Assembly (NCBI GenBank): GCA_017414435.1
Contig: JAFQMN010000001.1
Location: forward strand, 186,001-250,000
DNA length: 64,000 nucleotides
Source of the DNA: Oscillospiraceae bacterium
Lineage (GTDB): Bacteria; Bacillota; Clostridia; Oscillospirales; Ruminococcaceae
Direction: 5' to 3'
The notes beneath the pieces are model-generated. The model had not been told where the DNA came from, did no database searches, and saw nothing but the letters and a program-made list of their open reading frames with translations. A program made the translations under genes and the position numbers. This document shows, one piece after another, positions 1-64,000 of the stretch (position 1 is the stretch's first letter; each line of letters begins with the position of its first letter).

Positions 1-243
1 ACTGCAGGGCCCAAAGAAGTGCGGGCCTGGCCTATAAAAAAAGGAACGTGTGCAAAAGAAGCTGCAGGCAAAATTCATTCTGATATTGAACGAGGCTTTA
101 TTAAAGCAGAAATTGTAAGTTATGAAGATTTAGTGAATTGCGGTGGGTTTAATTCAGCAAAAGAAGCAGGTTTAGTTAGAGCAGAAGGTAAAGAATATAT
201 TATGTGTGATGGCGATGTTGTTCTGTTCCGGTTTAATGTTTAG
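1..243 (+). CDS. ychF: YchF GTPase, C-terminal end (partial)
   Basis: The frame is open from base 1 and stops at 241-243, so only the last 80 or so residues are present; the GTPase domain lies outside the window. The visible part is the TGS-domain end of YchF/OLA1-type P-loop ATPase/GTPases: V-R-A-W-x-I-K-K-G-T, then [17 protein letters not shown], and the family's usual ending G-D-V-x-x-F-R-F-N-V. YchF proteins bind nucleotide and associate with ribosomes in the cytosol. The next gene starts 18 bases later on the same strand, so the two may be co-transcribed. The assignment is firm despite the truncation. Confidence 0.93.
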
Positions 244-261
244 TTTAAAGGGCGAAGTTTA

Positions 262-1242
262 ATGGCATTTGTTTCTATTGGAAATGTTAAAATAGAAAAA
301 GCAGCAGCACTTGCTCCAATGGCAGGGGTTGCAAACTCTACGTTTAGATTAATCTGCAAAGAATTTGGAGCAGCTTTAGTTGTAAGCGAAATGATAAGTG
401 CAAAGGCAGTTTGTTTTAAGGATAAAAAAACTAAAACATTGCTTAAATTCAGCAGAGATGAACGCCCGATTACAATTCAAATTTTTGGTTATGACCCTCA
501 GGATATGAGTAAAGCGGCAAAAATAATAGAAGAATATGCACAGCCAGATATTATAGATATTAACATGGGTTGCCCTGCACCTAAGATTGCAGGTAATTTT
601 AGCGGTTGTTCTTTAATGAAGGAACCTGTTTTAGTGGGCAAGATAATAGAAGCAGTCTGCAAGGCGGTACAAGTGCCGGTTACAGTTAAAATTAGAAAAG
701 GCTGGAACAAAGATTTTGTTAACGCGGTAGAGATAGCAAAAATTGCACAGGAATCAGGAGCGGCGGCTATAACTGTTCACGGCCGCACAAAAGAAGAGCA
801 ATTTTCGGGTAAAGTTGATTTTAATATAATAAAACAGGTTAAAGATAGTGTAAAAATTCCGGTTATAGGCAATGGAGACATTACATGTGGCAAAGAGGCA
901 GAGGAGATGTACCAAAAAACAGGCTGTGATCTTGTTATGGTAGGCAGAGGCGCATTGGGAAGACCTTGGGTATTTAAAGAGATAAATAATTACCTTTTAA
1001 ACAAAGCGGGTTATATAGCTCCAACTTGGTACGAAATTACGAAAATTATGCTGAAACATGGCCAAATGTTGTGCACAGAATGTGGCGAATTGAATGGAAT
1101 GAAGCAGATGCGCAAACATGTGATGTGGTACACCAAAAAGCTTGAAGGCGGAGCAAAAATTAGAAAGAAAGCAACCGAGTTAAAGACGTTGTTGCAGTTA
1201 AAAGATTTAACAGATGAGATATTGAATATAACTGGTGTGTAA
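262..1242 (+). CDS. dusB: tRNA dihydrouridine synthase, DusB-like
   Basis: Flavoenzyme of 326 residues, the usual Dus length, that reduces specific uridines of tRNA to dihydrouridine with FMN and NADPH. The N-terminal TIM-barrel opening L-A-P-M-A-G-V-A-N-S-T-F-R is diagnostic. The catalytic Cys sits at about residue 104 in N-M-G-C-P-A-P-K. The phosphate-binding part of the FMN site is seen as G-N-G-D-I and G-R-G-A-L-G-R-P-W. The start ATG follows AAGGGCGAAG. It lies directly downstream of ychF. The split between DusB and other Dus subfamilies is by general resemblance only. Confidence 0.93.
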   Translation: MAFVSIGNVKIEKAAALAPMAGVANSTFRLICKEFGAALVVSEMISAKAVCFKDKKTKTLLKFSRDERPITIQIFGYDPQDMSKAAKIIEEYAQPDIIDINMGCPAPKIAGNFSGCSLMKEPVLVGKIIEAVCKAVQVPVTVKIRKGWNKDFVNAVEIAKIAQESGAAAITVHGRTKEEQFSGKVDFNIIKQVKDSVKIPVIGNGDITCGKEAEEMYQKTGCDLVMVGRGALGRPWVFKEINNYLLNKAGYIAPTWYEITKIMLKHGQMLCTECGELNGMKQMRKHVMWYTKKLEGGAKIRKKATELKTLLQLKDLTDEILNITGV

Positions 1243-1299
1243 CTAAAAGTGGTTTAAAAATACTATTCTTAGTAGATTTGAAAGGTAGTATTGTAAGAT

Positions 1300-3012
1300 A
1301 TGGAAAAGATTTGTGGGATCAGTTTATCGGACGATATTTTATTTGGCAAGTGTGTGTATTTTGAACAAAATACATTAAGTAGCTACTTTGCGTTAGCGAA
1401 AGATATTGAAGTAGAGAAAAATAAACTGCAAGAAGCAATAAAAGAGACCAAAAATCAATTAAGAAAAATATATGAAGATAATGTTAATACCATAGGCAAA
1501 GCAAATGCAATGATTTTCAAATCACATGAAACTATTTTAGATGATGAAGAGCTTATAAAAAAGATAGAAGATATAATTAAAGAGTTAAAATGTAATGCAG
1601 AATATGCAATTTTTAAAGCAGCGGAATATTTTTCTAACATGCTAAAAAATGTAAAGAACGAATATATTCAAGCAAGAGCAAATGATGTTAAGGAAATCGG
1701 TTTGCTTTTAGTTGAAAATATGCATCGCAAAGAAAATAGCCATAAACTTTCAACGCTTTTAGCAGAAAGTAGAAATAGTTTGTTTAAAAACCAAGGGCTA
1801 ATAGTAGCTGCTCCTGCTGTTTTTGTTTCAGATGTTCTTGCCTTCCCTAAATTAGGGGTAAAAGGATTTATTACACAAAACGGCTGCGAAACATCACATT
1901 CATCCATTTTAGCACAATCTTTAGGTTTGGTTGCACTGGTGGGAACAGGTTGTAATTTAGAATGGCTAATTAATAAAGAACTAATTATTTCGGGCCCAGA
2001 GGCTGCAGCTTTTGTTGAACCAGAAGAGCAAACCGTAAAGTTTTATTTAAAGCAACAACAGGAATATTATACTCTAAAACGGCGGCAGAAAAGTATTGCA
2101 GCAGAAGAGAAAAATTTAACAAAAGATAACGTTGAAATAAAGTTGATGGCAAATATTAATTCTGTTAGCGATATAAAAGAAGCGGAAAAGAATGGCGCTC
2201 AAGGAGTAGGGCTTTTTAGAAGTGAATACCTGTTTATAAATAGGGTTTTGCCACCGACTGAAGATGAGCAGTTTGAAGTATATAAACAATTGTTGCTCAG
2301 CAATAAAGGCAAGCCAGTGGTTATTAGAACACTGGATATTGGTTTTGATAAAATTCCAGATTATTATAAGAATATGTTTCCTGAAACACCCTCTGCTTTT
2401 GGAGTTAGAGGAATACGCTTTTGTTTGCAGCATATTGATATTTTTACCAGGCAATTGCGGGCACTTTTAAGAGCGAGTGTTTATGGCAGGTTAAGAATAA
2501 TGTTACCTATGGTTAGCTTTTTAGATGAAGTGACAGCAACTAAAGAGCTTATTGATAAAATGAAACAGGAATTTATTAAAGCAGATATTCTTTTTGGTAA
2601 AGATATAAAATTAGGAGTTATGATAGAAACTCCGGCGGCGGTTATGATTGCGCCAGAATTAGCTAACCATGTTGATTTTTTTAGCATAGGCACAAACGAT
2701 CTGCTACAGCTTGCATTCGCAATGAACAGAGACTCTGAAGATATGCGAAATGAAATAGCAAACAATAATGCAGTAATTAGAATGATAAAACTAGTAACAA
2801 GTGCTGCGAATAAAAAGAAAATTCCTGTGAGTGTGTGTGGTGCATGCGCAGGGGATATTAATTTTTTAGGCAGTTTAGTTGGTTTAGGTGTTAGCAGTTT
2901 ATCGGTAACGCCAAGGCAAATTTTGGGTATTAAAGAAAAATTAAAAGAAATTATATTCGCAGAGGAGTTAAAAAAGATTGATAATAAACTAAATGCTTTT
3001 TTGGAAGGATAA
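1300..3012 (+). CDS. ptsI: PTS enzyme I (phosphoenolpyruvate-protein phosphotransferase)
   Basis: First enzyme of the sugar phosphotransferase system: it takes phosphate from PEP onto a His and passes it to HPr in the cytosol. At 570 residues it has the standard EI length. The phospho-accepting His is residue 200 in C-E-T-S-H-S-S-I-L-A. The PEP-binding barrel shows G-L-F-R-S-E-Y-L-F, and the catalytic Cys is near residue 513 in V-C-G-A-C-A-G-D, where most EIs read C-G-E-x-A-G-D. Two bases separate its stop from the EIICB gene. No HPr gene is present in the window, so ptsH must lie elsewhere. Confidence 0.95.
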   Translation: MEKICGISLSDDILFGKCVYFEQNTLSSYFALAKDIEVEKNKLQEAIKETKNQLRKIYEDNVNTIGKANAMIFKSHETILDDEELIKKIEDIIKELKCNAEYAIFKAAEYFSNMLKNVKNEYIQARANDVKEIGLLLVENMHRKENSHKLSTLLAESRNSLFKNQGLIVAAPAVFVSDVLAFPKLGVKGFITQNGCETSHSSILAQSLGLVALVGTGCNLEWLINKELIISGPEAAAFVEPEEQTVKFYLKQQQEYYTLKRRQKSIAAEEKNLTKDNVEIKLMANINSVSDIKEAEKNGAQGVGLFRSEYLFINRVLPPTEDEQFEVYKQLLLSNKGKPVVIRTLDIGFDKIPDYYKNMFPETPSAFGVRGIRFCLQHIDIFTRQLRALLRASVYGRLRIMLPMVSFLDEVTATKELIDKMKQEFIKADILFGKDIKLGVMIETPAAVMIAPELANHVDFFSIGTNDLLQLAFAMNRDSEDMRNEIANNNAVIRMIKLVTSAANKKKIPVSVCGACAGDINFLGSLVGLGVSSLSVTPRQILGIKEKLKEIIFAEELKKIDNKLNAFLEG

Positions 3013-3013
3013 A

Positions 3014-4405
3014 ATGTTAATGAGATCGTTTATATATAAAAGATTTGAACATATATTTGTGGATTTGCAAAGGTTAGCGCAAGCTTTATTGCTGCCACTT
3101 GTGTTTGTGCAGATGATAATTATATTAGAATGGCTGGGTATGTATATTGAATCAATTAGTTTATTTGCTTGGCGGTTAGAAGAATATGTGCCTGTTATTT
3201 TTGCAGTGGGTGTTGCAATTGGAGTTTCGGAGCATAAAGATAGTTTAACTGGATTTTGCGCAGCTATTTTTTGTTTTGCTGGTATGTCGATAGCCTCAAG
3301 AAATAACTTTACAATGCAGAGTTTTTATGGTATATTTTGCGGGGTTTGTATAGCTAGGATTTATGATGGTTTAAAAGATGTGCGCATGCCGAAATGTTTT
3401 TTGTTTTTAAAACAAGAACATCTAATAGTTTTGATGACCATTGTGATGGGTTTAGTTGTTAATTTTTTAATATTGCCAGTTATACTTTATTTTGATCAGT
3501 TTGGAGCTACAGTGTGGGATTTAATAAATGGCAGGTATGAAGTTGCGGCTATGCTTAATGGTTTTTGCAATAGATTATTAATACCACTAGGGTTGCATCA
3601 TCTGTTGTATGGTTTTGTATCGTTTCAGTTAGGGAGATATAATGGAGTTCAAGGTGAAGTTTTACGGTATACAAAAGGAGATAAAACAGCAGGGTTTATT
3701 ATGTCTGGGCTTTACCCGGTTTCTATATTTGGATTGCCGGCTGCAGCTTTGGCTATTTTTTGCAGCTTACCAAAAGATGAAAGGAAGAAATATAAAGGAA
3801 CATTTTTTACAACAACTTTAGCCACGTTAGTAACTGGAGTTACAGAACCGATTGAATATTTGTTCGTTTTCACCTCACCAGTTTTATATTTAATACATGC
3901 TGGTTTAGCGGGATTAACATGCTTTATATCTGCACAGCTTAAGGTAAGGATTATTTATAGTTATTTTCCAGGGCTTTTTAGTTATTTTATAAACTATGCT
4001 TCTGGAGAAAATACTCAATATATATTTTATATTGGAGCAGGACTGTTTGTGATTTATTTTATAATTTTTTATTGTGCAATAAAGTTTTTTCATGTTCCAG
4101 TTAATAAATATCTTAGCATTAACCGTAGAGCAACTTCTAAAAGAAATGAACAAGCTCGGATTAATTATATTGCCAGACGTTATATAGATGCTTTAGGAGG
4201 AAAAGAAAACATTTTAGAACTGTTTGCATGCACAACACGGCTAAGAATAGTTGTAAATAATACTAAACTAGTTAACCAGGAGCAAATAAAAGAGACAGGT
4301 GCGTTGGGAGTTAGTAAAATAGGAGATAGTTATGTTCAAATTGTTGTAGGTATGGGAGTAGATGATATATATAGAGAAATAGCATCAATATGCAATAAGG
4401 CATAA
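3014..4405 (+). CDS. PTS EIICB permease, glucose/N-acetylglucosamine type
   Basis: Membrane permease of 463 residues with a fused cytosolic EIIB domain. About ten hydrophobic segments fill residues 15-350. The EIIC signatures are L-G-L-H-H-L-L and G-V-T-E-P-I-E-Y-L-F, the latter characteristic of the glucose/GlcNAc superfamily. The EIIB domain at the C terminus carries the phospho-Cys at about residue 406 in A-C-T-T-R-L-R. A longer start in the same frame would overlap ptsI; the ATG at 3014 is preferred because GGAAGGAT lies just upstream. With the neighbouring EI and EIIA genes it makes a nearly complete uptake system. Substrate (glucose, GlcNAc or another hexose) cannot be told from sequence alone. 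Confidence 0.9.
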   Translation: MLMRSFIYKRFEHIFVDLQRLAQALLLPLVFVQMIIILEWLGMYIESISLFAWRLEEYVPVIFAVGVAIGVSEHKDSLTGFCAAIFCFAGMSIASRNNFTMQSFYGIFCGVCIARIYDGLKDVRMPKCFLFLKQEHLIVLMTIVMGLVVNFLILPVILYFDQFGATVWDLINGRYEVAAMLNGFCNRLLIPLGLHHLLYGFVSFQLGRYNGVQGEVLRYTKGDKTAGFIMSGLYPVSIFGLPAAALAIFCSLPKDERKKYKGTFFTTTLATLVTGVTEPIEYLFVFTSPVLYLIHAGLAGLTCFISAQLKVRIIYSYFPGLFSYFINYASGENTQYIFYIGAGLFVIYFIIFYCAIKFFHVPVNKYLSINRRATSKRNEQARINYIARRYIDALGGKENILELFACTTRLRIVVNNTKLVNQEQIKETGALGVSKIGDSYVQIVVGMGVDDIYREIASICNKA

Positions 4406-4422
4406 GAAAGAAGTGAAACTTA

Positions 4423-4893
4423 GTGCATTTGTTTTTTTCAAATAATTTTACAGTTTATTCTCCAATCTGCGGTGAAGTAATTTCGTTAGATGACGTTAAT
4501 GATAGTGTTTTTAAAAACCGAATGCTTGGCAACGGTGTGGCGATTAAACCAACAAGTGGCAAGGTTTATGCTCCTTTTGACGGTAAAATTGTGCACATAG
4601 CAGATACCTTGCATTCGGTAATAATAAGGTCAAAACGTAAGCTAACGTTTATGATACATATGGGAATAGATACAGTCTATTTGAAAGGAGAGGGTTTTAA
4701 ATGCTTTGTAACGGAGAATCAGCAGGTAAAACGCGGCGATTTAATCTTTGAGATGGATCTACAAAAGATTATTGAATGCGGCAAACAAACAGTAACTCCG
4801 GTTATTATTATGGATAAAAAAATAAACAAACTATTTATAACAGATAAAAAAGTTGTTACACAAGACGATAAACTATTTGAGATAAAATTGTAA
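4423..4893 (+). CDS. PTS EIIA component, glucose family
   Basis: Cytosolic EIIA protein of 156 residues that relays phosphate from HPr to the EIIB domain. It shows the all-beta EIIA-Glc pattern: Y-S-P-I-C-G-E-V-I near the N terminus, A-P-F-D-G-K-I, the supporting His at about residue 64, and the phosphorylated His at about residue 79 in I-H-M-G-I-D-T-V. Start is GTG with GAAAGAAG upstream. It is a free-standing EIIA rather than a domain fused to the permease. It sits 17 bases after EIICB and 17 bases before metK, suggesting one transcript. Confidence 0.92.
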   Translation: MHLFFSNNFTVYSPICGEVISLDDVNDSVFKNRMLGNGVAIKPTSGKVYAPFDGKIVHIADTLHSVIIRSKRKLTFMIHMGIDTVYLKGEGFKCFVTENQQVKRGDLIFEMDLQKIIECGKQTVTPVIIMDKKINKLFITDKKVVTQDDKLFEIKL

Positions 4894-4910
4894 AATAAGG
4901 AGGAGCAAAA

Positions 4911-6113
4911 ATGAAAAAATTTTTATTCACATCAGAATCTGTTACAGAAGGGCATCCAGACAAAATATGTGATCAAATTTCCGATGCAGTGCTAGATGGG
5001 ATATTAAAGAACGATCCAGAGGGCAGAGTGGCATGCGAAACTATTGCCACAACGGGTTTAATTTTAGTAATGGGAGAAATTAGCACAACAAGTTATGTTG
5101 ACGTCCCAAAGATTGTTAGAAGAACGTTGAAAGAGATTGGTTATACAAATAAATTAGGCGGCTTCGATTGTGATAGTTGCGCTGTTATTACAACAATAGA
5201 TGAGCAGTCTAACGATATTGCAATGGGAGTGGATAGTTCAGCTGAATCTAAAATAGATAGCGAACTAACGGAAGGAATTACAGGAGCAGGGGACCAAGGT
5301 ATGATGTTTGGTTTTGCCTGCAATGAAACAAAAGAGTTTATGCCAATGCCAATTTCACTAGCACATGCTATAACCAAACGGCTGGCTAAGGTGCGCAAAG
5401 AAGGCATTTTGCCATATTTAGGGCCAGATGGCAAGGCACAGGTTACAGTAGCATACGAAGATGGCGCTCCGGCATATATAGATACAATAGTGGTTTCGGC
5501 ACAGCATGCACCAGAAGTTTTGCAGGCACAGATAAAGCAAGATATTATAGAAAATGTGATAAATGTAGCGGTGCCTAATAAATTACTTACAAGTAAAACT
5601 AAATATCATATAAACCCAACTGGCCGATTTGTAATAGGCGGTCCACAGGGAGATAGCGGTTTAACAGGTAGAAAGATAATTGTGGATACTTATGGCGGTT
5701 ATTCCAGGCATGGCGGAGGCGCATTTTCTGGTAAAGACCCGACAAAGGTAGATAGATCTGCAGCATATATGGCGCGCTATGCAGCAAAGAATATTGTGGC
5801 AAGCGGATTGGCTCAAAAATGTGAGATTCAAGTCTCTTATGCTATTGGAGTTGCAAAACCGGTTTCTATTATGGTAGATACATTTGGCACAGGCAAGCTG
5901 GCGGATGAGCAGATCAGTGAATTAGCAGCAAATGTTTTTGACTTTAGACCGGATATGATTATAAAAGAGCTAGATCTTAGAAAGCCTATTTATCGCCGTT
6001 TAGCTGCATATGGTCACATGGGCAGAGAAGATTTAAATGTAAGCTGGGAAAGACTCGATAAAGTAGAAAAAATTAAAGAGGCTGCGGCTAAATTGGGGTG
6101 TATTTTAAAATAG
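4911..6113 (+). CDS. metK: S-adenosylmethionine synthetase
   Basis: Makes SAM from methionine and ATP in the cytosol. At 400 residues it matches the family. Signatures include G-H-P-D-K-I-C-D-Q near the N terminus, the hexapeptide region [10 protein letters not shown], and the glycine-rich P-loop-like [10 protein letters not shown] strong AAGGAGG precedes the ATG. The gap from the EIIA stop is only 17 bases, so there is no room for a SAM riboswitch directly in front of the gene; any such control would have to act at a distant operon promoter. SAM is also the cofactor of the radical SAM and methyltransferase enzymes at 21495-23653. Confidence 0.97.
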
Positions 6114-6655
6114 AAACAAACAACTTTGAAAAACTAAAAACAATTATTTTAACTACATTTTTAGCAGTGGTGGCGTGGCTACTTTTGTGGTTTAAGATTA
6201 TCGTACCCGGCCCGTTGCATCTGCGGTTCGATTTCTCACTGGCAGTGGTATTATATACTACAATGCTAGAAGGGGTATGTTACGGTATTTATATTGAATT
6301 TATCTTGTGGCTTTTTAGCCTTTTAATGGGTGGCAGCACAATGGGCATTGGCCCAACCATAGATTTTGCAGTTGGGCTGTTTGCTGTTGTAACTTTTGCA
6401 GCTTTGCAGAGGGCTTTTAAAGGCAAAAGTATATATGCGTTACTTTTATGTTGCGCTTTTTTCTGTATGTTGTGGAGTGTTGGCATAAATTTTTTAATAC
6501 GGCCTTTATATAACATTTTATTTGGCGAAGAGCTAGTAAAGAAAATATTTAAAGCGGCGGTTTTAGCAAGCGGAGCTTTTAGTTTTTTTAAAGTATTTAT
6601 ATGTGGGAGCATTGCTAATTTTATAAAGGATAGGTTACAAATCAATAAAGAGTAA
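6098..6655 (+). CDS. Integral membrane protein, ECF transporter S-component-like
   Basis: Protein of about 185 residues with five or six hydrophobic helices and a basic C terminus. Size, topology and the pattern of a hydrophobic helix, a P-G-P-L-x-L-R-F-D-F-S-L-A segment, then G-x-x-Y-G-I-Y-I-E-F resemble the substrate-binding S-components of energy-coupling factor vitamin transporters, RibU most of all. The GTG at 6098 overlaps the end of metK by 16 bases and has no clear Shine-Dalgarno at normal spacing; no better start lies nearby, so the N terminus is uncertain. No ECF ATPase or T-component is in the window. Vitamin specificity is unknown. Confidence 0.6.
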
Positions 6656-6683
6656 GAAAATAGTTAGAAAAGAGGCAGGAAAG

Positions 6684-9600
6684 TTGAATAGAAAGAACAT
6701 AACAGTAGATGGTAATACAGCAGCGGCACATGTGGCATATGCATTTTCGGAAGTTGCACCAATTTACCCAATCACACCGTCAACAACAATGGCGGAGTTA
6801 ATGGATAAGTGGTCGGCAGAGGGTAAACTTAATTTGTTTGGCCACAGAGTAAAATTAGTGCAGATGCAATCGGAAGCTGGTGTTGCGGGAACTCTGCATG
6901 GCAACCTTGCAGCTGGTTTGCTTGCCTCTACATTCACAGCTTCGCAAGGGCTTTTGCTTATGATACCTAACATGTTTAAAATTGCAGGCGAACTCTTGCC
7001 AGCAGTGTTTTATGTTTCTGCAAGAACAGTTGCAACACACGCTCTTTCAATTTTCGGCGACCATTCAGATATATATAGCTGCCGTCAAACGGGCTGTGCA
7101 ATCTTAGCAGAGGGCAATGTTCAAGAGGTAGCAGATCTCAGTGTGATTGCACATCTTGCAGCGGTTAAAGGTTCGCTGCCGTTTGTAAATTTCTTTGATG
7201 GTTTTAACACATCGCACGAACTGCAAAAGATTAAAATGTGGCAGGAATCCGATATTAAAGAGATGTTGGATTTAGAAGCCATAGAAAAATTTAGAGCTAG
7301 AGCATTAAATCCGCAAAAACCCACAGTGCGAGGAACAGCGCAAAACCCAGATACGTTTTTTCAGAATAGAGAAGCTGCAAACGGGTATTATAACGAACTG
7401 CCTAAAATTGTGCAGAATTATATGACAGAGTTTAATAACCGTTTTGGCACAAACTATTCGCTGTTTAATTACTATGGAGTACCAGATGCAACCAACGTGA
7501 TAGTTGCTATGGGTTCGGTTTGCGATACCGTAGAAGAGGTTGTGGATTATTTAAATAAGCAAGGAAGAAAATGCGGGCTTATAAAGGTACGGCTCTTCAG
7601 ACCTTTTTCTGTGCCTAATTTTATGGCAGCGTTGCCAAAAACCACAAAAACTCTCACGGTTTTAGATAGAACAAAAGAGCCAGGCGCTGTTGCAGACCCT
7701 CTGTTTTTGGATGTGGCAGCAGCTCTGCAGACAGCTGAACAGTTTAATATTAAAATGTATGGCGGCCGTTATGGCTTAAGCTCTAAAGATACCGGACCGG
7801 AACAGATAATTTCGGTTTTTGAAAATGCAGAGAAAAACAATAAAAAATTTTTTACAATTGGAATTTTAGATGACGTTACTAATCTATCTTTGCCGGAGCC
7901 GGAGATTAAATTTGAGCAACCAAACGAAGTTACTTGCTGCAAATTTTGGGGCTTTGGGTCAGATGGAACAGTGAGTGCATGCAAAAATATAATAAAGATT
8001 ATTGGCGGGAGCACAAATAATTTTGTTAGAGGGTTTTTCTCTTACGATTCCAAAAAATCCGGTGGAGTTACAGTTTCTCACATAAGATTTAGTATACGGC
8101 CAATTAGATCTGCATATGCAATAAAAAGGGCGGATTTTATAGCTTGCCATCAAATAAAATACCTGCAAAAATATAAAATTGTAGAAGAATTAAAACCAAA
8201 TGGCATACTGCTACTCAGCTGCAATTGGCCGGAATGGCAAGAAAAAATACCGAACCACGTTAAAAAATATATTGCGCAAAACAATATAAAACTGTTTGTA
8301 ATCAATGCAGATCAACTTGCAAACAATTTAGGGCTTGCTAACAAACCCAGTGTAATACTGCAGGCAGCGTTTTTTAAATTAATAAATATTTTACCGGAAG
8401 CAGAAGCTAAAGACATGATGAAGAAAACAGTCAAACATTCATTTTCTGGCAAAGGAGAAGGTGTAGTTGAAAAAAACTATGCTGCAATAGATGCCGGGCT
8501 AACCGAAGTTGAAGAGATTGCTGTGCCACAAGAATGGTGTAATTTAACGGTAGAAGAGGCACAAAAGCAAAATAAAGATGATAATAGCTATTTTGAAACA
8601 ATTGCAAAACCCGTTGGCCAATTTGAGGGCGGGAACATACCGGTTTCTGCATTTTTACCTTTTGCAGATGGAGCTATACCAACTGGTACATCAAAATACG
8701 AAAAGCGTGGAGTAGCGCAAACAGTACCACATTGGAAGAGTGAAAATTGTATCTCTTGCAACCTGTGTAGTCTGGTTTGCCCGCACGCTGCAATAAGGCC
8801 GGTGGTGTTAAACGCAGAGGAAGAGAAAGCCGCTCCACAGAATATGCAGCTAATTCCACTTGCAGGCTTTTCATATAAGTTTGGTATCACAGTTTCGGCT
8901 TTAGATTGTATGGGCTGTGGCTCTTGCATAAATGTTTGCCCTGGCAAGCAAGGAGCCAAAGCGCTGGAATTTAGACCAGCTTTAGAGGAATTAGATAAAC
9001 AGCAATACTTTGACTATGGCACGCAAATTGCACCCAAAGCGGATGTACTAGAAAAATTACCAGCTACAAATGCAAGAAATAGTCAGTTTAGAACACCATT
9101 GCTTGAATTTTCTGGTGCATGCGCCGGCTGCGGCGAAACACCTTATGCCAAGTTAGTTACACAACTATTTGGCAGTAGATTGATAATTGCCAACGCAACG
9201 GGCTGCTCTTCAATTTGGGGCGCATCGTCACCAACAACACCATACACGCAAAACCACCAGGGTAAAGGGCCAGCTTGGGCGAACTCACTGTTTGAAGATA
9301 ACGCCGAATTTGGTTATGGAATCTGGCTGGCGCAAAACGAAATGCGGCAGAATTTAATCTTTAAGTGCCAAACAATGGTTAATTCTCACGCGGCAGAAAA
9401 AGAGGCAATTTTAGAGTTTATAGATACAAAAAATAACGCAGAAGCCAATGAAATTGCAGCAAACAAACTAATTAACACACTAAAACAAGGTCATTGTAAC
9501 GAATGCGACTATATCTTAAAGAACCAGCAGTATTTATCACCGAAATCAGTCTGGTTGTTTGGCGGAGACGGTTGGGCTTACGATATTGGTTTTAGCGGTT

Positions 9601-10184
9601 TAGATCATGTTATGTCTACCAATGCTAATATTAACGCACTGGTTTTCGATACCGAGGTTTATTCTAATACAGGTGGGCAGTCGTCAAAAGCAACGCCGCT
9701 AGGTGCATTTGTAAAATTTGCAGCAGGTGGTAAAAAGAGTTACAAAAAGAATCTGGCAGAGATGATAATTAACTATGGTCATGTTTATGTAGCTCAAATT
9801 GCACTGGGGGCAGATTATAATCAAGCGGTTAGGGCGCTGTGCGAGGCAGAAAGTTATAACGGTCCGTCACTTGTAATAGCTTATGCGCCGTGTATTAGCC
9901 ATGGTATAAAAACTAGCATGGGTTCAGCACAAACAGAAACAAAATTAGCAGTAGAAGCTGGTTATTGGAACTTATTTAGATACGACCCAAGAAGAAAATC
10001 AAGCGGGCAAAATCCGTTCATGTTAGATAGCCGCGAACCAAAAATACCGCTAGAACAGTTTTTATCTAATGAACTGCGTTATTCTTTAATAAATAAAGAA
10101 GGCCCAGAACTGATGCAGAAGCTGCAGAATAATGTTTATGAACAATACAAAAAATTAAAACAACTAGCAGATGCAAACAGTTAG
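6684..10184 (+). CDS. nifJ: Pyruvate:ferredoxin (flavodoxin) oxidoreductase
   Basis: Single-chain homodimeric PFOR of 1166 residues that converts pyruvate and CoA to acetyl-CoA, CO2 and reduced ferredoxin, the central step of anaerobic energy metabolism. The order is standard: a pyruvate-binding N-terminal domain (Y-P-I-T-P-S-T-T-M-A-E), a 2-oxoacid domain, two [4Fe-4S] motifs around residues 688 and 741 (C-I-S-C-N-L-C and C-M-G-C-G-S-C), and a TPP domain with N-A-T-G-C-S-S-I-W-G and G-G-D-G-W-A-Y-D-I-G. Start is TTG with AGAGGCAGGAAAG upstream. The ferredoxin gene 170 bases downstream is a plausible electron acceptor but has its own promoter. Confidence 0.97.
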   Translation: MNRKNITVDGNTAAAHVAYAFSEVAPIYPITPSTTMAELMDKWSAEGKLNLFGHRVKLVQMQSEAGVAGTLHGNLAAGLLASTFTASQGLLLMIPNMFKIAGELLPAVFYVSARTVATHALSIFGDHSDIYSCRQTGCAILAEGNVQEVADLSVIAHLAAVKGSLPFVNFFDGFNTSHELQKIKMWQESDIKEMLDLEAIEKFRARALNPQKPTVRGTAQNPDTFFQNREAANGYYNELPKIVQNYMTEFNNRFGTNYSLFNYYGVPDATNVIVAMGSVCDTVEEVVDYLNKQGRKCGLIKVRLFRPFSVPNFMAALPKTTKTLTVLDRTKEPGAVADPLFLDVAAALQTAEQFNIKMYGGRYGLSSKDTGPEQIISVFENAEKNNKKFFTIGILDDVTNLSLPEPEIKFEQPNEVTCCKFWGFGSDGTVSACKNIIKIIGGSTNNFVRGFFSYDSKKSGGVTVSHIRFSIRPIRSAYAIKRADFIACHQIKYLQKYKIVEELKPNGILLLSCNWPEWQEKIPNHVKKYIAQNNIKLFVINADQLANNLGLANKPSVILQAAFFKLINILPEAEAKDMMKKTVKHSFSGKGEGVVEKNYAAIDAGLTEVEEIAVPQEWCNLTVEEAQKQNKDDNSYFETIAKPVGQFEGGNIPVSAFLPFADGAIPTGTSKYEKRGVAQTVPHWKSENCISCNLCSLVCPHAAIRPVVLNAEEEKAAPQNMQLIPLAGFSYKFGITVSALDCMGCGSCINVCPGKQGAKALEFRPALEELDKQQYFDYGTQIAPKADVLEKLPATNARNSQFRTPLLEFSGACAGCGETPYAKLVTQLFGSRLIIANATGCSSIWGASSPTTPYTQNHQGKGPAWANSLFEDNAEFGYGIWLAQNEMRQNLIFKCQTMVNSHAAEKEAILEFIDTKNNAEANEIAANKLINTLKQGHCNECDYILKNQQYLSPKSVWLFGGDGWAYDIGFSGLDHVMSTNANINALVFDTEVYSNTGGQSSKATPLGAFVKFAAGGKKSYKKNLAEMIINYGHVYVAQIALGADYNQAVRALCEAESYNGPSLVIAYAPCISHGIKTSMGSAQTETKLAVEAGYWNLFRYDPRRKSSGQNPFMLDSREPKIPLEQFLSNELRYSLINKEGPELMQKLQNNVYEQYKKLKQLADANS

Positions 10185-10285
10185 AATTTTAGCTATAATT
10201 AAATGCCGTAAAATAGCTTTTTAAAAAGACATTTTCAACATTTTAAATTTTTTGATATTTATAAAAAAATTCACTTTGAGTTATC

Positions 10286-10314
10286 TTGAACATATCTTTT
10301 TGTTGTGCTATAAT
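10286..10314 (+). promoter_or_regulatory. Sigma-A-type promoter for ferredoxin gene
   Basis: TTGAAC, a 17-base spacer and a perfect TATAAT lie about 40 bases upstream of the ferredoxin ATG. It suggests independent transcription of ferredoxin rather than read-through from nifJ. Confidence 0.75.
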
Positions 10315-10355
10315 TGTAATCGAAACTATATTTTATTTTAATGGAGGTATTATTT

Positions 10356-10526
10356 ATGGCTTATAAAATAAACAACACATGTATAAATTGCGGAGCTTGT
10401 GCCAGCGCTTGCCCGGTCAGCGCAATTTCTCCGGGTGAGTTTATATATAGAATAGATCCGGATATTTGCGTTGGTTGCGGAGCTTGTGCTAGTGTATGCC
10501 CGGTTGGGGCACCTCAAGATTCATAA
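10356..10526 (+). CDS. 2x[4Fe-4S] ferredoxin
   Basis: Electron carrier of 56 residues, the classical clostridial ferredoxin length. Two near-duplicate motifs, C-I-N-C-G-A-C-A-S-A-C-P and C-V-G-C-G-A-C-A-S-V-C-P, supply eight Cys ligands for two [4Fe-4S] clusters. Start is the ATG at 10356 behind ATGGAGGT; a longer in-frame start upstream would include the ribosome-binding site and is rejected. Placement after nifJ fits a role as acceptor of PFOR electrons. It carries its own promoter. Confidence 0.96.
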   Translation: MAYKINNTCINCGACASACPVSAISPGEFIYRIDPDICVGCGACASVCPVGAPQDS

Positions 10527-10580
10527 GCAAAGAGCTTTAACATTTTTATTACTACTCAACTAAAATGTACGGGAGGCTAA

Positions 10581-11300
10581 ATGATGCCCTTGCGCAAAAT
10601 AATGATAATAGACGAAGATAAAAATTCTTCTGAGCTGCTTAAAGTTCATCTTGAGCGCGAAAACAATAGTGTATTAATTGTACCAGATCCTAAACAATGG
10701 CGCGAAAAGTTTGTTGCATCTAACATAGACCTAGTGATAACAGATGTTGTGTTTCAAAACACAGACGGCTGGCAGATGTGCAAAGATATTCGAGCACTTT
10801 CTAACTGCCCAATTATAATTTCTAGCTATAAAAACGATATTTTTGCCAAGGTTTTAGGTTTTGAACTAGGAGTAGACGATTATATTACCAAGCCTTTTGA
10901 TATAAAAGAATTTATCGCGCGCATCAAAGCGCAAATTCGGCGGTTTACTGTATACAATAATGTAAAGAGTACGCAAAAAAATAAAATAGATTTCGATAAT
11001 TTACATATAGATATGGATAGCTACGAACTAATAGTAAAATCCAAACGCATATCTTTGCCGCCAAAAGAGATGGAACTGCTGTTTTTATTAGCCAGCAACC
11101 CAAATAAAGTTTATTCTAGAAACCAGTTGCTAGATGAAGTTTGGGGCTTTGAATATTACGGTGATTCACGCACGGTGGATGTACATATTAAACGCTTGCG
11201 AGAAAAAATAGAAAACATATCAAATAAATGGTCTTTAAAAACAATTTGGGGAGTAGGCTATAAATTTGAGGTACCAGAACATACAAATTCAGCCAATTAA
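10581..11300 (+). CDS. OmpR/PhoB-family response regulator (orphan)
   Basis: Two-component regulator of 239 residues: receiver domain (about 4-120) followed by a winged-helix DNA-binding domain (about 140-232). The receiver has the acidic pair in I-D-E-D, the phospho-Asp at residue 55 in V-I-T-D-V, and the conserved Lys in I-T-K-P-F-D. The effector domain shows the usual E-L-L-x-x-V-W-G-F and S-R-T-V-D-V-H-I-K-R-L-R. No histidine kinase lies next to it. The htrA-type protease starts 18 bases downstream, so the pair may form an envelope-stress unit. This is inferred from context only. A GGGAGG precedes the start. Confidence 0.92.
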   Translation: MMPLRKIMIIDEDKNSSELLKVHLERENNSVLIVPDPKQWREKFVASNIDLVITDVVFQNTDGWQMCKDIRALSNCPIIISSYKNDIFAKVLGFELGVDDYITKPFDIKEFIARIKAQIRRFTVYNNVKSTQKNKIDFDNLHIDMDSYELIVKSKRISLPPKEMELLFLLASNPNKVYSRNQLLDEVWGFEYYGDSRTVDVHIKRLREKIENISNKWSLKTIWGVGYKFEVPEHTNSAN

Positions 11301-11318
11301 TTTAGGAGATGATATTTC

Positions 11319-12467
11319 TTGGAAGATTTAGAGGTTGAAATAAAAGGTGAGCAAAAGCCAGCCAATTTAGGATTTCGCGGATTCTTAATCACTTTGTTAA
11401 TTTTCTTTGTGCTAATGGGCTTTTCCACATCATACAGTAACTCTGTGGCTGAACAAAAAAGTGTTACTTCAACAACAAGTAAAACAACAAAAACATCAAT
11501 AACTAAAAGCACAACAACAAAATCAAAACTAACATCAATCCAGGTGGCAGAAAAAGTGTGCCCTTCTGTGGTGGGCATTTTAGTGCAGGGTAAAGTGGAG
11601 TTAGAATCAATATTTGGCACTTTAACACAAGATATTTCCGGCTCTGGTTCGGGTTTTGTGCTCAGCAAAGATGGCTATATTGCAACAAACGCTCACGTGG
11701 TTAAAGACGCAACTCAAATTGAAGTATTTTTAGAGAGCAATGCCAAATCTTCCTACCAGGCAGATATTGTTGCCCTAGATGAAGCCACAGATATTGCGGT
11801 AATTAAGCTTAAAGATGCACCAGATTTAACGCCGGTTTCTTTTGGTGATTCCAACACCATCTTGCGCGGAGAAAAAGTCTACGCAATTGGCAACCCGCTA
11901 GGGCTAACGTTTTATGGCTCCATTACAGAGGGGATTATTTCGGGGCTTAACCGCAGAGTTCCTTCTAAGGATGGACAATATGTATTTGACTATTATATTC
12001 AAACAGATGCTGCAATGGATCATGGTAATTCTGGCGGAGTGTTGGTTAACGAATACGGCGAGGTTTTAGGTATAGTTACTATGGGGTTTGGTTCCACAAG
12101 CACTCCTAAAATAGGGATTGCAATTCCAATTAACGAAGCACGTACAGTTATAAATGAGTTAATTAAGAATAAAAAAGTTACACGTTCCACATTGGGGGTT
12201 TCTTGCGCAGATATAAATGCCAGAATACAACAAATATATGGCATACCAGCTGGAGTAATGATCACAGAATTTACGGCAGATAGCAGTTTTAATAACACAG
12301 CGGTAGATAAAAACGATATTATCACGCAAATAGATTCTACAGAGATTTCATCAATATCTGAACTAAGAGGATTTTTAGCGCAAAAAAGCCCGGGCCGTCT
12401 TGTTACGGTAAAACTTTATAGACCAAGTACTCATAAATACTTCACAGTGCAAGTAACATTAAAGTAA
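11319..12467 (+). CDS. htrA: HtrA/DegP-type membrane-anchored serine protease
   Basis: Trypsin-like quality-control protease of 382 residues. One hydrophobic anchor near residues 22-42 is followed by a Thr/Ser/Lys-rich linker (about 46-72), the protease domain (about 75-275) and one PDZ domain (about 285-380). The triad is visible as His126 in N-A-H-V-V, Asp158 in D-I-A-V, and Ser238 in G-N-S-G-G. It would act on misfolded proteins outside the membrane. Start is TTG with TTAGGAGA upstream. It follows the response regulator closely and ends at a strong terminator. Confidence 0.95.
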   Translation: MEDLEVEIKGEQKPANLGFRGFLITLLIFFVLMGFSTSYSNSVAEQKSVTSTTSKTTKTSITKSTTTKSKLTSIQVAEKVCPSVVGILVQGKVELESIFGTLTQDISGSGSGFVLSKDGYIATNAHVVKDATQIEVFLESNAKSSYQADIVALDEATDIAVIKLKDAPDLTPVSFGDSNTILRGEKVYAIGNPLGLTFYGSITEGIISGLNRRVPSKDGQYVFDYYIQTDAAMDHGNSGGVLVNEYGEVLGIVTMGFGSTSTPKIGIAIPINEARTVINELIKNKKVTRSTLGVSCADINARIQQIYGIPAGVMITEFTADSSFNNTAVDKNDIITQIDSTEISSISELRGFLAQKSPGRLVTVKLYRPSTHKYFTVQVTLK

Positions 12468-12500
12468 AACAAATAACCCACATTTGTGGGCTATTTGTTT
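12468..12500 (+). terminator. Intrinsic terminator after htrA
   Basis: An AACAAATA-x-CCCAC arm pairs with GTGGG-x-TATTTGTT just past the htrA stop. A short frame that starts inside this hairpin is judged spurious. Confidence 0.8.
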
Positions 12501-12740
12501 ACAACAAGCAACACACGAAAACAGCTCAAAAAATACCCTAAAAGTATACTTTTCAACCCAAAAGCAACCGAAAATGTACAAGTTTTTCGCAATGTTAAAG
12601 CCATAAAAGCGCATAAGCAAAATGCACAAAGCATGCAATTAAAGGCTTTATTAAGCCAAAAATTACATACAAACAAACAAAAATCATAAAATCCCCTAAA
12701 TTTTTAAAAAACGCAAAAAATTAGAGTGAATTTAAGCATA
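12501..12740. other. AT-rich intergenic stretch, no gene seen
   Basis: Between the htrA terminator and the next hairpin I see no supportable gene. The open frame here starts within the terminator stem and lacks a ribosome-binding site. The sequence is low-complexity and rich in A. Confidence 0.5.
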
Positions 12741-12768
12741 AAAATCCCCCACTTTAAGAGGGGATTTT
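12741..12768. terminator. Hairpin AAAATCCCC/GGGGATTTT
   Basis: A perfect 9-bp stem with A and T runs at both ends resembles a bidirectional terminator. It abuts the first copy of the dispersed parS-containing repeat. Confidence 0.6.
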
Positions 12769-12946
12769 AATTAACTAAAATTCAAAAAAGTACAAGAAAC
12801 TTAAATTTACAGCTTTTAAATTAGAACATAGCTACACCCCGCGCAGCGGGGGCGTAGCTATTCTTAATTTTTAAAAGAGTGCAAGAAAAGTGAAGTTTGC
12901 GGCTTTGTTAAAGTATTTTTTTAATTTTGTTCCACGTGGAACAATT
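12769..12946 (+). repeat. Dispersed parS-bearing repeat, copy 1
   Basis: One of three related intergenic elements (others at 16966-17157 and 61878-62075). Each has the order: TTAAT(T/C)AACTAAA, a module containing TTCAAAAAAGTACAAGAAA and ending in ACAGC, a GC-rich hairpin (here 12828-12861, with CCCCGC and GCGGGG arms), a second diverged copy of the module ending in TTTGCGGC, a run of T, and a parS palindrome. It lies upstream of pnp. It has no coding potential. It may be a mobile or scaffold-type repeat; no transposase is seen. Confidence 0.85.
12928..12943. promoter_or_regulatory. parS-like site TGTTCCACGTGGAACA
   Basis: A perfect 16-bp palindrome matching the ParB-binding parS consensus (TGTTNCACGTGNAACA form; this version resembles that known from Pseudomonas). 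It is extended by one matching base on each side. It lies 30 bases upstream of the pnp -35 box. Confidence 0.8.
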
Positions 12947-12973
12947 GCCCCTAACTTTTTAAGGTTTTATTTT

Positions 12974-13002
12974 TTGACTTTTCTTACGGTATAGGTTATA
13001 AT
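12974..13002 (+). promoter_or_regulatory. Sigma-A-type promoter for pnp
   Basis: TTGACT, a 17-base spacer and TATAAT sit about 50 bases upstream of the pnp start. Confidence 0.8.
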
Positions 13003-13051
13003 GTATGTTGAGAACTTAAAAAGTACTTAATATTAAAAAAAGGTGAAGAAG

Positions 13052-15157
13052 ATGTTTAAAGAAAACAAAAAATTTAATATTCAATTTGCCGGCAGGCCGC
13101 TTACCATAGAGGTTGGAGATATTTGCGGCTTTGCAAACGGCTCGTGTTTGGTGCGGTATGGAGACACGGTGATAATGGCAAATGCAGTTGCGTCTAAGGA
13201 GCCAAGGCAGGGCATAGATTTCTTTCCGCTTTCTGTTGATTTTGAAGAGAAGCTTTACTCGGTGGGTAAGATACCGGGTTCATTTTTTAAAAGAGAAGGT
13301 AGGCCGTCTGAGAGTGCAATTTTAACCTCTAGGCTTATTGACCGAGGAATTAGACCACTGTTCCCGCACGATATGCGCAACGACGTTACAGTTACAATTA
13401 CCACACTTTCGGTAGATAAAGATTGCTTGCCAGAAGTAGCAGGAATTATTGGAGCTTCTGTTGCATTATCAATTTCCGATATCCCGTGGAATGGTCCTAT
13501 TGCCGGAGTGGTTTTAGGTTACGCAAATGGTCAAACAATCATAAACCCAACGCAGGAGCAGCGCGAATATTCAGAGATGTTCACTACGGTTTCTGGCAGT
13601 TTTAAAAAGATTGTTATGATTGAATCTGGTGCTAAAGAGATACCGGAAGATGTGATGCTTGCATCTATTATTGAAGGGCATAAAGAGATTAAAAAAATTA
13701 TTGAATTAATAAACCAAATCACAGAACAGGTGGGCAAGCCTAAATTTGCAATACAAAATGCAAACGGGCAGTTAACACCAGAAGTTGAGGAATTGTTACA
13801 ACGAATTAAAAATATAGCGAAGCCAAAACTTATGGTTGCATTAGATAAACCGGATAAAATAGCTAGAGATAACAACGTGCGGCAGGTTATTGCAGAGATA
13901 AAAGAAGATTTGGCGGATGAATATGAAGAAAACAAGCTTTTTGTTGATGAGTGTTTGTATAAACTGCAAAAAGAGATAGTGCGAGCCTGGCTTGTGGCGG
14001 GCAAACGTGTGGATGGCAGAAAGCAAGACGAAATGCGGCCTCTTTTTGCCGAGGTTGGAGTTTTACCGCGAGTACATGGCTCTGGGCTTTTTGGCCGTGG
14101 CCGAACACAAATATTAACTATTGCCACATTAGGGCTTGTTAAAGAAGCTCAGATGTTAGATGGCATTGACGATGATGAAAGTAAAACTTATATCCACCAC
14201 TATAATTTCCCCAGCTATTCAGTTGGTGAGACAAAACCCTCTAGGGGGCCCGGGCGGCGTGAGGTTGGGCATGGTGCGCTAGCTGAACGTGCGTTAGCTC
14301 CGGTTATCCCTTCTCCGGAGGAGTTCCCATATACTATCCGGCTAGTGTCGGAAGTGCTTTCTTCTAACGGCTCAACTTCTCAGGGTTCAGTTTGCGGTTC
14401 TACTTTAGCTTTAATGGATGCTGGGGTGCCGATAAAAGAACCGGTTGCAGGTATCTCTTGTGGGCTTATCTGTAACGGTGATGAGTTTATGACAATGGTA
14501 GATATTCAGGGCATTGAAGACTTTTTTGGCGATATGGACTTTAAAGTGGCCGGAACTAAAAATGGCATTACCGCCATCCAGGTGGATATTAAAACTGATG
14601 GCTTAAGCTACGATATTATTAAAGAAGCGTTCGAAAAGACCAGAAAGGCTAGATTGCATATATTAAACGAAGTAATTTTAAAAGCAATTGCAAAACCAAG
14701 AACAGATTTAAGTGAATTTGTGCCTAAGGTTTTAGTCACCAAAATTGATGTAAATAAAATTAGAGACGTTATTGGTGCAGGCGGCAAAGTAGTGCAAAAA
14801 ATTGTTGCAGATTACGATGTGGATGTTGATATAAAAGAAGACGGCACAATTTTTGTATCATCGATAGATATAGAAAATGTTAAACAGGCTATTGAATATA
14901 TCTCTTTAATTGTTTCTGAACCGGAAATTGGCCGAACTTATAAGGGTAAGATTGTAAAGCTTATGCCGTTTGGTGCTTTTGTAGAGATTTTGCCGGGCAA
15001 AGAGGGTCTTGTGCATATATCTAAATTTGCAAACAAAAGAGTAGAAAAGATAGAAAATGTGGCTAAAGAAGGCGAAGAGATCTGGGTTAAGCTTATAGGT
15101 ATTGACGACCAAGGCAAGCTGATACTTTCTAAAAAAGATGCAGTTGTGTTAAATTAA
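13052..15157 (+). CDS. pnp: Polyribonucleotide nucleotidyltransferase (PNPase)
   Basis: Phosphorolytic 3'-to-5' exoribonuclease of RNA turnover, 701 residues. Domains in order: RNase PH 1 (about 5-140), alpha-helical linker, RNase PH 2 (about 315-545, with F-P-S-Y-S-V-G-E), KH (about 555-615, with I-G-A-G-G-K-V-V-Q-K-I) and S1 (about 625-695, with M-P-F-G-A-F-V-E and G-L-V-H-I-S). A GTG at 13043 is also possible, but AGGTG lies right there and serves better as the ribosome-binding site for the ATG at 13052. A clear promoter and a parS site precede it. Confidence 0.96.
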   Translation: MFKENKKFNIQFAGRPLTIEVGDICGFANGSCLVRYGDTVIMANAVASKEPRQGIDFFPLSVDFEEKLYSVGKIPGSFFKREGRPSESAILTSRLIDRGIRPLFPHDMRNDVTVTITTLSVDKDCLPEVAGIIGASVALSISDIPWNGPIAGVVLGYANGQTIINPTQEQREYSEMFTTVSGSFKKIVMIESGAKEIPEDVMLASIIEGHKEIKKIIELINQITEQVGKPKFAIQNANGQLTPEVEELLQRIKNIAKPKLMVALDKPDKIARDNNVRQVIAEIKEDLADEYEENKLFVDECLYKLQKEIVRAWLVAGKRVDGRKQDEMRPLFAEVGVLPRVHGSGLFGRGRTQILTIATLGLVKEAQMLDGIDDDESKTYIHHYNFPSYSVGETKPSRGPGRREVGHGALAERALAPVIPSPEEFPYTIRLVSEVLSSNGSTSQGSVCGSTLALMDAGVPIKEPVAGISCGLICNGDEFMTMVDIQGIEDFFGDMDFKVAGTKNGITAIQVDIKTDGLSYDIIKEAFEKTRKARLHILNEVILKAIAKPRTDLSEFVPKVLVTKIDVNKIRDVIGAGGKVVQKIVADYDVDVDIKEDGTIFVSSIDIENVKQAIEYISLIVSEPEIGRTYKGKIVKLMPFGAFVEILPGKEGLVHISKFANKRVEKIENVAKEGEEIWVKLIGIDDQGKLILSKKDAVVLN

Positions 15158-15192
15158 TTTGGGAAGATTAAGAGGGAAAGAGGCTTTCGGCA

Positions 15193-16386
15193 ATGAATCA
15201 GGTGGAATTAAAAAGAGCTTGGGCAGAAATAAATTTAGATGGTCTTGCTTATAATCTGCAGCAGATAAAAGAGATAGTTGGCAATAAAACAAAGGTTATG
15301 GGTGTTATTAAAGCAGATGCTTATGGCCATGGCGATATTTTAATTGCAAAACAGCTTGCAGAATCTGGTGTTGATTGGCTGGGAGTTTCTAACCTTGTGG
15401 AGGCTTTGGGTGTAAGAACCAGTGGAATTACTACACCTATTTTAATCTTCGGTCCTACTCCTGCTAAATTTGTTAGCTTACTAGCAAAGAATAATATTTC
15501 ACAAATTGTTCATTCGCTTGAGTATGCTAGAGAGCTCTCTAAAGCAGCACAAGAACTAAACATAAAAATCAAATGCCAGGTTAAAATAGAAACCGGCATG
15601 AATCGTTTAGGCTTTGGTGCATTAACAGAACCTGAACATAAAAACTTGCTGGAAGTTTATTCTCTGCCAAACCTAGAGTTTGAAGGAATTTTTACCCATT
15701 TATCTTCAGCAGATCAAATAACACAGGAGGCAATTGATTACACAAATAATCAGTTTAAAATATTTATAACAGTATGTGATTTTTTAAAAGGTAAGGGTAT
15801 TAATGTAGGGCTACGGCACTGCTGTAATTCATCGGGCATGGTTAATTTTAAACACATGCATTTAGATATGGTGCGGCCTGGAATTATACTTTATGGCTTG
15901 CCAGAAAAACAGTGGGACGGCGGCAGAACATGGGTTCCGGTTATGACACTCAAATCAGTTATCACGTCAATAAAATCATTGCCGGCTGATCAGTTTGTTA
16001 GCTACGAAAGAACGTATAAAACTACAAAACAAACAAAAGTTGGAGTAGTCTCTATTGGTTATGCAGATGGCTTAAGGCGCAATCTTTCTAACTGTGCAAA
16101 GGTGCTATGCAAGGGGGAGCTTGTGCCGATAATTGGCAATATTTGTATGGACCAGATGATGATAGATTTAACAGATTGTAAAAATGTAAGCGTAGGCGAT
16201 GAAGTGACTATTTTTGGCGATCATGATGTCTGCAATGCTAATGTTTTGGCAAAAGAGGCAGGAACAATTAACTGCGAAGTGGTTTGCGAAGTAGGTAGGC
16301 GGGTGCCAAGAGTTTATTTTAAAAATGGTTTAGAATATAAGTTTATAGATTATTGTGAAGTATTTTCTAATAGTGTGAACAAATAA
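15193..16386 (+). CDS. alr: Alanine racemase
   Basis: PLP enzyme making D-alanine for peptidoglycan, 397 residues. The PLP-binding Lys is residue 40 in V-I-K-A-D-A-Y-G-H-G. The catalytic Tyr region reads V-S-Y-E-R-T-Y, and the C-terminal beta-domain has V-S-I-G-Y-A-D-G and G-N-I-C-M-D-Q. It starts with ATG 35 bases after pnp, so read-through is likely. With the D,D-carboxypeptidase and the mur/fts genes it shows that a peptidoglycan wall is maintained. Confidence 0.96.
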   Translation: MNQVELKRAWAEINLDGLAYNLQQIKEIVGNKTKVMGVIKADAYGHGDILIAKQLAESGVDWLGVSNLVEALGVRTSGITTPILIFGPTPAKFVSLLAKNNISQIVHSLEYARELSKAAQELNIKIKCQVKIETGMNRLGFGALTEPEHKNLLEVYSLPNLEFEGIFTHLSSADQITQEAIDYTNNQFKIFITVCDFLKGKGINVGLRHCCNSSGMVNFKHMHLDMVRPGIILYGLPEKQWDGGRTWVPVMTLKSVITSIKSLPADQFVSYERTYKTTKQTKVGVVSIGYADGLRRNLSNCAKVLCKGELVPIIGNICMDQMMIDLTDCKNVSVGDEVTIFGDHDVCNANVLAKEAGTINCEVVCEVGRRVPRVYFKNGLEYKFIDYCEVFSNSVNK

Positions 16387-16409
16387 AGTCGAATTAAAAA
16401 TTTAAAAGC

Positions 16410-16438
16410 TTGACTTTTAAATTTTGTTATTATATAAT
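16410..16438 (+). promoter_or_regulatory. Sigma-A-type promoter for zinc-ribbon gene
   Basis: TTGACT, a 17-base spacer and TATAAT, followed by a leader of about 130 bases before the ATG. Confidence 0.75.
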
Positions 16439-16572
16439 AAACATAAGTAAAGTTAAATTTATGGGCTTTACTTAGCAGGCCCCAAACTCAATAGGCGTGT
16501 AGTTTGTTTTTAAGATTACGTTGCGGATTCTGTTGGCGGGCAAATTTTATCAAATATAGGAGAGATGTTTTT

Positions 16573-16851
16573 ATGTACGAAGACAAAACATTAGTATGCA
16601 AAGATTGCGGAGCTGAATTTGTATTTACAGCAGGTGAGCAAGAGTTCTTTGCAGAGAAAGGATTTGTTAACGAGCCACAGAGATGCAAAGCATGCCGTGA
16701 CGCTAAAAAGAGGAACAATAACGCAAGAAGAGAAATGTATGTTGCTGCTTGCGCTGCTTGTGGAGCAGAAGCTAGAGTTCCTTTTAAGCCAAGCGAGGGG
16801 CGCCCTGTTTATTGCAGCGAATGCTTTTCTAAAAGAAACGAAGAAAACTAA
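16573..16851 (+). CDS. Small zinc-ribbon protein (CxxC-x17-CxxC type)
   Basis: Small protein of 92 residues. The N-terminal half fits the probable zinc-ribbon family that typically reads D-K-T-L-x-C-K-D-C-G, then G-E-Q-E-F-F-A-E-K-G-F and C-K-A-C-R. A second pair of Cys motifs, C-A-A-C-G and C-S-E-C-F, would bind a further zinc. Its function is not known; these proteins are common in Clostridia. The ATG at 16573 is chosen because TATAGGAGAG lies upstream; longer in-frame starts have no ribosome-binding site. A good promoter and terminator make it a single-gene transcript. Confidence 0.85.
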   Translation: MYEDKTLVCKDCGAEFVFTAGEQEFFAEKGFVNEPQRCKACRDAKKRNNNARREMYVAACAACGAEARVPFKPSEGRPVYCSECFSKRNEEN

Positions 16852-16872
16852 TTTTTGAATTTAGTTAATAAC

Positions 16873-16906
16873 AAAAAAGCCGGCTTGCAAATAAGCTGGC
16901 TTTTTT
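16873..16906 (+). terminator. Intrinsic terminator after zinc-ribbon gene
   Basis: AAAAAAGCC-GGCTT arm pairs with AAGC-TGGCTTTTTT, followed by a T run. Confidence 0.85.
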
Positions 16907-16965
16907 ATTTGTTTGCAATCTAACTTTTTTCAAAAGATAAAAACTCTTTGATTTGCAGAGAATAG

Positions 16966-17157
16966 TTAATCAACTAAAATTCAAAAAAGTGCAAGAAGCT
17001 TGAATTTACAGCCTTTAAATTAAGAATAGCCATACCCCCCCGCACAGCGGGGAGATATTGTTAATTTTTCAAAAAAGTACAAAAAAAGTGAGGTTTGCGG
17101 CTTTATTAAAACCTTTTTTTAATTTTGTTCCACGTGGAACAAATGTTGAAAACTTTT
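16966..17157 (+). repeat. Dispersed parS-bearing repeat, copy 2
   Basis: Same architecture as copy 1, with two AAAAAAGT(G/A)CAA modules around a CCCCGC-ACA-GCGGGG hairpin (17038-17052), a T run and a parS site. It shares AATGTTGAAAACTTTT after parS with copy 3. It lies between the zinc-ribbon gene and the convergent D,D-carboxypeptidase gene. Confidence 0.85.
17126..17141. promoter_or_regulatory. parS-like site TGTTCCACGTGGAACA
   Basis: Identical 16-bp palindrome to that at 12928, 4.2 kb away. Confidence 0.8.
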
Positions 17158-17167
17158 TTGTGCGTAA

Positions 17168-17194
17168 AAGTTCCCCGGCATTGCTGGGGAACTT
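17168..17194 (-). terminator. Terminator of the reverse-strand carboxypeptidase gene
   Basis: AAGTTCCCC pairs with GGGGAACTT. On the minus strand the stem is followed by TTTTACG. Confidence 0.7.
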
Positions 17195-17221
17195 GGTGTT
17201 AATTTATGAAAAAACAATACT

Positions 17222-18016
17222 TTAAATCTGTTTAATTTTAGAAAAATATTCCTCTAAACAAAGCCCGGAATCTGTGATTTCTTGAGCTTTATCTCCAACA
17301 AATCTAAAATGCCAGGGCTCATAGTTCACGTGTGTAATATCTTTTTTATTTTTAGGGTAGCGCAATATAAAACCGTATTTGGGTGAATTTTTATAAAGCC
17401 AGGCAAATGCGTTGGTAGTCTCAAAATCATCATCTAAAGTTCTGTGACTAGGCGCAACAATATCTAATGCAAGCCCGGTGTGATGTTCGCTGCAACCGGG
17501 TTTGGCAACCCAAGAGGCGGCTTCTTCTATAGCTTGCTCTTTAGAAAGGCCACGGTTTAATTGTTCGTCTACCTTATTATTAAAGAGTTTTGTTTGATAA
17601 TCAACCGAACGAAATGCTGAGCAGATGTATAATTCCACACCGTCTGCTTTAGCCGCAGAAAGCATTTGCTCTAGCTGTGGATAAATACGTTCATCCACCT
17701 TCAGCTGTGGTCCGTAACCTTCTGGAGTGTTAACAAGTTTTAAATTATCTATAAATTCTTGCGTAACAGGATGATCGTAGTTCACTAAAATGTATTGCCA
17801 GCTAGAGAGGTCAATTTGCTCAGGTTGTGAACTTGTGATGTTTTTTGTGTTTATTACAGGCGGTTGTAAATTTGCAGGTTTAGAAGAAACAGACTTAACA
17901 AGAAAATTGCGTTTAAAGAGTATGTATAGCATAAGACCGCTTAAGGTTAAGCCAATAAGTTTAATTAATAACGAAGAGAGCTTATTTAAAGTTAACGAAC
18001 GAGATTTTGTTACCAT
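17222..18016 (-). CDS. D-alanyl-D-alanine carboxypeptidase, peptidase M15B (VanY/LdcB type)
   Basis: Membrane-anchored zinc carboxypeptidase of 264 residues that trims peptidoglycan stem peptides. One anchor helix lies near residues 15-35, a linker follows, and the catalytic domain covers about 90-255. Visible M15 motifs are S-A-F-R-S-V-D-Y-Q, the metal-binding S-E-H-H-T-G-L-A-L-D-I, and the final metal His in E-P-W-H-F-R. The ATG at 18016 is chosen over an upstream in-frame start because AAAGGAG sits nine bases before it. It is one of only three reverse-strand genes in the window and has its own terminator. Confidence 0.88.
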   Translation of the reverse strand: MVTKSRSLTLNKLSSLLIKLIGLTLSGLMLYILFKRNFLVKSVSSKPANLQPPVINTKNITSSQPEQIDLSSWQYILVNYDHPVTQEFIDNLKLVNTPEGYGPQLKVDERIYPQLEQMLSAAKADGVELYICSAFRSVDYQTKLFNNKVDEQLNRGLSKEQAIEEAASWVAKPGCSEHHTGLALDIVAPSHRTLDDDFETTNAFAWLYKNSPKYGFILRYPKNKKDITHVNYEPWHFRFVGDKAQEITDSGLCLEEYFSKIKQI

Positions 18017-18153
18017 AATCTGCAACTCCTTTATAATGTGGTTTAATTTTATGTTAATTTTAGCATATATTTTTATTATAATCAAATATTTAATTATTTG
18101 TTAAAAAAAGGACTTGCCAAGACACGAAGTGTTGTGTTAAAATAAATAAAGAA

Positions 18154-18228
18154 GCCCCCATAGTTAAAGGGATATAACTTTCCCCTCCTAAGGGAAGATT
18201 ACAGGTTCGAGTCCTGTTGGGGGTGCCA
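18154..18228 (+). tRNA. tRNA-Arg (anticodon CCT)
   Basis: Full cloverleaf of 75 nt with an encoded CCA. The acceptor GCCCCCA pairs with TGGGGGT (one G-T pair). The anticodon stem TTCCC/GGGAA encloses CTCCTAA, giving anticodon CCT for AGG codons. The T-arm is ACAGG-TTCGAGT-CCTGT. Confidence 0.95.
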
Positions 18229-18272
18229 AGCTTTATTATTTTGGCATTTGATGCAGATATTGAATTTTGGGG

Positions 18273-18301
18273 TTGCTTTATTATAAGTTTTGTGGTAGTA
18301 T
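18273..18301 (+). promoter_or_regulatory. Putative promoter for DUF1292 gene
   Basis: TTGCTT, 17 bases, TAGTAT, about 40 bases before the GTG start. Confidence 0.5.
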
Positions 18302-18342
18302 ATTTTTATTAAAAAGTTTTAATAACACGAAAGGATGATAGT

Positions 18343-18732
18343 GTGGAAGAGAATAAAAAAGAAGAATTTAACGAAGAAGAATCTGATTTGGTTGTGTTTG
18401 TGGACGAAAACGGGAAAGAATACGAATTTGAAATTATTGACGAACTTAAAGAAGACGGTATTCAATATCTTGCTATGCTTTCTACCGAAGAAGCACAAGA
18501 CAACGACGAAGAAGCTCCAGATTCCGATGAGTTAGTTGTTGCTAAAGTAATTGAAGAAAACGGCGAAGAAACATTAGTTTTGCTTGAAGATGAAGAGGAA
18601 TTTGATAAAATATCTAAATTATTTACAGAAAGGCTTTCGGAATTCTTTGATTTTGTAGATGAAGATGAAGACGCAGAGAATCACTGTTGTTCAGAAGAAG
18701 GCTGCGAAGGCTGTTCTGGTTGCGGAGACTAA
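18343..18732 (+). CDS. DUF1292-family acidic protein with Cys-rich tail
   Basis: Very acidic protein of 129 residues. The core pattern V-V-F-V-D-E-N-G-K-E-Y-E-F-E-I-I-D followed by Y-L-A-M-L and an acidic spacer, then V-A-K-V-I-E-E-N-G-E-E-T-L, is that of the DUF1292 family of Bacillota, whose function is unknown. Start is GTG behind GAAAGGATGAT. Unlike the core, the last 16 residues are Cys-rich (C-C-S-E-E-G-C-E-G-C-S-G-C-G), a possible metal site. A similar tail is found on the YlbF-family protein at 29120. Confidence 0.8.
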   Translation: MEENKKEEFNEEESDLVVFVDENGKEYEFEIIDELKEDGIQYLAMLSTEEAQDNDEEAPDSDELVVAKVIEENGEETLVLLEDEEEFDKISKLFTERLSEFFDFVDEDEDAENHCCSEEGCEGCSGCGD

Positions 18733-18811
18733 CGAGCACATATTATTTTGAATTAACAAGGTTGTGTAATCCAACTTAATTGTAGCTTTAAAAGAGAGGT
18801 GGAAGGAAACC

Positions 18812-18931
18812 ATGGAGCATTTGTTTGAAGAAGAATGTTATTACGAAGAGGCGGGTGAATGTAGTAAGAGTAATTGCAAGACGATATGTAATTATACATG
18901 TTTTTTTAGTAATTACCATACACCTTTATAA
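18812..18931 (+). CDS. Short Cys-rich peptide, possible RiPP precursor
   Basis: A frame of 39 residues starting with ATG behind a strong GAGAGGTGGAAGG. The N-terminal half is acidic (M-E-H-L-F-E-E-E-C-Y-Y-E-E-A-G-E-C) and the second half has evenly spaced Cys (C-S-K-S-N-C-K-T-I-C-N-Y-T-C). Five Cys in 39 residues with an acidic leader resembles ribosomally made peptide precursors, but the leader differs from the MKYIV family at 23676-24622 and no modifying gene is adjacent. It could also be a small metal-binding protein. It is supported by the ribosome-binding site and composition only. Confidence 0.55.
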   Translation: MEHLFEEECYYEEAGECSKSNCKTICNYTCFFSNYHTPL

Positions 18932-18953
18932 CCGAAAGTTTGAGCCTGCAAAC

Positions 18954-18985
18954 CCCTCGCTTTAGCTATGAGGAGTGTCAAAATT
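18954..18985 (+). mobile_element. Possible IS200/IS605-type end hairpin (remnant)
   Basis: CCCTCGCTTTAGCTATGAGG folds into a small imperfect hairpin with a TTTA apex, followed by AGTGTCAAA. The right ends of many IS200/IS605 (TnpB) elements have this look: a hairpin around GC-TTTAG-C and a short guide-like tail. No transposase or TnpB remains nearby. The assignment rests on visual resemblance. Confidence 0.3.
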
Positions 18986-19260
18986 GGACATCTGGTATTT
19001 AGTTGTATAACAACCTGCTGTGTTCGATATTTGTGATCTTTATAAATCCAACATTTATTTATTGGGAATAATCTCTTGCTGTGGATGTAGATCTTTTAAT
19101 AAAAATATGCTCTGCGGTAGCAGTGCTAATATTTTTATAATAAATAGGTGGCATTATTGTAAAAATATTTTAATCACATCCTTTCTTAGTTTAAAAATAG
19201 AAAGAGAACATGAAGCAGTAAGGTGCTTTCCGTTTTTTAAAACCTGCGGGTTTTATTTTT
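18986..19260 (+). other. Noncoding stretch with hairpins, possible RNA gene or leader
   Basis: No convincing gene: the one longer frame (from 19020) has a GTG start and no ribosome-binding site. Structure is present: GTTGTATAACAAC, a long AATATTTTTA/TAAAAATATT hairpin around 19127-19168, and a terminator-like AAAACC-TGC-GGGTTTT with T tail at 19239-19260. This is compatible with a small RNA. I could not match it to 6S, tmRNA, RNase P or SRP RNA. Confidence 0.3.
19239..19260 (+). terminator. Putative terminator in the noncoding stretch
   Basis: AAAACC/GGTTTT stem with TGCG loop, followed by ATTTTT. Confidence 0.55.
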
Positions 19261-19296
19261 GATAACAAAACGGCATGGCGGGATTAGAATTTAATT

Positions 19297-19320
19297 AAGG
19301 CCTCGATTACGAGGCCTTTT
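19297..19320. terminator. Terminator upstream of thiI
   Basis: AAGGCCTCG-ATTA-CGAGGCCTT with a following T run: a nine-bp perfect stem ending 37 bases before the thiI start. Confidence 0.75.
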
Positions 19321-19357
19321 GTGATATTTAATAATGGCAGATAAGGAGAAGCTTTAT

Positions 19358-20545
19358 ATGGCTTATAAAAGAATAATTTTAATAAAACCAGGAGAAATTG
19401 CACTAAAAGGGCTTAATAAAAAGAAATTTGAAGCAATACTAAAATCTAATTTAAAAAGAGCAATTACACCTTATGGCGAATTTAAAATAGAAGGAAGCCA
19501 ATCTGTGTTTATTGTACAGGCAATATCTGCAGAGGCGGATATTGAAGTGGCGTATAGCAAAGCAAAAAATGTGTTTGGAATTTCTAAACTTTCTTTGGCT
19601 TATATATGTGAAAAAGATGTTGAAGAGATTAAAAAGTGTAGTATTGTAGCACTGCAAGAATATGGCGGATTTGAAACTTTTAAAATAGAGGCTAAACGTG
19701 CAGATAAAACTTTTAGACCAGATTCTATGACACTTTGCCCTATAATTGGCGACCATGTGCTGAATAAATTCCCAGAAGCAGTTGCAGATATGCACAACCC
19801 CGAAGTGAGAATTGGAATTGAAATTAGGGGACAGGGTGTTTATATATATTTAAATGAAGAGTTCGGTTTGGGCGGTATGCCAGTGGGCTGTTGCCAAACC
19901 GCAAATGTTTTACTTTCTGGTGGGATTGATAGCCCGGTGGCTGCTTTTATGATGGCAAAGCGTGGAATGAATATAAGTTGCACGCATTTTGCAAGCCCGC
20001 CTTATACTAGTGAGTTGGCAAAGGACAAAGTGAAGAAGTTAGTTAAAATTTTAGAAAACTATTGTGGTAAAATTAAATTTAGATGTGTGGAACTCACAAG
20101 AATTCAAGAAGCTATAAAAAAGTTATGCCCAGAAGAACTTTTTACGGTTTTGTTGCGAAGGATTATGTTTAGAATAGCACAAAGTATATCTAAGTTAAAT
20201 GGAGAAAGTGCTATTGTTACCGGTGAAAGCTTAGGGCAGGTTGCTAGCCAAACAATGGAAGCGATTACCTGCACAGATGAAGTTTGCTTTATGCCAGTTT
20301 TTAGACCGCTTATTGGGCTGGACAAAACAGAGATAATTGAAAGGGCAAAAAAGATAGAAACATTCGACATTTCAATTCTGCCGTATGAAGATTGTTGCAC
20401 GGTGTTTGTACCCAAGCATCCAAAAACAAATCCAGAGGTTGAAGCGATAAAACGCGCAGAAGAAAAGCTATATGGAATAATACTTGATACCGAAACCAGT
20501 GAAGTGCTGCCAGAGGTTTATAAAGTAGAAGAATGTTTGTATTAA
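19358..20545 (+). CDS. thiI: tRNA 4-thiouridine synthase ThiI
   Basis: Adds sulfur to U8 of tRNA and, in some species, supports thiazole synthesis. The protein is 395 residues: a ferredoxin-like plus THUMP region (about 1-165), then a PP-loop ATPase domain with L-L-S-G-G-I-D-S-P-V-A around residue 190. There is no C-terminal rhodanese domain, as in other Firmicutes. The ATG at 19358 is chosen because ATAAGGAG precedes it; an upstream ATG at 19334 in the same frame has none. In related bacteria a cysteine desulfurase gene usually adjoins thiI, but none is here. Confidence 0.95.
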   Translation: MAYKRIILIKPGEIALKGLNKKKFEAILKSNLKRAITPYGEFKIEGSQSVFIVQAISAEADIEVAYSKAKNVFGISKLSLAYICEKDVEEIKKCSIVALQEYGGFETFKIEAKRADKTFRPDSMTLCPIIGDHVLNKFPEAVADMHNPEVRIGIEIRGQGVYIYLNEEFGLGGMPVGCCQTANVLLSGGIDSPVAAFMMAKRGMNISCTHFASPPYTSELAKDKVKKLVKILENYCGKIKFRCVELTRIQEAIKKLCPEELFTVLLRRIMFRIAQSISKLNGESAIVTGESLGQVASQTMEAITCTDEVCFMPVFRPLIGLDKTEIIERAKKIETFDISILPYEDCCTVFVPKHPKTNPEVEAIKRAEEKLYGIILDTETSEVLPEVYKVEECLY

Positions 20546-20616
20546 TATAAAAATTTGATTTGGCTGTAATTCTACGATTCTACAGTTTATGCAGAAAAAT
20601 TATGCCTATAAATCTT

Positions 20617-20650
20617 AAAAAACACCAATATTTTTATATTGGTGTTTTTT
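20617..20650 (+). terminator. Intrinsic terminator after thiI
   Basis: AAAACACCAATA-TTTTTA-TATTGGTGTTTTTT, a strong stem and T tail. Confidence 0.9.
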
Positions 20651-20870
20651 GCTTGTTCAAAAATAGTATCATATGCTTTTTAAAAGAATAGAAAGCCATT
20701 ATTTATCGACAAAATTCGACAAAAATAGGGGGGGTATTGCTTGACTCAAGTCAGTTTGATATTTTTTTAATGAAGAATTCATTGTAGAGGCGAATTGCTA
20801 AAAATTAAATAGAAAGGAAAACAATAAAAAATCTAGTGTAAAAAACAATTATATTATTGCAGGAGATATT
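20651..20870 (+). promoter_or_regulatory. Leader region of the RiPP-like locus
   Basis: Control region with no gene. Two tandem TCGACAAAA motifs (20706-20724) include TTCGACA, the inverse complement of the Spo0A-box core TGTCGAA. A run of seven G follows at 20728-20734, then TTGACT at 20741, which could be a -35 box, although no well-spaced -10 is evident. The region ends in the GCAGGAGA ribosome-binding site of the protease gene. Confidence 0.35.
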
Positions 20871-21452
20871 ATGGTGCAACTAGATTTTAAAGCACAAAGA
20901 ATAGTTGATGCAAAACAAATGAATATACAATTCGATATGTTGTGCAAATTATTTGGGCAGCCAAAAGAAGATATATACATTTATATTTGTAGATCACAAT
21001 ACGAATTGAAAAAACGTTTACACATAGTTAATGTATTGTTACCAGATTGGGTAGTGGGCGCCAACCACAATGGAAAGATTGCAATTTTAAATAAAAAGCA
21101 ATTAGATGCTAGAGGTTTTCATATAAACACTTTGTGTGCTCACGAAATGGTGCATGTTTTTGTAAATCAATTTGTAGCAAATTGCCCTTTGTGGTTAAAT
21201 GAAGGTTTGGCCCAAAACCTTGTGCCAGAACCAAAAAATACAGCTAACGCTCGGGAACAGATAATTAGCCAAAAACTTTTGAATCCATATAAATTATCAT
21301 ATGATTCAGGGCTTTATTATGTTAGCAAGATAATAGTAGGGAAGTTATTTAAAATATATGGTAAAACACAAATTGTTACACTTTTAAAAAAATGCACAGA
21401 TTTTGAAGACAATAATATCTTTGGTTACACAGCAATTGAAGCTCTATTATAA
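20871..21452 (+). CDS. Gluzincin (peptidase MA-like) putative RiPP protease
   Basis: Soluble protein of 193 residues with a zinc-protease active site: H91-E-M-V-H95, and the third ligand Glu111 in W-L-N-E-G-L-A. The spacing and the W-x-x-E-G-x-A motif are those of the peptidase MA-like family (gluzincins). No signal peptide is seen, so it should act in the cytosol. As first gene of a locus with a radical SAM enzyme, short precursors and an exporter, the likely job is leader removal or peptide processing. That role is inferred from context. Start is ATG behind CAGGAGATATT. The gap to the radical SAM gene is 42 bases. Confidence 0.75.
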   Translation: MVQLDFKAQRIVDAKQMNIQFDMLCKLFGQPKEDIYIYICRSQYELKKRLHIVNVLLPDWVVGANHNGKIAILNKKQLDARGFHINTLCAHEMVHVFVNQFVANCPLWLNEGLAQNLVPEPKNTANAREQIISQKLLNPYKLSYDSGLYYVSKIIVGKLFKIYGKTQIVTLLKKCTDFEDNNIFGYTAIEALL

Positions 21453-21494
21453 AATTTGAAAATACATATAAAATATCAAAAAAGGAGTTTTAGA

Positions 21495-22835
21495 ATGAAA
21501 GCATCTAAATATAATATTGTTTTTGATTATAAAGGAAAAAAATTGGCATTTAATGGACTTTCTGCAGCGTTTGCGGAGATTGATGATAATTTTATTAGAT
21601 TATTAGACAATATAAAAAATATTAAAGAAGATGAACTTAGTGAAAAAGATAAAGACCTATTAGAGGATATGAAGAGAGGTAGTTTTGTCCTAGATGATGA
21701 TACGAACGAACTTAACATAATTAAATTGAATAGTTATCTTGGCAAATTTAGACCCTCTGTTTTGGGTTTAACTATAGCGCCAACTCTTCAGTGCAATTTT
21801 GCTTGCCCATATTGCTATGAGCAACGTCAAACCGGTATGATTTCTAAAGATGTTATAGATGCAATATATAAAAAAGTGCAAGATGCGGCAGAACACAAAA
21901 GTAATATATCTATTAATTGGTATGGTGGTGAGCCGTTGTTGGCAAAAGATGTTATTGCAGAAATGTCTCAAAAAATGATTGAAATTTGTGAGAAAAACAA
22001 TGTTAAATACGATGCATATATTGTTACTAACGGCTATTTAATAAATGAAGAAACTGTAAAAATGTTTAAAAAAGCAAAAATAATGGGAGCACAAATCACA
22101 GTAGATGGTCCACCGGAGATTCATAATGCCAGAAGAAAATTGTGTGATCCAACGATAAAGACTTTTGATGTGATTATAAAAAATATTCAACTGTTAATGA
22201 AAAATGATATACCTGTACATATAAGAATTAATATTGATAGAACTAATATCGATAAATTAGAAGAATTATTGGAAATTTTAACTCAAAATGGATTGCAAAA
22301 ATGCGGAATTGGTTTAGGGCATGTAAAAGATTACACATCAACATGCCAATCTGTTGCTCATGACTGTTTAAGTAATAAAGAATATGCTGAAGAAACTGTG
22401 AAACAACAAAAAATCCTTCTAAAGCATGGATTTCGTACAGTAGATTATCCATATTACCCGGGAGTAAAAGCAAACTATTGTTGTGCAGACAGATTAGACT
22501 CTTTTGTTGTGGGGCATGATGGAGAACTGTATAAATGTTGGAATGATGTTGGAGTGAAAAAGCATAGTGTGGGAAATATTAAAAATGATCTTGCTTTAAC
22601 AAATAGCAACGTTTTACATCAAAAATATTTATTATGGTCTCCATTTAATTATACTGAATGTGTTGAATGTGAATATTTACCGATATGTATGGGTGGGTGC
22701 CCGTTTAATGGAATGAAGTCTGGGAAACCGGAATGTGAAAAATGGGTATACAATCTAATTGACATATTAAAAGTAAGATATGATGCCGAGCAGATGATTT
22801 ATTCACAAAAAGAAAAAGTGAGTACACAAGTATGA
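21495..22835 (+). CDS. Radical SAM/SPASM peptide maturase
   Basis: Enzyme of 446 residues. The SAM-binding [4Fe-4S] motif is Cys100, Cys104 and Cys107 in C-N-F-A-C-P-Y-C-Y-E-Q, followed by the G-G-E-P-L-L strand. The C-terminal SPASM domain has G-E-L-Y-K-C-W and then C-V-E-C-E-Y-L-P-I-C-M-G-G-C-P, supplying ligands for auxiliary clusters. The first 95 residues may be a precursor-binding region. Such enzymes form thioether, C-C or other crosslinks in short peptides. The ATG at 21495 is chosen for its AAAAAAGGAG; an upstream TTG in frame has none. The stop overlaps the next gene by four bases, so the two are translationally coupled. It most resembles maturases of multi-copy Cys-rich peptides in Clostridium. 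Confidence 0.9.
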   Translation: MKASKYNIVFDYKGKKLAFNGLSAAFAEIDDNFIRLLDNIKNIKEDELSEKDKDLLEDMKRGSFVLDDDTNELNIIKLNSYLGKFRPSVLGLTIAPTLQCNFACPYCYEQRQTGMISKDVIDAIYKKVQDAAEHKSNISINWYGGEPLLAKDVIAEMSQKMIEICEKNNVKYDAYIVTNGYLINEETVKMFKKAKIMGAQITVDGPPEIHNARRKLCDPTIKTFDVIIKNIQLLMKNDIPVHIRINIDRTNIDKLEELLEILTQNGLQKCGIGLGHVKDYTSTCQSVAHDCLSNKEYAEETVKQQKILLKHGFRTVDYPYYPGVKANYCCADRLDSFVVGHDGELYKCWNDVGVKKHSVGNIKNDLALTNSNVLHQKYLLWSPFNYTECVECEYLPICMGGCPFNGMKSGKPECEKWVYNLIDILKVRYDAEQMIYSQKEKVSTQV

Positions 22836-23653
22836 TATATGATTTTAAACTACTATATAATGAATCTGTTTTTGAGTTAACGAGAATAAATTTTGATGAA
22901 ACAAAAGCAAAGGCAGAGATCGATGCGATCTTTAATTTTTGCTTTAAGGGTACAAACTGGAATAACGATAGAAAAATATTAAAACGAATACGATGTTGTG
23001 TTAGACAAAGAAAGAAACAAAAGCCTTTGGCATATATACTTGGCTCAGAAATGTGTTATGGTTTAGAGTTTTCGGTAGGACCTGGAGTATTAATTCCAAA
23101 GCCGGGGACAGATTCATATGTGGAAGAAGCACTTAAAAATTTAGAAGGCAAAAAGTCACCTGTGGTAGTAGATTTATGCAGTGGAAGCGGGTGTATGGGT
23201 ATACCAATTGCATATCATAGGCAAGACGCCTTGGTGTATCTTGTAGAAAAAAGTAGAAAAGCGTTCTTTTATCTAGAGAAAAACACGCAAAAGTATAGTT
23301 TAAAAAATGCAAAACCAATTAAAGCAGATATATTTAAAGTAGAGTCGGTGCATAATATTGATTTGATTATTGCAAATCCGCCATATGCAGGAGAAGAAGA
23401 TATGAAATTTTTACCTGAAGAAATGAGATATGAACCGCGTATGGCTTTTGATGGTGGCAAAGATGGTTTTGATTTTTATGAAAAAATATTAAAAAAATGG
23501 CTGCCAGAGCTTAAAAAAGATGGTACGATAATTTTAGGCGCGGCACGAAATACTGACCGAGTTTTAGACTTGCTTAAAATTAACGGACTAAAAACAAATA
23601 ATTTTTTAGATTCTTATGAAAATTCCATGATAATTGTTGGGAAATTTGAGTAA
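22832..23653 (+). CDS. PrmC/HemK-like N5-glutamine methyltransferase in RiPP locus
   Basis: SAM-dependent methyltransferase of 273 residues, normal PrmC length. Signatures are K-P-L-A-Y-I-L-G, V-L-I-P-K-P-G-T-D (PrmC has P-R-P-x-T-E), motif I D-L-C-S-G-S-G, and the catalytic N-P-P-Y. PrmC itself methylates the GGQ glutamine of release factors and is usually encoded beside prfA. Here the ATG overlaps the radical SAM stop as ATGA and six precursor genes follow, so a dedicated role in modifying the peptides is plausible. It could equally be the sole housekeeping PrmC, relocated. Several changed motif residues favour a divergent paralogue. Confidence 0.75.
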   Translation: MIYDFKLLYNESVFELTRINFDETKAKAEIDAIFNFCFKGTNWNNDRKILKRIRCCVRQRKKQKPLAYILGSEMCYGLEFSVGPGVLIPKPGTDSYVEEALKNLEGKKSPVVVDLCSGSGCMGIPIAYHRQDALVYLVEKSRKAFFYLEKNTQKYSLKNAKPIKADIFKVESVHNIDLIIANPPYAGEEDMKFLPEEMRYEPRMAFDGGKDGFDFYEKILKKWLPELKKDGTIILGAARNTDRVLDLLKINGLKTNNFLDSYENSMIIVGKFE

Positions 23654-23675
23654 AGATTTTTGGAGGTGAGAATAT

Positions 23676-23774
23676 ATGAAATATATAGTAAAACCAGAAG
23701 TAGAGTTTAAAGAGGGTTATTGCCATATATGTGGAGTACATTGTTGGGACAATAGGCCGTGTCAGAGATATTAA
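23676..23774 (+). CDS. RiPP precursor peptide 1 (MKYIV leader)
   Basis: 32 residues. The leader M-K-Y-I-V-K-P-E-V-E-F-K-E-G-Y is followed by a core beginning at C16: C-H-I-C-G-V-H-C-W-D-N-R-P-C-Q-R-Y, with four Cys. It lies 22 bases after the methyltransferase behind TGGAGGTGAG. It is the substrate candidate for the adjacent radical SAM enzyme. It is the only member with Trp in the core. Confidence 0.85.
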   Translation: MKYIVKPEVEFKEGYCHICGVHCWDNRPCQRY

Positions 23775-23829
23775 TGTTAAACAATACTCTATTATTTTTA
23801 ATTATGAATAAAAAACGAGGTGAGCAATA

Positions 23830-23913
23830 ATGAAATATATAGTAGAACCCGAAGTAACATTTAAAGAGGGTTATTGTAAGTGTGGGGAATATTGTAGTAG
23901 AAATAGGTATTAA
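23830..23913 (+). CDS. RiPP precursor peptide 2 (MKYIV leader)
   Basis: 27 residues, the shortest member. Leader M-K-Y-I-V-E-P-E-V-T-F-K-E-G-Y, core C-K-C-G-E-Y-C-S-R-N-R-Y with three Cys. The ATG follows CGAGGTGAGCAATA, a weaker site than that of its neighbours. Confidence 0.85.
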   Translation: MKYIVEPEVTFKEGYCKCGEYCSRNRY

Positions 23914-23953
23914 AATATTAAATATTATATTATATGTAAAGGAGGTAAAAAGA

Positions 23954-24046
23954 ATGAAATATATAGTAAAGCCAGAAGTAGAGTTTAAAGAAGGTTATTG
24001 CCATTCAGGCGGCGGTTGCGGAGTTAATTGTAGTAGAAATGGCTAA
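23954..24046 (+). CDS. RiPP precursor peptide 3 (MKYIV leader)
   Basis: 30 residues. Leader M-K-Y-I-V-K-P-E-V-E-F-K-E-G-Y, core C-H-S-G-G-G-C-G-V-N-C-S-R-N-G with three Cys and a Gly-rich centre. AAAGGAGGT precedes the start. It is nearly identical to peptide 6 and differs only at the last four residues. Confidence 0.87.
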   Translation: MKYIVKPEVEFKEGYCHSGGGCGVNCSRNG

Positions 24047-24097
24047 CAATGCGTAAGTAAATTGAATAATATTGCTTTAACAAAGGAGGTGGAAAGA

Positions 24098-24187
24098 ATG
24101 AAGTATATAGTAGAACCAGAGCTAAATTTTAAAGAAGGTTATTGCTATACGGGTTGTAATAAATGTAATAAGTGTTTAAGTTTTTAG
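24098..24187 (+). CDS. RiPP precursor peptide 4 (MKYIV leader)
   Basis: 29 residues. Leader M-K-Y-I-V-E-P-E-L-N-F-K-E-G-Y, core C-Y-T-G-C-N-K-C-N-K-C-L-S-F with four Cys in a C-x3-C-x2-C-x2-C pattern. AAAGGAGGTGG precedes the start. It is the only member with a hydrophobic end. Confidence 0.87.
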   Translation: MKYIVEPELNFKEGYCYTGCNKCNKCLSF

Positions 24188-24249
24188 TTTGATAAACTAA
24201 AAAAGTAGAAAGAATTATATAATTTTGTATGGCAAGGAGGTGAAAAGTT

Positions 24250-24408
24250 ATGAAATATATAGTAGAACCACAAATGGAATATCAATATGGATATTGCTTT
24301 AGAGGAGGAGGTAGACCACCACATGGTGGGCGACCGCCAGGTCCACCACCAGGCCCACCGCCATGTAATCATTGCACAAAATGCATGCATTGTACTGGTA
24401 ATAGATAA
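24250..24408 (+). CDS. RiPP precursor peptide 5, Pro/Gly-rich variant
   Basis: 52 residues, the longest member and the most divergent leader (M-K-Y-I-V-E-P-Q-M-E-Y-Q-Y-G-Y). After C16 comes an insert of Gly, Arg and Pro (R-G-G-G-R-P-P-H-G-G-R-P-P-G-P-P-P, then more G-P-P-P), then C-N-H-C-T-K-C-M-H-C-T-G-N-R with four Cys in C-x2-C-x2-C-x2-C spacing. CAAGGAGGTG precedes the start. The insert reads as tandem expansion of CCACCAGG-like units. Confidence 0.83.
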   Translation: MKYIVEPQMEYQYGYCFRGGGRPPHGGRPPGPPPGPPPCNHCTKCMHCTGNR

Positions 24409-24529
24409 TTGTTTAACAAGCGACAAAGAAATTTATTATAGTGCCAGAGATAATTTGTGGAGCAAATTGCAAGAAAAACAAGTGAACCGGTTTGTGTATA
24501 ATGCTACTTTAACAAAGGAGGTAAAAAGA

Positions 24530-24622
24530 ATGAAATATATAGTAAAACCAGAAGTAGAATTTAAAGAAGGTTATTGCCATTCAGGCGGTGGCTGCGGAGT
24601 TAACTGTGGAAGCAATAAATAG
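24530..24622 (+). CDS. RiPP precursor peptide 6 (MKYIV leader)
   Basis: 30 residues, leader identical to peptide 3 and core C-H-S-G-G-G-C-G-V-N-C-G-S-N-K. AAAGGAGGT precedes the ATG at 24530; a longer in-frame start upstream is ignored because it lacks a ribosome-binding site and reads through the intergenic repeat. Confidence 0.87.
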   Translation: MKYIVKPEVEFKEGYCHSGGGCGVNCGSNK

Positions 24623-24747
24623 AAAGCAACAAGCGAACGTTCAACTATTGCTGTTATAAATTGCAGGGAAATTAATATTTATTATAATAATTGTATTTTA
24701 GGGTAAGTTAGTTGAAAAAATGCAAAATATAAGGAGGGATAAACTAT

Positions 24748-25515
24748 ATGAACAGATCATTACCATCTCTTTTTATTGCTTTGTTAATGTTGTTTCCATC
24801 TGTATTTGTTGCAGAAGCTTCTGGCAGAGGCAGAGGAGGACGTACTAGTTTTACCTCTTCTAGTGCATCAGAAGTGCACACAGAAAAAATAGAGTTAGAA
24901 GCCAAACCATACAAATTAAACATCACGAGGCTTTCTTTACATGATTCACCCAATGTGATTGTTAATATTCATCCTGGAGAAGGTCCTTTTCTTACTGTAA
25001 CTACTGATGCAGAGGCGTTTGGCAATATTGCATTAAATGTTAATAATGCTATGGGCACTATAGATATAAGCAGCCGTACTCAATGCAGAGTGGCTCAATT
25101 TGTTGTTGAATTAACAGTGCCGGTTAATGAACTTAATTGCTCCGGTGGATTTGAAATCAATGCTGTTATTGCAGCGGTACCGGACTTTGCAATGAATACT
25201 GAAGGGGAAATTAATGGCGCACTTCAGATTAATGCAGTCCATAATGTTGCGATTAACAGCGAGGGTGAGAGTAATTTGGTACTTAAAGGTTCGGCAGATA
25301 GTTTAACGTGTAAGTGTGAAGGTGAAGGCAATATTACTGCTCACGAATTGCAAACTCACGATTCAAAACTAGAATTGTCTGGAGAAGGAACAGTTAGTGT
25401 TTCTGCAGACAGAACGTTAAAGGCAGATGCAGAAGGCGAATGGAAGTGTAGCTATGCTGGGACTCCTGCAATAGATTTTAATCCATCGGGGGATTGCAAG
25501 TTACGGAAGATTTAA
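24748..25515 (+). CDS. Secreted GIN-domain (DUF2807) protein in RiPP locus
   Basis: Protein of 255 residues with a signal peptide (M-N-R-S-L-P-S-L-F-I-A-L-L-M-L, cleavage likely after A-E-A), a short Arg/Gly stretch (G-R-G-R-G-G-R), then a repetitive beta-rich domain with rungs such as A-x-N-x-E-G-E-x-N and L-x-x-S-G-E-G-x-V-x-V. This rung pattern is that of the head GIN domain (DUF2807), found in surface proteins. AAGGAGGGA precedes the ATG. Between the precursor array and the exporter, it could be a surface partner or immunity factor for the peptides; that is conjecture. Confidence 0.7.
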   Translation: MNRSLPSLFIALLMLFPSVFVAEASGRGRGGRTSFTSSSASEVHTEKIELEAKPYKLNITRLSLHDSPNVIVNIHPGEGPFLTVTTDAEAFGNIALNVNNAMGTIDISSRTQCRVAQFVVELTVPVNELNCSGGFEINAVIAAVPDFAMNTEGEINGALQINAVHNVAINSEGESNLVLKGSADSLTCKCEGEGNITAHELQTHDSKLELSGEGTVSVSADRTLKADAEGEWKCSYAGTPAIDFNPSGDCKLRKI

Positions 25516-25540
25516 CATTTTTTAAGATCAAATAATAAAA

Positions 25541-25586
25541 AATATCCTCCTTTGTGTGGTAAAAATTAATCACAGGGGAGGATATT
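25541..25586 (+). promoter_or_regulatory. Hairpin that would mask a Shine-Dalgarno before the exporter
   Basis: AATATCCTCC at 25541 pairs perfectly with GGAGGATATT at 25577-25586, with further TGTG/CACA pairing. The right arm contains the GGGGAGG site in front of the ATG at 25589. No T run follows, so it is unlikely to be a terminator. It could control translation of the mini-frame and, by coupling, the exporter. Confidence 0.6.
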
Positions 25587-25588
25587 AT

Positions 25589-25630
25589 ATGAATTTAAGA
25601 AGGGAATTCTCTGTGTATGCAGCACAATAA
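25589..25630 (+). CDS. 13-codon mini-ORF overlapping the exporter start
   Basis: M-N-L-R-R-E-F-S-V-Y-A-A-Q, with a strong GGGGAGG behind it and ending 14 bases inside the exporter gene in another frame. It may be a leader for translational coupling rather than a functional peptide. Confidence 0.35.
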   Translation: MNLRREFSVYAAQ

Positions 25631-27290
25631 AAGCAACTTTGGTAAATATCTTTTTAAATTATTAAAACATTATATTAATGCCGAAACAATAGGTTTAATT
25701 TCTTCTGTATTGTTAAGTGTTACAGTTGTGATTACACCGTATATGTCTAAACGTTTAATTGATACAATTGTAAAAACAAAAATGCTTTCAAGTGTAAAAA
25801 CAGACATGTTTATTTTTTTAGGTGCATGTTTTTTGCAGTCAGTTTTTATTTATCTTAATACCCGTGTTTTCTCGTATTTATCTAATAAAATGACATTTAG
25901 AATAAGAAACAAACTATTTTGCAAAATATTAAAAGCACCTTTAACGTTTTTTGAAAAGGTAACATCTGGGACGATTATTGCACGTTTAATGAATGACAGT
26001 GATGACTTTAGTTTATTTTTGAATGATTTTATGTTTTCGGTTTTTCAAAATATTCTATATGTTGCATTAATAGTTATTGGTATGTTGTTTATTTCTATGC
26101 CAATAACTTTAATGCTGGGTTGTATTTTGTTAATATTTATAATTTTTAACATATTAGTAGGAAAGCATATTGAAAGAGTTTCGGCTAAAATTTTAAAAGA
26201 AAAAGATAACTTGTTAACTGATATTAAACAAAATATAAATAATATTGAATCGGTAAAGACATTAACTATTGAAGATTATCTGAAGAAACACTTTTTTGAA
26301 GCCACGGCACATGTTTGTGATTTTAATATACAAAAAAGCAAGAGATATGCAATGATAGACAGTATAAATAATGCTATAATTGTTAGTGCTATGGTTATAA
26401 TATATTGTTTTGGTTTTTATTTAATAACTAGAGATTATTTAACTATAGGCAGTGTAATTGCTTTTGATGTTTATTTTCAAATGATGATAAATCCGATTCA
26501 ACAGTTAATTAATGCTAATATAAAATTTAGAGAGATAAAACCTACCTTAAAACGTTTAGCAGATTTTTTAGATATAGAAAATGAAAAATCTAATGAAATT
26601 ATATTTAAAAGAAAAGAAAAACAAATATGCTTTAAAAATGTTAGCTTTCAATATGAAAATACAAATAACCTTGTTATTGACAATGTAAGTTTTTGTTTAA
26701 AAGGAAATGGTCTTTACGGAGTTGTAGGGGAGTCAGGTTCTGGCAAAAGCACACTGGCACGTTTAATTTTGGATTTATATAAACCAACGAATGGTAATAT
26801 TAAAATTGAGCTGGAAACAGATATGAAACCAGAGAAGAGCAATGCTATAAGAGAATATGTAAGATACACATCACAGACAATGCAATTGTTTAATAAAACA
26901 GTTTTTCAAAATTTAAAATTAGATGAACCAAATATTTTAGATGAAGAAATTATGACAATATGCAAACGTTTAAACCTTCACAACAAAATAGAAAGCTTGC
27001 CGGAGAAATATAATACGGTTATAACAGAAAATATTAATTTTTCTGGTGGAGAAATTCAAAGACTTGTATTAGCTAGAACATATTTAAAACATGCAGAGAT
27101 TAATATATTAGATGAAATTACATCTGCATTAGATAAAGATAATATGTTATTAGTGCAGAATGTTATTGAAGAGATGGCGAAAACAAGTTTGGTATTATTG
27201 ATAACACATGATAAAGAAGTATTAAAAAATGCAAAATCAATTTTGCAAATTGAAAATGGAAAACTTTGCATAAAAGATATTAACATGTAA
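25617..27290 (+). CDS. ABC exporter (fused membrane and ATPase domains)
   Basis: Half-transporter of 557 residues. The N-terminal half has about six membrane helices (15-300) and the C-terminal half is the ATPase: Walker A G-E-S-G-S-G-K-S-T at about 371-379, signature F-S-G-G-E-I-Q-R at about 475, Walker B I-N-I-L-D-E-I just before 500, and the switch His in L-I-T-H-D-K. There is no C39 protease domain, so leader removal must be done elsewhere, perhaps by the gluzincin at 20871. By position it is the export pump for the matured peptides. The ATG at 25617 has AAGGGA upstream and lies inside the mini-frame at 25589. Confidence 0.88.
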   Translation: MQHNKSNFGKYLFKLLKHYINAETIGLISSVLLSVTVVITPYMSKRLIDTIVKTKMLSSVKTDMFIFLGACFLQSVFIYLNTRVFSYLSNKMTFRIRNKLFCKILKAPLTFFEKVTSGTIIARLMNDSDDFSLFLNDFMFSVFQNILYVALIVIGMLFISMPITLMLGCILLIFIIFNILVGKHIERVSAKILKEKDNLLTDIKQNINNIESVKTLTIEDYLKKHFFEATAHVCDFNIQKSKRYAMIDSINNAIIVSAMVIIYCFGFYLITRDYLTIGSVIAFDVYFQMMINPIQQLINANIKFREIKPTLKRLADFLDIENEKSNEIIFKRKEKQICFKNVSFQYENTNNLVIDNVSFCLKGNGLYGVVGESGSGKSTLARLILDLYKPTNGNIKIELETDMKPEKSNAIREYVRYTSQTMQLFNKTVFQNLKLDEPNILDEEIMTICKRLNLHNKIESLPEKYNTVITENINFSGGEIQRLVLARTYLKHAEINILDEITSALDKDNMLLVQNVIEEMAKTSLVLLITHDKEVLKNAKSILQIENGKLCIKDINM

Positions 27291-27305
27291 TATAATAGAA
27301 GAGGT

Positions 27306-27337
27306 AAAGTCATCCTAAAAGTTATAGGGTGGCTTTT
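27306..27337 (+). terminator. Terminator closing the RiPP-like locus
   Basis: AAAGTCATCCTA pairs with TAGGGTGGCTTT (12 bp, two G-T pairs) followed by a short T run. Confidence 0.7.
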
Positions 27338-27429
27338 ATTGTTGATTTAAACCGATTTTTAAAATAAGTTTTAAATTTTTTTAATGTTGAAATTACTAAT
27401 AATGGAAATGAGAACCGACATTATGACTT

Positions 27430-27458
27430 TTGCATTTTAAGCGGTTGTATGATATAAT
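27430..27458 (+). promoter_or_regulatory. Sigma-A-type promoter for rubredoxin gene
   Basis: TTGCAT, 17 bases, TATAAT, about 60 bases before the rubredoxin ATG. Confidence 0.75.
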
Positions 27459-27519
27459 ATTTAAAAATACTCTATATATTATATGTTTAAATTTATTTGA
27501 TGAAATGGAGGAATTAAAA

Positions 27520-27684
27520 ATGGCTAAATATGTTTGCACAGTTTGTAATTGGGTGTATGATGAAGAAATTGGTTACCCAGAAGGTGGGATTGCACCGGGG
27601 ACAAAATGGGAAGATGTACCAGAAGATTTTGGTTGCCCTTTATGCGGAGTAGGGAAAGATCTTTTTGTTAAACAAGAAGATTAA
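27520..27684 (+). CDS. Rubredoxin
   Basis: Mononuclear-iron electron carrier of 54 residues. Two C-x2-C-G-type loops are seen as C-T-V-C-N and C-P-L-C-G, with [16 protein letters not shown] between them and the usual P-E-D-F-G-C. In anaerobes it commonly feeds peroxide- and superoxide-reducing enzymes. ATG at 27520 with TGGAGG upstream; a longer in-frame start is rejected since it would run through the promoter. miaB follows 25 bases later, so rubredoxin may lead a miaB-ylbF-mutS transcript. Confidence 0.96.
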
Positions 27685-27709
27685 AATTTTTGGGGAGAGA
27701 TGACTTACT

Positions 27710-29098
27710 TTGGAAATAAACTCAGTGTGCAGTAAAGAGGCAATTGAATTTGTGCAGGAATTAAACCATGCTAAAAGAGAACCGCTTAAATATTTCGTGA
27801 GATCTTATGGTTGCCAGCAGAATTTTGCAGACAGTGAAAGAATTGCAGGACTACTAGAATTAATGGGTTGTGCAGAAGCGGCAAATGTAACAGAAAGTGA
27901 CATTATTATATTTAATACCTGTGGAGTAAGGCATACAGCAAATGAGCGAGTGTTTGGCAATATTGGCGCGTTAAAACTTTTAAAGCGTAAAAATAGAGCG
28001 TTAATTATTGGCGTGTGTGGTTGTATGGTTGAGCAGCAGGGAGTGGCAGATGGAATATTAAAGCGTTTTTCGTTTGTTGATATGGTATTTGGCACGAATT
28101 TAATTCACATGCTGCCGGAGTTTATTTTTAAGGTTATTACTAAGAAAGAGAAGATTTTACAGACTAAACTAAATGATGAAATTTTTGAAGGTTTGCCAGT
28201 TAAAAGGAGTGTTGGCCCTACATGCCAAATTCCTATTATGTATGGCTGTGATAATTTTTGCAGCTATTGTGTGGTGCCGTATGTTAGAGGGCACGAAAGA
28301 AGCCGGGAACCAGAGAATATTATTGCAGAAGTAAAAGAAGCAATTGCGCAGAATAAAAAAGAAATTTTACTTTTGGGGCAGAATGTTAATTCATATGGCA
28401 AAGGGCTTGCGGAGGATATTAATTTTGCAAAGCTATTGCAAAAGGTTGCAGAGCTTGACGGTGATTTTAGAATTCGCTTTTTAACTTCGCACCCTAAAGA
28501 TATGTCTGACGAATTACTAGAGGTTATTGCTAAGAATAAAAAAATCTGCAGGCATATACACCTGCCGCTTCAAAGTGGGAGCAACGAAGTTTTAAAGAAT
28601 ATGAATCGGAAGTATACCAGAGAGAAGTATTTGGAGCTAATTAATAAGATTAAAGCAAAATTGCCGGATTGTTCGCTTAGTAGCGATGTAATTGTAGGGT
28701 TCCCAGGTGAAACAAGGCAAGATTTTGAACAAACGCTTGAACTGATAAAGCAAGTAGAATTTGCATTTTTATTTATGTTTTTATTTTCTAAGCGGCCGGG
28801 AACAGCTGCAGAAAAGTTGCCAGATGTGGTGCCTAGTTCTTTAAAAAAAGCTTGGTTTACTGAGCTTGTGAAGTCGCAAGAAGAAATTGGTGCAGAAAAA
28901 CACAAAGAGCAGATAGGAAAAGAAAAGCAGGTGCTGCCGGACCATTTTAAGGTTGAAAATGGGGAAGTAATTCTTGCGGGCAAATGTGACCAGAATTTTT
29001 TAGTGGAATTTGAAGGTACAGAAAGCATGGTTAATAAATTTGTGAATGTTAAAATTACAAAAGCTCAGCGCAGAAGTTTATGGGGGCAAATAATTTAA
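27710..29098 (+). CDS. miaB: tRNA-2-methylthio-N6-dimethylallyladenosine synthase MiaB
   Basis: Radical SAM methylthiotransferase of 462 residues that modifies A37 of tRNAs reading UNN codons. The N-terminal UPF0004 domain holds the auxiliary cluster Cys in Y-G-C-Q-Q-N, N-T-C-G-V-R and V-C-G-C-M. The radical SAM motif is C-D-N-F-C-S-Y-C with the MiaB-type V-P-Y-V-R-G-H-E-R-S-R. A TRAM domain ends the protein (about 395-460). Start is TTG behind TGGGGAGAG; an ATG just upstream is in another frame. It is the second radical SAM enzyme in the window. Confidence 0.96.
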   Translation: MEINSVCSKEAIEFVQELNHAKREPLKYFVRSYGCQQNFADSERIAGLLELMGCAEAANVTESDIIIFNTCGVRHTANERVFGNIGALKLLKRKNRALIIGVCGCMVEQQGVADGILKRFSFVDMVFGTNLIHMLPEFIFKVITKKEKILQTKLNDEIFEGLPVKRSVGPTCQIPIMYGCDNFCSYCVVPYVRGHERSREPENIIAEVKEAIAQNKKEILLLGQNVNSYGKGLAEDINFAKLLQKVAELDGDFRIRFLTSHPKDMSDELLEVIAKNKKICRHIHLPLQSGSNEVLKNMNRKYTREKYLELINKIKAKLPDCSLSSDVIVGFPGETRQDFEQTLELIKQVEFAFLFMFLFSKRPGTAAEKLPDVVPSSLKKAWFTELVKSQEEIGAEKHKEQIGKEKQVLPDHFKVENGEVILAGKCDQNFLVEFEGTESMVNKFVNVKITKAQRRSLWGQII

Positions 29099-29119
29099 AA
29101 TTAGATAGGAGAAGAAGTT

Positions 29120-29530
29120 ATGGAAATATTAGATTTATTTAGAGAATTTGCTAAAAAAATTCAGAAAGACGAATTGATTACAAGTTATAAAGATGCGGAA
29201 AAAAATATGAATGCAGACACAGAATTGCAAAAAAGCATTGAAGAATTTAATAGTAAAAAAGCAGATCTTAACTTTGAACTAACTCAAAAAGAACGAGATG
29301 AAGAAAAAATTAAGCAAATTAATGCAGAGGTAAGAGAAAGCTATGAATCTATTATGAATAACGAGAATATGAAGGATTTTAACCATGCAAAAGAGAAGCT
29401 AGATAAACTTGTTAAAGATATTAATTTTATTTTAGTTGAAGCTATTAACGGAGCTGACCCTATGACAGTAGACCCGGATGCATATGCAGGTTGTGCTGGC
29501 GATTGTGGTGGCTGTGCTGGCTGCCACTGA
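29120..29530 (+). CDS. YlbF/YmcA-family protein with Cys-rich tail
   Basis: Helical protein of 136 residues. The body (1-115) fits the YlbF/YmcA family, regulators that in Bacillus form a complex with YaaT and affect RNase Y and Spo0A activation. The last 15 residues add C-A-G-D-C-G-G-C-A-G-C-H, a probable metal or Fe-S binding tail. It lies between miaB and mutS. TAGGAGAAG precedes the ATG. Given the changed Spo0A at 60853, a link to sporulation control is doubtful here, and RNA processing is the safer guess. Confidence 0.8.
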   Translation: MEILDLFREFAKKIQKDELITSYKDAEKNMNADTELQKSIEEFNSKKADLNFELTQKERDEEKIKQINAEVRESYESIMNNENMKDFNHAKEKLDKLVKDINFILVEAINGADPMTVDPDAYAGCAGDCGGCAGCH

Positions 29531-29649
29531 ACCAAAGGGCATAATTAATATTATTTTAAGTTTAGATAGTATTTATCTTTTTGGCAAACTGAAAGGTAAA
29601 TATATAGGTATGCTATGCGTTAAAAGAATTTTTAAGAAGGAGAAAATGA

Positions 29650-32277
29650 ATGGGTGCGCTTTCACCAATGATGCAACAGTATTTTGCATTTAAAAATAAA
29701 CATAAAAATCATATCCTGTTCTTTAGGGTAGGTGATTTTTATGAGATGTTCTTTGACGATGCTATACTTTGCTCTAAGGAACTGGAACTTACATTAACAG
29801 GTAAAGATTGTGGCCAAAAAGAACGTGCACCAATGTGTGGAGTGCCTGCGCATGCCTATGAAGGGTATGTGGCTAAATTGGTTAGTAAGGGGTTTAAAGT
29901 AGCTATTTGTGAGCAGGTAGAAGATCCGGCAAAAGCATCGGGTTTGGTGCGGCGCGAAGTAATTAGAGTTGTTACCCCAGGCACAATTATAGAGACGGAT
30001 ATATTAAAAGAAGATAAAAACAATTATATTTGCTGCCTTTTTTTTGACGAGATTTTTAAAAAGGCAGGTTTGTGCTTTGCCGATACTTCAACTGGTGAAC
30101 TGTTTGTTACAGACCTTTTAGGTGAGAATTTAGAATATAAGATTGTAAATGAGCTTTCTAGATTTGAACCAAAGGAACTTTTGATCAATATTGAAGTAAA
30201 AGATTTAGGCTATGTTATGACTTTTTTACAAGAGCGTTTAATGTGTACGGCAGATGTACTGGGTGCTGAGGAATTTGACGAGCAAAAAGCTAAAATGGTT
30301 ATAAGTAAACATTTTGAGGAGCAAAACTTAGAGAATTTGGGAATTAAAAACATCACAGAGGGAGTAAGAGCATTAGGAGCTTTGCTTTCTTATTTGTATG
30401 AAAATCAAAAGAACGGACTAAAAAGGTTGAGCGATATCGATTTTTATCAAGAATCACAGTTTATGAATTTAGATAGTAATTCGCAAAAAAATCTGGATTT
30501 ATTAGAGAATTCCCAAACCAAAAGCAAAAGAGGGTCATTATTAGGGGTTTTAGACAAAACTAAAACTGCAATGGGAAAGCGTTTGTTGCGTAAATGTTTA
30601 GCACGGCCGCTTGTGAACTTAGCGGTTATAAACAAACGATTGAATGGTGTGGAAGAATTAGTAAATGATAGCGAACGGCTTTTTTGTCTTTCTGAACATC
30701 TTTCTTGCGTGTTTGATATTGAACGGGTGCTAACTAAGATTGTTTTTGGTAGTGTTACTCCACGGGAGCTGAGGAGTTTTGAATTTGCACTTAGAAGCTT
30801 ACCGCTTTTGAAATCAGATTTAAATGGAGCGGAATCGGCAGCTCTTAAAGGGATTTTTGAAAAATTTGATGTGCTAAAAGATATGCAGACTTTAATTGAT
30901 ATTGTGCTTTCTGAAGAAGTGCCGGCAAATGTTAAAGATCTTGGTGTGATAAAAGATGGTCACAATAGCGAAGTGGATAGTTTGCGTGATGTTTTAAAAA
31001 ATTCAAAGAAATATATTGCAAAAATTGAACAGAGTGAACGTGAACGAACAGGTATTAAAACATTAAAAATTGGGTATAACAGAGTTTTTGGCTATTTTAT
31101 AGAAGTTTCGCACTTAAATTCAAAACTGGTGCCAGAAGATTATATTAGAAAACAGACTTTAGCTAATTGCGAACGTTATATTACTAAAGAGTTAAAAGAA
31201 CTGGAAGATAGAATAACCACAGCTCACGACAAATTATTACTTTTAGAGGCGGAAATATTTGCACATCTAGTAAAAGCGGTGGCAAAGCAAACAGATAGGA
31301 TTCAGAAAGCAGCAGATTTGATTGCAAATTTGGATCTTTTATGTTCATTTGCTTCGGTTTCTATTGCAAATAGGTATGTTAAACCAATTGTAGACAGATT
31401 AGGGGTAATTGAAATTAAAGATGGCAGGCATCCGGTGGTTGAAACAGCTCTGGCAAACGGCGGCTTTGTGGCAAATGATTGCCTTTTAGACTGTGATAAA
31501 AATCAAGTGGCAATTATTACAGGGCCGAACATGGCCGGGAAATCTACTTATATGAAGCAGAATGCTTTGATTGTTTTAATGGCGCAAGTTGGGTGTTTTG
31601 TTCCGGCTTCTTATGCTCATATTGGGCTTGTGGATGGAATTTATACCCGAATTGGTGCTAGCGATGATATTATGTCTGGGCAATCTACGTTTATGGTAGA
31701 GATGAGTGAAGTGGCGTATATTTTAAACAATGCCACTAGTCAAAGCTTGATTATTTTAGATGAGGTAGGGCGAGGAACCTCTACTTATGACGGGATGAGT
31801 ATTGCCAGGGCGATTTTGGAATATATTTTAGACAAAGATATTTGCGGAGCCAAAACTTTGTTTGCTACCCATTACCATGAAATAACAGATATTGAAGCGG
31901 ATTTTGACTCGGTTAGTAATTATAATATTGCAGTTAAAAAAAGAGAAAACGATATTGTGTTTTTAAAACGAATTGTAAAAGGGGCGGCAAACAAAAGCTA
32001 TGGAATTGAAGTTTCTAGGCTTTCTAAATTACCAAAAAGAGTAATTGACAGAGCGTTTGAAATTTTGCACGAACTGGAAGTTGAACATAAGGCTGTACAC
32101 AAAAATGTAGTAGGGACAGAATTGACAGAGGAAGAAGAAAAAATTGCTCCTAATATAGTTGAATTTGTTGAGCAGCTTGATGTGAATGTTTTAACGCCAA
32201 TTGAAGCGATGAACGAGCTTATTAAACTTAAAAGTTTATGTTTAGATATGCAAAAAACTATTAACGAGGAGGGGTAA
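29650..32277 (+). CDS. mutS: DNA mismatch repair protein MutS
   Basis: Mismatch sensor of 875 residues, standard for MutS1. The N-terminal mismatch-binding motif is G-D-F-Y-E-M-F near residue 28. The core and clamp domains follow, then the ATPase with Walker A G-P-N-M-A-G-K-S-T (near 625-633), D-D-I-M-S-G-Q-S-T-F-M and D-E-V-G-R-G-T-S-T. AAGAAGGAG precedes the ATG. No mutL gene is next to it. It is followed after six bases by ileS. Confidence 0.97.
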   Translation: MGALSPMMQQYFAFKNKHKNHILFFRVGDFYEMFFDDAILCSKELELTLTGKDCGQKERAPMCGVPAHAYEGYVAKLVSKGFKVAICEQVEDPAKASGLVRREVIRVVTPGTIIETDILKEDKNNYICCLFFDEIFKKAGLCFADTSTGELFVTDLLGENLEYKIVNELSRFEPKELLINIEVKDLGYVMTFLQERLMCTADVLGAEEFDEQKAKMVISKHFEEQNLENLGIKNITEGVRALGALLSYLYENQKNGLKRLSDIDFYQESQFMNLDSNSQKNLDLLENSQTKSKRGSLLGVLDKTKTAMGKRLLRKCLARPLVNLAVINKRLNGVEELVNDSERLFCLSEHLSCVFDIERVLTKIVFGSVTPRELRSFEFALRSLPLLKSDLNGAESAALKGIFEKFDVLKDMQTLIDIVLSEEVPANVKDLGVIKDGHNSEVDSLRDVLKNSKKYIAKIEQSERERTGIKTLKIGYNRVFGYFIEVSHLNSKLVPEDYIRKQTLANCERYITKELKELEDRITTAHDKLLLLEAEIFAHLVKAVAKQTDRIQKAADLIANLDLLCSFASVSIANRYVKPIVDRLGVIEIKDGRHPVVETALANGGFVANDCLLDCDKNQVAIITGPNMAGKSTYMKQNALIVLMAQVGCFVPASYAHIGLVDGIYTRIGASDDIMSGQSTFMVEMSEVAYILNNATSQSLIILDEVGRGTSTYDGMSIARAILEYILDKDICGAKTLFATHYHEITDIEADFDSVSNYNIAVKKRENDIVFLKRIVKGAANKSYGIEVSRLSKLPKRVIDRAFEILHELEVEHKAVHKNVVGTELTEEEEKIAPNIVEFVEQLDVNVLTPIEAMNELIKLKSLCLDMQKTINEEG

Positions 32278-32283
32278 ATAATA

Positions 32284-35200
32284 ATGAAGGATATTAGTAA
32301 TATGAACTTTATTGAAATGGAACATGAGATCTTAAAATTTTGGGAAGAAAACAACTGTTTTAAAACTCTGCAAGAAAAAAACAAAGATAAAAAACTATTT
32401 AGGTTTTTAGATGGCCCTGTTACCGCAAACAACCCTATGGGAGTGCATCATGCTTGGGGCAGAACACTCAAAGATGTATTTTTGCGGTATAAGAGTATGA
32501 CAGGCCACACATCTCACTATTGCAGCGGATTTGATGGTCAGGGGCTTTGGGTGGAAGTTGAAGTTGAAAAAGAGCTAGGGTTTAAAAACAAAAAAGATGT
32601 GGAAGACTATGGTTTAGATCGATTTACGTCTAAGTGTATGGAACGTGTTGATAAGTATTCTAAAATCATAACGGAGCAATCTAAACGTTTGGGGCAATGG
32701 ATGGATTGGGAGAATTCTTATTACACAAACACCGATGAAAATATTACAGCAATCTGGCATTTTTTAAAGGTTTGTGCAGACAACGGCTGGATTAAAAAAG
32801 CTGCTCGCCCAATGCCTTGGTGCCCTAGGTGTGGAACGTCTCTTTCGGAACATGAGATGACAGGCTCTTACAAAACAGTAGAGCATGTCTCGGTGTTTGC
32901 AAAGTTACCGGTTAAAGGGAAAGATTTTGATATATTAGTGTGGACGACAACACCGTGGACGCTTTCTGCAAATATAGCTTTAGCAGTTAACCCGGAGCTT
33001 GAATATTTTGTTGTTAAGTGCCAAGGATTAGAACGGCCGATTGTGCTTTGCAAAAATGCTATAAAATATATTGAAGGCGAAAAGCAAGTTTTGAGCAAGA
33101 TGAAAGGAGAAGAGCTGGTTTCCTTGGAATATGAAACGTTCTTCCCTGAGTTTGAAGCGCAAAAAGGGCGTGTGCATAAGATTTTACCGTGGAAGGATGT
33201 TGCCGCTGATGAGGGGAGTGGTGTTGTTCACATTGCACCGGGTTGTGGCCTTGAAGACTTTGAGCTGTGCAAACCGCTTGGCATTGAAGGAATTTGCCCG
33301 GTTGATGAAAGTGGTATATTTTACGAGGGTTATGGATTTTTGAGCGGTAAAAATGCCAAACTTGTTGCAGAAGATATTTTTGAAGAGCTAAAAAAGCAAA
33401 ACAAATTTTTTAAAACGCAAAAAATCACGCATAGTTACCCAGTTTGTTGGCGTTGCAAAACAGAGATTTTATTTAGGTTAGTGAGTGAATGGTTTATTTG
33501 TACAGAAGAAATTAAGCCTAAATTGTTAGCAGCTAACGAAACAATTAAATGGGAACCGGCATATATGGGCAAGCGTATGAGCGACTGGCTGGCTAACATG
33601 GGCGACTGGGGAATCTCGCGCAAGCGGTTTTATGGGTTACCGTTACCGATTTTTGAATGCCCGAATTGTGGCAAAGTAACAGTTGTAGGCTCTAAAGAAG
33701 AGCTTGAACGTTTGGGTGCAAAAGGGTTAGATAAAATTCCACATCTGCACAGGCCGTGGGTAGATGAACTGACGATTGATTGCCCAAAGTGCGGAGAAAA
33801 AGTGAAAAAGATCCCGGATGTTGGCGATGTGTGGTTAGATGCGGGAATTGTGCCGTTTTCTACCTTGAAATATTTTGAGGATAAGGAATATTGGAATAAG
33901 TATTACCCGGCAGAGTGGATTACAGAAATGAAAGAGCAGGTACGGCTGTGGTTTTATTCTATGTTGTTTATGAGCGTTACGTTAACGGGTAAAGCACCTT
34001 ATGAACATGTAACTGCTTATGCTAGTGTGGTTGCTGAAGATGGCTCTAAGTTTTCTAAAACCGGGTTTATGATTAAGTTTGAAGAGGCTGCCGAAAAATT
34101 AGGTTCTGATGTGGTACGTTATTTGTTTGCCGGCGCTAACATTACAAACGATGTTAGATTTGGCTTTAATTTAGGTGAGGAAGTTAGGCGCAAGTTACTT
34201 GGTTTTTGGAATATTTATGTGTTCTTTAATACCTATGCAAGTATTGAAGGCAAAAAGTGCATTAAAAAGGTAGCGGATACTGACCTTGACGCAACAGACA
34301 GGTGGTTAAATGCTCGGGTTAAGCAGTTTGTTAGCAAGGCAAAAACTGCGTTTGAAGGGTATTGGGCGCAAAACGTGGTGGCGGAGTTTGAACGTTGTGT
34401 GGATGATATCTCTAACTGGTATATTAGAATTAACCGGAAGAGATTTTGGCAGAGTGGAGATTCTGCAAACAAATTAGCAGCTTATTCATCGCTTTATGAT
34501 GCAATTAAAAAATTAGTTATTGTTATGGCGCCGATTATACCGTTTATGACCGAATTTATTTGGCAAAATTTAATTAGGCAATTTGAAGAAGACACGGAAG
34601 TTTCTGTGCATTTTAATGAATTTATTAAACCAGAGGAGTTATTACCGGAAGAAGAAAAATTGCTTTTAGATACGGAATTTGTGCGCAAAATTATTAATTT
34701 GGCATTAAAGATTAGAAATGAAAATCAATTGAAGGTAAAGCAACCTCTTAAATGTTTGAGTGTGGTTCTACCGCAAAGAAAAATGCAGGCAGTTACTTTA
34801 GCAGAGGCTATAATTATGGACGAGCTAAATGTGAAAAAGTTAGAGCTTTTGCAAGATGATTCAAGTTTGCAGATGGAATTTTTAACGGTTAATTTTAAAG
34901 AAGCTGGGAATGTGCTTAAATCTAGAGTGAATGAATTTAAGCAGGCTTTAGAAACAGCATCAGCTGAGGAGATTGCAGAAGCTATAAAGAAGATTAAAGC
35001 CAATGAGTTTGTGCGGCTTTCTGGAATGGATGTTGCCCTTGCACCAGAATTATTTGTAGTTAATAAAGCTGCGAAAACCGGGCTAAAGTTAACACAGGAG
35101 GGCGAGCTTATTGTAGCGCTAGATATTACACTTTCGGACGAACTAATTAGTGAAGGGATTTTTCGTGAGATTGTGAGGAATTGCCAGGTTGCCAGAAAAG

Positions 35201-35406
35201 AAGCAGGTTTTAAAGTTGAGCAGAGGATAAAATTAGCGCTGTGTTCCGAGGCTAAAAAGTTAAACGAAGTGATTTTTAAATTTAGCAGCCAGATTGCAAA
35301 AGAAACGTTAGCTGTTGAATTCTTAAAGGATTTAGAAAATGCTGAATTTGAAAAAGATGTAACACTTGGGAATGATTTATTTAAAATTAAAATGGTGCGG
35401 TTATAA
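32284..35406 (+). CDS. ileS: Isoleucyl-tRNA synthetase, IleRS2 type with GVHH signature
   Basis: Class Ia synthetase of 1040 residues that charges tRNA-Ile. The catalytic domain has L-D-G-P-V-T-A-N near 40, but where the class normally shows HXGH this protein reads G-V-H-H (residues 53-56), and the KMSKS loop reads K-F-S-K-T (589-593). The editing domain has V-W-T-T-T-P-W-T-L. A Zn-type Cys pair C-P-R-C is present near 180, and C-P-N-C and C-P-K-C follow. The C-terminal anticodon domain with N-E-N-Q-L-K-V-K-Q-P-L is of the eukaryote-like IleRS2 class. No other ileS is in the window, so whether this is the only copy is unknown. Confidence 0.85.
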   Translation: MKDISNMNFIEMEHEILKFWEENNCFKTLQEKNKDKKLFRFLDGPVTANNPMGVHHAWGRTLKDVFLRYKSMTGHTSHYCSGFDGQGLWVEVEVEKELGFKNKKDVEDYGLDRFTSKCMERVDKYSKIITEQSKRLGQWMDWENSYYTNTDENITAIWHFLKVCADNGWIKKAARPMPWCPRCGTSLSEHEMTGSYKTVEHVSVFAKLPVKGKDFDILVWTTTPWTLSANIALAVNPELEYFVVKCQGLERPIVLCKNAIKYIEGEKQVLSKMKGEELVSLEYETFFPEFEAQKGRVHKILPWKDVAADEGSGVVHIAPGCGLEDFELCKPLGIEGICPVDESGIFYEGYGFLSGKNAKLVAEDIFEELKKQNKFFKTQKITHSYPVCWRCKTEILFRLVSEWFICTEEIKPKLLAANETIKWEPAYMGKRMSDWLANMGDWGISRKRFYGLPLPIFECPNCGKVTVVGSKEELERLGAKGLDKIPHLHRPWVDELTIDCPKCGEKVKKIPDVGDVWLDAGIVPFSTLKYFEDKEYWNKYYPAEWITEMKEQVRLWFYSMLFMSVTLTGKAPYEHVTAYASVVAEDGSKFSKTGFMIKFEEAAEKLGSDVVRYLFAGANITNDVRFGFNLGEEVRRKLLGFWNIYVFFNTYASIEGKKCIKKVADTDLDATDRWLNARVKQFVSKAKTAFEGYWAQNVVAEFERCVDDISNWYIRINRKRFWQSGDSANKLAAYSSLYDAIKKLVIVMAPIIPFMTEFIWQNLIRQFEEDTEVSVHFNEFIKPEELLPEEEKLLLDTEFVRKIINLALKIRNENQLKVKQPLKCLSVVLPQRKMQAVTLAEAIIMDELNVKKLELLQDDSSLQMEFLTVNFKEAGNVLKSRVNEFKQALETASAEEIAEAIKKIKANEFVRLSGMDVALAPELFVVNKAAKTGLKLTQEGELIVALDITLSDELISEGIFREIVRNCQVARKEAGFKVEQRIKLALCSEAKKLNEVIFKFSSQIAKETLAVEFLKDLENAEFEKDVTLGNDLFKIKMVRL

Positions 35407-35429
35407 AGAAGATATAAGGAGAGAGTTTA

Positions 35430-36266
35430 ATGCTTAAGCATGAATTATTATTCCCAAAATTGGGGCTTAGTTTTAATTTTAGTAGTGTGGCGTTTTCTAT
35501 TTTTGGCTTGGATATTTATTGGTATGGAATTATTGTAATGTGTGCAATGCTTGTGGCAATTTGTTATATCTTTTTGCGTGCGAAGCGTTTTAATATTAAT
35601 GCGGATGCACTAACCTCTATTATTACCTGGGTTATTGTTGGTGGAGTTATTGGAGCGAGGTTATATTACATTATTTTTAACCATAAAAATATTCACACGT
35701 TTTTTGAAGCTATAAACATAAGGAACGGTGGGATTGCTATTTATGGTGGGTTAATTGGTGGAGGGCTTGCAATGGTTGCTACCGCCAAAGTAAAAAAAGT
35801 TAAATTATTACCGCTGCTTGATCTTATGGCAGGTGGTGTGATTATAGCGCAAGCAATTGGACGCTGGGGGAATTTTTTTAATATGGAGGCTTTTGGTTGC
35901 AATACAGATCTACCTTGGGGAATGACAAGTTTACCGATTAAAAGAATGTTGGGAGCATTGCAGGCTGCTGGAGTAGATGTTAACCCAGATTTACCGGTGC
36001 ATCCATGTTTTCTTTATGAATCGGTTTGGTGTTTATTGGGTTTTGTTTTTATTGCAGCTTATTCTAAACGTAAAAAGTTTGATGGGGAACTATTTGCAAT
36101 TTATATTTTATGGTATAGTTTTGGAAGGTTTTTTATAGAGGGGCTTAGAACAGACAGTTTGATGCTCGGCAATGTTAGAATATCTCAAGCGGTTTCTCTT
36201 TTATTATTTGTGTTTGCAGGGGTAACACTTTGGTATAAAAACAAGAAATTAAAGCAGGAAAGTTAA
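35430..36266 (+). CDS. lgt: Prolipoprotein diacylglyceryl transferase
   Basis: Membrane enzyme of 278 residues that attaches diacylglycerol to the lipobox Cys of prolipoproteins, the first step of lipoprotein maturation. About seven hydrophobic helices are present. Signatures are I-Y-G-G-L-I-G-G, the catalytic-region G-R-W-G-N-F-F-N-M-E (family G-R-x-G-N-F-x-N-x-E), and H-P-C-F-L-Y-E-S. AAGGAGAG precedes the ATG, 23 bases after ileS. Confidence 0.95.
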   Translation: MLKHELLFPKLGLSFNFSSVAFSIFGLDIYWYGIIVMCAMLVAICYIFLRAKRFNINADALTSIITWVIVGGVIGARLYYIIFNHKNIHTFFEAINIRNGGIAIYGGLIGGGLAMVATAKVKKVKLLPLLDLMAGGVIIAQAIGRWGNFFNMEAFGCNTDLPWGMTSLPIKRMLGALQAAGVDVNPDLPVHPCFLYESVWCLLGFVFIAAYSKRKKFDGELFAIYILWYSFGRFFIEGLRTDSLMLGNVRISQAVSLLLFVFAGVTLWYKNKKLKQES

Positions 36267-36267
36267 G

Positions 36268-36894
36268 ATGAAACGACAAGAAAAAATCTTGAAGATAATT
36301 TCTATTTTAAAAAAAAGGTACCCAGAAATTAAATGTATGTTAAAATATAAATCTGGCTACGAACTGATGATTGCTGGTCGGCTTTCTTCGCAGTGTAAAG
36401 ATGAGCGGGTAAACATGGTTACACGTGAATTATTTGCTAAATATAAAACTCTGGAATCGTTTGCAAATGCCAAAGTTGAAGAGATTGAGGAGATAATTAA
36501 ACCGTGTGGGCTTTTTAGAATGAAAGCGCGCGATATTATTGGCAGTTGTGCGATGATAATTAAAGATTTTGGTGGAGAACTGCCTAGTGATATTGAAACT
36601 TTGCAGAAGTTACCTGGTATTGGGAGGAAAACCGCGAATTTAATTATTGGTGATGTTTTTAAAAAACCATCTGTTGTTTGTGATACTCATTGCATTAGAA
36701 TTATGAATCGTGTAGGAATTTGCAAAACAACCGTACCAGCCAAGGTGGAAGCAGAGCTAAGGTTATTGCTGCCACCTGAGGAATCTACGGATTTTTGCCA
36801 CCGTTTGGTGTTTTTTGGCAGAGAAGTATGTGTGGCGCGCAAACCACGTTGTTTGACATGTGAATTGAATATTTATTGCAATAAATTAATTTAA
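36268..36894 (+). CDS. nth: Endonuclease III (DNA glycosylase/AP lyase)
   Basis: Base-excision repair enzyme of 208 residues that removes oxidised pyrimidines. The helix-hairpin-helix L-P-G-I-G-R-K-T-A-N carries the catalytic Lys, and the catalytic Asp is in V-V-C-D-T-H-C. The C-terminal cluster loop is C-x6-C-x2-C-x5-C (C-V-A-R-K-P-R-C-L-T-C then C), typical for a [4Fe-4S]. Its ATG starts one base after the lgt stop, so translation is likely coupled. Confidence 0.95.
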   Translation: MKRQEKILKIISILKKRYPEIKCMLKYKSGYELMIAGRLSSQCKDERVNMVTRELFAKYKTLESFANAKVEEIEEIIKPCGLFRMKARDIIGSCAMIIKDFGGELPSDIETLQKLPGIGRKTANLIIGDVFKKPSVVCDTHCIRIMNRVGICKTTVPAKVEAELRLLLPPEESTDFCHRLVFFGREVCVARKPRCLTCELNIYCNKLI

Positions 36895-36911
36895 AATTTG
36901 AATTTTTAATA

Positions 36912-36947
36912 AAAATAATAGCCTCGTTTACGCGAGGCTATTATTTT
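36912..36947. terminator. Strong terminator after nth
   Basis: AAAATAATAGCCTCG pairs with CGAGGCTATTATTTT around a short loop. It could act in both directions. Confidence 0.9.
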
Positions 36948-36993
36948 AGCTTTTAACCTGATATTTAGAATGTATAATAATTTTAAAACAAAG

Positions 36994-37022
36994 TTGACAA
37001 AAAATATTTATTATGCAATAAT
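36994..37022 (+). promoter_or_regulatory. Promoter for the secreted DUF6273-like gene
   Basis: TTGACA, a 17-base spacer with TATGC at its end, and AATAAT. Confidence 0.65.
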
Positions 37023-37066
37023 AAATATACATAACAATTAAGCGAAGAAGGAAGGAAGGAACAAGC

Positions 37067-39289
37067 ATGGGGGAATGTAAGAGCATGATTAAAAGATTTT
37101 TAGGGGGGGGGTACGGCGTTTTGCCTGATAGCGAGTTCTATTTTAAACCCCGCAAATTTTAAAGTGAGAGCGGGAACCTTAGAAGATATAACAGCTGAGG
37201 CAAACATTACCCAAACCGGGACAGGAATAGTGAAGTTAGAAAAGGTAACAGGAGAAAACGGAGAGGTTAGCTACCAGCTAACAGCCACACCAGGTGCTGG
37301 GCAGAAGCTGAAAGGAATAACAGTGGATGGAGCAGAAGTTACAGGAACTGTGGCGGCAGGGGGAGCATATACACTTGAAGGTTATGGACAAACTAAAGTT
37401 GCACAAAAAGTGTATTTTGGTAAAAATCCGAATTATTATACAGATGGTGAACATTTTTATGAAATAATTGATGAGGACAGGTATAATGAATTAAAAGGAT
37501 ATGGTTATTTTACAGAGGGAACAATTGGTGGAGCAGATACACTAATGTATATAGGGGGCGACGGCGAAGAAGAATGCTATATTTATGGAGCAGGAGTGCA
37601 GGCAAACGCAGCACAAGGTTGGTGGATTGCAGGGTACCAAGCGAGTGGCTATGGCACAAACAAGGATGAAGGGGCTTTGGTGCTTTTGTGTGACCCAGAC
37701 CAGCCGATGAGTAATAGCCAGCAATTTTATTCGGATAGGGAGAATGATCACGACTATAGCGAAGAGTGGGGTTGTGTGTATGATGAGGATGAACAGCCTA
37801 TTACATCTACTCCTATTGTATCTCTTGACCAAGCAGTTACAATAGAAGAAGTACACCCAAACCACTATGGTGGAAGTGATATAAGAAAAACGTTGCAGGG
37901 GTATATTACAGATAGTAATGGGGAGCCGGTAACAGACCGATTTAGTGCAGCAGAACAAGGTTTGATGAAAGAAACAACGGTGCGGACGCATGACAGCAAA
38001 AATGATGTATATTACAGCACAACGGATAAGCTGTATTTAGGTGGCAGTGATATTATGCCTTCATCGAGTGCATATGTTACGGAGCTTCCGGAACGAGAAG
38101 ATTTACTGCAGATGTTGTATATGACAGTGGGAGTAAACGACAACTTGAAAGTGGCCCTGGCATCAAGAGAATTTCTAGATAGGCTAGAGCAAGTGGGTAA
38201 CTACGATGCGCTTTTGGATAACGGCCCAGAGGGAAGCCCTTACATAACTGGGAACAAATGGTTCTGGTTGCGTTCTCCGAACGCGAGCTATAGCAACTAT
38301 GCGCTGAATGCTAGGACTGGCAGCTATGTGGTTACCACACTGTCGACGATAGCAATAGGTGCGTCCCCGCTTGCGCGCTGAATCTGCAATCTGTCATCTT
38401 CGCATCCGCTGCTGCGCCAGCAGCAGCATCATCTAGCGCCCTCAGCGATGGGGTATACCTCCGTGTTGCAGATGACACAACAACCCCTAAAATTAGTTCG
38501 TCTGCGACGGTCACAGGCAATACCATTACGGTAACAAAAGCTGCGGAGGGTGGCGATGTTTACCTCTACATTCAGGGCAACGATGGCACGAGCGACTGGG
38601 TATATTCAAAACAAATAACCCAAAGTGAAACAATTAACGCAAACAATGATATTCATACAGGGCTAACAAGTTTTGCCAACTGCCGCGTTTGGCTAGAAAC
38701 CACGGATGACAATGTGACCTATGCAAAAAAGGTGGCAACAACAGCACCTGCAGAAATGGAAAGCTTTATTGATGTGGAAAACTTGGCCACAGAGAGTATG
38801 AAATATGGACTATTTACAAATCCAGAGCAAGAAATAGCAGTTGAATTTGAAGAGAAAGCAGATATTAGCCCAACTGTAAGCGTAGCCGGATGGAGTTATA
38901 AAGGACGAGCAAACGGCCCAAGAGTTAGCGGGAATAACGGTGGCGGAGCAGTGACCTATGAATATAAAGTTAAAGGCACAGCTGATGAAACATATTCAAG
39001 CGAGGTGCCAACAGCTGTGGGAGAATATACAGTGAGGGCTACAATAGCAGAAACAGATGAATATAAAGGCGGCACAGCAACTACAGATTTTGAAATTAAA
39101 CACGCAGTTTACAGCACATTAAATGGCCTGCCCAGAGTTTTGAGCGGTGTTGGAGGGGAAGCCGGGTATAGATATAATCTAACCACAGGAAAGCCCGAAT
39201 TTTACTGCGAGCCAAAACCAGGATATAAATTAGAAGGAACAACAATTGGAGCAGATGGCACGAAGTATGTGAGATTTAAGATAGTGTAG
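37067..39289 (+). pseudogene. Secreted DUF6273-like protein, two frameshifts
   Basis: The ATG at 37067 (GGAAGGA upstream) opens M-G-E-C-K-S-M-I-K-R-F-L then runs into a 9-G tract. With eight G the frame continues as G-T-A-F-C-L-I-A-S-S-I-L, a good signal peptide, and on through 37164-38360. That middle part has DUF6273-type features: G-S-D-I-R-K-T-L-Q-G-Y, F-S-A-A-E-Q-G-L-M, T-T-D-K-L-Y-L, and W-F-W-L-R-S-P-N-A-S. A second shift at about 38360-38378, just where G-V-R-P-A-L-N-L is expected, returns the reading to the frame of the ATG; from L-N-L-Q-S-V-I-F-A-S it stays open to the stop, with an Ig-like V-G-E-Y-T-V-R-A-T module. Intact it would be about 740 residues. It may be phase-variable, decayed, or affected by sequencing error. 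Confidence 0.7.
37103..37111 (+). repeat. Nine-G homopolymer in signal-peptide coding region
   Basis: G tract of nine directly after TTTTTA. Loss of one G restores the frame. It is the longest G run I noticed in this AT-rich window. Confidence 0.85.
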
Positions 39290-39292
39290 AGC

Positions 39293-39332
39293 AAAAAAGA
39301 GCTAACGGGGTAACAACCGTTGGCTCTTTTTA
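39293..39332 (+). terminator. Terminator after the DUF6273-like gene
   Basis: AAAAAGAGC-TAACGG pairs with CCGTTGGCTCTTTTT. It is placed between convergent genes and could serve both. Confidence 0.8.
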
Positions 39333-39351
39333 TAATAGCAATAGAGATTGA

Positions 39352-40512
39352 TTAGATTGCTTGTTCAGATTCTAAACGTTTTGCCTGGTTGAACATGAGT
39401 TGTGCGCGGGCTTGAGAAACTTCGTCTTGAAGATTGATTTTTTCCCAAACTATAGAAAAGTCAGATTCGAAATCGTGCAGCCTTAACCACAATCTTACAA
39501 TTTTACTTATTATAGGAGATAAAATTCGGCGATAGCTTTGAATCTCGCTAATTAAAATCTCACATTGCTGTTTGCTCATGCGTTCTGTAGTGGACCAATT
39601 AAGGCCTAATAGAAATGGAGGAATGCTTAATTTAGCTACGATCTGTTCAAGCATCTGGCGCACTGGGGCTGTGGTATCTATTGCATTATTATCTGCGCCT
39701 ATGACCTTAATTTCCATATCACCGATTGCTACAAAGTCGCGAATATTGCCATCGCTTGGAGTCTGCATTGTTTTTTCCCACTGAGTTGCTATATTTTGTG
39801 CTATCTCTTGCACGGAATCGATTTCTACACTGGGGTCTGGTTTGTAATTAACGGCAAATCTAACATTACCAATTCTATCGAAATTCGAACCAATTGCAGT
39901 GTAGATTTTCATTAAGATATTACCAACTAACTGCAGACCTTTAATTAGTGAATTACCATTAACTTCACCGGCTGATGGGTTTAATGCCGAAAATAATAAT
40001 AGTTGTGGGCATTTTATTCTTTGAGGTGATAGTGAGTTTGCGTTTAACCAAAATTCAGTTGCAATTGAATTAGAACTACGTTTGGCTTGAATTTGAGTTA
40101 CGTTAGCATTAAATAGGGCAAGTATATCTGAATTGTTTGAATTTAAAATAATTTCGCCTATAGCGTTACCATATGTTAGTAAACTATCTAAATAACAGGT
40201 TATGAAATTATTTATACCGTTACCATTACCTACAATTATTACATTATCTAAAAAATTATTGACCTGCTTAGAGATAATAGGATTTGAAGTATCTATTTTA
40301 AAACCACCGATTAATCGGATGATTTTACTTATTGCTGCATCTACAATGGGAATAGAATCTCTAATTGTTTTATAGTTTTTTAAATCCAGTTGAGTTACAC
40401 TATCTGCTTCTATATCTGCAAAAACGGAAGAATTTGAAGGGCTAGTTTGAGTGCAGATTTGTGTAGCGGCTTTAGGTTTGTTTTTAGCTTTTTGAAACAT
40501 TTTCATATTCAT
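39352..40512 (-). CDS. Orphan phage portal-like protein
   Basis: Protein of 386 residues with features of tailed-phage portal proteins: an early helical region, L-T-Y-G-N-A-I-G-E-I-I-L (the portal L-x-G-N-A motif), a central beta/alpha domain, and near the C terminus L-L-G-L-N-W-S-T-T-E-R-M-S followed by a long helix. In phages the portal forms the ring through which DNA is packaged. No terminase, protease or capsid gene is near it, and the frame is intact. TAAAGGAGAG lies upstream on the reverse strand. It may be a prophage remnant or a domesticated gene. Confidence 0.65.
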   Translation of the reverse strand: MNMKMFQKAKNKPKAATQICTQTSPSNSSVFADIEADSVTQLDLKNYKTIRDSIPIVDAAISKIIRLIGGFKIDTSNPIISKQVNNFLDNVIIVGNGNGINNFITCYLDSLLTYGNAIGEIILNSNNSDILALFNANVTQIQAKRSSNSIATEFWLNANSLSPQRIKCPQLLLFSALNPSAGEVNGNSLIKGLQLVGNILMKIYTAIGSNFDRIGNVRFAVNYKPDPSVEIDSVQEIAQNIATQWEKTMQTPSDGNIRDFVAIGDMEIKVIGADNNAIDTTAPVRQMLEQIVAKLSIPPFLLGLNWSTTERMSKQQCEILISEIQSYRRILSPIISKIVRLWLRLHDFESDFSIVWEKINLQDEVSQARAQLMFNQAKRLESEQAI

Positions 40513-40694
40513 ATTTTAACTCTCCTTTATAACGATATATTAAAAGCCTTGACAAAAATATATGAATTTGAAATTTTAGTTGCAATAATTCAAGCAACTT
40601 TGTATATTATTAGAGTGGTGTTATTCATAAACAGATAGTTAATTAATTTTGCACGTTGTTGCAGAAGAATTGTTCAATAAAATCACGATAGCGT

Positions 40695-40748
40695 AAATAA
40701 GAACAAATTATCCTAGGCTTATAAGCCTAGGATAATTTGTTCTTATTT
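40695..40748. terminator. 54-bp perfect palindrome between reverse-strand genes
   Basis: Each 27-base arm is exactly complementary around a central TATA-like point, containing CCTAGGCTTATAAGCCTAGG. It lies just after the stop of the double-glycine peptide gene and probably terminates it. A perfect palindrome without a loop also makes it a possible cruciform. Confidence 0.7.
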
Positions 40749-40786
40749 TTTAATTTAATAGAAAAATTTTAACTTCATGATTGGTT

Positions 40787-41023
40787 TTATTTTTTGCCGG
40801 ATTTTTTTGTCATGCTGTCGGCCACTTTTTTTTCAGCTTTTGCCATCTCGTGGTTGTAACGTGCTCCACCACCAACGGACGGATTAGGTGAACTTTGTAG
40901 CTTTTTGACAATTTTTTTTTCTTCTTCTGCCTTTTTTAAAGCATATTCAGTTCCTTTAGCACTACCACCATTTATTGAAAATAATTCTTCTAGCGAAAGA
41001 GCAGAAAACTCTACATTGTTCAT
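40787..41023 (-). CDS. Double-glycine-leader peptide, possible bacteriocin-type precursor
   Basis: 78 residues. The N terminus M-N-N-V-E-F-S-A-L-S-L-E-E-L-F-S-I-N-G-G has the form of leaders cut by C39-type exporters: hydrophobic residues at regular spacing and Gly-Gly at 19-20. The mature part would be about 58 residues, Lys- and Ser-rich and without Cys (G-G-G-A-R-Y-N-H-E-M-A-K-A-E near the middle). TTTAGGAGA precedes the ATG on the reverse strand. No C39 transporter is in the window, and the exporter at 25617 lacks that domain. The function, antimicrobial or signalling, is unknown. Confidence 0.6.
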   Translation of the reverse strand: MNNVEFSALSLEELFSINGGSAKGTEYALKKAEEEKKIVKKLQSSPNPSVGGGARYNHEMAKAEKKVADSMTKKSGKK

Positions 41024-41485
41024 TTACTATCATCTCCTAAATTAATATTTACTTAATATGAATTATAACATAGAAATGAACAATATTTTCGAAAAAACAA
41101 TTAAATTTATGTAAATAAGATAAAAATTAGGCATAAAATATAATTACATTTATTTTATATAATAAAGTTATAAAATTATAGAAAACTAAAATAATAAGAA
41201 TAAAATTAGTGAAAAATATTTTATAAAGTAAATAAAAGCAATTTTACAGCCGAAAAGGATCAAATTGGTAAAAAGCTTTTAAAATAAAAACATGTAAAGT
41301 TTGAAAGGTTGACAGCAATTATAATATGAAAAGAATAAATTAACAAATTTAGAATTAAATTGCAACTTATTTATTTTTATGATATTATTATATATAATTG
41401 TATATAACTAATTTGTTGTTTTATAAATGTACTTTAACTTGATAAATTTTGAATAAAGGTGATTCCTAAAAGAAGGTAGGCAAAA
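41024..41485. other. Very AT-rich intergenic region
   Basis: Divergent space between the reverse-strand peptide gene and tsaE. No gene is seen. TTGACA at 41309 and several TATAAT-like words occur, but no pair has good spacing. A TATAAT on the reverse strand about 40 bases before the peptide ATG may be its -10. Confidence 0.4.
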
Positions 41486-41902
41486 TTGATTTCAAATTCT
41501 CCACAAGAAACTATAGAGATTGCAAAAAATATTGGGCAAAGATTAAAACAGCCAGCAGTAATTACCTTAGAAGGTGAAATGGGGGCTGGGAAAACATGTT
41601 TTGCCAGAGGGTTAGTTATGGGTTTAGGATCAACCGAGTTAGTAACAAGCCCAACGTTTGCATTGGTGAATATATATAGTGGTAGTAAATTTAAAATCTA
41701 TCATTTTGATATGTATAGAGTTAAAGGCTTTTTTGATTTGGAATCGACAGGATTTTTTGACTTTTTGTCGCAGCAGGCAATTTTAATAATCGAGTGGAGC
41801 AGTAACGTGTTAGAATATTTACCGGAGCAACGAATTGATATACAGATAGTGAAATTAAAAGATGAAAAGCGAGAGATAAAAGTTTATGGCTTGAATATTT
41901 AG
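41486..41902 (+). CDS. tsaE: tRNA threonylcarbamoyladenosine biosynthesis ATPase TsaE
   Basis: 138-residue P-loop ATPase that works with TsaB and TsaD to make t6A37 in tRNAs reading ANN codons. Walker A is E-G-E-M-G-A-G-K-T-C near residues 32-41; T-S-P-T-F-A-L-V-N and Y-H-F-D-M-Y-R are family signatures, followed by I-E-W-S. Start is TTG with AGAAGGTAGG upstream. tsaB follows nine bases later. Confidence 0.95.
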   Translation: MISNSPQETIEIAKNIGQRLKQPAVITLEGEMGAGKTCFARGLVMGLGSTELVTSPTFALVNIYSGSKFKIYHFDMYRVKGFFDLESTGFFDFLSQQAILIIEWSSNVLEYLPEQRIDIQIVKLKDEKREIKVYGLNI

Positions 41903-41911
41903 GAGGCTTGT

Positions 41912-42604
41912 ATGAAAATATTAGGCATAGAAACTGCTACAAGTACTACTTCGGTTGCATTGCAAGAAGAAGAAAAAACTTTAGGGCAGATCACCACAAA
42001 TACTACAATTGTGCACAGCAAAACTCTAATGCCTATGATTATATCTTTGCTTGATTTTACTAAAACTAACATTAATTCTATTGATGTTTTTGCTGTTTCT
42101 TCTGGGCCAGGTTCGTTCACTGGGCTTAGAATTGGACTTGCTGTTGCAAAAGGTTTTGCAGTAGCTGGGCATAAACCAGTAGCTGTTGTGCCAACATTAG
42201 AGGCTTTGGCTTATAATATCTGTTTTAATGCTTATTTTAACGAACTTGTTTGTGCAGTGTTAGATGCCAGGTGTAATAATGTGTATGCCGGTCTTTTTGA
42301 ATATGATAAAACAAGCAAGTTTTTACGCAGATGGCAAGATAGAACAGTGAATATTAATGTATTAAAAGAAGATTTAAAGAAATTATCAAATGAGCTGAGC
42401 AAATCGGTGGTTTTAGTTGGGAATGCAGCAAATTTGGTTTATTCTAATAATTGTACTTTTATATTAAAAGAAGACTTAATATTTCCATCAGCAGTTTCGG
42501 TTTGCAGGTTAGCTTTTGACAAAAAATATTGGCGCGCGGCGGGGGAAGCTATGCCGGAATATTTAAAACCACCGCAGATAGATATTCCTAAAAAAGTAAA
42601 GTAA
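41912..42604 (+). CDS. tsaB: tRNA threonylcarbamoyladenosine biosynthesis protein TsaB
   Basis: 230 residues, non-catalytic partner of TsaD in t6A synthesis. The ASKHA-fold start I-L-G-I-E-T-A-T-S-T-T-S-V-A and the central S-S-G-P-G-S-F-T-G-L-R-I-G are typical. TAGGAGG precedes the ATG. It is paired with tsaE as in many Firmicutes; tsaD is not in the window. Confidence 0.95.
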   Translation: MKILGIETATSTTSVALQEEEKTLGQITTNTTIVHSKTLMPMIISLLDFTKTNINSIDVFAVSSGPGSFTGLRIGLAVAKGFAVAGHKPVAVVPTLEALAYNICFNAYFNELVCAVLDARCNNVYAGLFEYDKTSKFLRRWQDRTVNINVLKEDLKKLSNELSKSVVLVGNAANLVYSNNCTFILKEDLIFPSAVSVCRLAFDKKYWRAAGEAMPEYLKPPQIDIPKKVK

Positions 42605-43276
<672 letters not shown>

Positions 43277-43306
43277 TTTTTATATATAAAGAAGGCAGAT
43301 TTGCTT

Positions 43307-44437
43307 ATGAAAAAACAAATGACTCCTAAAAGAAAGAGAATTGATAGTAAATTTTCTGGCCTTGTGCTAGTGCTATTGGCTATTGGGCTGATTTCTTTAT
43401 GCTCGGCAAGTTATGTGGTTAGCTATTATCAGTTTGAAAACAGCTGGCATTTTATAATTCGGCAGCTTATATTTGCAATTATTGGCGTTGTTGCAATGTT
43501 TGTAGTAGGAAATATAGACTATAAAATTCTATTTAAGTATGCCGAACTATTTTACGGTTTTGCAGTGGTTTTGTTGGGGCTAGTTTTATTTATGCACCCA
43601 ATTAATGGTGCCAGGCGTTGGCTTGCCTTGGGGCCGATAACGTTTCAACCCTCTGAGGTTGCTAAACTTGCAATTATAATAATTTTTGCAAAATATATAA
43701 CAATTAATGAAAAACGTATGAACACTTTTAAATTTGGTGTTACAAAATTAATTGGTTTTATGCTTGTTGTTGCAGGGTTAATGCTTTTAGAGCCGCATAT
43801 TTCTGGCACGGTATTAATTTTTATAATTGGAGCTATAATGATGTTTGTTGGCGGCACAAATTTATTTTGGTTCGCGGTTGGTGGAGCATTTATTGTATTT
43901 GTTGTGTTGTTTGTAATATTTACCCCTGGAATTGCAAATTATGCGGCTTCACGGGTTAGTTATTGGTTGGATCCTTTTGCAGACCCACAGGGTAAGGGGT
44001 ACCAAACAATACAATCTTTATATGCTATAGGTGCAGGCGGAATTTTTGGCGTGGGTGTAGGTAACAGTAAGCAAAAGCAGCTTTATTTGCCAGAAGCTCA
44101 AAATGATTTTGTATTTTCGGTGGTATGTGAAGAAGTGGGGCTTATTGGTGCAGTGGTGATAATATTAATATTTGCAGCTTTATTTTACCGTGGGATTAGA
44201 ATAGCACAAAGAACGCATGATAAATTTGGCTTTATGATAGTGGTTGGAATTATGGTTCAGTTAGCTACGCAGACTTTGTTAAATATTGCGGTTGTTACAA
44301 ATACAGTCCCTAACACGGGGATTAGTATGCCATTTTTTAGCTATGGAGGAACATCGCTTATGATGCTGTTGGCAGAGATGGGCTTGGTACTTTCTGTAAG
44401 TAAGTTTGGCGGAAATAAGCGACATTATTTAGTTTAA
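43307..44437 (+). CDS. ftsW: SEDS-family peptidoglycan polymerase FtsW
   Basis: Integral membrane glycosyltransferase of 376 residues with about ten helices that polymerises septal peptidoglycan with a class B PBP. Motifs are G-A-R-R-W-L, F-Q-P-S-E-V-A-K-L, and near the C terminus N-T-G-I-S-M-P-F-F-S-Y-G-G-T-S. Position just before murG, ftsQ and ftsZ argues for FtsW rather than RodA. The ATG at 43307 is chosen; an in-frame TTG six bases upstream is possible, since AGAAGG could serve either. Confidence 0.93.
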   Translation: MKKQMTPKRKRIDSKFSGLVLVLLAIGLISLCSASYVVSYYQFENSWHFIIRQLIFAIIGVVAMFVVGNIDYKILFKYAELFYGFAVVLLGLVLFMHPINGARRWLALGPITFQPSEVAKLAIIIIFAKYITINEKRMNTFKFGVTKLIGFMLVVAGLMLLEPHISGTVLIFIIGAIMMFVGGTNLFWFAVGGAFIVFVVLFVIFTPGIANYAASRVSYWLDPFADPQGKGYQTIQSLYAIGAGGIFGVGVGNSKQKQLYLPEAQNDFVFSVVCEEVGLIGAVVIILIFAALFYRGIRIAQRTHDKFGFMIVVGIMVQLATQTLLNIAVVTNTVPNTGISMPFFSYGGTSLMMLLAEMGLVLSVSKFGGNKRHYLV

Positions 44438-44464
44438 TTTTTAAAAAGAGGAGACATAGATGGT

Positions 44465-45595
44465 ATGAGAGTAGTATTAACAGGAGGCGGTACGGCCGGA
44501 CATATTAATTCGGCGCTTGCAGTTTTTGATCAAATAAAAAAACATAAAGACGATGACGTAGTGGTATATATTGGCAGGGCTGGCGGAATGGAAGAAGACT
44601 TGGTGAAACGTGCAGGTGTGAGGTTTAGGGGCATACAAGTTTCAGGTCTCAGCAGAGATTTTTCTTTAGCATCGTTGAAGAAAAACTACAAAGCGATTCA
44701 AAAATATATAAAAACCATACATGAATCAAAAAATATTTTAAAAGTTTTTGCTCCAGATATAGTTTTTGCCACGGGTGGATATGTTAGTGCTCCTGTTATA
44801 CGAGAAGCGTTAAGTTTAAAAATTAAAGTGGTAATGCATGAACAAAATGAAAAACCAGGCCTTACTACAAAGCTTTTTGGTAATAGAGTAGATGCTCTTT
44901 TATTACCATCGAACAATTGTAAAAGTAAATTTAAAAAGAAAACTCATCGCATTTTGCGAGTGGTTGGGAATCCGGTAAATTCGGAGTTTGGGGCATATTC
45001 TAAACAAGAAGCAAGAGAAGAACTAGGCTGGGCACAAAATGAATTTTGTATTGTTTCTTATGGTGGAAGCCTTGGGGCAGAGAGAATTAATAGAGCAGTT
45101 GCAGATTTATTGTTAAACTATAAAGAGTTAGGTAATATTAGATTAATTCATGCAACCGGGGCAAAAAATTATAACAGATTCATTGAATACTTAAAATCGC
45201 ATAGTTTTGATTTTGAAAAGCATGATAATGTTGTAATTCAAGAATATATATATAACATGCCACGTGTAATTAACGCGGCGGATCTTGTAATCTCACGTGC
45301 AGGGGCAATCTCTATTGCTGAACTGCAAGCTGCAGGCAAACCGGCAATTTTTATTCCTTCACCGAATGTGACGGGGAATCACCAATTTTTTAATGCTCAA
45401 GTACTTGTAAAAAATGGTGCAGGAATAATGTTAGATGATAAAACTTTAGATGGAAATATTTTGATGAAAACAATAAATAAATTATTAAGTAATGAGGAAA
45501 CACTTATAAAAATGGCAGAGAGAATAAAACTAATGCATATTAAAGATTCTGCAGAGCTTATTTATAGTATTTTGAGAGAAGTGGCAAATAAATAA
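44465..45595 (+). CDS. murG: UDP-GlcNAc:undecaprenyl-PP-MurNAc-pentapeptide GlcNAc transferase
   Basis: Makes lipid II on the inner face of the membrane; 376 residues. N-terminal G-G-G-T-A-G-H-I is the acceptor-binding loop; H-E-Q-N, Y-G-G-S-L-G-A and I-S-R-A-G-A-I-S-I-A-E-L mark the two Rossmann domains of a GT-B glycosyltransferase. AGAGGAGA precedes the start; a nearer upstream ATG is out of frame and stops at once. Confidence 0.96.
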   Translation: MRVVLTGGGTAGHINSALAVFDQIKKHKDDDVVVYIGRAGGMEEDLVKRAGVRFRGIQVSGLSRDFSLASLKKNYKAIQKYIKTIHESKNILKVFAPDIVFATGGYVSAPVIREALSLKIKVVMHEQNEKPGLTTKLFGNRVDALLLPSNNCKSKFKKKTHRILRVVGNPVNSEFGAYSKQEAREELGWAQNEFCIVSYGGSLGAERINRAVADLLLNYKELGNIRLIHATGAKNYNRFIEYLKSHSFDFEKHDNVVIQEYIYNMPRVINAADLVISRAGAISIAELQAAGKPAIFIPSPNVTGNHQFFNAQVLVKNGAGIMLDDKTLDGNILMKTINKLLSNEETLIKMAERIKLMHIKDSAELIYSILREVANK

Positions 45596-45617
45596 AAATA
45601 AAAGCAGAGGGTGTTTT

Positions 45618-46526
45618 ATGCCGACAAGAACAAATTTTGAGCGTGATTATATAGCAAAGAAAGCAAGGCGGAATGCGCTTAGAAGGCGGAAGAGAAGACG
45701 GAGAATAGTCATACGTTTTGGTGTACTTCTGGTAATCTTATTTGCTTTACTGATTTGTGTATATTTTTCACTTGGCGTATTTTTTAAAATCGACAACATT
45801 ATAATTAAAGGAGAAAAGCCATACAGTGATGCTACAATAATAAAAGTTAGTGGGGTTAAAAAAGGGGAAAATATTTTTAGTTATAATTTCAACAATATTG
45901 CAAAAAAAATAGATAATAAATTGCTATATGCAGAAAATACAGAAATAAAAAGAAAATTACCAGGAACTATTTTATTTTTAATGCACAAAGCAAAGCCTGA
46001 TTTTGCGCTAGAATTTAAAGGGAAATATATAATTTTGAGTGAAAAAGGTAAAATTTTGAAAAAAAATTCTTTGACAATTCCGAAAGATTTAGATATAATA
46101 TTAAATGTAAAGGTAAGCAACCCTGTTATTGGCAGAACGATTACAGAAGAATTGGCAAAGAGCAAGCTAAAAACCTTTACAGAACTGCGCAATAGTGCTA
46201 AAAAGGCAAAGATTCATAATATAAAAACTTATAACCTTGATGATATACAAAATATAATATTCTATTGTGGATCAGAAAACAACATAAAAGTTGAATTTGG
46301 AAATTTAGAACAGTTAGATGATAAAATGCAATTTTTAGCGGCAATGTTCAATGGAAGCATAGATGAACATGTACAGAGCGAAATTGATCTAACAGAGTTT
46401 TTAACTTCACGTCAGGCTATTTGGCGCCCGATTGAAGATAAAATTAAAGTGGTTGATAAAGACAAAGAGGATCAAAGTGCAAAAGAAAGCAAATCTAGCG
46501 AACAGGCGGATGAAAAAGATCAGTAA
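45618..46526 (+). CDS. ftsQ: Cell division protein FtsQ/DivIB
   Basis: Bitopic division protein of 302 residues: a very basic cytosolic tail (R-R-R-K-R-R-R-R), one membrane helix at about 34-54, a POTRA domain (about 58-125, F-F-K-I-D-N-I-I-I-K-G then Y-S-D-A-T-I-I) and a beta domain. The C terminus is charged and low-complexity (K-E-D-Q-S-A-K-E-S-K). It recruits FtsL and DivIC to the septum. GCAGAGGGTG precedes the ATG. Confidence 0.88.
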   Translation: MPTRTNFERDYIAKKARRNALRRRKRRRRIVIRFGVLLVILFALLICVYFSLGVFFKIDNIIIKGEKPYSDATIIKVSGVKKGENIFSYNFNNIAKKIDNKLLYAENTEIKRKLPGTILFLMHKAKPDFALEFKGKYIILSEKGKILKKNSLTIPKDLDIILNVKVSNPVIGRTITEELAKSKLKTFTELRNSAKKAKIHNIKTYNLDDIQNIIFYCGSENNIKVEFGNLEQLDDKMQFLAAMFNGSIDEHVQSEIDLTEFLTSRQAIWRPIEDKIKVVDKDKEDQSAKESKSSEQADEKDQ

Positions 46527-46592
46527 ATTATTTATGGTTGTTAAGGGAATGGGATAAATAATTGTATATAAAATGTTTTAAGGAGGCCATGG

Positions 46593-47723
46593 GTGAGTAT
46601 GTCGGTAAGTAAAGACACAAAGTTAAACGAAGATGTTGTTGCATTAAAAATTGTTGGAGTAGGTGGCGGCGGCGGTAATGCTGTTAATAGAATGATAGAT
46701 AGCGGTATTGTGAACAAGTTAGGAGAAGGTACAGAAGTTATAAGAGATAGCGATATACAATTTTTAGCAATTAACACAGACCGTCAGGCATTAAAAAGAT
46801 CTCTTGCGGATGTAAAAATTGTAATTGGCGAGAAATCAACCAAAGGCAGAGGAGCTGGGGGCAACCCAGAACGCGGCCAAAAAGCAGCGGAAGAAAGCAG
46901 AGATGAAATAGAAGCAGCATTACGTGGTGCCCAGATGATCTTTATTACTGCTGGAATGGGTGGCGGCACAGGCACAGGCGCAGCTCCAATTGTGGCAGAA
47001 ATAGCAAAAGAGCAAGGTATTTTAACGGTTGCTATTGTTACTAAGCCGTTTGAATTTGAAGGCAGAGATAGAATGGAACAGGCTGAAATGGGCATTTTAG
47101 AACTTCGCCAGCATGTAGACTCTTTGCTGGTTATTCCTAACGATAGATTAAGCCTTTTGCCAGATGCTAATTTAACATTAGCAAATGCATTTAAGGCAGC
47201 AGATAATATTCTTAAACAAGGTACAATGTGTATATCTAAAATTGTAACAGATACCGGCCTTATTAACCTAGATTTTGCTGACCTTGCTGCAGTTATGCAA
47301 GATGCCGGCGATGCTCATATGGGTGTGGGCAAAGGATCAGGCAAAGATAAAGCGCGTGAAGCAGTTGAAATGGCAATCTCTAGCCCGTTGCTCGAAACAT
47401 CTATTGATGGTGCAAAAGCATTGCTAGTTAATTTTGTTGCATCGCCAGATATTGGTCTTTCTGAAACAGCTCTTGCCAACTCAATGATCAAAGAAGCAGC
47501 ACACCCAAGTGCTAAAATTTTCTGGGGTGTAACATTTGACGATAGAATGAAAGATGAAGTAGAAATAACAGTAATTGCAACTAAGTTCGAAAAACCAGAA
47601 AATGGTAAAACGAATTTTAAAGAAAATAGAGATAAAAATGGTTTGTTTAACAACTCTGGCTCCGGCGATGATGACTTTTTTATACATTTAACAAATAAAT
47701 TAAATAATTTTAACAATGACTAA
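46593..47723 (+). CDS. ftsZ: Cell division GTPase FtsZ
   Basis: Tubulin homologue of 376 residues forming the Z ring. The GTP-binding signature is [12 protein letters not shown], the T7 loop is N-L-D-F-A-D-L, and [12 protein letters not shown] opens the nucleotide site. The C-terminal linker is short and the end ([11 protein letters not shown]) does not show a clear copy of the D-I-P-x-F-L-R peptide that binds FtsA and other partners. Start GTG has AAGGAGG at good spacing; an ATG between them is out of frame. Confidence 0.97.
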
Positions 47724-47736
47724 AAATGTATAAACG

Positions 47737-47775
47737 AGTAAAAGAACACGCGTAAAATACGCGTGTTCTTTTACT
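47737..47775 (+). terminator. Terminator after ftsZ
   Basis: AGTAAAAGAACACGCGT-AAAAT-ACGCGTGTTCTTTTACT, a 17-bp perfect stem. Confidence 0.9.
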
Positions 47776-47854
47776 GGCAGCAAATAAATAAAAAGAGCCA
47801 GGTATTTTTTTATTAAAAAAATAAATAAAATTTGTATTTTTTGCGACAAATCTA

Positions 47855-47883
47855 TTGCATTTAATTTTTTTATGTGATAAAAT
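47855..47883 (+). promoter_or_regulatory. Promoter for tRNA-Val and rsmH
   Basis: TTGCAT, 17 bases, TAAAAT, about 70 bases before the tRNA. Confidence 0.65.
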
Positions 47884-47954
47884 AGACGATAGAAAATCTA
47901 GCATATTTTTATTGTCTAAAATTAGGCAATTTATTATAAACATGTTGTGTATAT

Positions 47955-48030
47955 GGACAATTAGCTCAGTTGGTAGAGCATCCGCTTCACGTGCGGAGGG
48001 TCAAAGGTTCGAGCCCTTTATTGTCCACCA
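47955..48030 (+). tRNA. tRNA-Val (anticodon CAC)
   Basis: 76-nt cloverleaf with encoded CCA. Acceptor GGACAAT pairs with ATTGTCC. Anticodon stem TCCGC/GCGGA around TTCACGT gives CAC for GTG codons. T-arm is AAAGG-TTCGAGC-CCTTT. A long frame crossing this tRNA is only an artefact upstream of the true rsmH start. Confidence 0.95.
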
Positions 48031-48058
48031 TAGTAGTTTTAAAAGGAAGAAAATAAAA

Positions 48059-48988
48059 TTGCGATATTTTCACAAAAGTGTCTTACAAACAGAGGCAGTT
48101 GCAGGGTTACATGTTATTCCAAGCAAAGTGTATATAGATGCAACTGGTGGTGGTGGCGGGCATTCGAGTTTAATTTTAAAACAACTTGCTAACAGCGGTC
48201 AGCTTATTATTTTAGATAGAGATCCAGACGCTTGTGAGGTTTTGTTGCAGCGGTTTTGCAATAACAGCAATGTTAAAGTAGTTAAGGCGAATTTTGCTAA
48301 TTTAATAGAAGTTTTACAAAACTTGGGTATTTTAGAAATTGCTGGTCTTATTATGGACTTAGGAATTTCATCGTATCAAATAGATAATGCAGATAGAGGT
48401 TTTTGCTATAATAAAACGGCATACTTAGACATGAGGATGGAAAAGGTAGGCAGATCCGCGAAAGATATAGTGAATACTTATTCGGTAGAAGAACTTACGC
48501 GTATTTTTAAAGAATATGGTGAAGAAAAATTTGCGTTTAAAATAGCAAAACATATAGAAGATGCACGTAAAAACAAATTAATAGAAACAACTAGCGAACT
48601 AAACGCTATAATAGAAGAAGCTGTTCCTCAGTTTGCAAAAAAAGCACGGGGGCATTCTTCTAAACGAGTTTTTCAGGCTATCCGCATTGAGGTGAACCGT
48701 GAGCTAGAATCATTAAAAAAAGGTTTGCAGGATGGATTTAAGGTCTTGATGCCAGGTGGTAGAATGTCGGTTATCACATTTCATTCTTTAGAAGACCGTA
48801 TTGTAAAGAATATGTTTCGCCAATTTGTGGGAGGCTGCATTTGTCCTAAGGAATTTCCGGTATGTGTTTGTGGGGGCAAAATTACAGCTAATTTGGTTAC
48901 AAAACATCCTATACTTCCAAGTGAGGAAGAGATAAAACAAAATAAACGTGCAAAAAGTGCCAAGCTTAGAATTCTAGAAAAATGTTAA
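48059..48988 (+). CDS. rsmH: 16S rRNA (cytosine-1402-N4)-methyltransferase RsmH
   Basis: SAM-dependent methyltransferase of 309 residues acting on C1402 in the 30S decoding centre. Motifs: F-H-K-S-V-L-Q-T-E-A-V, D-A-T-G-G-G-G-G-H-S, M-D-L-G-I-S-S-Y-Q, and F-Q-A-I-R-I-E-V-N. The TTG at 48059 is chosen because it gives the canonical short N terminus and has AAAAGGAAG upstream; starting earlier would translate the tRNA. It begins a second division block with ftsL. Confidence 0.94.
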   Translation: MRYFHKSVLQTEAVAGLHVIPSKVYIDATGGGGGHSSLILKQLANSGQLIILDRDPDACEVLLQRFCNNSNVKVVKANFANLIEVLQNLGILEIAGLIMDLGISSYQIDNADRGFCYNKTAYLDMRMEKVGRSAKDIVNTYSVEELTRIFKEYGEEKFAFKIAKHIEDARKNKLIETTSELNAIIEEAVPQFAKKARGHSSKRVFQAIRIEVNRELESLKKGLQDGFKVLMPGGRMSVITFHSLEDRIVKNMFRQFVGGCICPKEFPVCVCGGKITANLVTKHPILPSEEEIKQNKRAKSAKLRILEKC

Positions 48989-49018
48989 TCTAAGGATTAC
49001 ATGTTTAGTTTAAGCATT

Positions 49019-49048
49019 TTGAAATTATGTTACACTATTGAATACAAT
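49019..49048 (+). promoter_or_regulatory. Putative promoter for ftsL
   Basis: TTGAAA, 18 bases, TACAAT. Confidence 0.45.
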
Positions 49049-49086
49049 TTGTTTTATTATTTTGTGGCAAGAAAGGAGTTTTATGA

Positions 49087-49464
49087 TTGAATAAATTAAG
49101 TTCTGCGCGTCAATTAAAGCGTGAACAAGTTGAATTTAAAGTAATTACAAACGAAAGAGCAATAAACACAACTAATAATTTTAAATTTTTATTTTTTTTA
49201 AGCGTTTTATCAGTAGTACTAATTATGATTTCACTTTTTTTAAGAGTTCAACTAACAGAGCTTACAGAGCAAATCAACCAAGATACAAAAAAGTTAGAAG
49301 TTTTAGAAAGCGAAGAATTACGTGTAAGGTCACAATTAGAGGAAAAAATGAGTGCGCATAATCTAGAAGAGCAAGCTGCCAAATTGGGTATGGGTAAGGT
49401 TCAAGATTATCAGGTGGAATACATCAGTATTCCACGTAAAGACAATGTGGAAGTTAACAACTAA
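49087..49464 (+). CDS. ftsL: Cell division protein FtsL-like
   Basis: Small bitopic protein of 125 residues: cytosolic N terminus, one membrane helix at about 35-56, then a coiled coil (about 57-95) with heptad Leu and Glu. It ends in L-G-M-G-K-V-Q-D-Y-Q-V, similar to the septum-formation family. Position after rsmH is the standard ftsL location. Sequence identity of FtsL is always low, so the call leans on context and topology. Start is TTG with AAAGGAG eight bases ahead; a nearer ATG opens a three-codon frame. No PBP gene (pbpB/ftsI) follows. Confidence 0.8.
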   Translation: MNKLSSARQLKREQVEFKVITNERAINTTNNFKFLFFLSVLSVVLIMISLFLRVQLTELTEQINQDTKKLEVLESEELRVRSQLEEKMSAHNLEEQAAKLGMGKVQDYQVEYISIPRKDNVEVNN

Positions 49465-49527
49465 ATATAATGTATACGGCAATATAATCAACATTTTTTA
49501 AGCTTTTTATTCGAGGAGTGAATACTT

Positions 49528-50088
49528 TTGCGCGGCAAGTTAATTGTTATAGCGGGGCCATCTGGGGTAGGGAAAGGAACTGTGGTACGCGAAATTATTA
49601 GGTTAAAAAAAAACTGCCGCGTTTCAATTTCTGCAACAACCAGAAAGCCGCGAACAGGAGAAGTGAACGGCGAACATTATTATTTTATTACAAGGCAAGA
49701 ATTTGAAGACAAGATCCGGAATAAAAAGATGCTAGAATATGAACAATATAATGGCAACTATTATGGAACTCCTTATGAATATACAGAACAGAATTTAAAA
49801 GCAGGTTTTAATGTGATTTTAGAAATTGATGTAAAAGGGGCATTAAATGTAAAAAAAATGTACCCACAAGCTTTATTAATTTTTTTAAAGTCACCATCGT
49901 TTGCAGAATTAAAAAAAAGGCTTATATGCCGTGGTACCGAAAAACCAGAAGAAGTAGAACAGCGTATGCAAGTGGCACATTGGGAGATGGCACAAGCTGA
50001 AAAATTCGATGTATTATTAACTAATAACGATGTTAGTTTAGTGACGGAAGAAATTATTGGTATTATAGATAAGTTTAATGTAAAATAA
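49528..50088 (+). CDS. gmk: Guanylate kinase
   Basis: 186 residues; phosphorylates GMP to GDP. P-loop G-P-S-G-V-G-K-G-T near residue 9-17, GMP-binding S-A-T-T-R-K-P-R-T-G-E-V-N-G-E-H-Y-Y-F, and the lid region R-L-I-C-R-G-T-E. Start is TTG with CGAGGAG upstream. It is followed by rpoZ, the classic gmk-rpoZ pair. Confidence 0.96.
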   Translation: MRGKLIVIAGPSGVGKGTVVREIIRLKKNCRVSISATTRKPRTGEVNGEHYYFITRQEFEDKIRNKKMLEYEQYNGNYYGTPYEYTEQNLKAGFNVILEIDVKGALNVKKMYPQALLIFLKSPSFAELKKRLICRGTEKPEEVEQRMQVAHWEMAQAEKFDVLLTNNDVSLVTEEIIGIIDKFNVK

Positions 50089-50102
50089 AGGAGCAGCAAA
50101 TT

Positions 50103-50303
50103 ATGATTCAAATAGACATGAGTAAATTAAATAGCTCTGAATATAGTTATTATTTTATTGTAGTAGGTATTGCAAAAAGAGCAAGAGAAATTTATGACGG
50201 ATTAGATATTAGAGTAAAACAAGACGATGCAAAACCAGTTAGTTTAGCTATAGATGAGTTCTTAAATCATAAATATGTATTTTCGGTGAACAATAAACAA
50301 TGA
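50103..50303 (+). CDS. rpoZ: RNA polymerase omega subunit
   Basis: 66-residue subunit that aids assembly of RNA polymerase. The family's conserved helix is seen as I-V-V-G-I-A-K-R-A-R-E-I, followed by K-P-V-S-L-A-I-D-E-F. AAGGAGCA precedes the ATG. Its stop overlaps the start of the next gene as ATGA. Confidence 0.88.
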   Translation: MIQIDMSKLNSSEYSYYFIVVGIAKRAREIYDGLDIRVKQDDAKPVSLAIDEFLNHKYVFSVNNKQ

Positions 50304-51031
50304 AAGAACAAATGCTTATTGCTGGTAAACATTCTGTATACGAAGCTATTATTTCTGGTTCTAAAATAAAAGAGATCATATTTTTAAAATCTAAAGAACA
50401 GAATTTGAATATATTATTAACGACAGCAAAACAAGCAAAGATAAAAATAAAAGCAGTTGAATATAATGAGATAAACAAACTTTATAAAGGCAACCATCAA
50501 GGTGTGGTAGCTTTTTTAGATGAATTTAAATATGCAGAGTTAGAAGAAGTTGTGAACAGAACAAAAAATAGTAATAAAAGATTTTTTGCTGTTATTTTAG
50601 ACCATTTACAGGATCCACATAACTTAGGGGCAATAATTAGAACAGGCTGCGTGTTTGGAGTAACTTGTGTTATAATTCCTAAAAATCGAAGCGTTCGCGT
50701 AACTCCAAGTGTTTTAAAAATTGCATCAGGTGGCGGCGAACACTTGCCAATTGTTATGGTGAATAATGTTGTTCAAACAATTGAATTTTTAAAGAGAAAC
50801 AATATTTGGGTTTATGCTGCGGATTTTGGCGGAGAAAATGTTTTTAAAACAAAATTTTCTGGTGATTTGGCAATTGTAATTGGAGCAGAGGGTAAGGGCG
50901 TTAGCCATTTAGTTAGGCAAAAAAGTGACTTTTTAATCTCAATACCAATGCCGGGCAAGCCACTTTCTTTAAATGCATCTGTAGCGGCAGGGGTGGTTAT
51001 AGCAGAGGTTACTAAACAATGTTTAAATTAA
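50300..51031 (+). CDS. rlmB: 23S rRNA (guanosine-2'-O-)-methyltransferase RlmB (TrmH family)
   Basis: SPOUT methyltransferase of 243 residues. The N-terminal substrate-binding domain starts with A-G-K-H-S-V-Y-E-A-I. SPOUT motifs are L-D-H-L-Q-D-P-H-N-L-G-A-I-I-R-T, I-G-A-E-G-K-G-V-S, and I-P-M-P-G-K-P-L-S-L-N-A-S-V-A-A, which form the knotted SAM site. The start overlaps rpoZ by four bases. The assignment to RlmB rather than another TrmH-like enzyme is by overall length and motif wording. Confidence 0.88.
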   Translation: MKEQMLIAGKHSVYEAIISGSKIKEIIFLKSKEQNLNILLTTAKQAKIKIKAVEYNEINKLYKGNHQGVVAFLDEFKYAELEEVVNRTKNSNKRFFAVILDHLQDPHNLGAIIRTGCVFGVTCVIIPKNRSVRVTPSVLKIASGGGEHLPIVMVNNVVQTIEFLKRNNIWVYAADFGGENVFKTKFSGDLAIVIGAEGKGVSHLVRQKSDFLISIPMPGKPLSLNASVAAGVVIAEVTKQCLN

Positions 51032-51043
51032 AGGGGAGCTTTT

Positions 51044-53119
51044 ATGAACAATAATAAATTCAGCGTAGATGAAATCCTTGAAGAGGTTAGATTACGCAAC
51101 ATAAAAAAAAATAAAGGCTTTTCTGAGCCCAAACAAGAACAAAATATAGAGGTTAAAGTAGAACCAACTAGATTAGATATTCCGTTTGATTTAAATTCAG
51201 ATCCTGATATAAAGCCGAATGTAGAAGCAATAGAAATCTCGGCAACAACAAAAGAGATGCTGCAATTAAAAAGAGAAACAGTAGCAGATGAATTTGTGCA
51301 AAACAGTAATATAGACATCGAAAACGATGCAATGCTAAATGAAGCATTGAATAATTTTGAGATTGCAGATACATATAAAGAAGATGACGAAGAACAAAAT
51401 CGAGATGATATAAATTATATAAAAAAAGAATTAAATAACAGAAGAAAGACAGTATTTTGGGAATTAATACTTAGCACAGGTTCTTTTGTTGTTTTATTTT
51501 GGCTGTTTTTAGTAAATACAATGGCAGAAAAGTTACCAGCATTTTTGCAAATTATCCCAAGCCAGATCAGTTCAGCACTTATTGAGGCCGCTTTCTTGAT
51601 TATATCGGTTATTTTAGGTTCAGATATAATTTTAGACGGATTTTCTCAGCTCTTCAAATTCAAAGCAAACTGTAATAGTTTAATAAGCCTAGCGGTGGTG
51701 GGAGCGTGTATCCAAAGCGGATTTGCAATAGCAACTCCATATTTAATTGCGCAACAATGGAATAATATGTATGGTGTTGTAGTAACTGCTGCTTTAGCTT
51801 GCTTTCAATTTAATAAATATGTTCTATTAAAAGTGGCTTGCCAGAACGCGTTAATTTTGCAGAAAGATAAAAAATTTACAATAAAAAAGATTGCATCTGA
51901 GCCGGCTAATCAATTGGATTATATTATGGGGCAAGAAAATTCCAATATTTGCCTGCCTGTGCCGGTAAAAGAGTTTAATGGAGCGCTAGACAAATTAGAA
52001 AAACCAAGTTATTTTGATAAAATAAGCCGCTATATATCACCAAGCATTATTGTGTTAGCGGCTGCATTGCTGGGTTATTTATTATTTAAAAAGAGCAATT
52101 GGATATTTATAGAGACAGCTTTAGCAGGGCTTTTAATTATATCTGCACCAATGTTTGGCAACCTTTCATCTAATATGTTTTTACTTTCACTTTCTAAACG
52201 TTTAAAAAAAGCAGGAGCAGGGGTTTATTCACTTAACGATTTAGATACACTAAAGAATGTTGAGCGCGTTGTTGTTAGAAGTGAAGATATATTAGCCCAA
52301 ACACATATGCAGCTTCTTAATATGGAACTTTTTAAAGAAAGTGATGTAGATTTGGCAATATTAGGAACAGCTAGTATTTTAAAGGCTGCAAAAGTAGAAA
52401 TGGCTGCTTTGTTTAGCAAAATGCTTGCCCATGAAGACATGCTTGAAGATGTAGAAAGTTTAAATATTGAAGGAGATATGGGGTTTTCTGGCTGGTGGCG
52501 TGATAAACGTATTTTATTTGGTACCAGAGGGCTTATGATAAACCATGGAGTAAGAACACCCTCTAGAGAGTTTGAAAAGATGCATTTGCAAAATGAGCCA
52601 GGCGAAATTGTTTCTAGAGCCCTTTACATTGCTTTAGATGGAGCTTTGCTAGCGATGTTTATTATTGGTCACAAACCGCTTTTAAAAGCAAAAAGGGCAT
52701 TAAATAACCTGCAGAAAAATAAAATAGTTATTTTGTTAACTACTAACGATGCAACACTTTCTGCAGATAATATAATAACTCTTTATAATTTAGATCAAGA
52801 ACTATTTGAACTTGTGCCACAATTTGCGAACGGGCTATTAAAAGAAGAGGATATGGCACTCGAAAATGCTCCGGCAGAGATTATATTGGAAGATAGACTG
52901 TTTGGTTTGGCTTCTGCTGTAAATTTGGCAGCAAAAGCTCAAAACACAGCAAAAGTATCAACTTTTATTCAATGTTTAGGCTTAATTTTAGGTGTAGCTC
53001 TTCTGCTATACTTTGTATTAAATGGGCATCTAGAATTAATGTCGGGCATGAATATGTTGGTCTATAATATATTATGGAGTTTTATATGTATTCTTCTACC
53101 GTCAATTAAAGGAATATGA
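51044..53119 (+). CDS. Catalytically dead P1B-type ATPase homologue
   Basis: Membrane protein of 691 residues. The first 130 residues are charged and cytosolic. Then come about four helices (135-260), two more (330-385), a cytosolic region (385-635) and two last helices. The helix-6 region (I-I-S-A-P-M-F-G-N-L-S-S-N) aligns by eye with the ion-binding V-A-C-P-C-A-L-G-L-A-T-P of heavy-metal pumps, with CPC replaced by A368-P-M370. Where D-K-T-G-T-L-T should stand it reads R412-S-E-D-I-L-A. The nucleotide-domain echo G-D-M-G-F-S-G-W-W and a T-N-D-A-T-L-S-A-D stretch in place of T-G-D follow. So it has the P-type fold without phosphorylation or metal-site residues; its role is unknown. Confidence 0.65.
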   Translation: MNNNKFSVDEILEEVRLRNIKKNKGFSEPKQEQNIEVKVEPTRLDIPFDLNSDPDIKPNVEAIEISATTKEMLQLKRETVADEFVQNSNIDIENDAMLNEALNNFEIADTYKEDDEEQNRDDINYIKKELNNRRKTVFWELILSTGSFVVLFWLFLVNTMAEKLPAFLQIIPSQISSALIEAAFLIISVILGSDIILDGFSQLFKFKANCNSLISLAVVGACIQSGFAIATPYLIAQQWNNMYGVVVTAALACFQFNKYVLLKVACQNALILQKDKKFTIKKIASEPANQLDYIMGQENSNICLPVPVKEFNGALDKLEKPSYFDKISRYISPSIIVLAAALLGYLLFKKSNWIFIETALAGLLIISAPMFGNLSSNMFLLSLSKRLKKAGAGVYSLNDLDTLKNVERVVVRSEDILAQTHMQLLNMELFKESDVDLAILGTASILKAAKVEMAALFSKMLAHEDMLEDVESLNIEGDMGFSGWWRDKRILFGTRGLMINHGVRTPSREFEKMHLQNEPGEIVSRALYIALDGALLAMFIIGHKPLLKAKRALNNLQKNKIVILLTTNDATLSADNIITLYNLDQELFELVPQFANGLLKEEDMALENAPAEIILEDRLFGLASAVNLAAKAQNTAKVSTFIQCLGLILGVALLLYFVLNGHLELMSGMNMLVYNILWSFICILLPSIKGI

Positions 53120-53182
53120 TTGCAAATATTGATGATTTATGATATACTATAAAAAATACATATACAAGGAAGGAAGTTTTTA

Positions 53183-54442
53183 ATGGTTAAGAACACAAAA
53201 AAATATGTTTCAATTTTTATGTCAGCAATAATGAGTTTAGGGTCTAACATGTTTGTTTGCAAAACATATGCGGCAGAAGCAAATATAGATATGGCAAATG
53301 TAAAAATGTTAATTGTAGATTTGGCAAATTCACATACACCAAGCTTAAGTAATAATGAAAATTGCAGCTTTTCGGACGAAAATACAGTTTGTGACCTAAC
53401 AGGCAGAATGGGCAGCAGCTACTATATTGTTTTTGGTGAATCGGCAAGTGCTAATAAATTTGTTGGTAATAAAGACAACACTTATCAAGGGACCGACAAC
53501 TTTAAAAGTGATTATAAAATTACAACAAAAATAAGCAAAAATAAAACAATCAAAGGTATGGAAGCGTCTGCAACTTATATAAATGGCCTTTCGGGCGTAA
53601 AAAATGGTGTGTGGGGTGTACAGCTAGACTTTCCTACAGAAAATGTAGATATTTCCTCAGAGGTTAAATATACAATAGATGTTAATTTGAAATGTTTTTC
53701 ATCTGGCGAAGATAAAGATTTTATTATAAACATGACTTTAATGCCGCCAGAAAAAATAGATCGTGCTGCGGTTATGATGGCACAAAATAATACTATTAAT
53801 GTAAAGTATACTAACTCAGTAAAACTAACCCAAGCTGGGCTTACTAAGATGCGTGCAACAAAAAAACGCGATTTTACAATCAATTTTCCTAATAACGTAT
53901 CTATATATATTCCAAGGATTGTAACACAAAAAAAGGCATGTGTAGTTGGCGGTGGTTTTGAAACTTGCCCAGACATGGAAGACAGAGCGATTAAAGAAGC
54001 GAAGAGTATGTTTTTTGTAAATGTTGCAGGAACAATGAGCGATAAAATGACAATTTCGTACCCGCTTGAAGATGCATTTGAAGAAAACGATGACGAAATT
54101 AAAAAGTGGAAAGATGTTACAAAAGCATATGTTTATCCGGTTAATATAGAAGAGCTGGCAAAAAAGGTCAAACTTTCAGATAACACTAATTTAATTGATT
54201 TTAGTAGGAAGTTAGAAGCAACAATAAAAGATGGCACGGCTACATTTACACTTATTGATGGCTGCATAGACCCTACTAAAGAGATTTATATGATTGCATT
54301 AAAACAAGTTTCTTCAAGTAATTTTCCAACAGAGGTAGAAGTAACAACAAAAAAGAAATCAACCACTAAAAAGAGCACAAAGTCAAGTAGCAAAAAGAGC
54401 ACTTCAAAAAGCAGTACAACAAGCACAAAAACCTCAAAATAA
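53183..54442 (+). CDS. Secreted protein of unknown function with Lys/Ser/Thr tail
   Basis: 419 residues. A signal peptide (M-V-K-N-T-K-K-Y-V-S-I-F-M-S-A-I-M-S-L-G, cleavage likely after T-Y-A-A) is followed by a beta-rich region with four or five Cys that may pair as disulfides (C-S-F-S-D-E-N-T-V-C and C-V-V-G-G-G-F-E-T-C). The last 35 residues are almost only Lys, Ser and Thr, as in wall-associated tails. I recognise no family. AAGGAAGG precedes the ATG. It has its own terminator. Confidence 0.7.
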   Translation: MVKNTKKYVSIFMSAIMSLGSNMFVCKTYAAEANIDMANVKMLIVDLANSHTPSLSNNENCSFSDENTVCDLTGRMGSSYYIVFGESASANKFVGNKDNTYQGTDNFKSDYKITTKISKNKTIKGMEASATYINGLSGVKNGVWGVQLDFPTENVDISSEVKYTIDVNLKCFSSGEDKDFIINMTLMPPEKIDRAAVMMAQNNTINVKYTNSVKLTQAGLTKMRATKKRDFTINFPNNVSIYIPRIVTQKKACVVGGGFETCPDMEDRAIKEAKSMFFVNVAGTMSDKMTISYPLEDAFEENDDEIKKWKDVTKAYVYPVNIEELAKKVKLSDNTNLIDFSRKLEATIKDGTATFTLIDGCIDPTKEIYMIALKQVSSSNFPTEVEVTTKKKSTTKKSTKSSSKKSTSKSSTTSTKTSK

Positions 54443-54451
54443 AAGCAAAAT

Positions 54452-54490
54452 AAAAAGAGCCCTCACAATTTATTTATGAGGGCTCTTTTA
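54452..54490 (+). terminator. Terminator after the secreted protein gene
   Basis: AAAAGAGCCCTCA pairs with TGAGGGCTCTTTT. Confidence 0.88.
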
Positions 54491-54525
54491 GGTAAAAACA
54501 TAGTGGGGAGAATTAAGTAATAAAA

Positions 54526-55221
54526 ATGCATTTATTTGCAATAGGAGATTTACATCTATCATTTGGTGTAGAAAAGCGCATGGATATTTTTGAAGGCTGG
54601 GGAGATTACGAACAGAGAATAAAAGACAATTGGCAAAAAAAAATAGAGGCCAATGATGTTGTTGTAGTTGCAGGTGATATCTCTTGGGGTCTTAAATTAG
54701 AAGAAACTATAAAAGACTTTAACTTTTTGAATATGTTGCCGGGCAAAAAATTAATCGTTAAAGGCAATCATGATTATTGGTGGAGCACAGCAAAGAAAAT
54801 AAAAGAATTTTGGGCTTATAATAATTTTAACACGCTAGAATTATTACATAATAATGCTTTTTTATTTAAAAATATTGGGCTGTGCGGGTCACGTGGTTGG
54901 CTTTTGGGTGAAGGCGATGAAGAAAACGAAAAGGTAATTAACCGCGAAACAATGAGGTTAGAACGGTCTATTCTTTCTGCACTAGAATTAGGTGCAAAAG
55001 AGCTTATTGTTTTTTTACATTACCCGCCAATATTTATTAAACAGCGGTCAGAAAAGATATTAGAGATACTATCAACTTATAAAGAAAAAATAAAACTGTG
55101 TTGCTATGCACATCTTCATGGCAGCAGCATTCAGTTCGCTTTTAATGAGGAGTATGAAGGGATTCCTTTCAAATTAGTCTCTGCAGATGCACTAAATTTT
55201 GAACCGCTGCAAATTATTTAA
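54526..55221 (+). CDS. Calcineurin-like metallophosphoesterase
   Basis: 231 residues. The dinuclear-metal motifs are in order: G-D-L-H-L, V-A-G-D-I-S-W-G, K-G-N-H-D-Y-W-W, L-H-Y-P-P, and Y-A-H-L-H-G. This is a complete phosphoesterase site. The W-x-x-S after G-N-H-D marks a clostridial subgroup whose substrate I do not know. No signal peptide is present, so it is cytosolic. It precedes secDF without clear functional link. Confidence 0.88.
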   Translation: MHLFAIGDLHLSFGVEKRMDIFEGWGDYEQRIKDNWQKKIEANDVVVVAGDISWGLKLEETIKDFNFLNMLPGKKLIVKGNHDYWWSTAKKIKEFWAYNNFNTLELLHNNAFLFKNIGLCGSRGWLLGEGDEENEKVINRETMRLERSILSALELGAKELIVFLHYPPIFIKQRSEKILEILSTYKEKIKLCCYAHLHGSSIQFAFNEEYEGIPFKLVSADALNFEPLQII

Positions 55222-55335
55222 TAAAAATATATAGTAAAATATGCAAAAAAGTGTTATAATTCAAAATGGAGTTTAATTAGCACGCTACTTTAAATTAAGT
55301 TTTTTAATCTTAGAATTTTTTAGGGGAGGCTCATT

Positions 55336-56736
55336 ATGAGAAGGGTTAGTAAATCCGTTTTTTTCTTTGTGTTTGCTGCAATTGTAACAATGTCTGCAGC
55401 GGCTTTTTCTGGTGTTAATAGCCAGTGGGGCGATATAAAAAAAGTATATATTAAAGGAGCAGAAGATATAAGATGGGGAATAGATATTAAAGGTGGTGTA
55501 GATGTTACCTTTAAACCAGAAGAGGGTGTGCAGCCTAATAAAGAAAATATGTTAATTGCAGAAGATATAATTAAACAGCGTTTGTTAGATCAAAATATTG
55601 CAGATAGTGAAGTATACACAGATTATAACAAAGGGCGAGTAATTGTACGCTTCCCTTGGAAGCAGGATGAAGCAGAGTTTGACCCGGAAGAGGCCATAAA
55701 AGAATTAGCAGCAACAGCCAAACTCACATTTAGAGAAGGTGCAGAGCGGGACGAACAAGGCAAGCCAAAAGGGGTAACGCTTTCTAATGTGGTTTTAACC
55801 GGTGCAGATGTGCAACAAGCATATGTTAGATATGATAATAGTAATGAACCGACGATCTCGTTAGAATTGAATAAAGAAGGCGCTAAAAAGTTTCAAGAAG
55901 CTACAAGCAAACTTGTAAAAACTAACGGGCAAATTTCAATCTGGATGGATGATGAATTAATTTCTGCACCAAGAGTGCAGGCCGAGATCACTGACGGTAA
56001 AGCAATGATCAACGGAATGGGAAATATAAATGAAGCAAAAAAGCTAGCAAACAAGATTAACGATGGAGCTTTGCCGTTCAAGCTAGTAACAGATAACTTT
56101 AGTGTAATAAATCCAACCCTCGGCATAAATGCACGCGATGCAATGCTTTTAGCAGCAGTGATTGCATTTGCTTTGGTATCACTGTTTATGATATTTAACT
56201 ATAGAGTTTCTGGAATAGTTTATGTTATTGCTTTAGTGGGGCAGATATCACTCACGGTTGCAGCAATAACAGGGCTTTTACCGTTTATTCCAAGTTTCAC
56301 ACTCACATTGCCGGGAATAGCCGGAATAATACTTTCTATCGGTATGGGTGTAGACGCAGGGGTTATTATCTCTGAACGAATTAAAGAAGAAATGGCAAAA
56401 GGCAAAACAGTTAAAGGAGCAATTGACGTTGGCTTTAAGAGAGGTGCCACTGCGATTTTAGATGGGAATACAACAGTGCTTATTGTTGCGGCAGTGCTCA
56501 TGGGCTCGTTCGGCCCACCATCCAGCTTGTTTGCAAAGTTATTCAAACCGGTTTTTGCATGGTTTGGCCCTTCAACAGCAGGAACGATATATTCATTTGG
56601 CTACACTTTAATGGTTGGAGTAATTGCAAACGTTCTATTTGGAGTGTTAGCTGCTAAGTTAATGCTCAAATCACTTGTAAGATTTAAATCACTTAAAAAA
56701 GCAAGCCTTTACGGGGGTAAGAGGAATGAAGAGTAA
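55336..56736 (+). CDS. secD: Protein translocase subunit SecD
   Basis: 466 residues. One N-terminal helix (about 7-26), an external domain (about 35-265) with D-I-K-G-G-V-D-V-T-F and the P1 region S-A-P-R-V-Q-A-E-I, then five helices (about 270-455). The RND-type motif G-M-G-V-D-A-G-V-I-I-S-E-R-I-K-E-E is clear. SecD with SecF uses the proton gradient to pull secreted proteins across the membrane. Its stop overlaps secF by 11 bases. TAGGGGAGG precedes the ATG. Confidence 0.96.
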   Translation: MRRVSKSVFFFVFAAIVTMSAAAFSGVNSQWGDIKKVYIKGAEDIRWGIDIKGGVDVTFKPEEGVQPNKENMLIAEDIIKQRLLDQNIADSEVYTDYNKGRVIVRFPWKQDEAEFDPEEAIKELAATAKLTFREGAERDEQGKPKGVTLSNVVLTGADVQQAYVRYDNSNEPTISLELNKEGAKKFQEATSKLVKTNGQISIWMDDELISAPRVQAEITDGKAMINGMGNINEAKKLANKINDGALPFKLVTDNFSVINPTLGINARDAMLLAAVIAFALVSLFMIFNYRVSGIVYVIALVGQISLTVAAITGLLPFIPSFTLTLPGIAGIILSIGMGVDAGVIISERIKEEMAKGKTVKGAIDVGFKRGATAILDGNTTVLIVAAVLMGSFGPPSSLFAKLFKPVFAWFGPSTAGTIYSFGYTLMVGVIANVLFGVLAAKLMLKSLVRFKSLKKASLYGGKRNEE

Positions 56737-57646
56737 TAAAAAGCAAATAGATTTTATGGCAATAAAAAAATACCCATTTATACTGTCAATTTTTTTAGTT
56801 TTAATAATTGCAGTAGTAACATTTACTAAAGGTGTAGATTTGGATATTCAGTTTAAAGGCGGTTCTCTTTTAACCTATTCTTACGAAGGAACATTAAATA
56901 AAGAAACATTGCAGAAAAAATTAGCAGATGAAATGCAAATGTCGGTTAATATCCAGCAGGCATCAGATGTGAAAACAAAAGCAAAGAACGTAATAATTGC
57001 TTTGCCCAATTCTTTAACTTCTCAAGAGGTAGAGAACATTAACAAGATTTTAAATAATAGCTTTAAAGGGAATAATTTTCAAAATATTGCTATTAGCAAC
57101 ATAAATCCAACTATGGGCCACGAATTTTTTATTAAATGCTTAGTAGCAATGGGGCTTGTGTTGATATTTATGGTCTTGTTTATTGCATTTAAGTTCCGCA
57201 AAATTGGCGGAGTTTTGGGTGGTTTTACAGCGGTTTTAGCACTAATTCACGATGTTATAATGATTTTTGGTGCATTTGTACTGCTAAAATTCCCAATTAA
57301 CGACAATTTTATTGCAGTGGTTTTAACAATAATTGGCTATTCAATAAACGATACCATTGTTATTTATGACCGCATTAGAGAAAATAAAGAACTTATGCCA
57401 GAAGCAACGCCAATCTATGATCTGGTTAACCTTAGTATAAATCAATCTTTAAAACGAACGATCAACACAACTGTAACCACAGTGCTTTCGGTTGGAGTTA
57501 TGTATATAATTTCACTTTACTATAACATTACTTCCATTCAATCGTTTGCATTACCTATGATTATAGGAATGCTTAGCGGTATTTACTCAACAATATTTAT
57601 TGCAACACCATTGTGGGCAATCTTTCAGAACAAAAAAAGCAGTTAA
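56726..57646 (+). CDS. secF: Protein translocase subunit SecF
   Basis: 306 residues with one N-terminal helix, a short external domain containing D-I-Q-F-K-G-G-S, and five C-terminal helices with G-Y-S-I-N-D-T-I-V-I-Y-D-R-I-R-E-N and T-T-V-T-T-V-L. It starts inside the end of secD, so production is coupled. The separate secD and secF genes are normal for Clostridia. Confidence 0.96.
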   Translation: MKSNKKQIDFMAIKKYPFILSIFLVLIIAVVTFTKGVDLDIQFKGGSLLTYSYEGTLNKETLQKKLADEMQMSVNIQQASDVKTKAKNVIIALPNSLTSQEVENINKILNNSFKGNNFQNIAISNINPTMGHEFFIKCLVAMGLVLIFMVLFIAFKFRKIGGVLGGFTAVLALIHDVIMIFGAFVLLKFPINDNFIAVVLTIIGYSINDTIVIYDRIRENKELMPEATPIYDLVNLSINQSLKRTINTTVTTVLSVGVMYIISLYYNITSIQSFALPMIIGMLSGIYSTIFIATPLWAIFQNKKSS

Positions 57647-57713
57647 ACAAAAAACATATAGCAGAGGCAACTAAATAACAATCAAAAGCTAATTGCTAAC
57701 GGAAGTGAAAGCT

Positions 57714-58391
57714 TTGAAGATCATTTTTCTTGGTTTATTAATAATTATGTTTATACCAATTCATGTTAATTTAAAATACAATCAAAAACTCATGGGCTAT
57801 TTACGCTATTTAATGTGGTGTAAAAGCTTTTTAACCCAAGAACAAAAAGATAAAAATGGTCTATCTCAAAACATAGCAAGTTCAAATAACAAAATAAACA
57901 AGAAAATAATACTCAAAAAAAAGTTAAACTTTAAAGGCAAAAATGCCGACGTTGGAACAGAAAAAGTAAACTTAAATAAAGTACACACAAAAAAGCATGA
58001 TTTTTTAAAAAAAGCGAAGGAGCTCAAGCAATTTGTGAGCAAAAAGATGCTGAAAAGTTATATACATTTATTAAAGTGCTTTTTTTGTTTTGGAGTCCGA
58101 ACGAAAGCAGCTGTTAATTTCAAGTTTTTTGTAAAAGATATGGAAAAGACAGGAACACTTTATGGCACTATATGCGCGGCGCTAGCTTTAATTTCTATCC
58201 CAAAGAATTTTAATATTTTTATAACGCCAAATTTTGCCGAACAAAAATCAAGATTAAAATTTAATCTTAAGGCTAATATTTACCCAATTGGAGTGCTTTT
58301 TATAGGATTTTGCATCATAATACGTTTAATTTATGATATTACTCGGTTTAAGATATTTAGGCAAAGGCACATAAAGGAAGTAGGGAAATAA
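57714..58391 (+). CDS. DUF2953-like membrane protein
   Basis: 225 residues with a hydrophobic N-terminal helix (I-I-F-L-G-L-L-I-I-M-F-I), a long Lys-rich middle, then V-K-D-M-E-K-T-G-T-L-Y-G-T-I, which resembles the conserved D-A-A-x-T-G-x-L-Y-G of DUF2953 proteins, and a C-terminal helix (V-L-F-I-G-F-C-I-I-I-R). DUF2953 genes in spore-formers often neighbour ytfJ-type sporulation genes; none is here. The TTG at 57714 is chosen for GGAAG eight bases upstream; an earlier in-frame start is less likely. Confidence 0.55.
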   Translation: MKIIFLGLLIIMFIPIHVNLKYNQKLMGYLRYLMWCKSFLTQEQKDKNGLSQNIASSNNKINKKIILKKKLNFKGKNADVGTEKVNLNKVHTKKHDFLKKAKELKQFVSKKMLKSYIHLLKCFFCFGVRTKAAVNFKFFVKDMEKTGTLYGTICAALALISIPKNFNIFITPNFAEQKSRLKFNLKANIYPIGVLFIGFCIIIRLIYDITRFKIFRQRHIKEVGK

Positions 58392-58394
58392 CTT

Positions 58395-58982
58395 ATGGAA
58401 GATAACGATCCGAATAAAACATTGCAAACTTATAGAGACTGTGTTAAAAATTTGGTTTCGGCCGAAAGATATAGCCATACTTTAGCTGTTGAACAACAGG
58501 CTAAAAAACTAGCTAAGATTTATGGTGCAGACGAATTTAAAGCATCAGCGGCGGCAATTTTACACGATATCGCTAAAGAGATGCCGCCAGAAGAACAGCT
58601 TAGTTTAATAGAAGCAGCAGAAGTGGAATTTGGTGAAAACGAACGCCAAAACCAAAAACTGTGGCATGCAGCAGCCGGAGCAGCCTATGCTAAAAGCGTG
58701 TTAAAAGTAAAAGATGACGAAATTTTAAATGCAATTCTTAATCACACAACTGGCCGTGCAGATATGACTCTTTTAGAGAAGATAGTTTTAGTAGCGGATA
58801 TAACATCAGATGACCGCGAATATAGTGATGCAGAAAATTTACGAGCAAGAGCAGAAACGTCACTAGAAGAGGTAATAGCGGCTTATTCTGTTTATATTAT
58901 GGCTTATTTAAAAGAAAACAATTTATATATTTCAGATAAAACAAAAGCTACATTCAATTGTTATTCAAAATTTAACAAATGA
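58395..58982 (+). CDS. yqeK: HD-domain phosphohydrolase, YqeK type
   Basis: 195 residues. The HD motifs are R-Y-S-H-T, I-L-H-D-I-A-K-E, W-H-A-A-A-G and N-H-T-T-G, then V-A-D-I-T-S-D-D-R. YqeK proteins hydrolyse diadenosine tetraphosphate to ADP. The gene usually sits between nadD and rsfS, neither of which is here. It starts three bases after the DUF2953-like gene. Confidence 0.87.
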   Translation: MEDNDPNKTLQTYRDCVKNLVSAERYSHTLAVEQQAKKLAKIYGADEFKASAAAILHDIAKEMPPEEQLSLIEAAEVEFGENERQNQKLWHAAAGAAYAKSVLKVKDDEILNAILNHTTGRADMTLLEKIVLVADITSDDREYSDAENLRARAETSLEEVIAAYSVYIMAYLKENNLYISDKTKATFNCYSKFNK

Positions 58983-58997
58983 ATTTTAATTTTTGTA

Positions 58998-59026
58998 TTG
59001 CAATTTTTAAAATCTTATGTTATTAT
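58998..59026 (+). promoter_or_regulatory. Promoter for ADP/ATP translocase gene
   Basis: TTGCAA, 17 bases, TATTAT. It is followed after four bases by AGGGAGGAGG, a ribosome-site-like stretch with no start at normal spacing. Confidence 0.6.
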
Positions 59027-59092
59027 CTTTAGGGAGGAGGTTGTTAGTTCAAAATAAAATTGAATTAGTCAGGTTGTTTAATTTAATGTTTT

Positions 59093-59115
59093 GCGCTCAA
59101 AAAGCGCTATTTTTG
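59093..59115 (+). terminator. Short hairpin with T run ahead of translocase gene
   Basis: GCGCT-CAAAA-AGCGC followed by TATTTTTG lies between promoter and start codon. With a five-bp stem it is a weak terminator and could be an attenuator. Confidence 0.35.
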
Positions 59116-59131
59116 TGTGAAAGGTGTTTTT

Positions 59132-60559
59132 ATGAATATTAAAACTGGCGAACTAAAAAAAATTGCACCAATGGGCTTAATGCTTATGTTTATCATGTTC
59201 ATTGGGGGAATTGTATCTCCTATGCGAGACACACTAATGGTTAAAGTAGCCACGTGTGGCGGAGCAGGAACAACAGTAATACTTAAATTAGTGTCAGCAC
59301 CTTTAGCTTCCATATTATTAATGGCAGTTTTCATTAAGTTAACTAAAAAGTATAGCACAGCACAAGTATTAACTCTGGTGGTGCTATTTTTTGTGGGCTT
59401 TTTTCTATTGTTTGGCACTATACTTTTTCCACTGCGCAACTATTTGCAGATGAGTGAAGCTACAATAAAATATTGGCAAGATATTTTCCCACACGCTCAT
59501 TGGATTATTGTTTGTGTGGGCAATTGGCTTCTTTCTTTGTTTTATATAATGGCTGCTTTGTGGACAATTGCGGCTCTGCCATTAACTTTTTGGCATATAG
59601 CAAATACATATACAACAAAAGAGGAGGCAAAGAAATATTTTGGCTTTTTAAATTTGCTAGGTCCTGTGGGCGGATACTCTGCGGGGCAATTTTCTCAATA
59701 TTTAAACAAAAAATTTAACAATGCTAGTAATTATGAACAATGTGTAATGTGGCAATTAATTGCAACAGGGCTTGTGGGAGCGTTTTTAATTTTAACATGC
59801 CGCTTTCTTTTTAAAAAAGTTATTAAAGATTATGCTCCAATGGCATCACAGATGAGAAGTAAAGAAAAGATGGGAGTATGGAATAGTATAAAATATATTG
59901 CAACAGACAAAAAAGCAGCGTGTGTAGCAATACTTGCAGCAAGCTACTACATGGTTATGAACCCGGTTGAAGCGGCATGGAAAGATCAAATGAAAATTGC
60001 CAGCAGCAATGCATCTGAATTTAATGCTATAAACAGTAATACTTTATCATGGATCAGTATAATAATAATAGTGTTAAGTTTGGTTATGACAGTTACTTTA
60101 AACAAGTTCAAATGGCAAACAACAGCAATCATCACTCCAGTTTTGCTTGGCACATTTGGCCTTAGCTTTATGATAATTAGTGAGCAAGTTAATGTTTGGG
60201 GTTCTAACGTAATATTGGATGGCAAGGCATTGGTAAAATGGGCAATTATAGTAGGGATAATAGCCATTTGTGTTACAAAAGGGTGTAAAAAATCGGTATT
60301 CGATACCACAAAAAATTTAGCTTATCGTATTTTAGCTCCAGAAGATAGACTAAAAGCAAGACTTGCCACAGAAACTTGTGGTTCTCGTATGGGTGAAGTA
60401 ATAGGGAATTCAATTCCGGCGATTCTTACAAATGTAATATTTCCAGGCACATCAATAATTTCTAAACAAGTTCTGCCATGCATAATTGTTTTTACTATCA
60501 CAGGCTTAATTATCTGGTTTTTTGTAATAAGTAAGATAGAAAAGTATACAGTAGAATAA
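59132..60559 (+). CDS. ADP/ATP translocase (NTT family nucleotide transporter)
   Basis: 475 residues with about eleven to twelve membrane helices. It matches the ATP:ADP antiporter family of Chlamydia and Rickettsia: R-D-T-L-M-V in helix 2, E-A-A-W-K-D-Q-M-K (Chlamydia Npt1 has E-V-T-W-K-S-Q-L-K), and K-K-S-V-F-D-T-T-K-N-L-A-Y followed by a basic D-R-L-K-A-R-L-A-T-E-T. The family exchanges host ATP for bacterial ADP or imports nucleotides with protons. AAAGGTG precedes the ATG at 59132. It is a single gene bounded by its own promoter and terminator. Which nucleotides it moves cannot be read from the sequence. Confidence 0.9.
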   Translation: MNIKTGELKKIAPMGLMLMFIMFIGGIVSPMRDTLMVKVATCGGAGTTVILKLVSAPLASILLMAVFIKLTKKYSTAQVLTLVVLFFVGFFLLFGTILFPLRNYLQMSEATIKYWQDIFPHAHWIIVCVGNWLLSLFYIMAALWTIAALPLTFWHIANTYTTKEEAKKYFGFLNLLGPVGGYSAGQFSQYLNKKFNNASNYEQCVMWQLIATGLVGAFLILTCRFLFKKVIKDYAPMASQMRSKEKMGVWNSIKYIATDKKAACVAILAASYYMVMNPVEAAWKDQMKIASSNASEFNAINSNTLSWISIIIIVLSLVMTVTLNKFKWQTTAIITPVLLGTFGLSFMIISEQVNVWGSNVILDGKALVKWAIIVGIIAICVTKGCKKSVFDTTKNLAYRILAPEDRLKARLATETCGSRMGEVIGNSIPAILTNVIFPGTSIISKQVLPCIIVFTITGLIIWFFVISKIEKYTVE

Positions 60560-60696
60560 AGATTTTAGTTTCAAGCATTAGCAAATCATGCATATATATT
60601 CATTTATTGCGAATTTATATGCATAAACGTTAATTTTAAGTTAATATTAATTACAGATATTAAACAAATTTTAACAACAATTTTTCTTTAATATAT

Positions 60697-60733
60697 AAAG
60701 TAGCCATATTAATTAAAATTATGGCTACTTTTT
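60697..60733 (+). terminator. Terminator after translocase gene
   Basis: AAAGTAGCCATA pairs with TATGGCTACTTT, followed by T residues. Confidence 0.88.
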
Positions 60734-60783
60734 CCATTTTTTAAAATAAATTAGAAGATTAAATTGCTTGCCAAAGCCCAATT

Positions 60784-60836
60784 CGGTATGCTACTATAAA
60801 TAAAAAGCATAAAAGCTTTAATAATATCGGTATGCT
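60784..60836 (+). repeat. Direct repeat CGGTATGCT upstream of spo0A-like gene
   Basis: CGGTATGCT occurs at 60784-60792 and 60828-60836, 44 bases apart, flanking a TATAAA and the start of the leader. It could be a regulator site pair. The second copy overlaps an upstream ATG that is not the preferred start. Confidence 0.4.
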
Positions 60837-60852
60837 GAAAGGGGTTTTTAAC

Positions 60853-61650
60853 ATGAAACGAGCTGCTTGTATTTTAGTTTCGAGTAATGACTTTTCTTTC
60901 TTAAGTAGTTGTGGCCAGTTTTTTTCAGCTTGTGGTGTTCACGTGGTTTATGTAGAAAACGACGGCAAAAAAGTTCTGGAAGCAATTAAACGCTGCAGAC
61001 CAGATATTGTTATTTTAAATGCAATTATGCCATTTTTTGATGCATCTTCGGTTATTTATATTGCGCATGAGTTCAAATTTGCTTTACCAAAGTTTGTAGT
61101 GCTTGCTAACACAGATAACCCAGAAGTTGAAAAAGAAAATTTTGAAGTAGGAGCTTCTGAATATATATTAATGTCTTCAGATAATTCTTTAATTTTTTCA
61201 AAAGTTTTAAAATTGTTGTCTTATATAAATTGGCATAGCAACAAAAATATATTTGAAATAAATACAGCAAAATCAAAAGAGGCTGATACAGGAGCAGAGC
61301 AGATAGATACAGAACTTTTAGTTACCAAGTTAATTTTAAATTTAGGTGTACCATCGCATGTTAGCGGTTATGGCTATTTGCGAGAAGCGGTTTTAATTTG
61401 TTTAGGGCACCCGGGAACAAAATTTAATGTTACTAAAAACATATACCCGGTAATTGCAAAAATGAATAATTCAACGCCTGCACGCATAGAACGCTCTATG
61501 AGGCATGCAATTTCTATTGCTTGGAATGGCGGCAGCGAAAATGGCTATGTTATGAAAACTGAATTAGATGAAAAACCAACTAATTCACAGTTTATAGCTT
61601 TAATTTTAAATGAAGTGAGACTCAATATAAGTTCAAAACAGGTGAGCTAA
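60853..61650 (+). CDS. spo0A: Spo0A-family regulator with degenerate receiver
   Basis: 265 residues (B. subtilis Spo0A has 267). The C-terminal DNA-binding domain is well kept: G-V-P-S-H-V-S-G-Y-G-Y-L-R-E-A, Y-P-V-I-A-K, R-I-E-R-S-M-R-H-A-I-S-I-A-W and K-P-T-N-S-Q-F-I-A. The receiver (1-125) is not: the acidic pair is S10-S11, the phospho-Asp position is Asn56 in V-I-L-N-A-I-M-P, and the conserved Lys is replaced by Met107 in I-L-M-S-S-D. Normal phosphorelay control is therefore not possible by the usual chemistry. The ATG at 60853 is chosen for AAAGGGG upstream. Confidence 0.9.
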   Translation: MKRAACILVSSNDFSFLSSCGQFFSACGVHVVYVENDGKKVLEAIKRCRPDIVILNAIMPFFDASSVIYIAHEFKFALPKFVVLANTDNPEVEKENFEVGASEYILMSSDNSLIFSKVLKLLSYINWHSNKNIFEINTAKSKEADTGAEQIDTELLVTKLILNLGVPSHVSGYGYLREAVLICLGHPGTKFNVTKNIYPVIAKMNNSTPARIERSMRHAISIAWNGGSENGYVMKTELDEKPTNSQFIALILNEVRLNISSKQVS

Positions 61651-61724
61651 TATATTAAGTTTATAAACTTTGTAATAGAAAAAAGTTTAATAGAATAAGT
61701 AAAATTAATTGATGTAAAAATAAG

Positions 61725-61750
61725 AAGCTCTGTTTATACAGGGCTTTTTT
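61725..61750 (+). terminator. Terminator after spo0A-like gene
   Basis: AAGCTCTGT-TTAT-ACAGGGCTT with a T run. Confidence 0.88.
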
Positions 61751-61877
61751 TACGTTTTATAATTTAACAACAAAGAAGTATAAATACGATAACAATTTAA
61801 AAAGCAAAAATCATAAAAAACGAAAGGTTATAATTTTAGAAAATTAAACATAAATACCTCTCCACAAAATGGAAGGC

Positions 61878-62075
61878 TTTAATTAACTAAATTTCAAAAA
61901 AGTACAAAAAAGCTCAAGTTTGCAGCTTCGGATTTTTAGAGATCCATCCTCCGCGAAGCGGGAGATGGATAACAATTATTAAATTTCAAAAAAGTACAAA
62001 AAAAGTGAGGTTTGTGGCTTTATTAAAACATTTTTTTAATTTTGTTCCACGTGGAACAAATGTTGAAAACTTTTA
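61878..62075 (+). repeat. Dispersed parS-bearing repeat, copy 3
   Basis: Same order as copies 1 and 2. Its hairpin (61942-61970) has ATCCATC-type arms unlike those of copy 1, yet still pairs. The second module TTTCAAAAAAGTACAAAAAAAGTGAGGTTTG and the parS flank match copy 2 almost base for base. It sits upstream of the rpsL promoter. Confidence 0.85.
62043..62058. promoter_or_regulatory. parS-like site TGTTCCACGTGGAACA
   Basis: Third identical palindrome, 45 kb from the second, about 75 bases upstream of the rpsL -35 box. Confidence 0.8.
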
Positions 62076-62131
62076 AACTAGCTTAAAACTCATTAAATTT
62101 GTTTTATGCGATTTGATTTATAAAATTTAAA

Positions 62132-62160
62132 TTGACATATGGAAATTTATGTAGTATAAT
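62132..62160 (+). promoter_or_regulatory. Strong promoter of the rpsL operon
   Basis: Perfect TTGACA, 17 bases, perfect TATAAT. Confidence 0.9.
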
Positions 62161-62217
62161 AACTAGGTTAGGTTTTTAAACCTTTCATATTATATTTATT
62201 TAAAGGAGGTGAAATTT

Positions 62218-62643
62218 ATGAACACATTTAACCAGCTTGTTAGAAAAGGGCGTCAAACAACAACAAAAAAACCAATTGCTCCTGCTCTTTTAAAAGGTTT
62301 TAACTCTAAAAAAAGAATCGCAACAGATAAAGCTTCACCGCAAAAGAGAGGCGTTTGCACAGCTATTAGAACTCAAACACCAAAAAAACCTAACTCAGCT
62401 TTAAGAAAGGTAGCTAGAGTAAGGCTTTCTAACGGTATTGAAGTAACAGCTTATATTCCGGGTATTGGCCATAACTTGCAAGAACATAGTGTGGTGCTTA
62501 TTCGTGGAGGGCGTGTTAAAGACTTGCCGGGTGTAAGATACCATATAATTCGTGGCGCATTAGACGTGCAGGGTGTTGCCAACAGGCAGCAAGGGCGCTC
62601 TAAATATGGTGCTAAAAAGCCTAAAGCTGGTGCAAAGAAATAA
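62218..62643 (+). CDS. rpsL: 30S ribosomal protein S12
   Basis: 141 residues; part of the decoding centre. Family signatures are N-Q-L-V-R-K-G-R, the streptomycin-site loop [11 protein letters not shown], and [13 protein letters not shown]. The streptomycin-relevant Lys in P-K-K-P and in V-K-D-L-P is wild type by sequence. ATG at 62218 behind AAAGGAGGTG; an in-frame GTG inside the ribosome-binding site is rejected. It opens the str operon. Confidence 0.98.
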
Positions 62644-62657
62644 ATAAACGATAAACA

Positions 62658-62694
62658 GCTAACGAATTAGCTTTATATATAAGCTTTTGTTAGC
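62658..62694 (+). promoter_or_regulatory. Hairpin between rpsL and rpsG
   Basis: GCTAAC at 62658 pairs with GTTAGC at 62689, with inner AGCTT/AAGCT pairing. No T run follows. It may be a translational control or RNA-processing site. Confidence 0.45.
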
Positions 62695-62729
62695 ACCAGT
62701 CGGAAGTATTGTTTCTTTCGAGTACCTAA

Positions 62730-63233
<504 letters not shown>

Positions 63234-63286
63234 GTTTTTTAATAAGAGAGGTGAGAATCTGTTAGGAATTACCTAATAGACAAGAT

Positions 63287-64000
63287 ATGCCAAGAGATGT
63301 TTCGTTAGAACAAACTCGTAACATAGGCATAATGGCGCATATAGATGCAGGTAAAACCACAACAACCGAAAGAATCTTGTTCTATACCGGCCGCACTCAT
63401 AAAATAGGTGAGGTGCACGAAGGTGAAGCAACCATGGACTGGATGGAGCAGGAGCAAGAAAGAGGAATTACAATCACATCGGCGGCAACAACAGCATTTT
63501 GGAAGGGTCATAGAATAAATATTATAGATACCCCAGGCCACGTTGATTTTACCGTTGAAGTTGAAAGATCTTTAAGAGTTTTAGACGGTTCGGTTACAGT
63601 TTTGTGCGCAAAAGGCGGAGTGGAACCGCAGTCCGAAACAGTATGGCGCCAGGCAGATAAATATAAAGTGCCAAGAATGGCTTATGTTAACAAGATGGAT
63701 ATTATGGGTGCAGACTTCTTTAATGTTGTAAAGATGATGAGAGATCGTCTTAATTGTAATGCTGTGCCGATTCAACTGCCTATTGGAAGAGAAGATACTT
63801 TTAAGGGCATTATAGATTTAGTACAGATGAAGGCTCTTATACACTACGACGATTTAGGGAAAGACATTAGAGAAGAGGCAATCCCAGAAGATTTAAAAGG
63901 GCTTGCAGAAGAATACCATGCAAAATTGCTGGAATCTGTTGCAGAACAAGATGAAGCTTTAATGAATAAATATTTTGCAGGCGAAGAGATAAGCATAGAA
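63287..64000 (+). CDS. fusA: Elongation factor G, N-terminal part (cut by window end)
   Basis: 238 codons are present and the frame is open to base 64000. The GTPase domain has G1 [10 protein letters not shown], the switch region [12 protein letters not shown]3 D-T-P-G-H-V-D-F and G4 N-K-M-D. EF-G drives translocation and ribosome recycling. The ATG at 63287 gives the usual M-P-R-D-V-S start but has no close ribosome-binding site: AGAGAGGTGAG lies about 30 bases upstream, with a small hairpin TTAGG-AATTA-CCTAA between. Confidence 0.96.

What the first reader, a model, noticed from the sequence alone, without database searches (positions are those of the whole stretch)
20871..27290. RiPP-like locus with six leader-sharing Cys-rich precursors, a SPASM maturase, a gluzincin and a PrmC-like enzyme
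Seen: five enzyme or transport genes on one strand surround six frames of 27-52 codons, all beginning MKYIV(K/E)P and with Tyr-Cys at residues 15-16, each with its own strong ribosome-binding site. Known: radical SAM/SPASM enzymes install crosslinks in such peptides, and multi-copy short Cys-rich peptides with a dedicated SPASM enzyme have been described in Clostridium (from memory, the Clo7bot family). Inference: one maturase and one exporter serve six divergent cores, with leader removal by the gluzincin because the exporter has no C39 domain. The combination with a methyltransferase and a GIN-domain protein may be new.
Basis: partly seen in the sequence, partly recalled or inferred. Interest (0 to 1): 0.88.

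Follow-up and report, generated by a model that had tools for sequence, protein, structure and literature searches.

The report
Clo7bot peptide factory in reduced Clostridium
A very small-genomed gut bacterium that probably lives inside other cells carries an intact set of genes for making six small cysteine-rich peptides of the already named but chemically uncharacterised "Clo7bot" family, and comparison with other genomes shows which partner genes (a peptidase, an exporter and often a beta-repeat envelope protein) belong to the system.

Summary
Six genes of 27-52 codons (window 23676-24622) share MKYIV(K/E)P at the start and Tyr-Cys at residues 15-16, each with its own ribosome-binding site. 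They are NCBIfam TIGR04333 (Clo7bot Cys-rich peptide); the 446-residue enzyme is the matching TIGR04334 maturase (577 bits, just under the 600 cut-off). The family is therefore already named. I found no paper on its product in the library searched.

Comparison adds three things. (1) The zinc peptidase and the exporter without C39 domain are system parts: the exporter is in seven of seven TIGR04333/TIGR04334 loci and the peptidase in six, with none among about 60 loci holding only related maturases. (2) The GIN protein is a Toastrack-domain protein, and such proteins also lie beside other maturases of this group. (3) The PrmC-like enzyme is a dedicated paralogue found only here; relatives carry GNAT and, in two loci, acyl-ligase plus ACP genes instead.

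The genome is 0.94 Mb and encodes two ATP/ADP translocases, the hallmark of the clostridial "energy parasite" clade. Its closest maturases are from 0.7-0.9 Mb genomes of the same family. Best mechanism: leader-guided thioether cross-linking, gluzincin leader removal, ABC export. Chemistry and biological role remain inferred.

The parts
20871..21452 (+). Gluzincin-type zinc metallopeptidase (193 aa, no Pfam assignment over cut-off), proposed leader peptidase
   Evidence: Peptidase_MA_2 E 5e-4 and Peptidase_M1 E 1e-3, both below cut-off; HExxH and the downstream W-L-(N/D)-E-G-L-A glutamate invariant in six homologues
21495..22835 (+). Radical SAM/SPASM Clo7bot peptide maturase (CtpM), 446 aa
   Evidence: TIGR04334 2e-173, 577 bits against cut-off 600; CxxxCxxC at 100-107 and CX2CX5CX3C at 389-402; 46-59% identity to the maturases of the other Clo7bot loci
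22832..23653 (+). PrmC/HemK-family protein methyltransferase paralogue (273 aa), translationally overlapped with the maturase
   Evidence: TIGR03534 1e-51, below the PrmC cut-off; NPPY and EPrmAfdGGkDGfDFY motifs aligned to solved HemK; housekeeping prmC exists elsewhere
23676..23774 (+). Clo7bot precursor 1 MKYIVKPEVEFKEGYCHICGVHCWDNRPCQRY
   Evidence: TIGR04333 7e-10, 38.6 bits, over cut-off 31
23830..23913 (+). Clo7bot precursor 2 MKYIVEPEVTFKEGYCKCGEYCSRNRY
   Evidence: TIGR04333 34.5 bits
23954..24046 (+). Clo7bot precursor 3 MKYIVKPEVEFKEGYCHSGGGCGVNCSRNG
   Evidence: TIGR04333 41.7 bits
24098..24187 (+). Clo7bot precursor 4 MKYIVEPELNFKEGYCYTGCNKCNKCLSF
   Evidence: TIGR04333 32.3 bits in genome search
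24250..24408 (+). Clo7bot precursor 5, Pro/Gly-rich insert, MKYIVEPQMEYQYGYCFRGGGRPPHGGRPPGPPPGPPPCNHCTKCMHCTGNR
   Evidence: TIGR04333 24.1 bits, below cut-off
24530..24622 (+). Clo7bot precursor 6 MKYIVKPEVEFKEGYCHSGGGCGVNCGSNK
   Evidence: TIGR04333 36.8 bits
24748..25515 (+). Toastrack (DUF2807/GIN) protein with an N-terminal signal-like segment, 255 aa
   Evidence: PF10988 3e-19; Toastrack unification in PMC11237479
25542..25585 (+). 15-bp RNA hairpin that buries the Shine-Dalgarno of a 13-codon mini-ORF (25589-25630) overlapping the exporter start; possible translational control
   Evidence: Fold z-score -4.0, 0 of 200 shuffles as stable
25617..27290 (+). ABC exporter, fused membrane and ATPase domains, no C39 peptidase domain, 557 aa
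   Evidence: PF00664 and PF00005, no C39; 31-39% identity to the exporters of the other Clo7bot loci
27306..27336 (+). Terminator-like hairpin closing the unit
   Evidence: 12-pair stem followed by T-rich tail

Best explanation
This is a Clo7bot-class RiPP operon. One radical SAM/SPASM maturase (CtpM) recognises the shared 15-residue leader of six precursors and cross-links cysteines of their variable cores, most likely as thioethers to carbon atoms of other residues. A cytosolic gluzincin removes the leader and an ABC exporter without protease domain ships the product out. A Toastrack-domain envelope protein works with the exported peptides or senses them. In this genome a dedicated PrmC paralogue, co-translated with the maturase, probably adds an amide N-methyl group to Gln or Asn of the peptides. 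Shown here: family membership, operon layout, conserved partner set, intact catalytic motifs. Inferred: thioether chemistry, leader cleavage, methylation target, role of Toastrack, biological activity. The host is a reduced clostridium with ATP/ADP translocases, so the peptides probably act at its interface with a eukaryotic host cell or with competing bacteria.
For: TIGR04333/TIGR04334 matches. Precursors beside the maturase in the other loci. Gluzincin homologues in six of the seven TIGR04333/TIGR04334 loci, including two found by an HMM built without them, and none in about 60 loci with related maturases. Exporters 31-39% identical to the window's in all the others. CteB, the SCIFF thioether maturase (PDB 5wgg; identity from own knowledge), is the solved structure matched over most of the maturase, residues 22-408; PapB family 1e-36. 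PapB shows that one leader-guided maturase can process varied cores (PMC9413430). Zn metallopeptidases as leader peptidases have precedent in AplP (PMC10885120). Same-clade maturases in 0.7-0.9 Mb genomes; ATP/ADP translocases.
Against: No Clo7bot product or bond has been characterised in any source I could reach. One of the seven loci (L107) lacks the gluzincin within its 18-kb stretch, so another peptidase can do the job or that cluster is decaying. Toastrack was not detected in the three clusters of the sister genus. The PrmC-like gene was found in no other Clo7bot locus and only one core contains Gln. Structure models of the gluzincin and of one Toastrack homologue were too poor to use.
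Confidence: 0.72

Rival explanations
1. Same operon, but the maturase does not make thioethers: it makes carbon-carbon or other cross-links (for example at the conserved aromatic residue before Cys16) or epimerises residues, while the cysteines form disulfides or bind metal after export.
For: The residue before the first core Cys is aromatic in most precursors of all loci. SPASM relatives in the hit list include cyclophane-forming enzymes. Cys-rich CxxC patterns can bind metals.
Against: The aromatic residue is not strict (Ala-Met-Cys and Ser-Ala-Cys occur in L027). The best-matching characterised relatives over the full length are thioether formers (CteB, PapB).
Confidence: 0.25
2. The PrmC-like enzyme has nothing to do with the peptides: it is a second release-factor or ribosomal-protein glutamine methyltransferase that happens to sit in the operon.
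For: Catalytic motifs are those of PrmC. It was found in no other Clo7bot locus examined. Cores have almost no Gln.
Against: A better PrmC (247 bits, over cut-off) is present elsewhere in the same genome. The N-terminal part differs from housekeeping PrmC. The gene overlaps the maturase stop codon in a genome of 0.94 Mb. PrmC paralogues with other targets are known (PMC5300114).
Confidence: 0.35
3. The peptides are signalling molecules or metal carriers, not antagonistic or host-directed effectors.
For: On the P. bifermentans plasmid an agr-type cluster lies about 7 kb upstream of the Clo7bot array. Cys-rich multi-copy peptides fit metal handling.
Against: Several to ten divergent cores per locus suggest diversification under antagonism rather than one conserved signal. 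No agr-type annotation was looked for or seen near the unannotated loci, so this is weak.
Confidence: 0.35
4. The cluster is a decaying passenger in a genome under reduction and makes nothing.
For: The published members of this clade carry many pseudogenes (PMC10579323). The same-genus genome G1133 has only a distant maturase.
Against: All eleven frames are open, the precursors have ribosome-binding sites, and the catalytic motifs are intact. Related clusters persist in three genomes of 0.7-0.9 Mb.
Confidence: 0.07

Closest known systems
Clo7bot system (NCBIfam TIGR04333 precursors, TIGR04334 maturase CtpM), e.g. Paraclostridium bifermentans plasmid NZ_CP079738.1
   Same: Tandem leader-sharing Cys-rich precursors, CtpM, a gluzincin (annotated there as hypothetical protein), an ABC exporter, a DUF4097/Toastrack protein, all on one strand.
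   Different: Maturase 52% identical; gene order differs; the window has a PrmC-like gene between maturase and precursors; window cores are mostly shorter.
SCIFF / CteB (thioether maturase, PDB 5wgg) and PapB ranthipeptide maturase
   Same: SPASM maturase acting on Cys-rich short peptides; sequence similarity over most of the enzyme.
   Different: Different precursor family, many precursors per locus, dedicated gluzincin and exporter; product unknown.
Class III lanthipeptide leader peptidase AplP (M1 family)
   Same: Zinc metallopeptidase of the gluzincin type proposed for leader removal (PMC10885120).
   Different: The Clo7bot peptidase has about 200 residues, is not assigned to M1 over cut-off, and cleavage is untested.
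Toastrack proteins of the Psp/Lia envelope-stress network
   Same: DUF2807/DUF4097 domain (PMC11237479).
   Different: Here it sits in a RiPP operon with a signal-like N-terminus; no PspC, LiaF or two-component genes in the operon.
Small-genome clade of Acutalibacteraceae, putative energy parasites (PMC10579323)
   Same: 0.94 Mb, 35% G+C in the window, two ATP/ADP translocases.
   Different: The paper's main text mentions no RiPP, bacteriocin or radical SAM cluster.

Membership tests
Clo7bot family Cys-rich peptide (TIGR04333) | HMM score over curated cut-off of 31 bits | tested here: met
   Five of six precursors reach it alone or with neighbouring residues; precursor 5 does not (21-24 bits)
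Clo7bot family Cys-rich peptide (TIGR04333) | Encoded in tandem next to a TIGR04334-type maturase | tested here: met
   Precursor array starts 841 bases after the maturase, with only the PrmC-like gene between; same pairing in the other loci
Clo7bot maturase CtpM (TIGR04334, equivalog) | Score over 600 bits | tested here: not met
   577 bits; best model by a wide margin, next is TIGR04463 at 284 bits. Sister-genus enzymes score 590-605 bits. So: works like CtpM, formally just below the curated line.
Clo7bot maturase CtpM (TIGR04334, equivalog) | Falls in one clade with enzymes over the cut-off | tested here: met
   Groups with G1115 (605 bits) at support 99/95; G487 (775 bits) and P. bifermentans lie in the enclosing set, supported only 86/94
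Radical SAM/SPASM peptide maturase | CxxxCxxC radical SAM motif and C-terminal SPASM cysteines | tested here: met
   C100-C104-C107; CX2CX5CX3C at 389-402; TIGR04085 SPASM domain 3e-16
Thioether RiPP (sactipeptide or ranthipeptide) | Cys sulfur bonded to a carbon of another residue | not testable with these tools
   Needs mass spectrometry or NMR; only homology to CteB and PapB
PrmC release-factor glutamine methyltransferase (TIGR03534) | Score over 199.1 bits | tested here: not met
   175.8 bits; the genome's other copy scores 246.9
Toastrack / DUF2807 (PF10988) | Score over gathering cut-off 24.2 | tested here: met
   69.9 bits
Small-genome Acutalibacteraceae clade | Genome 0.86-1.4 Mb, G+C 30-39%, ATP/ADP translocase | tested here: met
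   935 kb at 98% completeness, window G+C 35%, TLC matches of 518 and 277 bits
Small-genome Acutalibacteraceae clade | Phylogenomic placement inside the clade | not tested

The most novel reading that the evidence does not exclude
Reduced, ATP-importing intracellular clostridia keep a multi-peptide RiPP arsenal whose cross-linked (and here side-chain N-methylated, in a sister genus acylated) peptides are released into a eukaryotic host cell or against co-resident symbionts, with a Toastrack envelope protein as a previously unrecognised frequent part.
Probability: 0.25. Interest if true: 0.82.

Novelty: new variant of a known kind. Interest (0 to 1): 0.56.

Why it matters
Clo7bot peptides have a name but, as far as I could find, no known structure or role. 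The comparison gives a concrete parts list (maturase, gluzincin, exporter, often Toastrack) that makes in vitro reconstitution straightforward. It also places the system in genomes under 1 Mb that appear to import ATP from a host, where a kept peptide pathway is unexpected and points to a role in life inside another cell. The PrmC paralogue, and the GNAT and acyl-ligase/ACP genes in relatives, suggest peptide tailoring chemistry worth testing.

Tried and rejected
Structure prediction of the gluzincin (two-sequence alignment, mean pLDDT 41) and of the R. flavefaciens Toastrack homologue (single sequence, 44) gave unusable models, so no fold search was run. Viral contigs gave no relatives. Paper searches for Clo7bot and its model names found nothing relevant. 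PADLOC matches were the viperin-like radical SAM core, a methyltransferase and an ABC ATPase, i.e. general superfamily similarity, and were rejected as evidence of defence. Rfam found no RNA family in 19-28.5 kb. A targeting rule for PrmC (for example GGQ-like sites) was looked for in the cores and not found. Leave-one-out HMMs ranked the Toastrack candidates of L027, L077 and L078 first among the ORFs not used in training, but only with E of 0.09-1.5, ranked that of L090 lower, and did not recover that of the window, so L078 is listed as probable, not sure.
Full report
What is there. The sequence was read directly and all reported frames exist. On the + strand between the end of a gene that reads as thiI (20545) and one that reads as rubredoxin (from about 27520) lie: a 193-residue gluzincin (20871-21452), a 446-residue radical SAM/SPASM enzyme (21495-22835), a 273-residue PrmC-like methyltransferase whose ATG overlaps the maturase stop (22832-23653), six short precursors (23676-24622), a 255-residue GIN/DUF2807 protein (24748-25515) and a 557-residue ABC exporter (25617-27290), followed by a terminator-like hairpin. 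The six precursors share residues 1-16 at 63-100% identity in every pair, while their cores are diverse in sequence and length.

Family. Five precursors and the maturase were scanned with NCBIfam. The precursors match TIGR04333, Clo7bot family Cys-rich peptide, and the enzyme matches TIGR04334, the Clo7bot maturase, at 577 bits with cut-off 600. A genome-wide search finds six TIGR04333 matches, all in this array. RefSeq calls the enzyme ctpM in P. bifermentans.

Neighbourhood comparison. Searches over about 1500 genomes, the plasmid and phage collections and GTDB contigs gave a sparse family. I treat as true Clo7bot loci those with a maturase close to TIGR04334 and leader-sharing precursors: window, L078 (G487, ten precursors), L090 (P. 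bifermentans plasmid, eight or more), L027 (R. flavefaciens MAG, nine), and L106, L107, L108 (three genomes of one genus of the window's own family). All seven have a homologous ABC exporter (31-39% identity to the window's). Six of seven have the gluzincin; those of L106 and L108 were found with an HMM built without them at 1.5e-37 and 9.6e-35. The gluzincin HMM found nothing in about 60 loci with related but different maturases. The six gluzincins share an invariant HExxH and a downstream glutamate in WL(N/D)EGLA. In P. bifermentans this gene is annotated only as hypothetical protein.

The GIN protein. Pfam DUF2807, DUF4097 and DUF2154 have been unified as the Toastrack domain (PMC11237479). 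P. bifermentans has a gene called DUF4097 directly after the exporter. In the more distant locus L077 a DUF4097 protein (9e-12) follows the precursors and is the only DUF4097 match in that 1.6-Mb genome. In L027 a weak DUF4097 match (0.003, below cut-off) directly follows three extra precursors. In L078 a lipoprotein-like gene of similar repeat pattern lies just upstream of the precursors, but no Pfam model finds it. Toastrack was not detected in L106-L108. I conclude that it is a frequent, not universal, part. The published proposal is that Toastrack domains assemble signalling complexes under the membrane, inside the cell; here and in L078 an N-terminal signal-like segment (read by eye) suggests export, so its place is open.

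Tailoring genes vary. The PrmC-like gene is found only in the window among the loci examined. The same genome has a better PrmC elsewhere (247 against 175 bits), and the N-terminal part differs from it while the NPPY site is kept. PrmC paralogues with other targets are documented (PMC5300114). L078, L106 and L108 instead have a GNAT gene next to the exporter, and L106 and L108 also an AMP-ligase and an acyl carrier protein. The window genome's second, more distant maturase (G000:C9, 364 bits) also sits with a GNAT, an AMP-ligase and an ACP-like gene, but no precursor was recognised there. This suggests an acylated branch of the family.

The organism. The window's genome is 935 kb at 98% completeness and encodes two ATP/ADP translocases, one of them in the window at 59117-60559. 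Among Acutalibacteraceae these are, according to PMC10579323, exclusive to a small-genome clade of putative intracellular energy parasites with 0.86-1.4 Mb and 30-39% G+C, some members having two translocases. That paper's main text mentions no RiPP, bacteriocin or radical SAM cluster. The nearest maturases to the window's come from three genomes of 0.7-0.9 Mb in the same family, at tree support 99/95. I infer from size that those also belong to the small-genome clade; I could not search them for the translocase.

Mechanism. Leader-guided action of one maturase on six cores is the standard RiPP logic, and PapB is a promiscuous, leader-guided precedent (PMC9413430). CteB, a thioether maturase, is the solved structure matched across most of the enzyme (that 5wgg is CteB is from my own knowledge), so thioethers are the best guess. 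The gluzincin is the natural leader peptidase because the exporter has no C39 domain and the two co-occur. None of these steps was shown biochemically. Novelty: a known family, but a new variant with a dedicated PrmC paralogue, a parts list that is not in any source I found, and an unexpected host.

Noticed in passing
window 59117-60559 (+): ATP/ADP translocase (PF03219, 277 bits); a second, stronger one (518 bits) lies outside the window at G000:C8:259376-260893. Together with the 0.94-Mb genome they mark a putative ATP-importing intracellular clostridium.
   Followed up: yes
L076 9689-13420 (G000:C9, own genome): A second Clo7bot-like maturase beside an ACP-like protein, an AMP-ligase and a GNAT, next to genes that look like a phage tail module; no precursor peptide recognised.
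   Followed up: partly
L106 2521-6410 and L108 2933-6772: Clo7bot clusters of 0.7-0.9 Mb genomes carry GNAT, AMP-ligase and acyl carrier protein genes after the precursors, suggesting acylated peptides.
   Followed up: partly
window 25542-25630: Strong 15-bp hairpin (z -4.0) that buries the Shine-Dalgarno of a 13-codon mini-ORF overlapping the exporter start; possible translational switch.
   Followed up: partly
L027 13319-13812: Three further Clo7bot-type precursors placed directly before the DUF4097-like gene, apart from the main array.
   Followed up: partly
window 39352-40512 (-): Weak phage portal protein match (1.7e-6, below cut-off) on the strand opposite to most genes.
   Followed up: no
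L110 577-4295 (G1133, same genus as the window genome): A distant maturase (34% identity) followed by two more frames that look like radical SAM proteins (CxxxCxxC near the N-terminus); a different, unexamined cluster.
   Followed up: no
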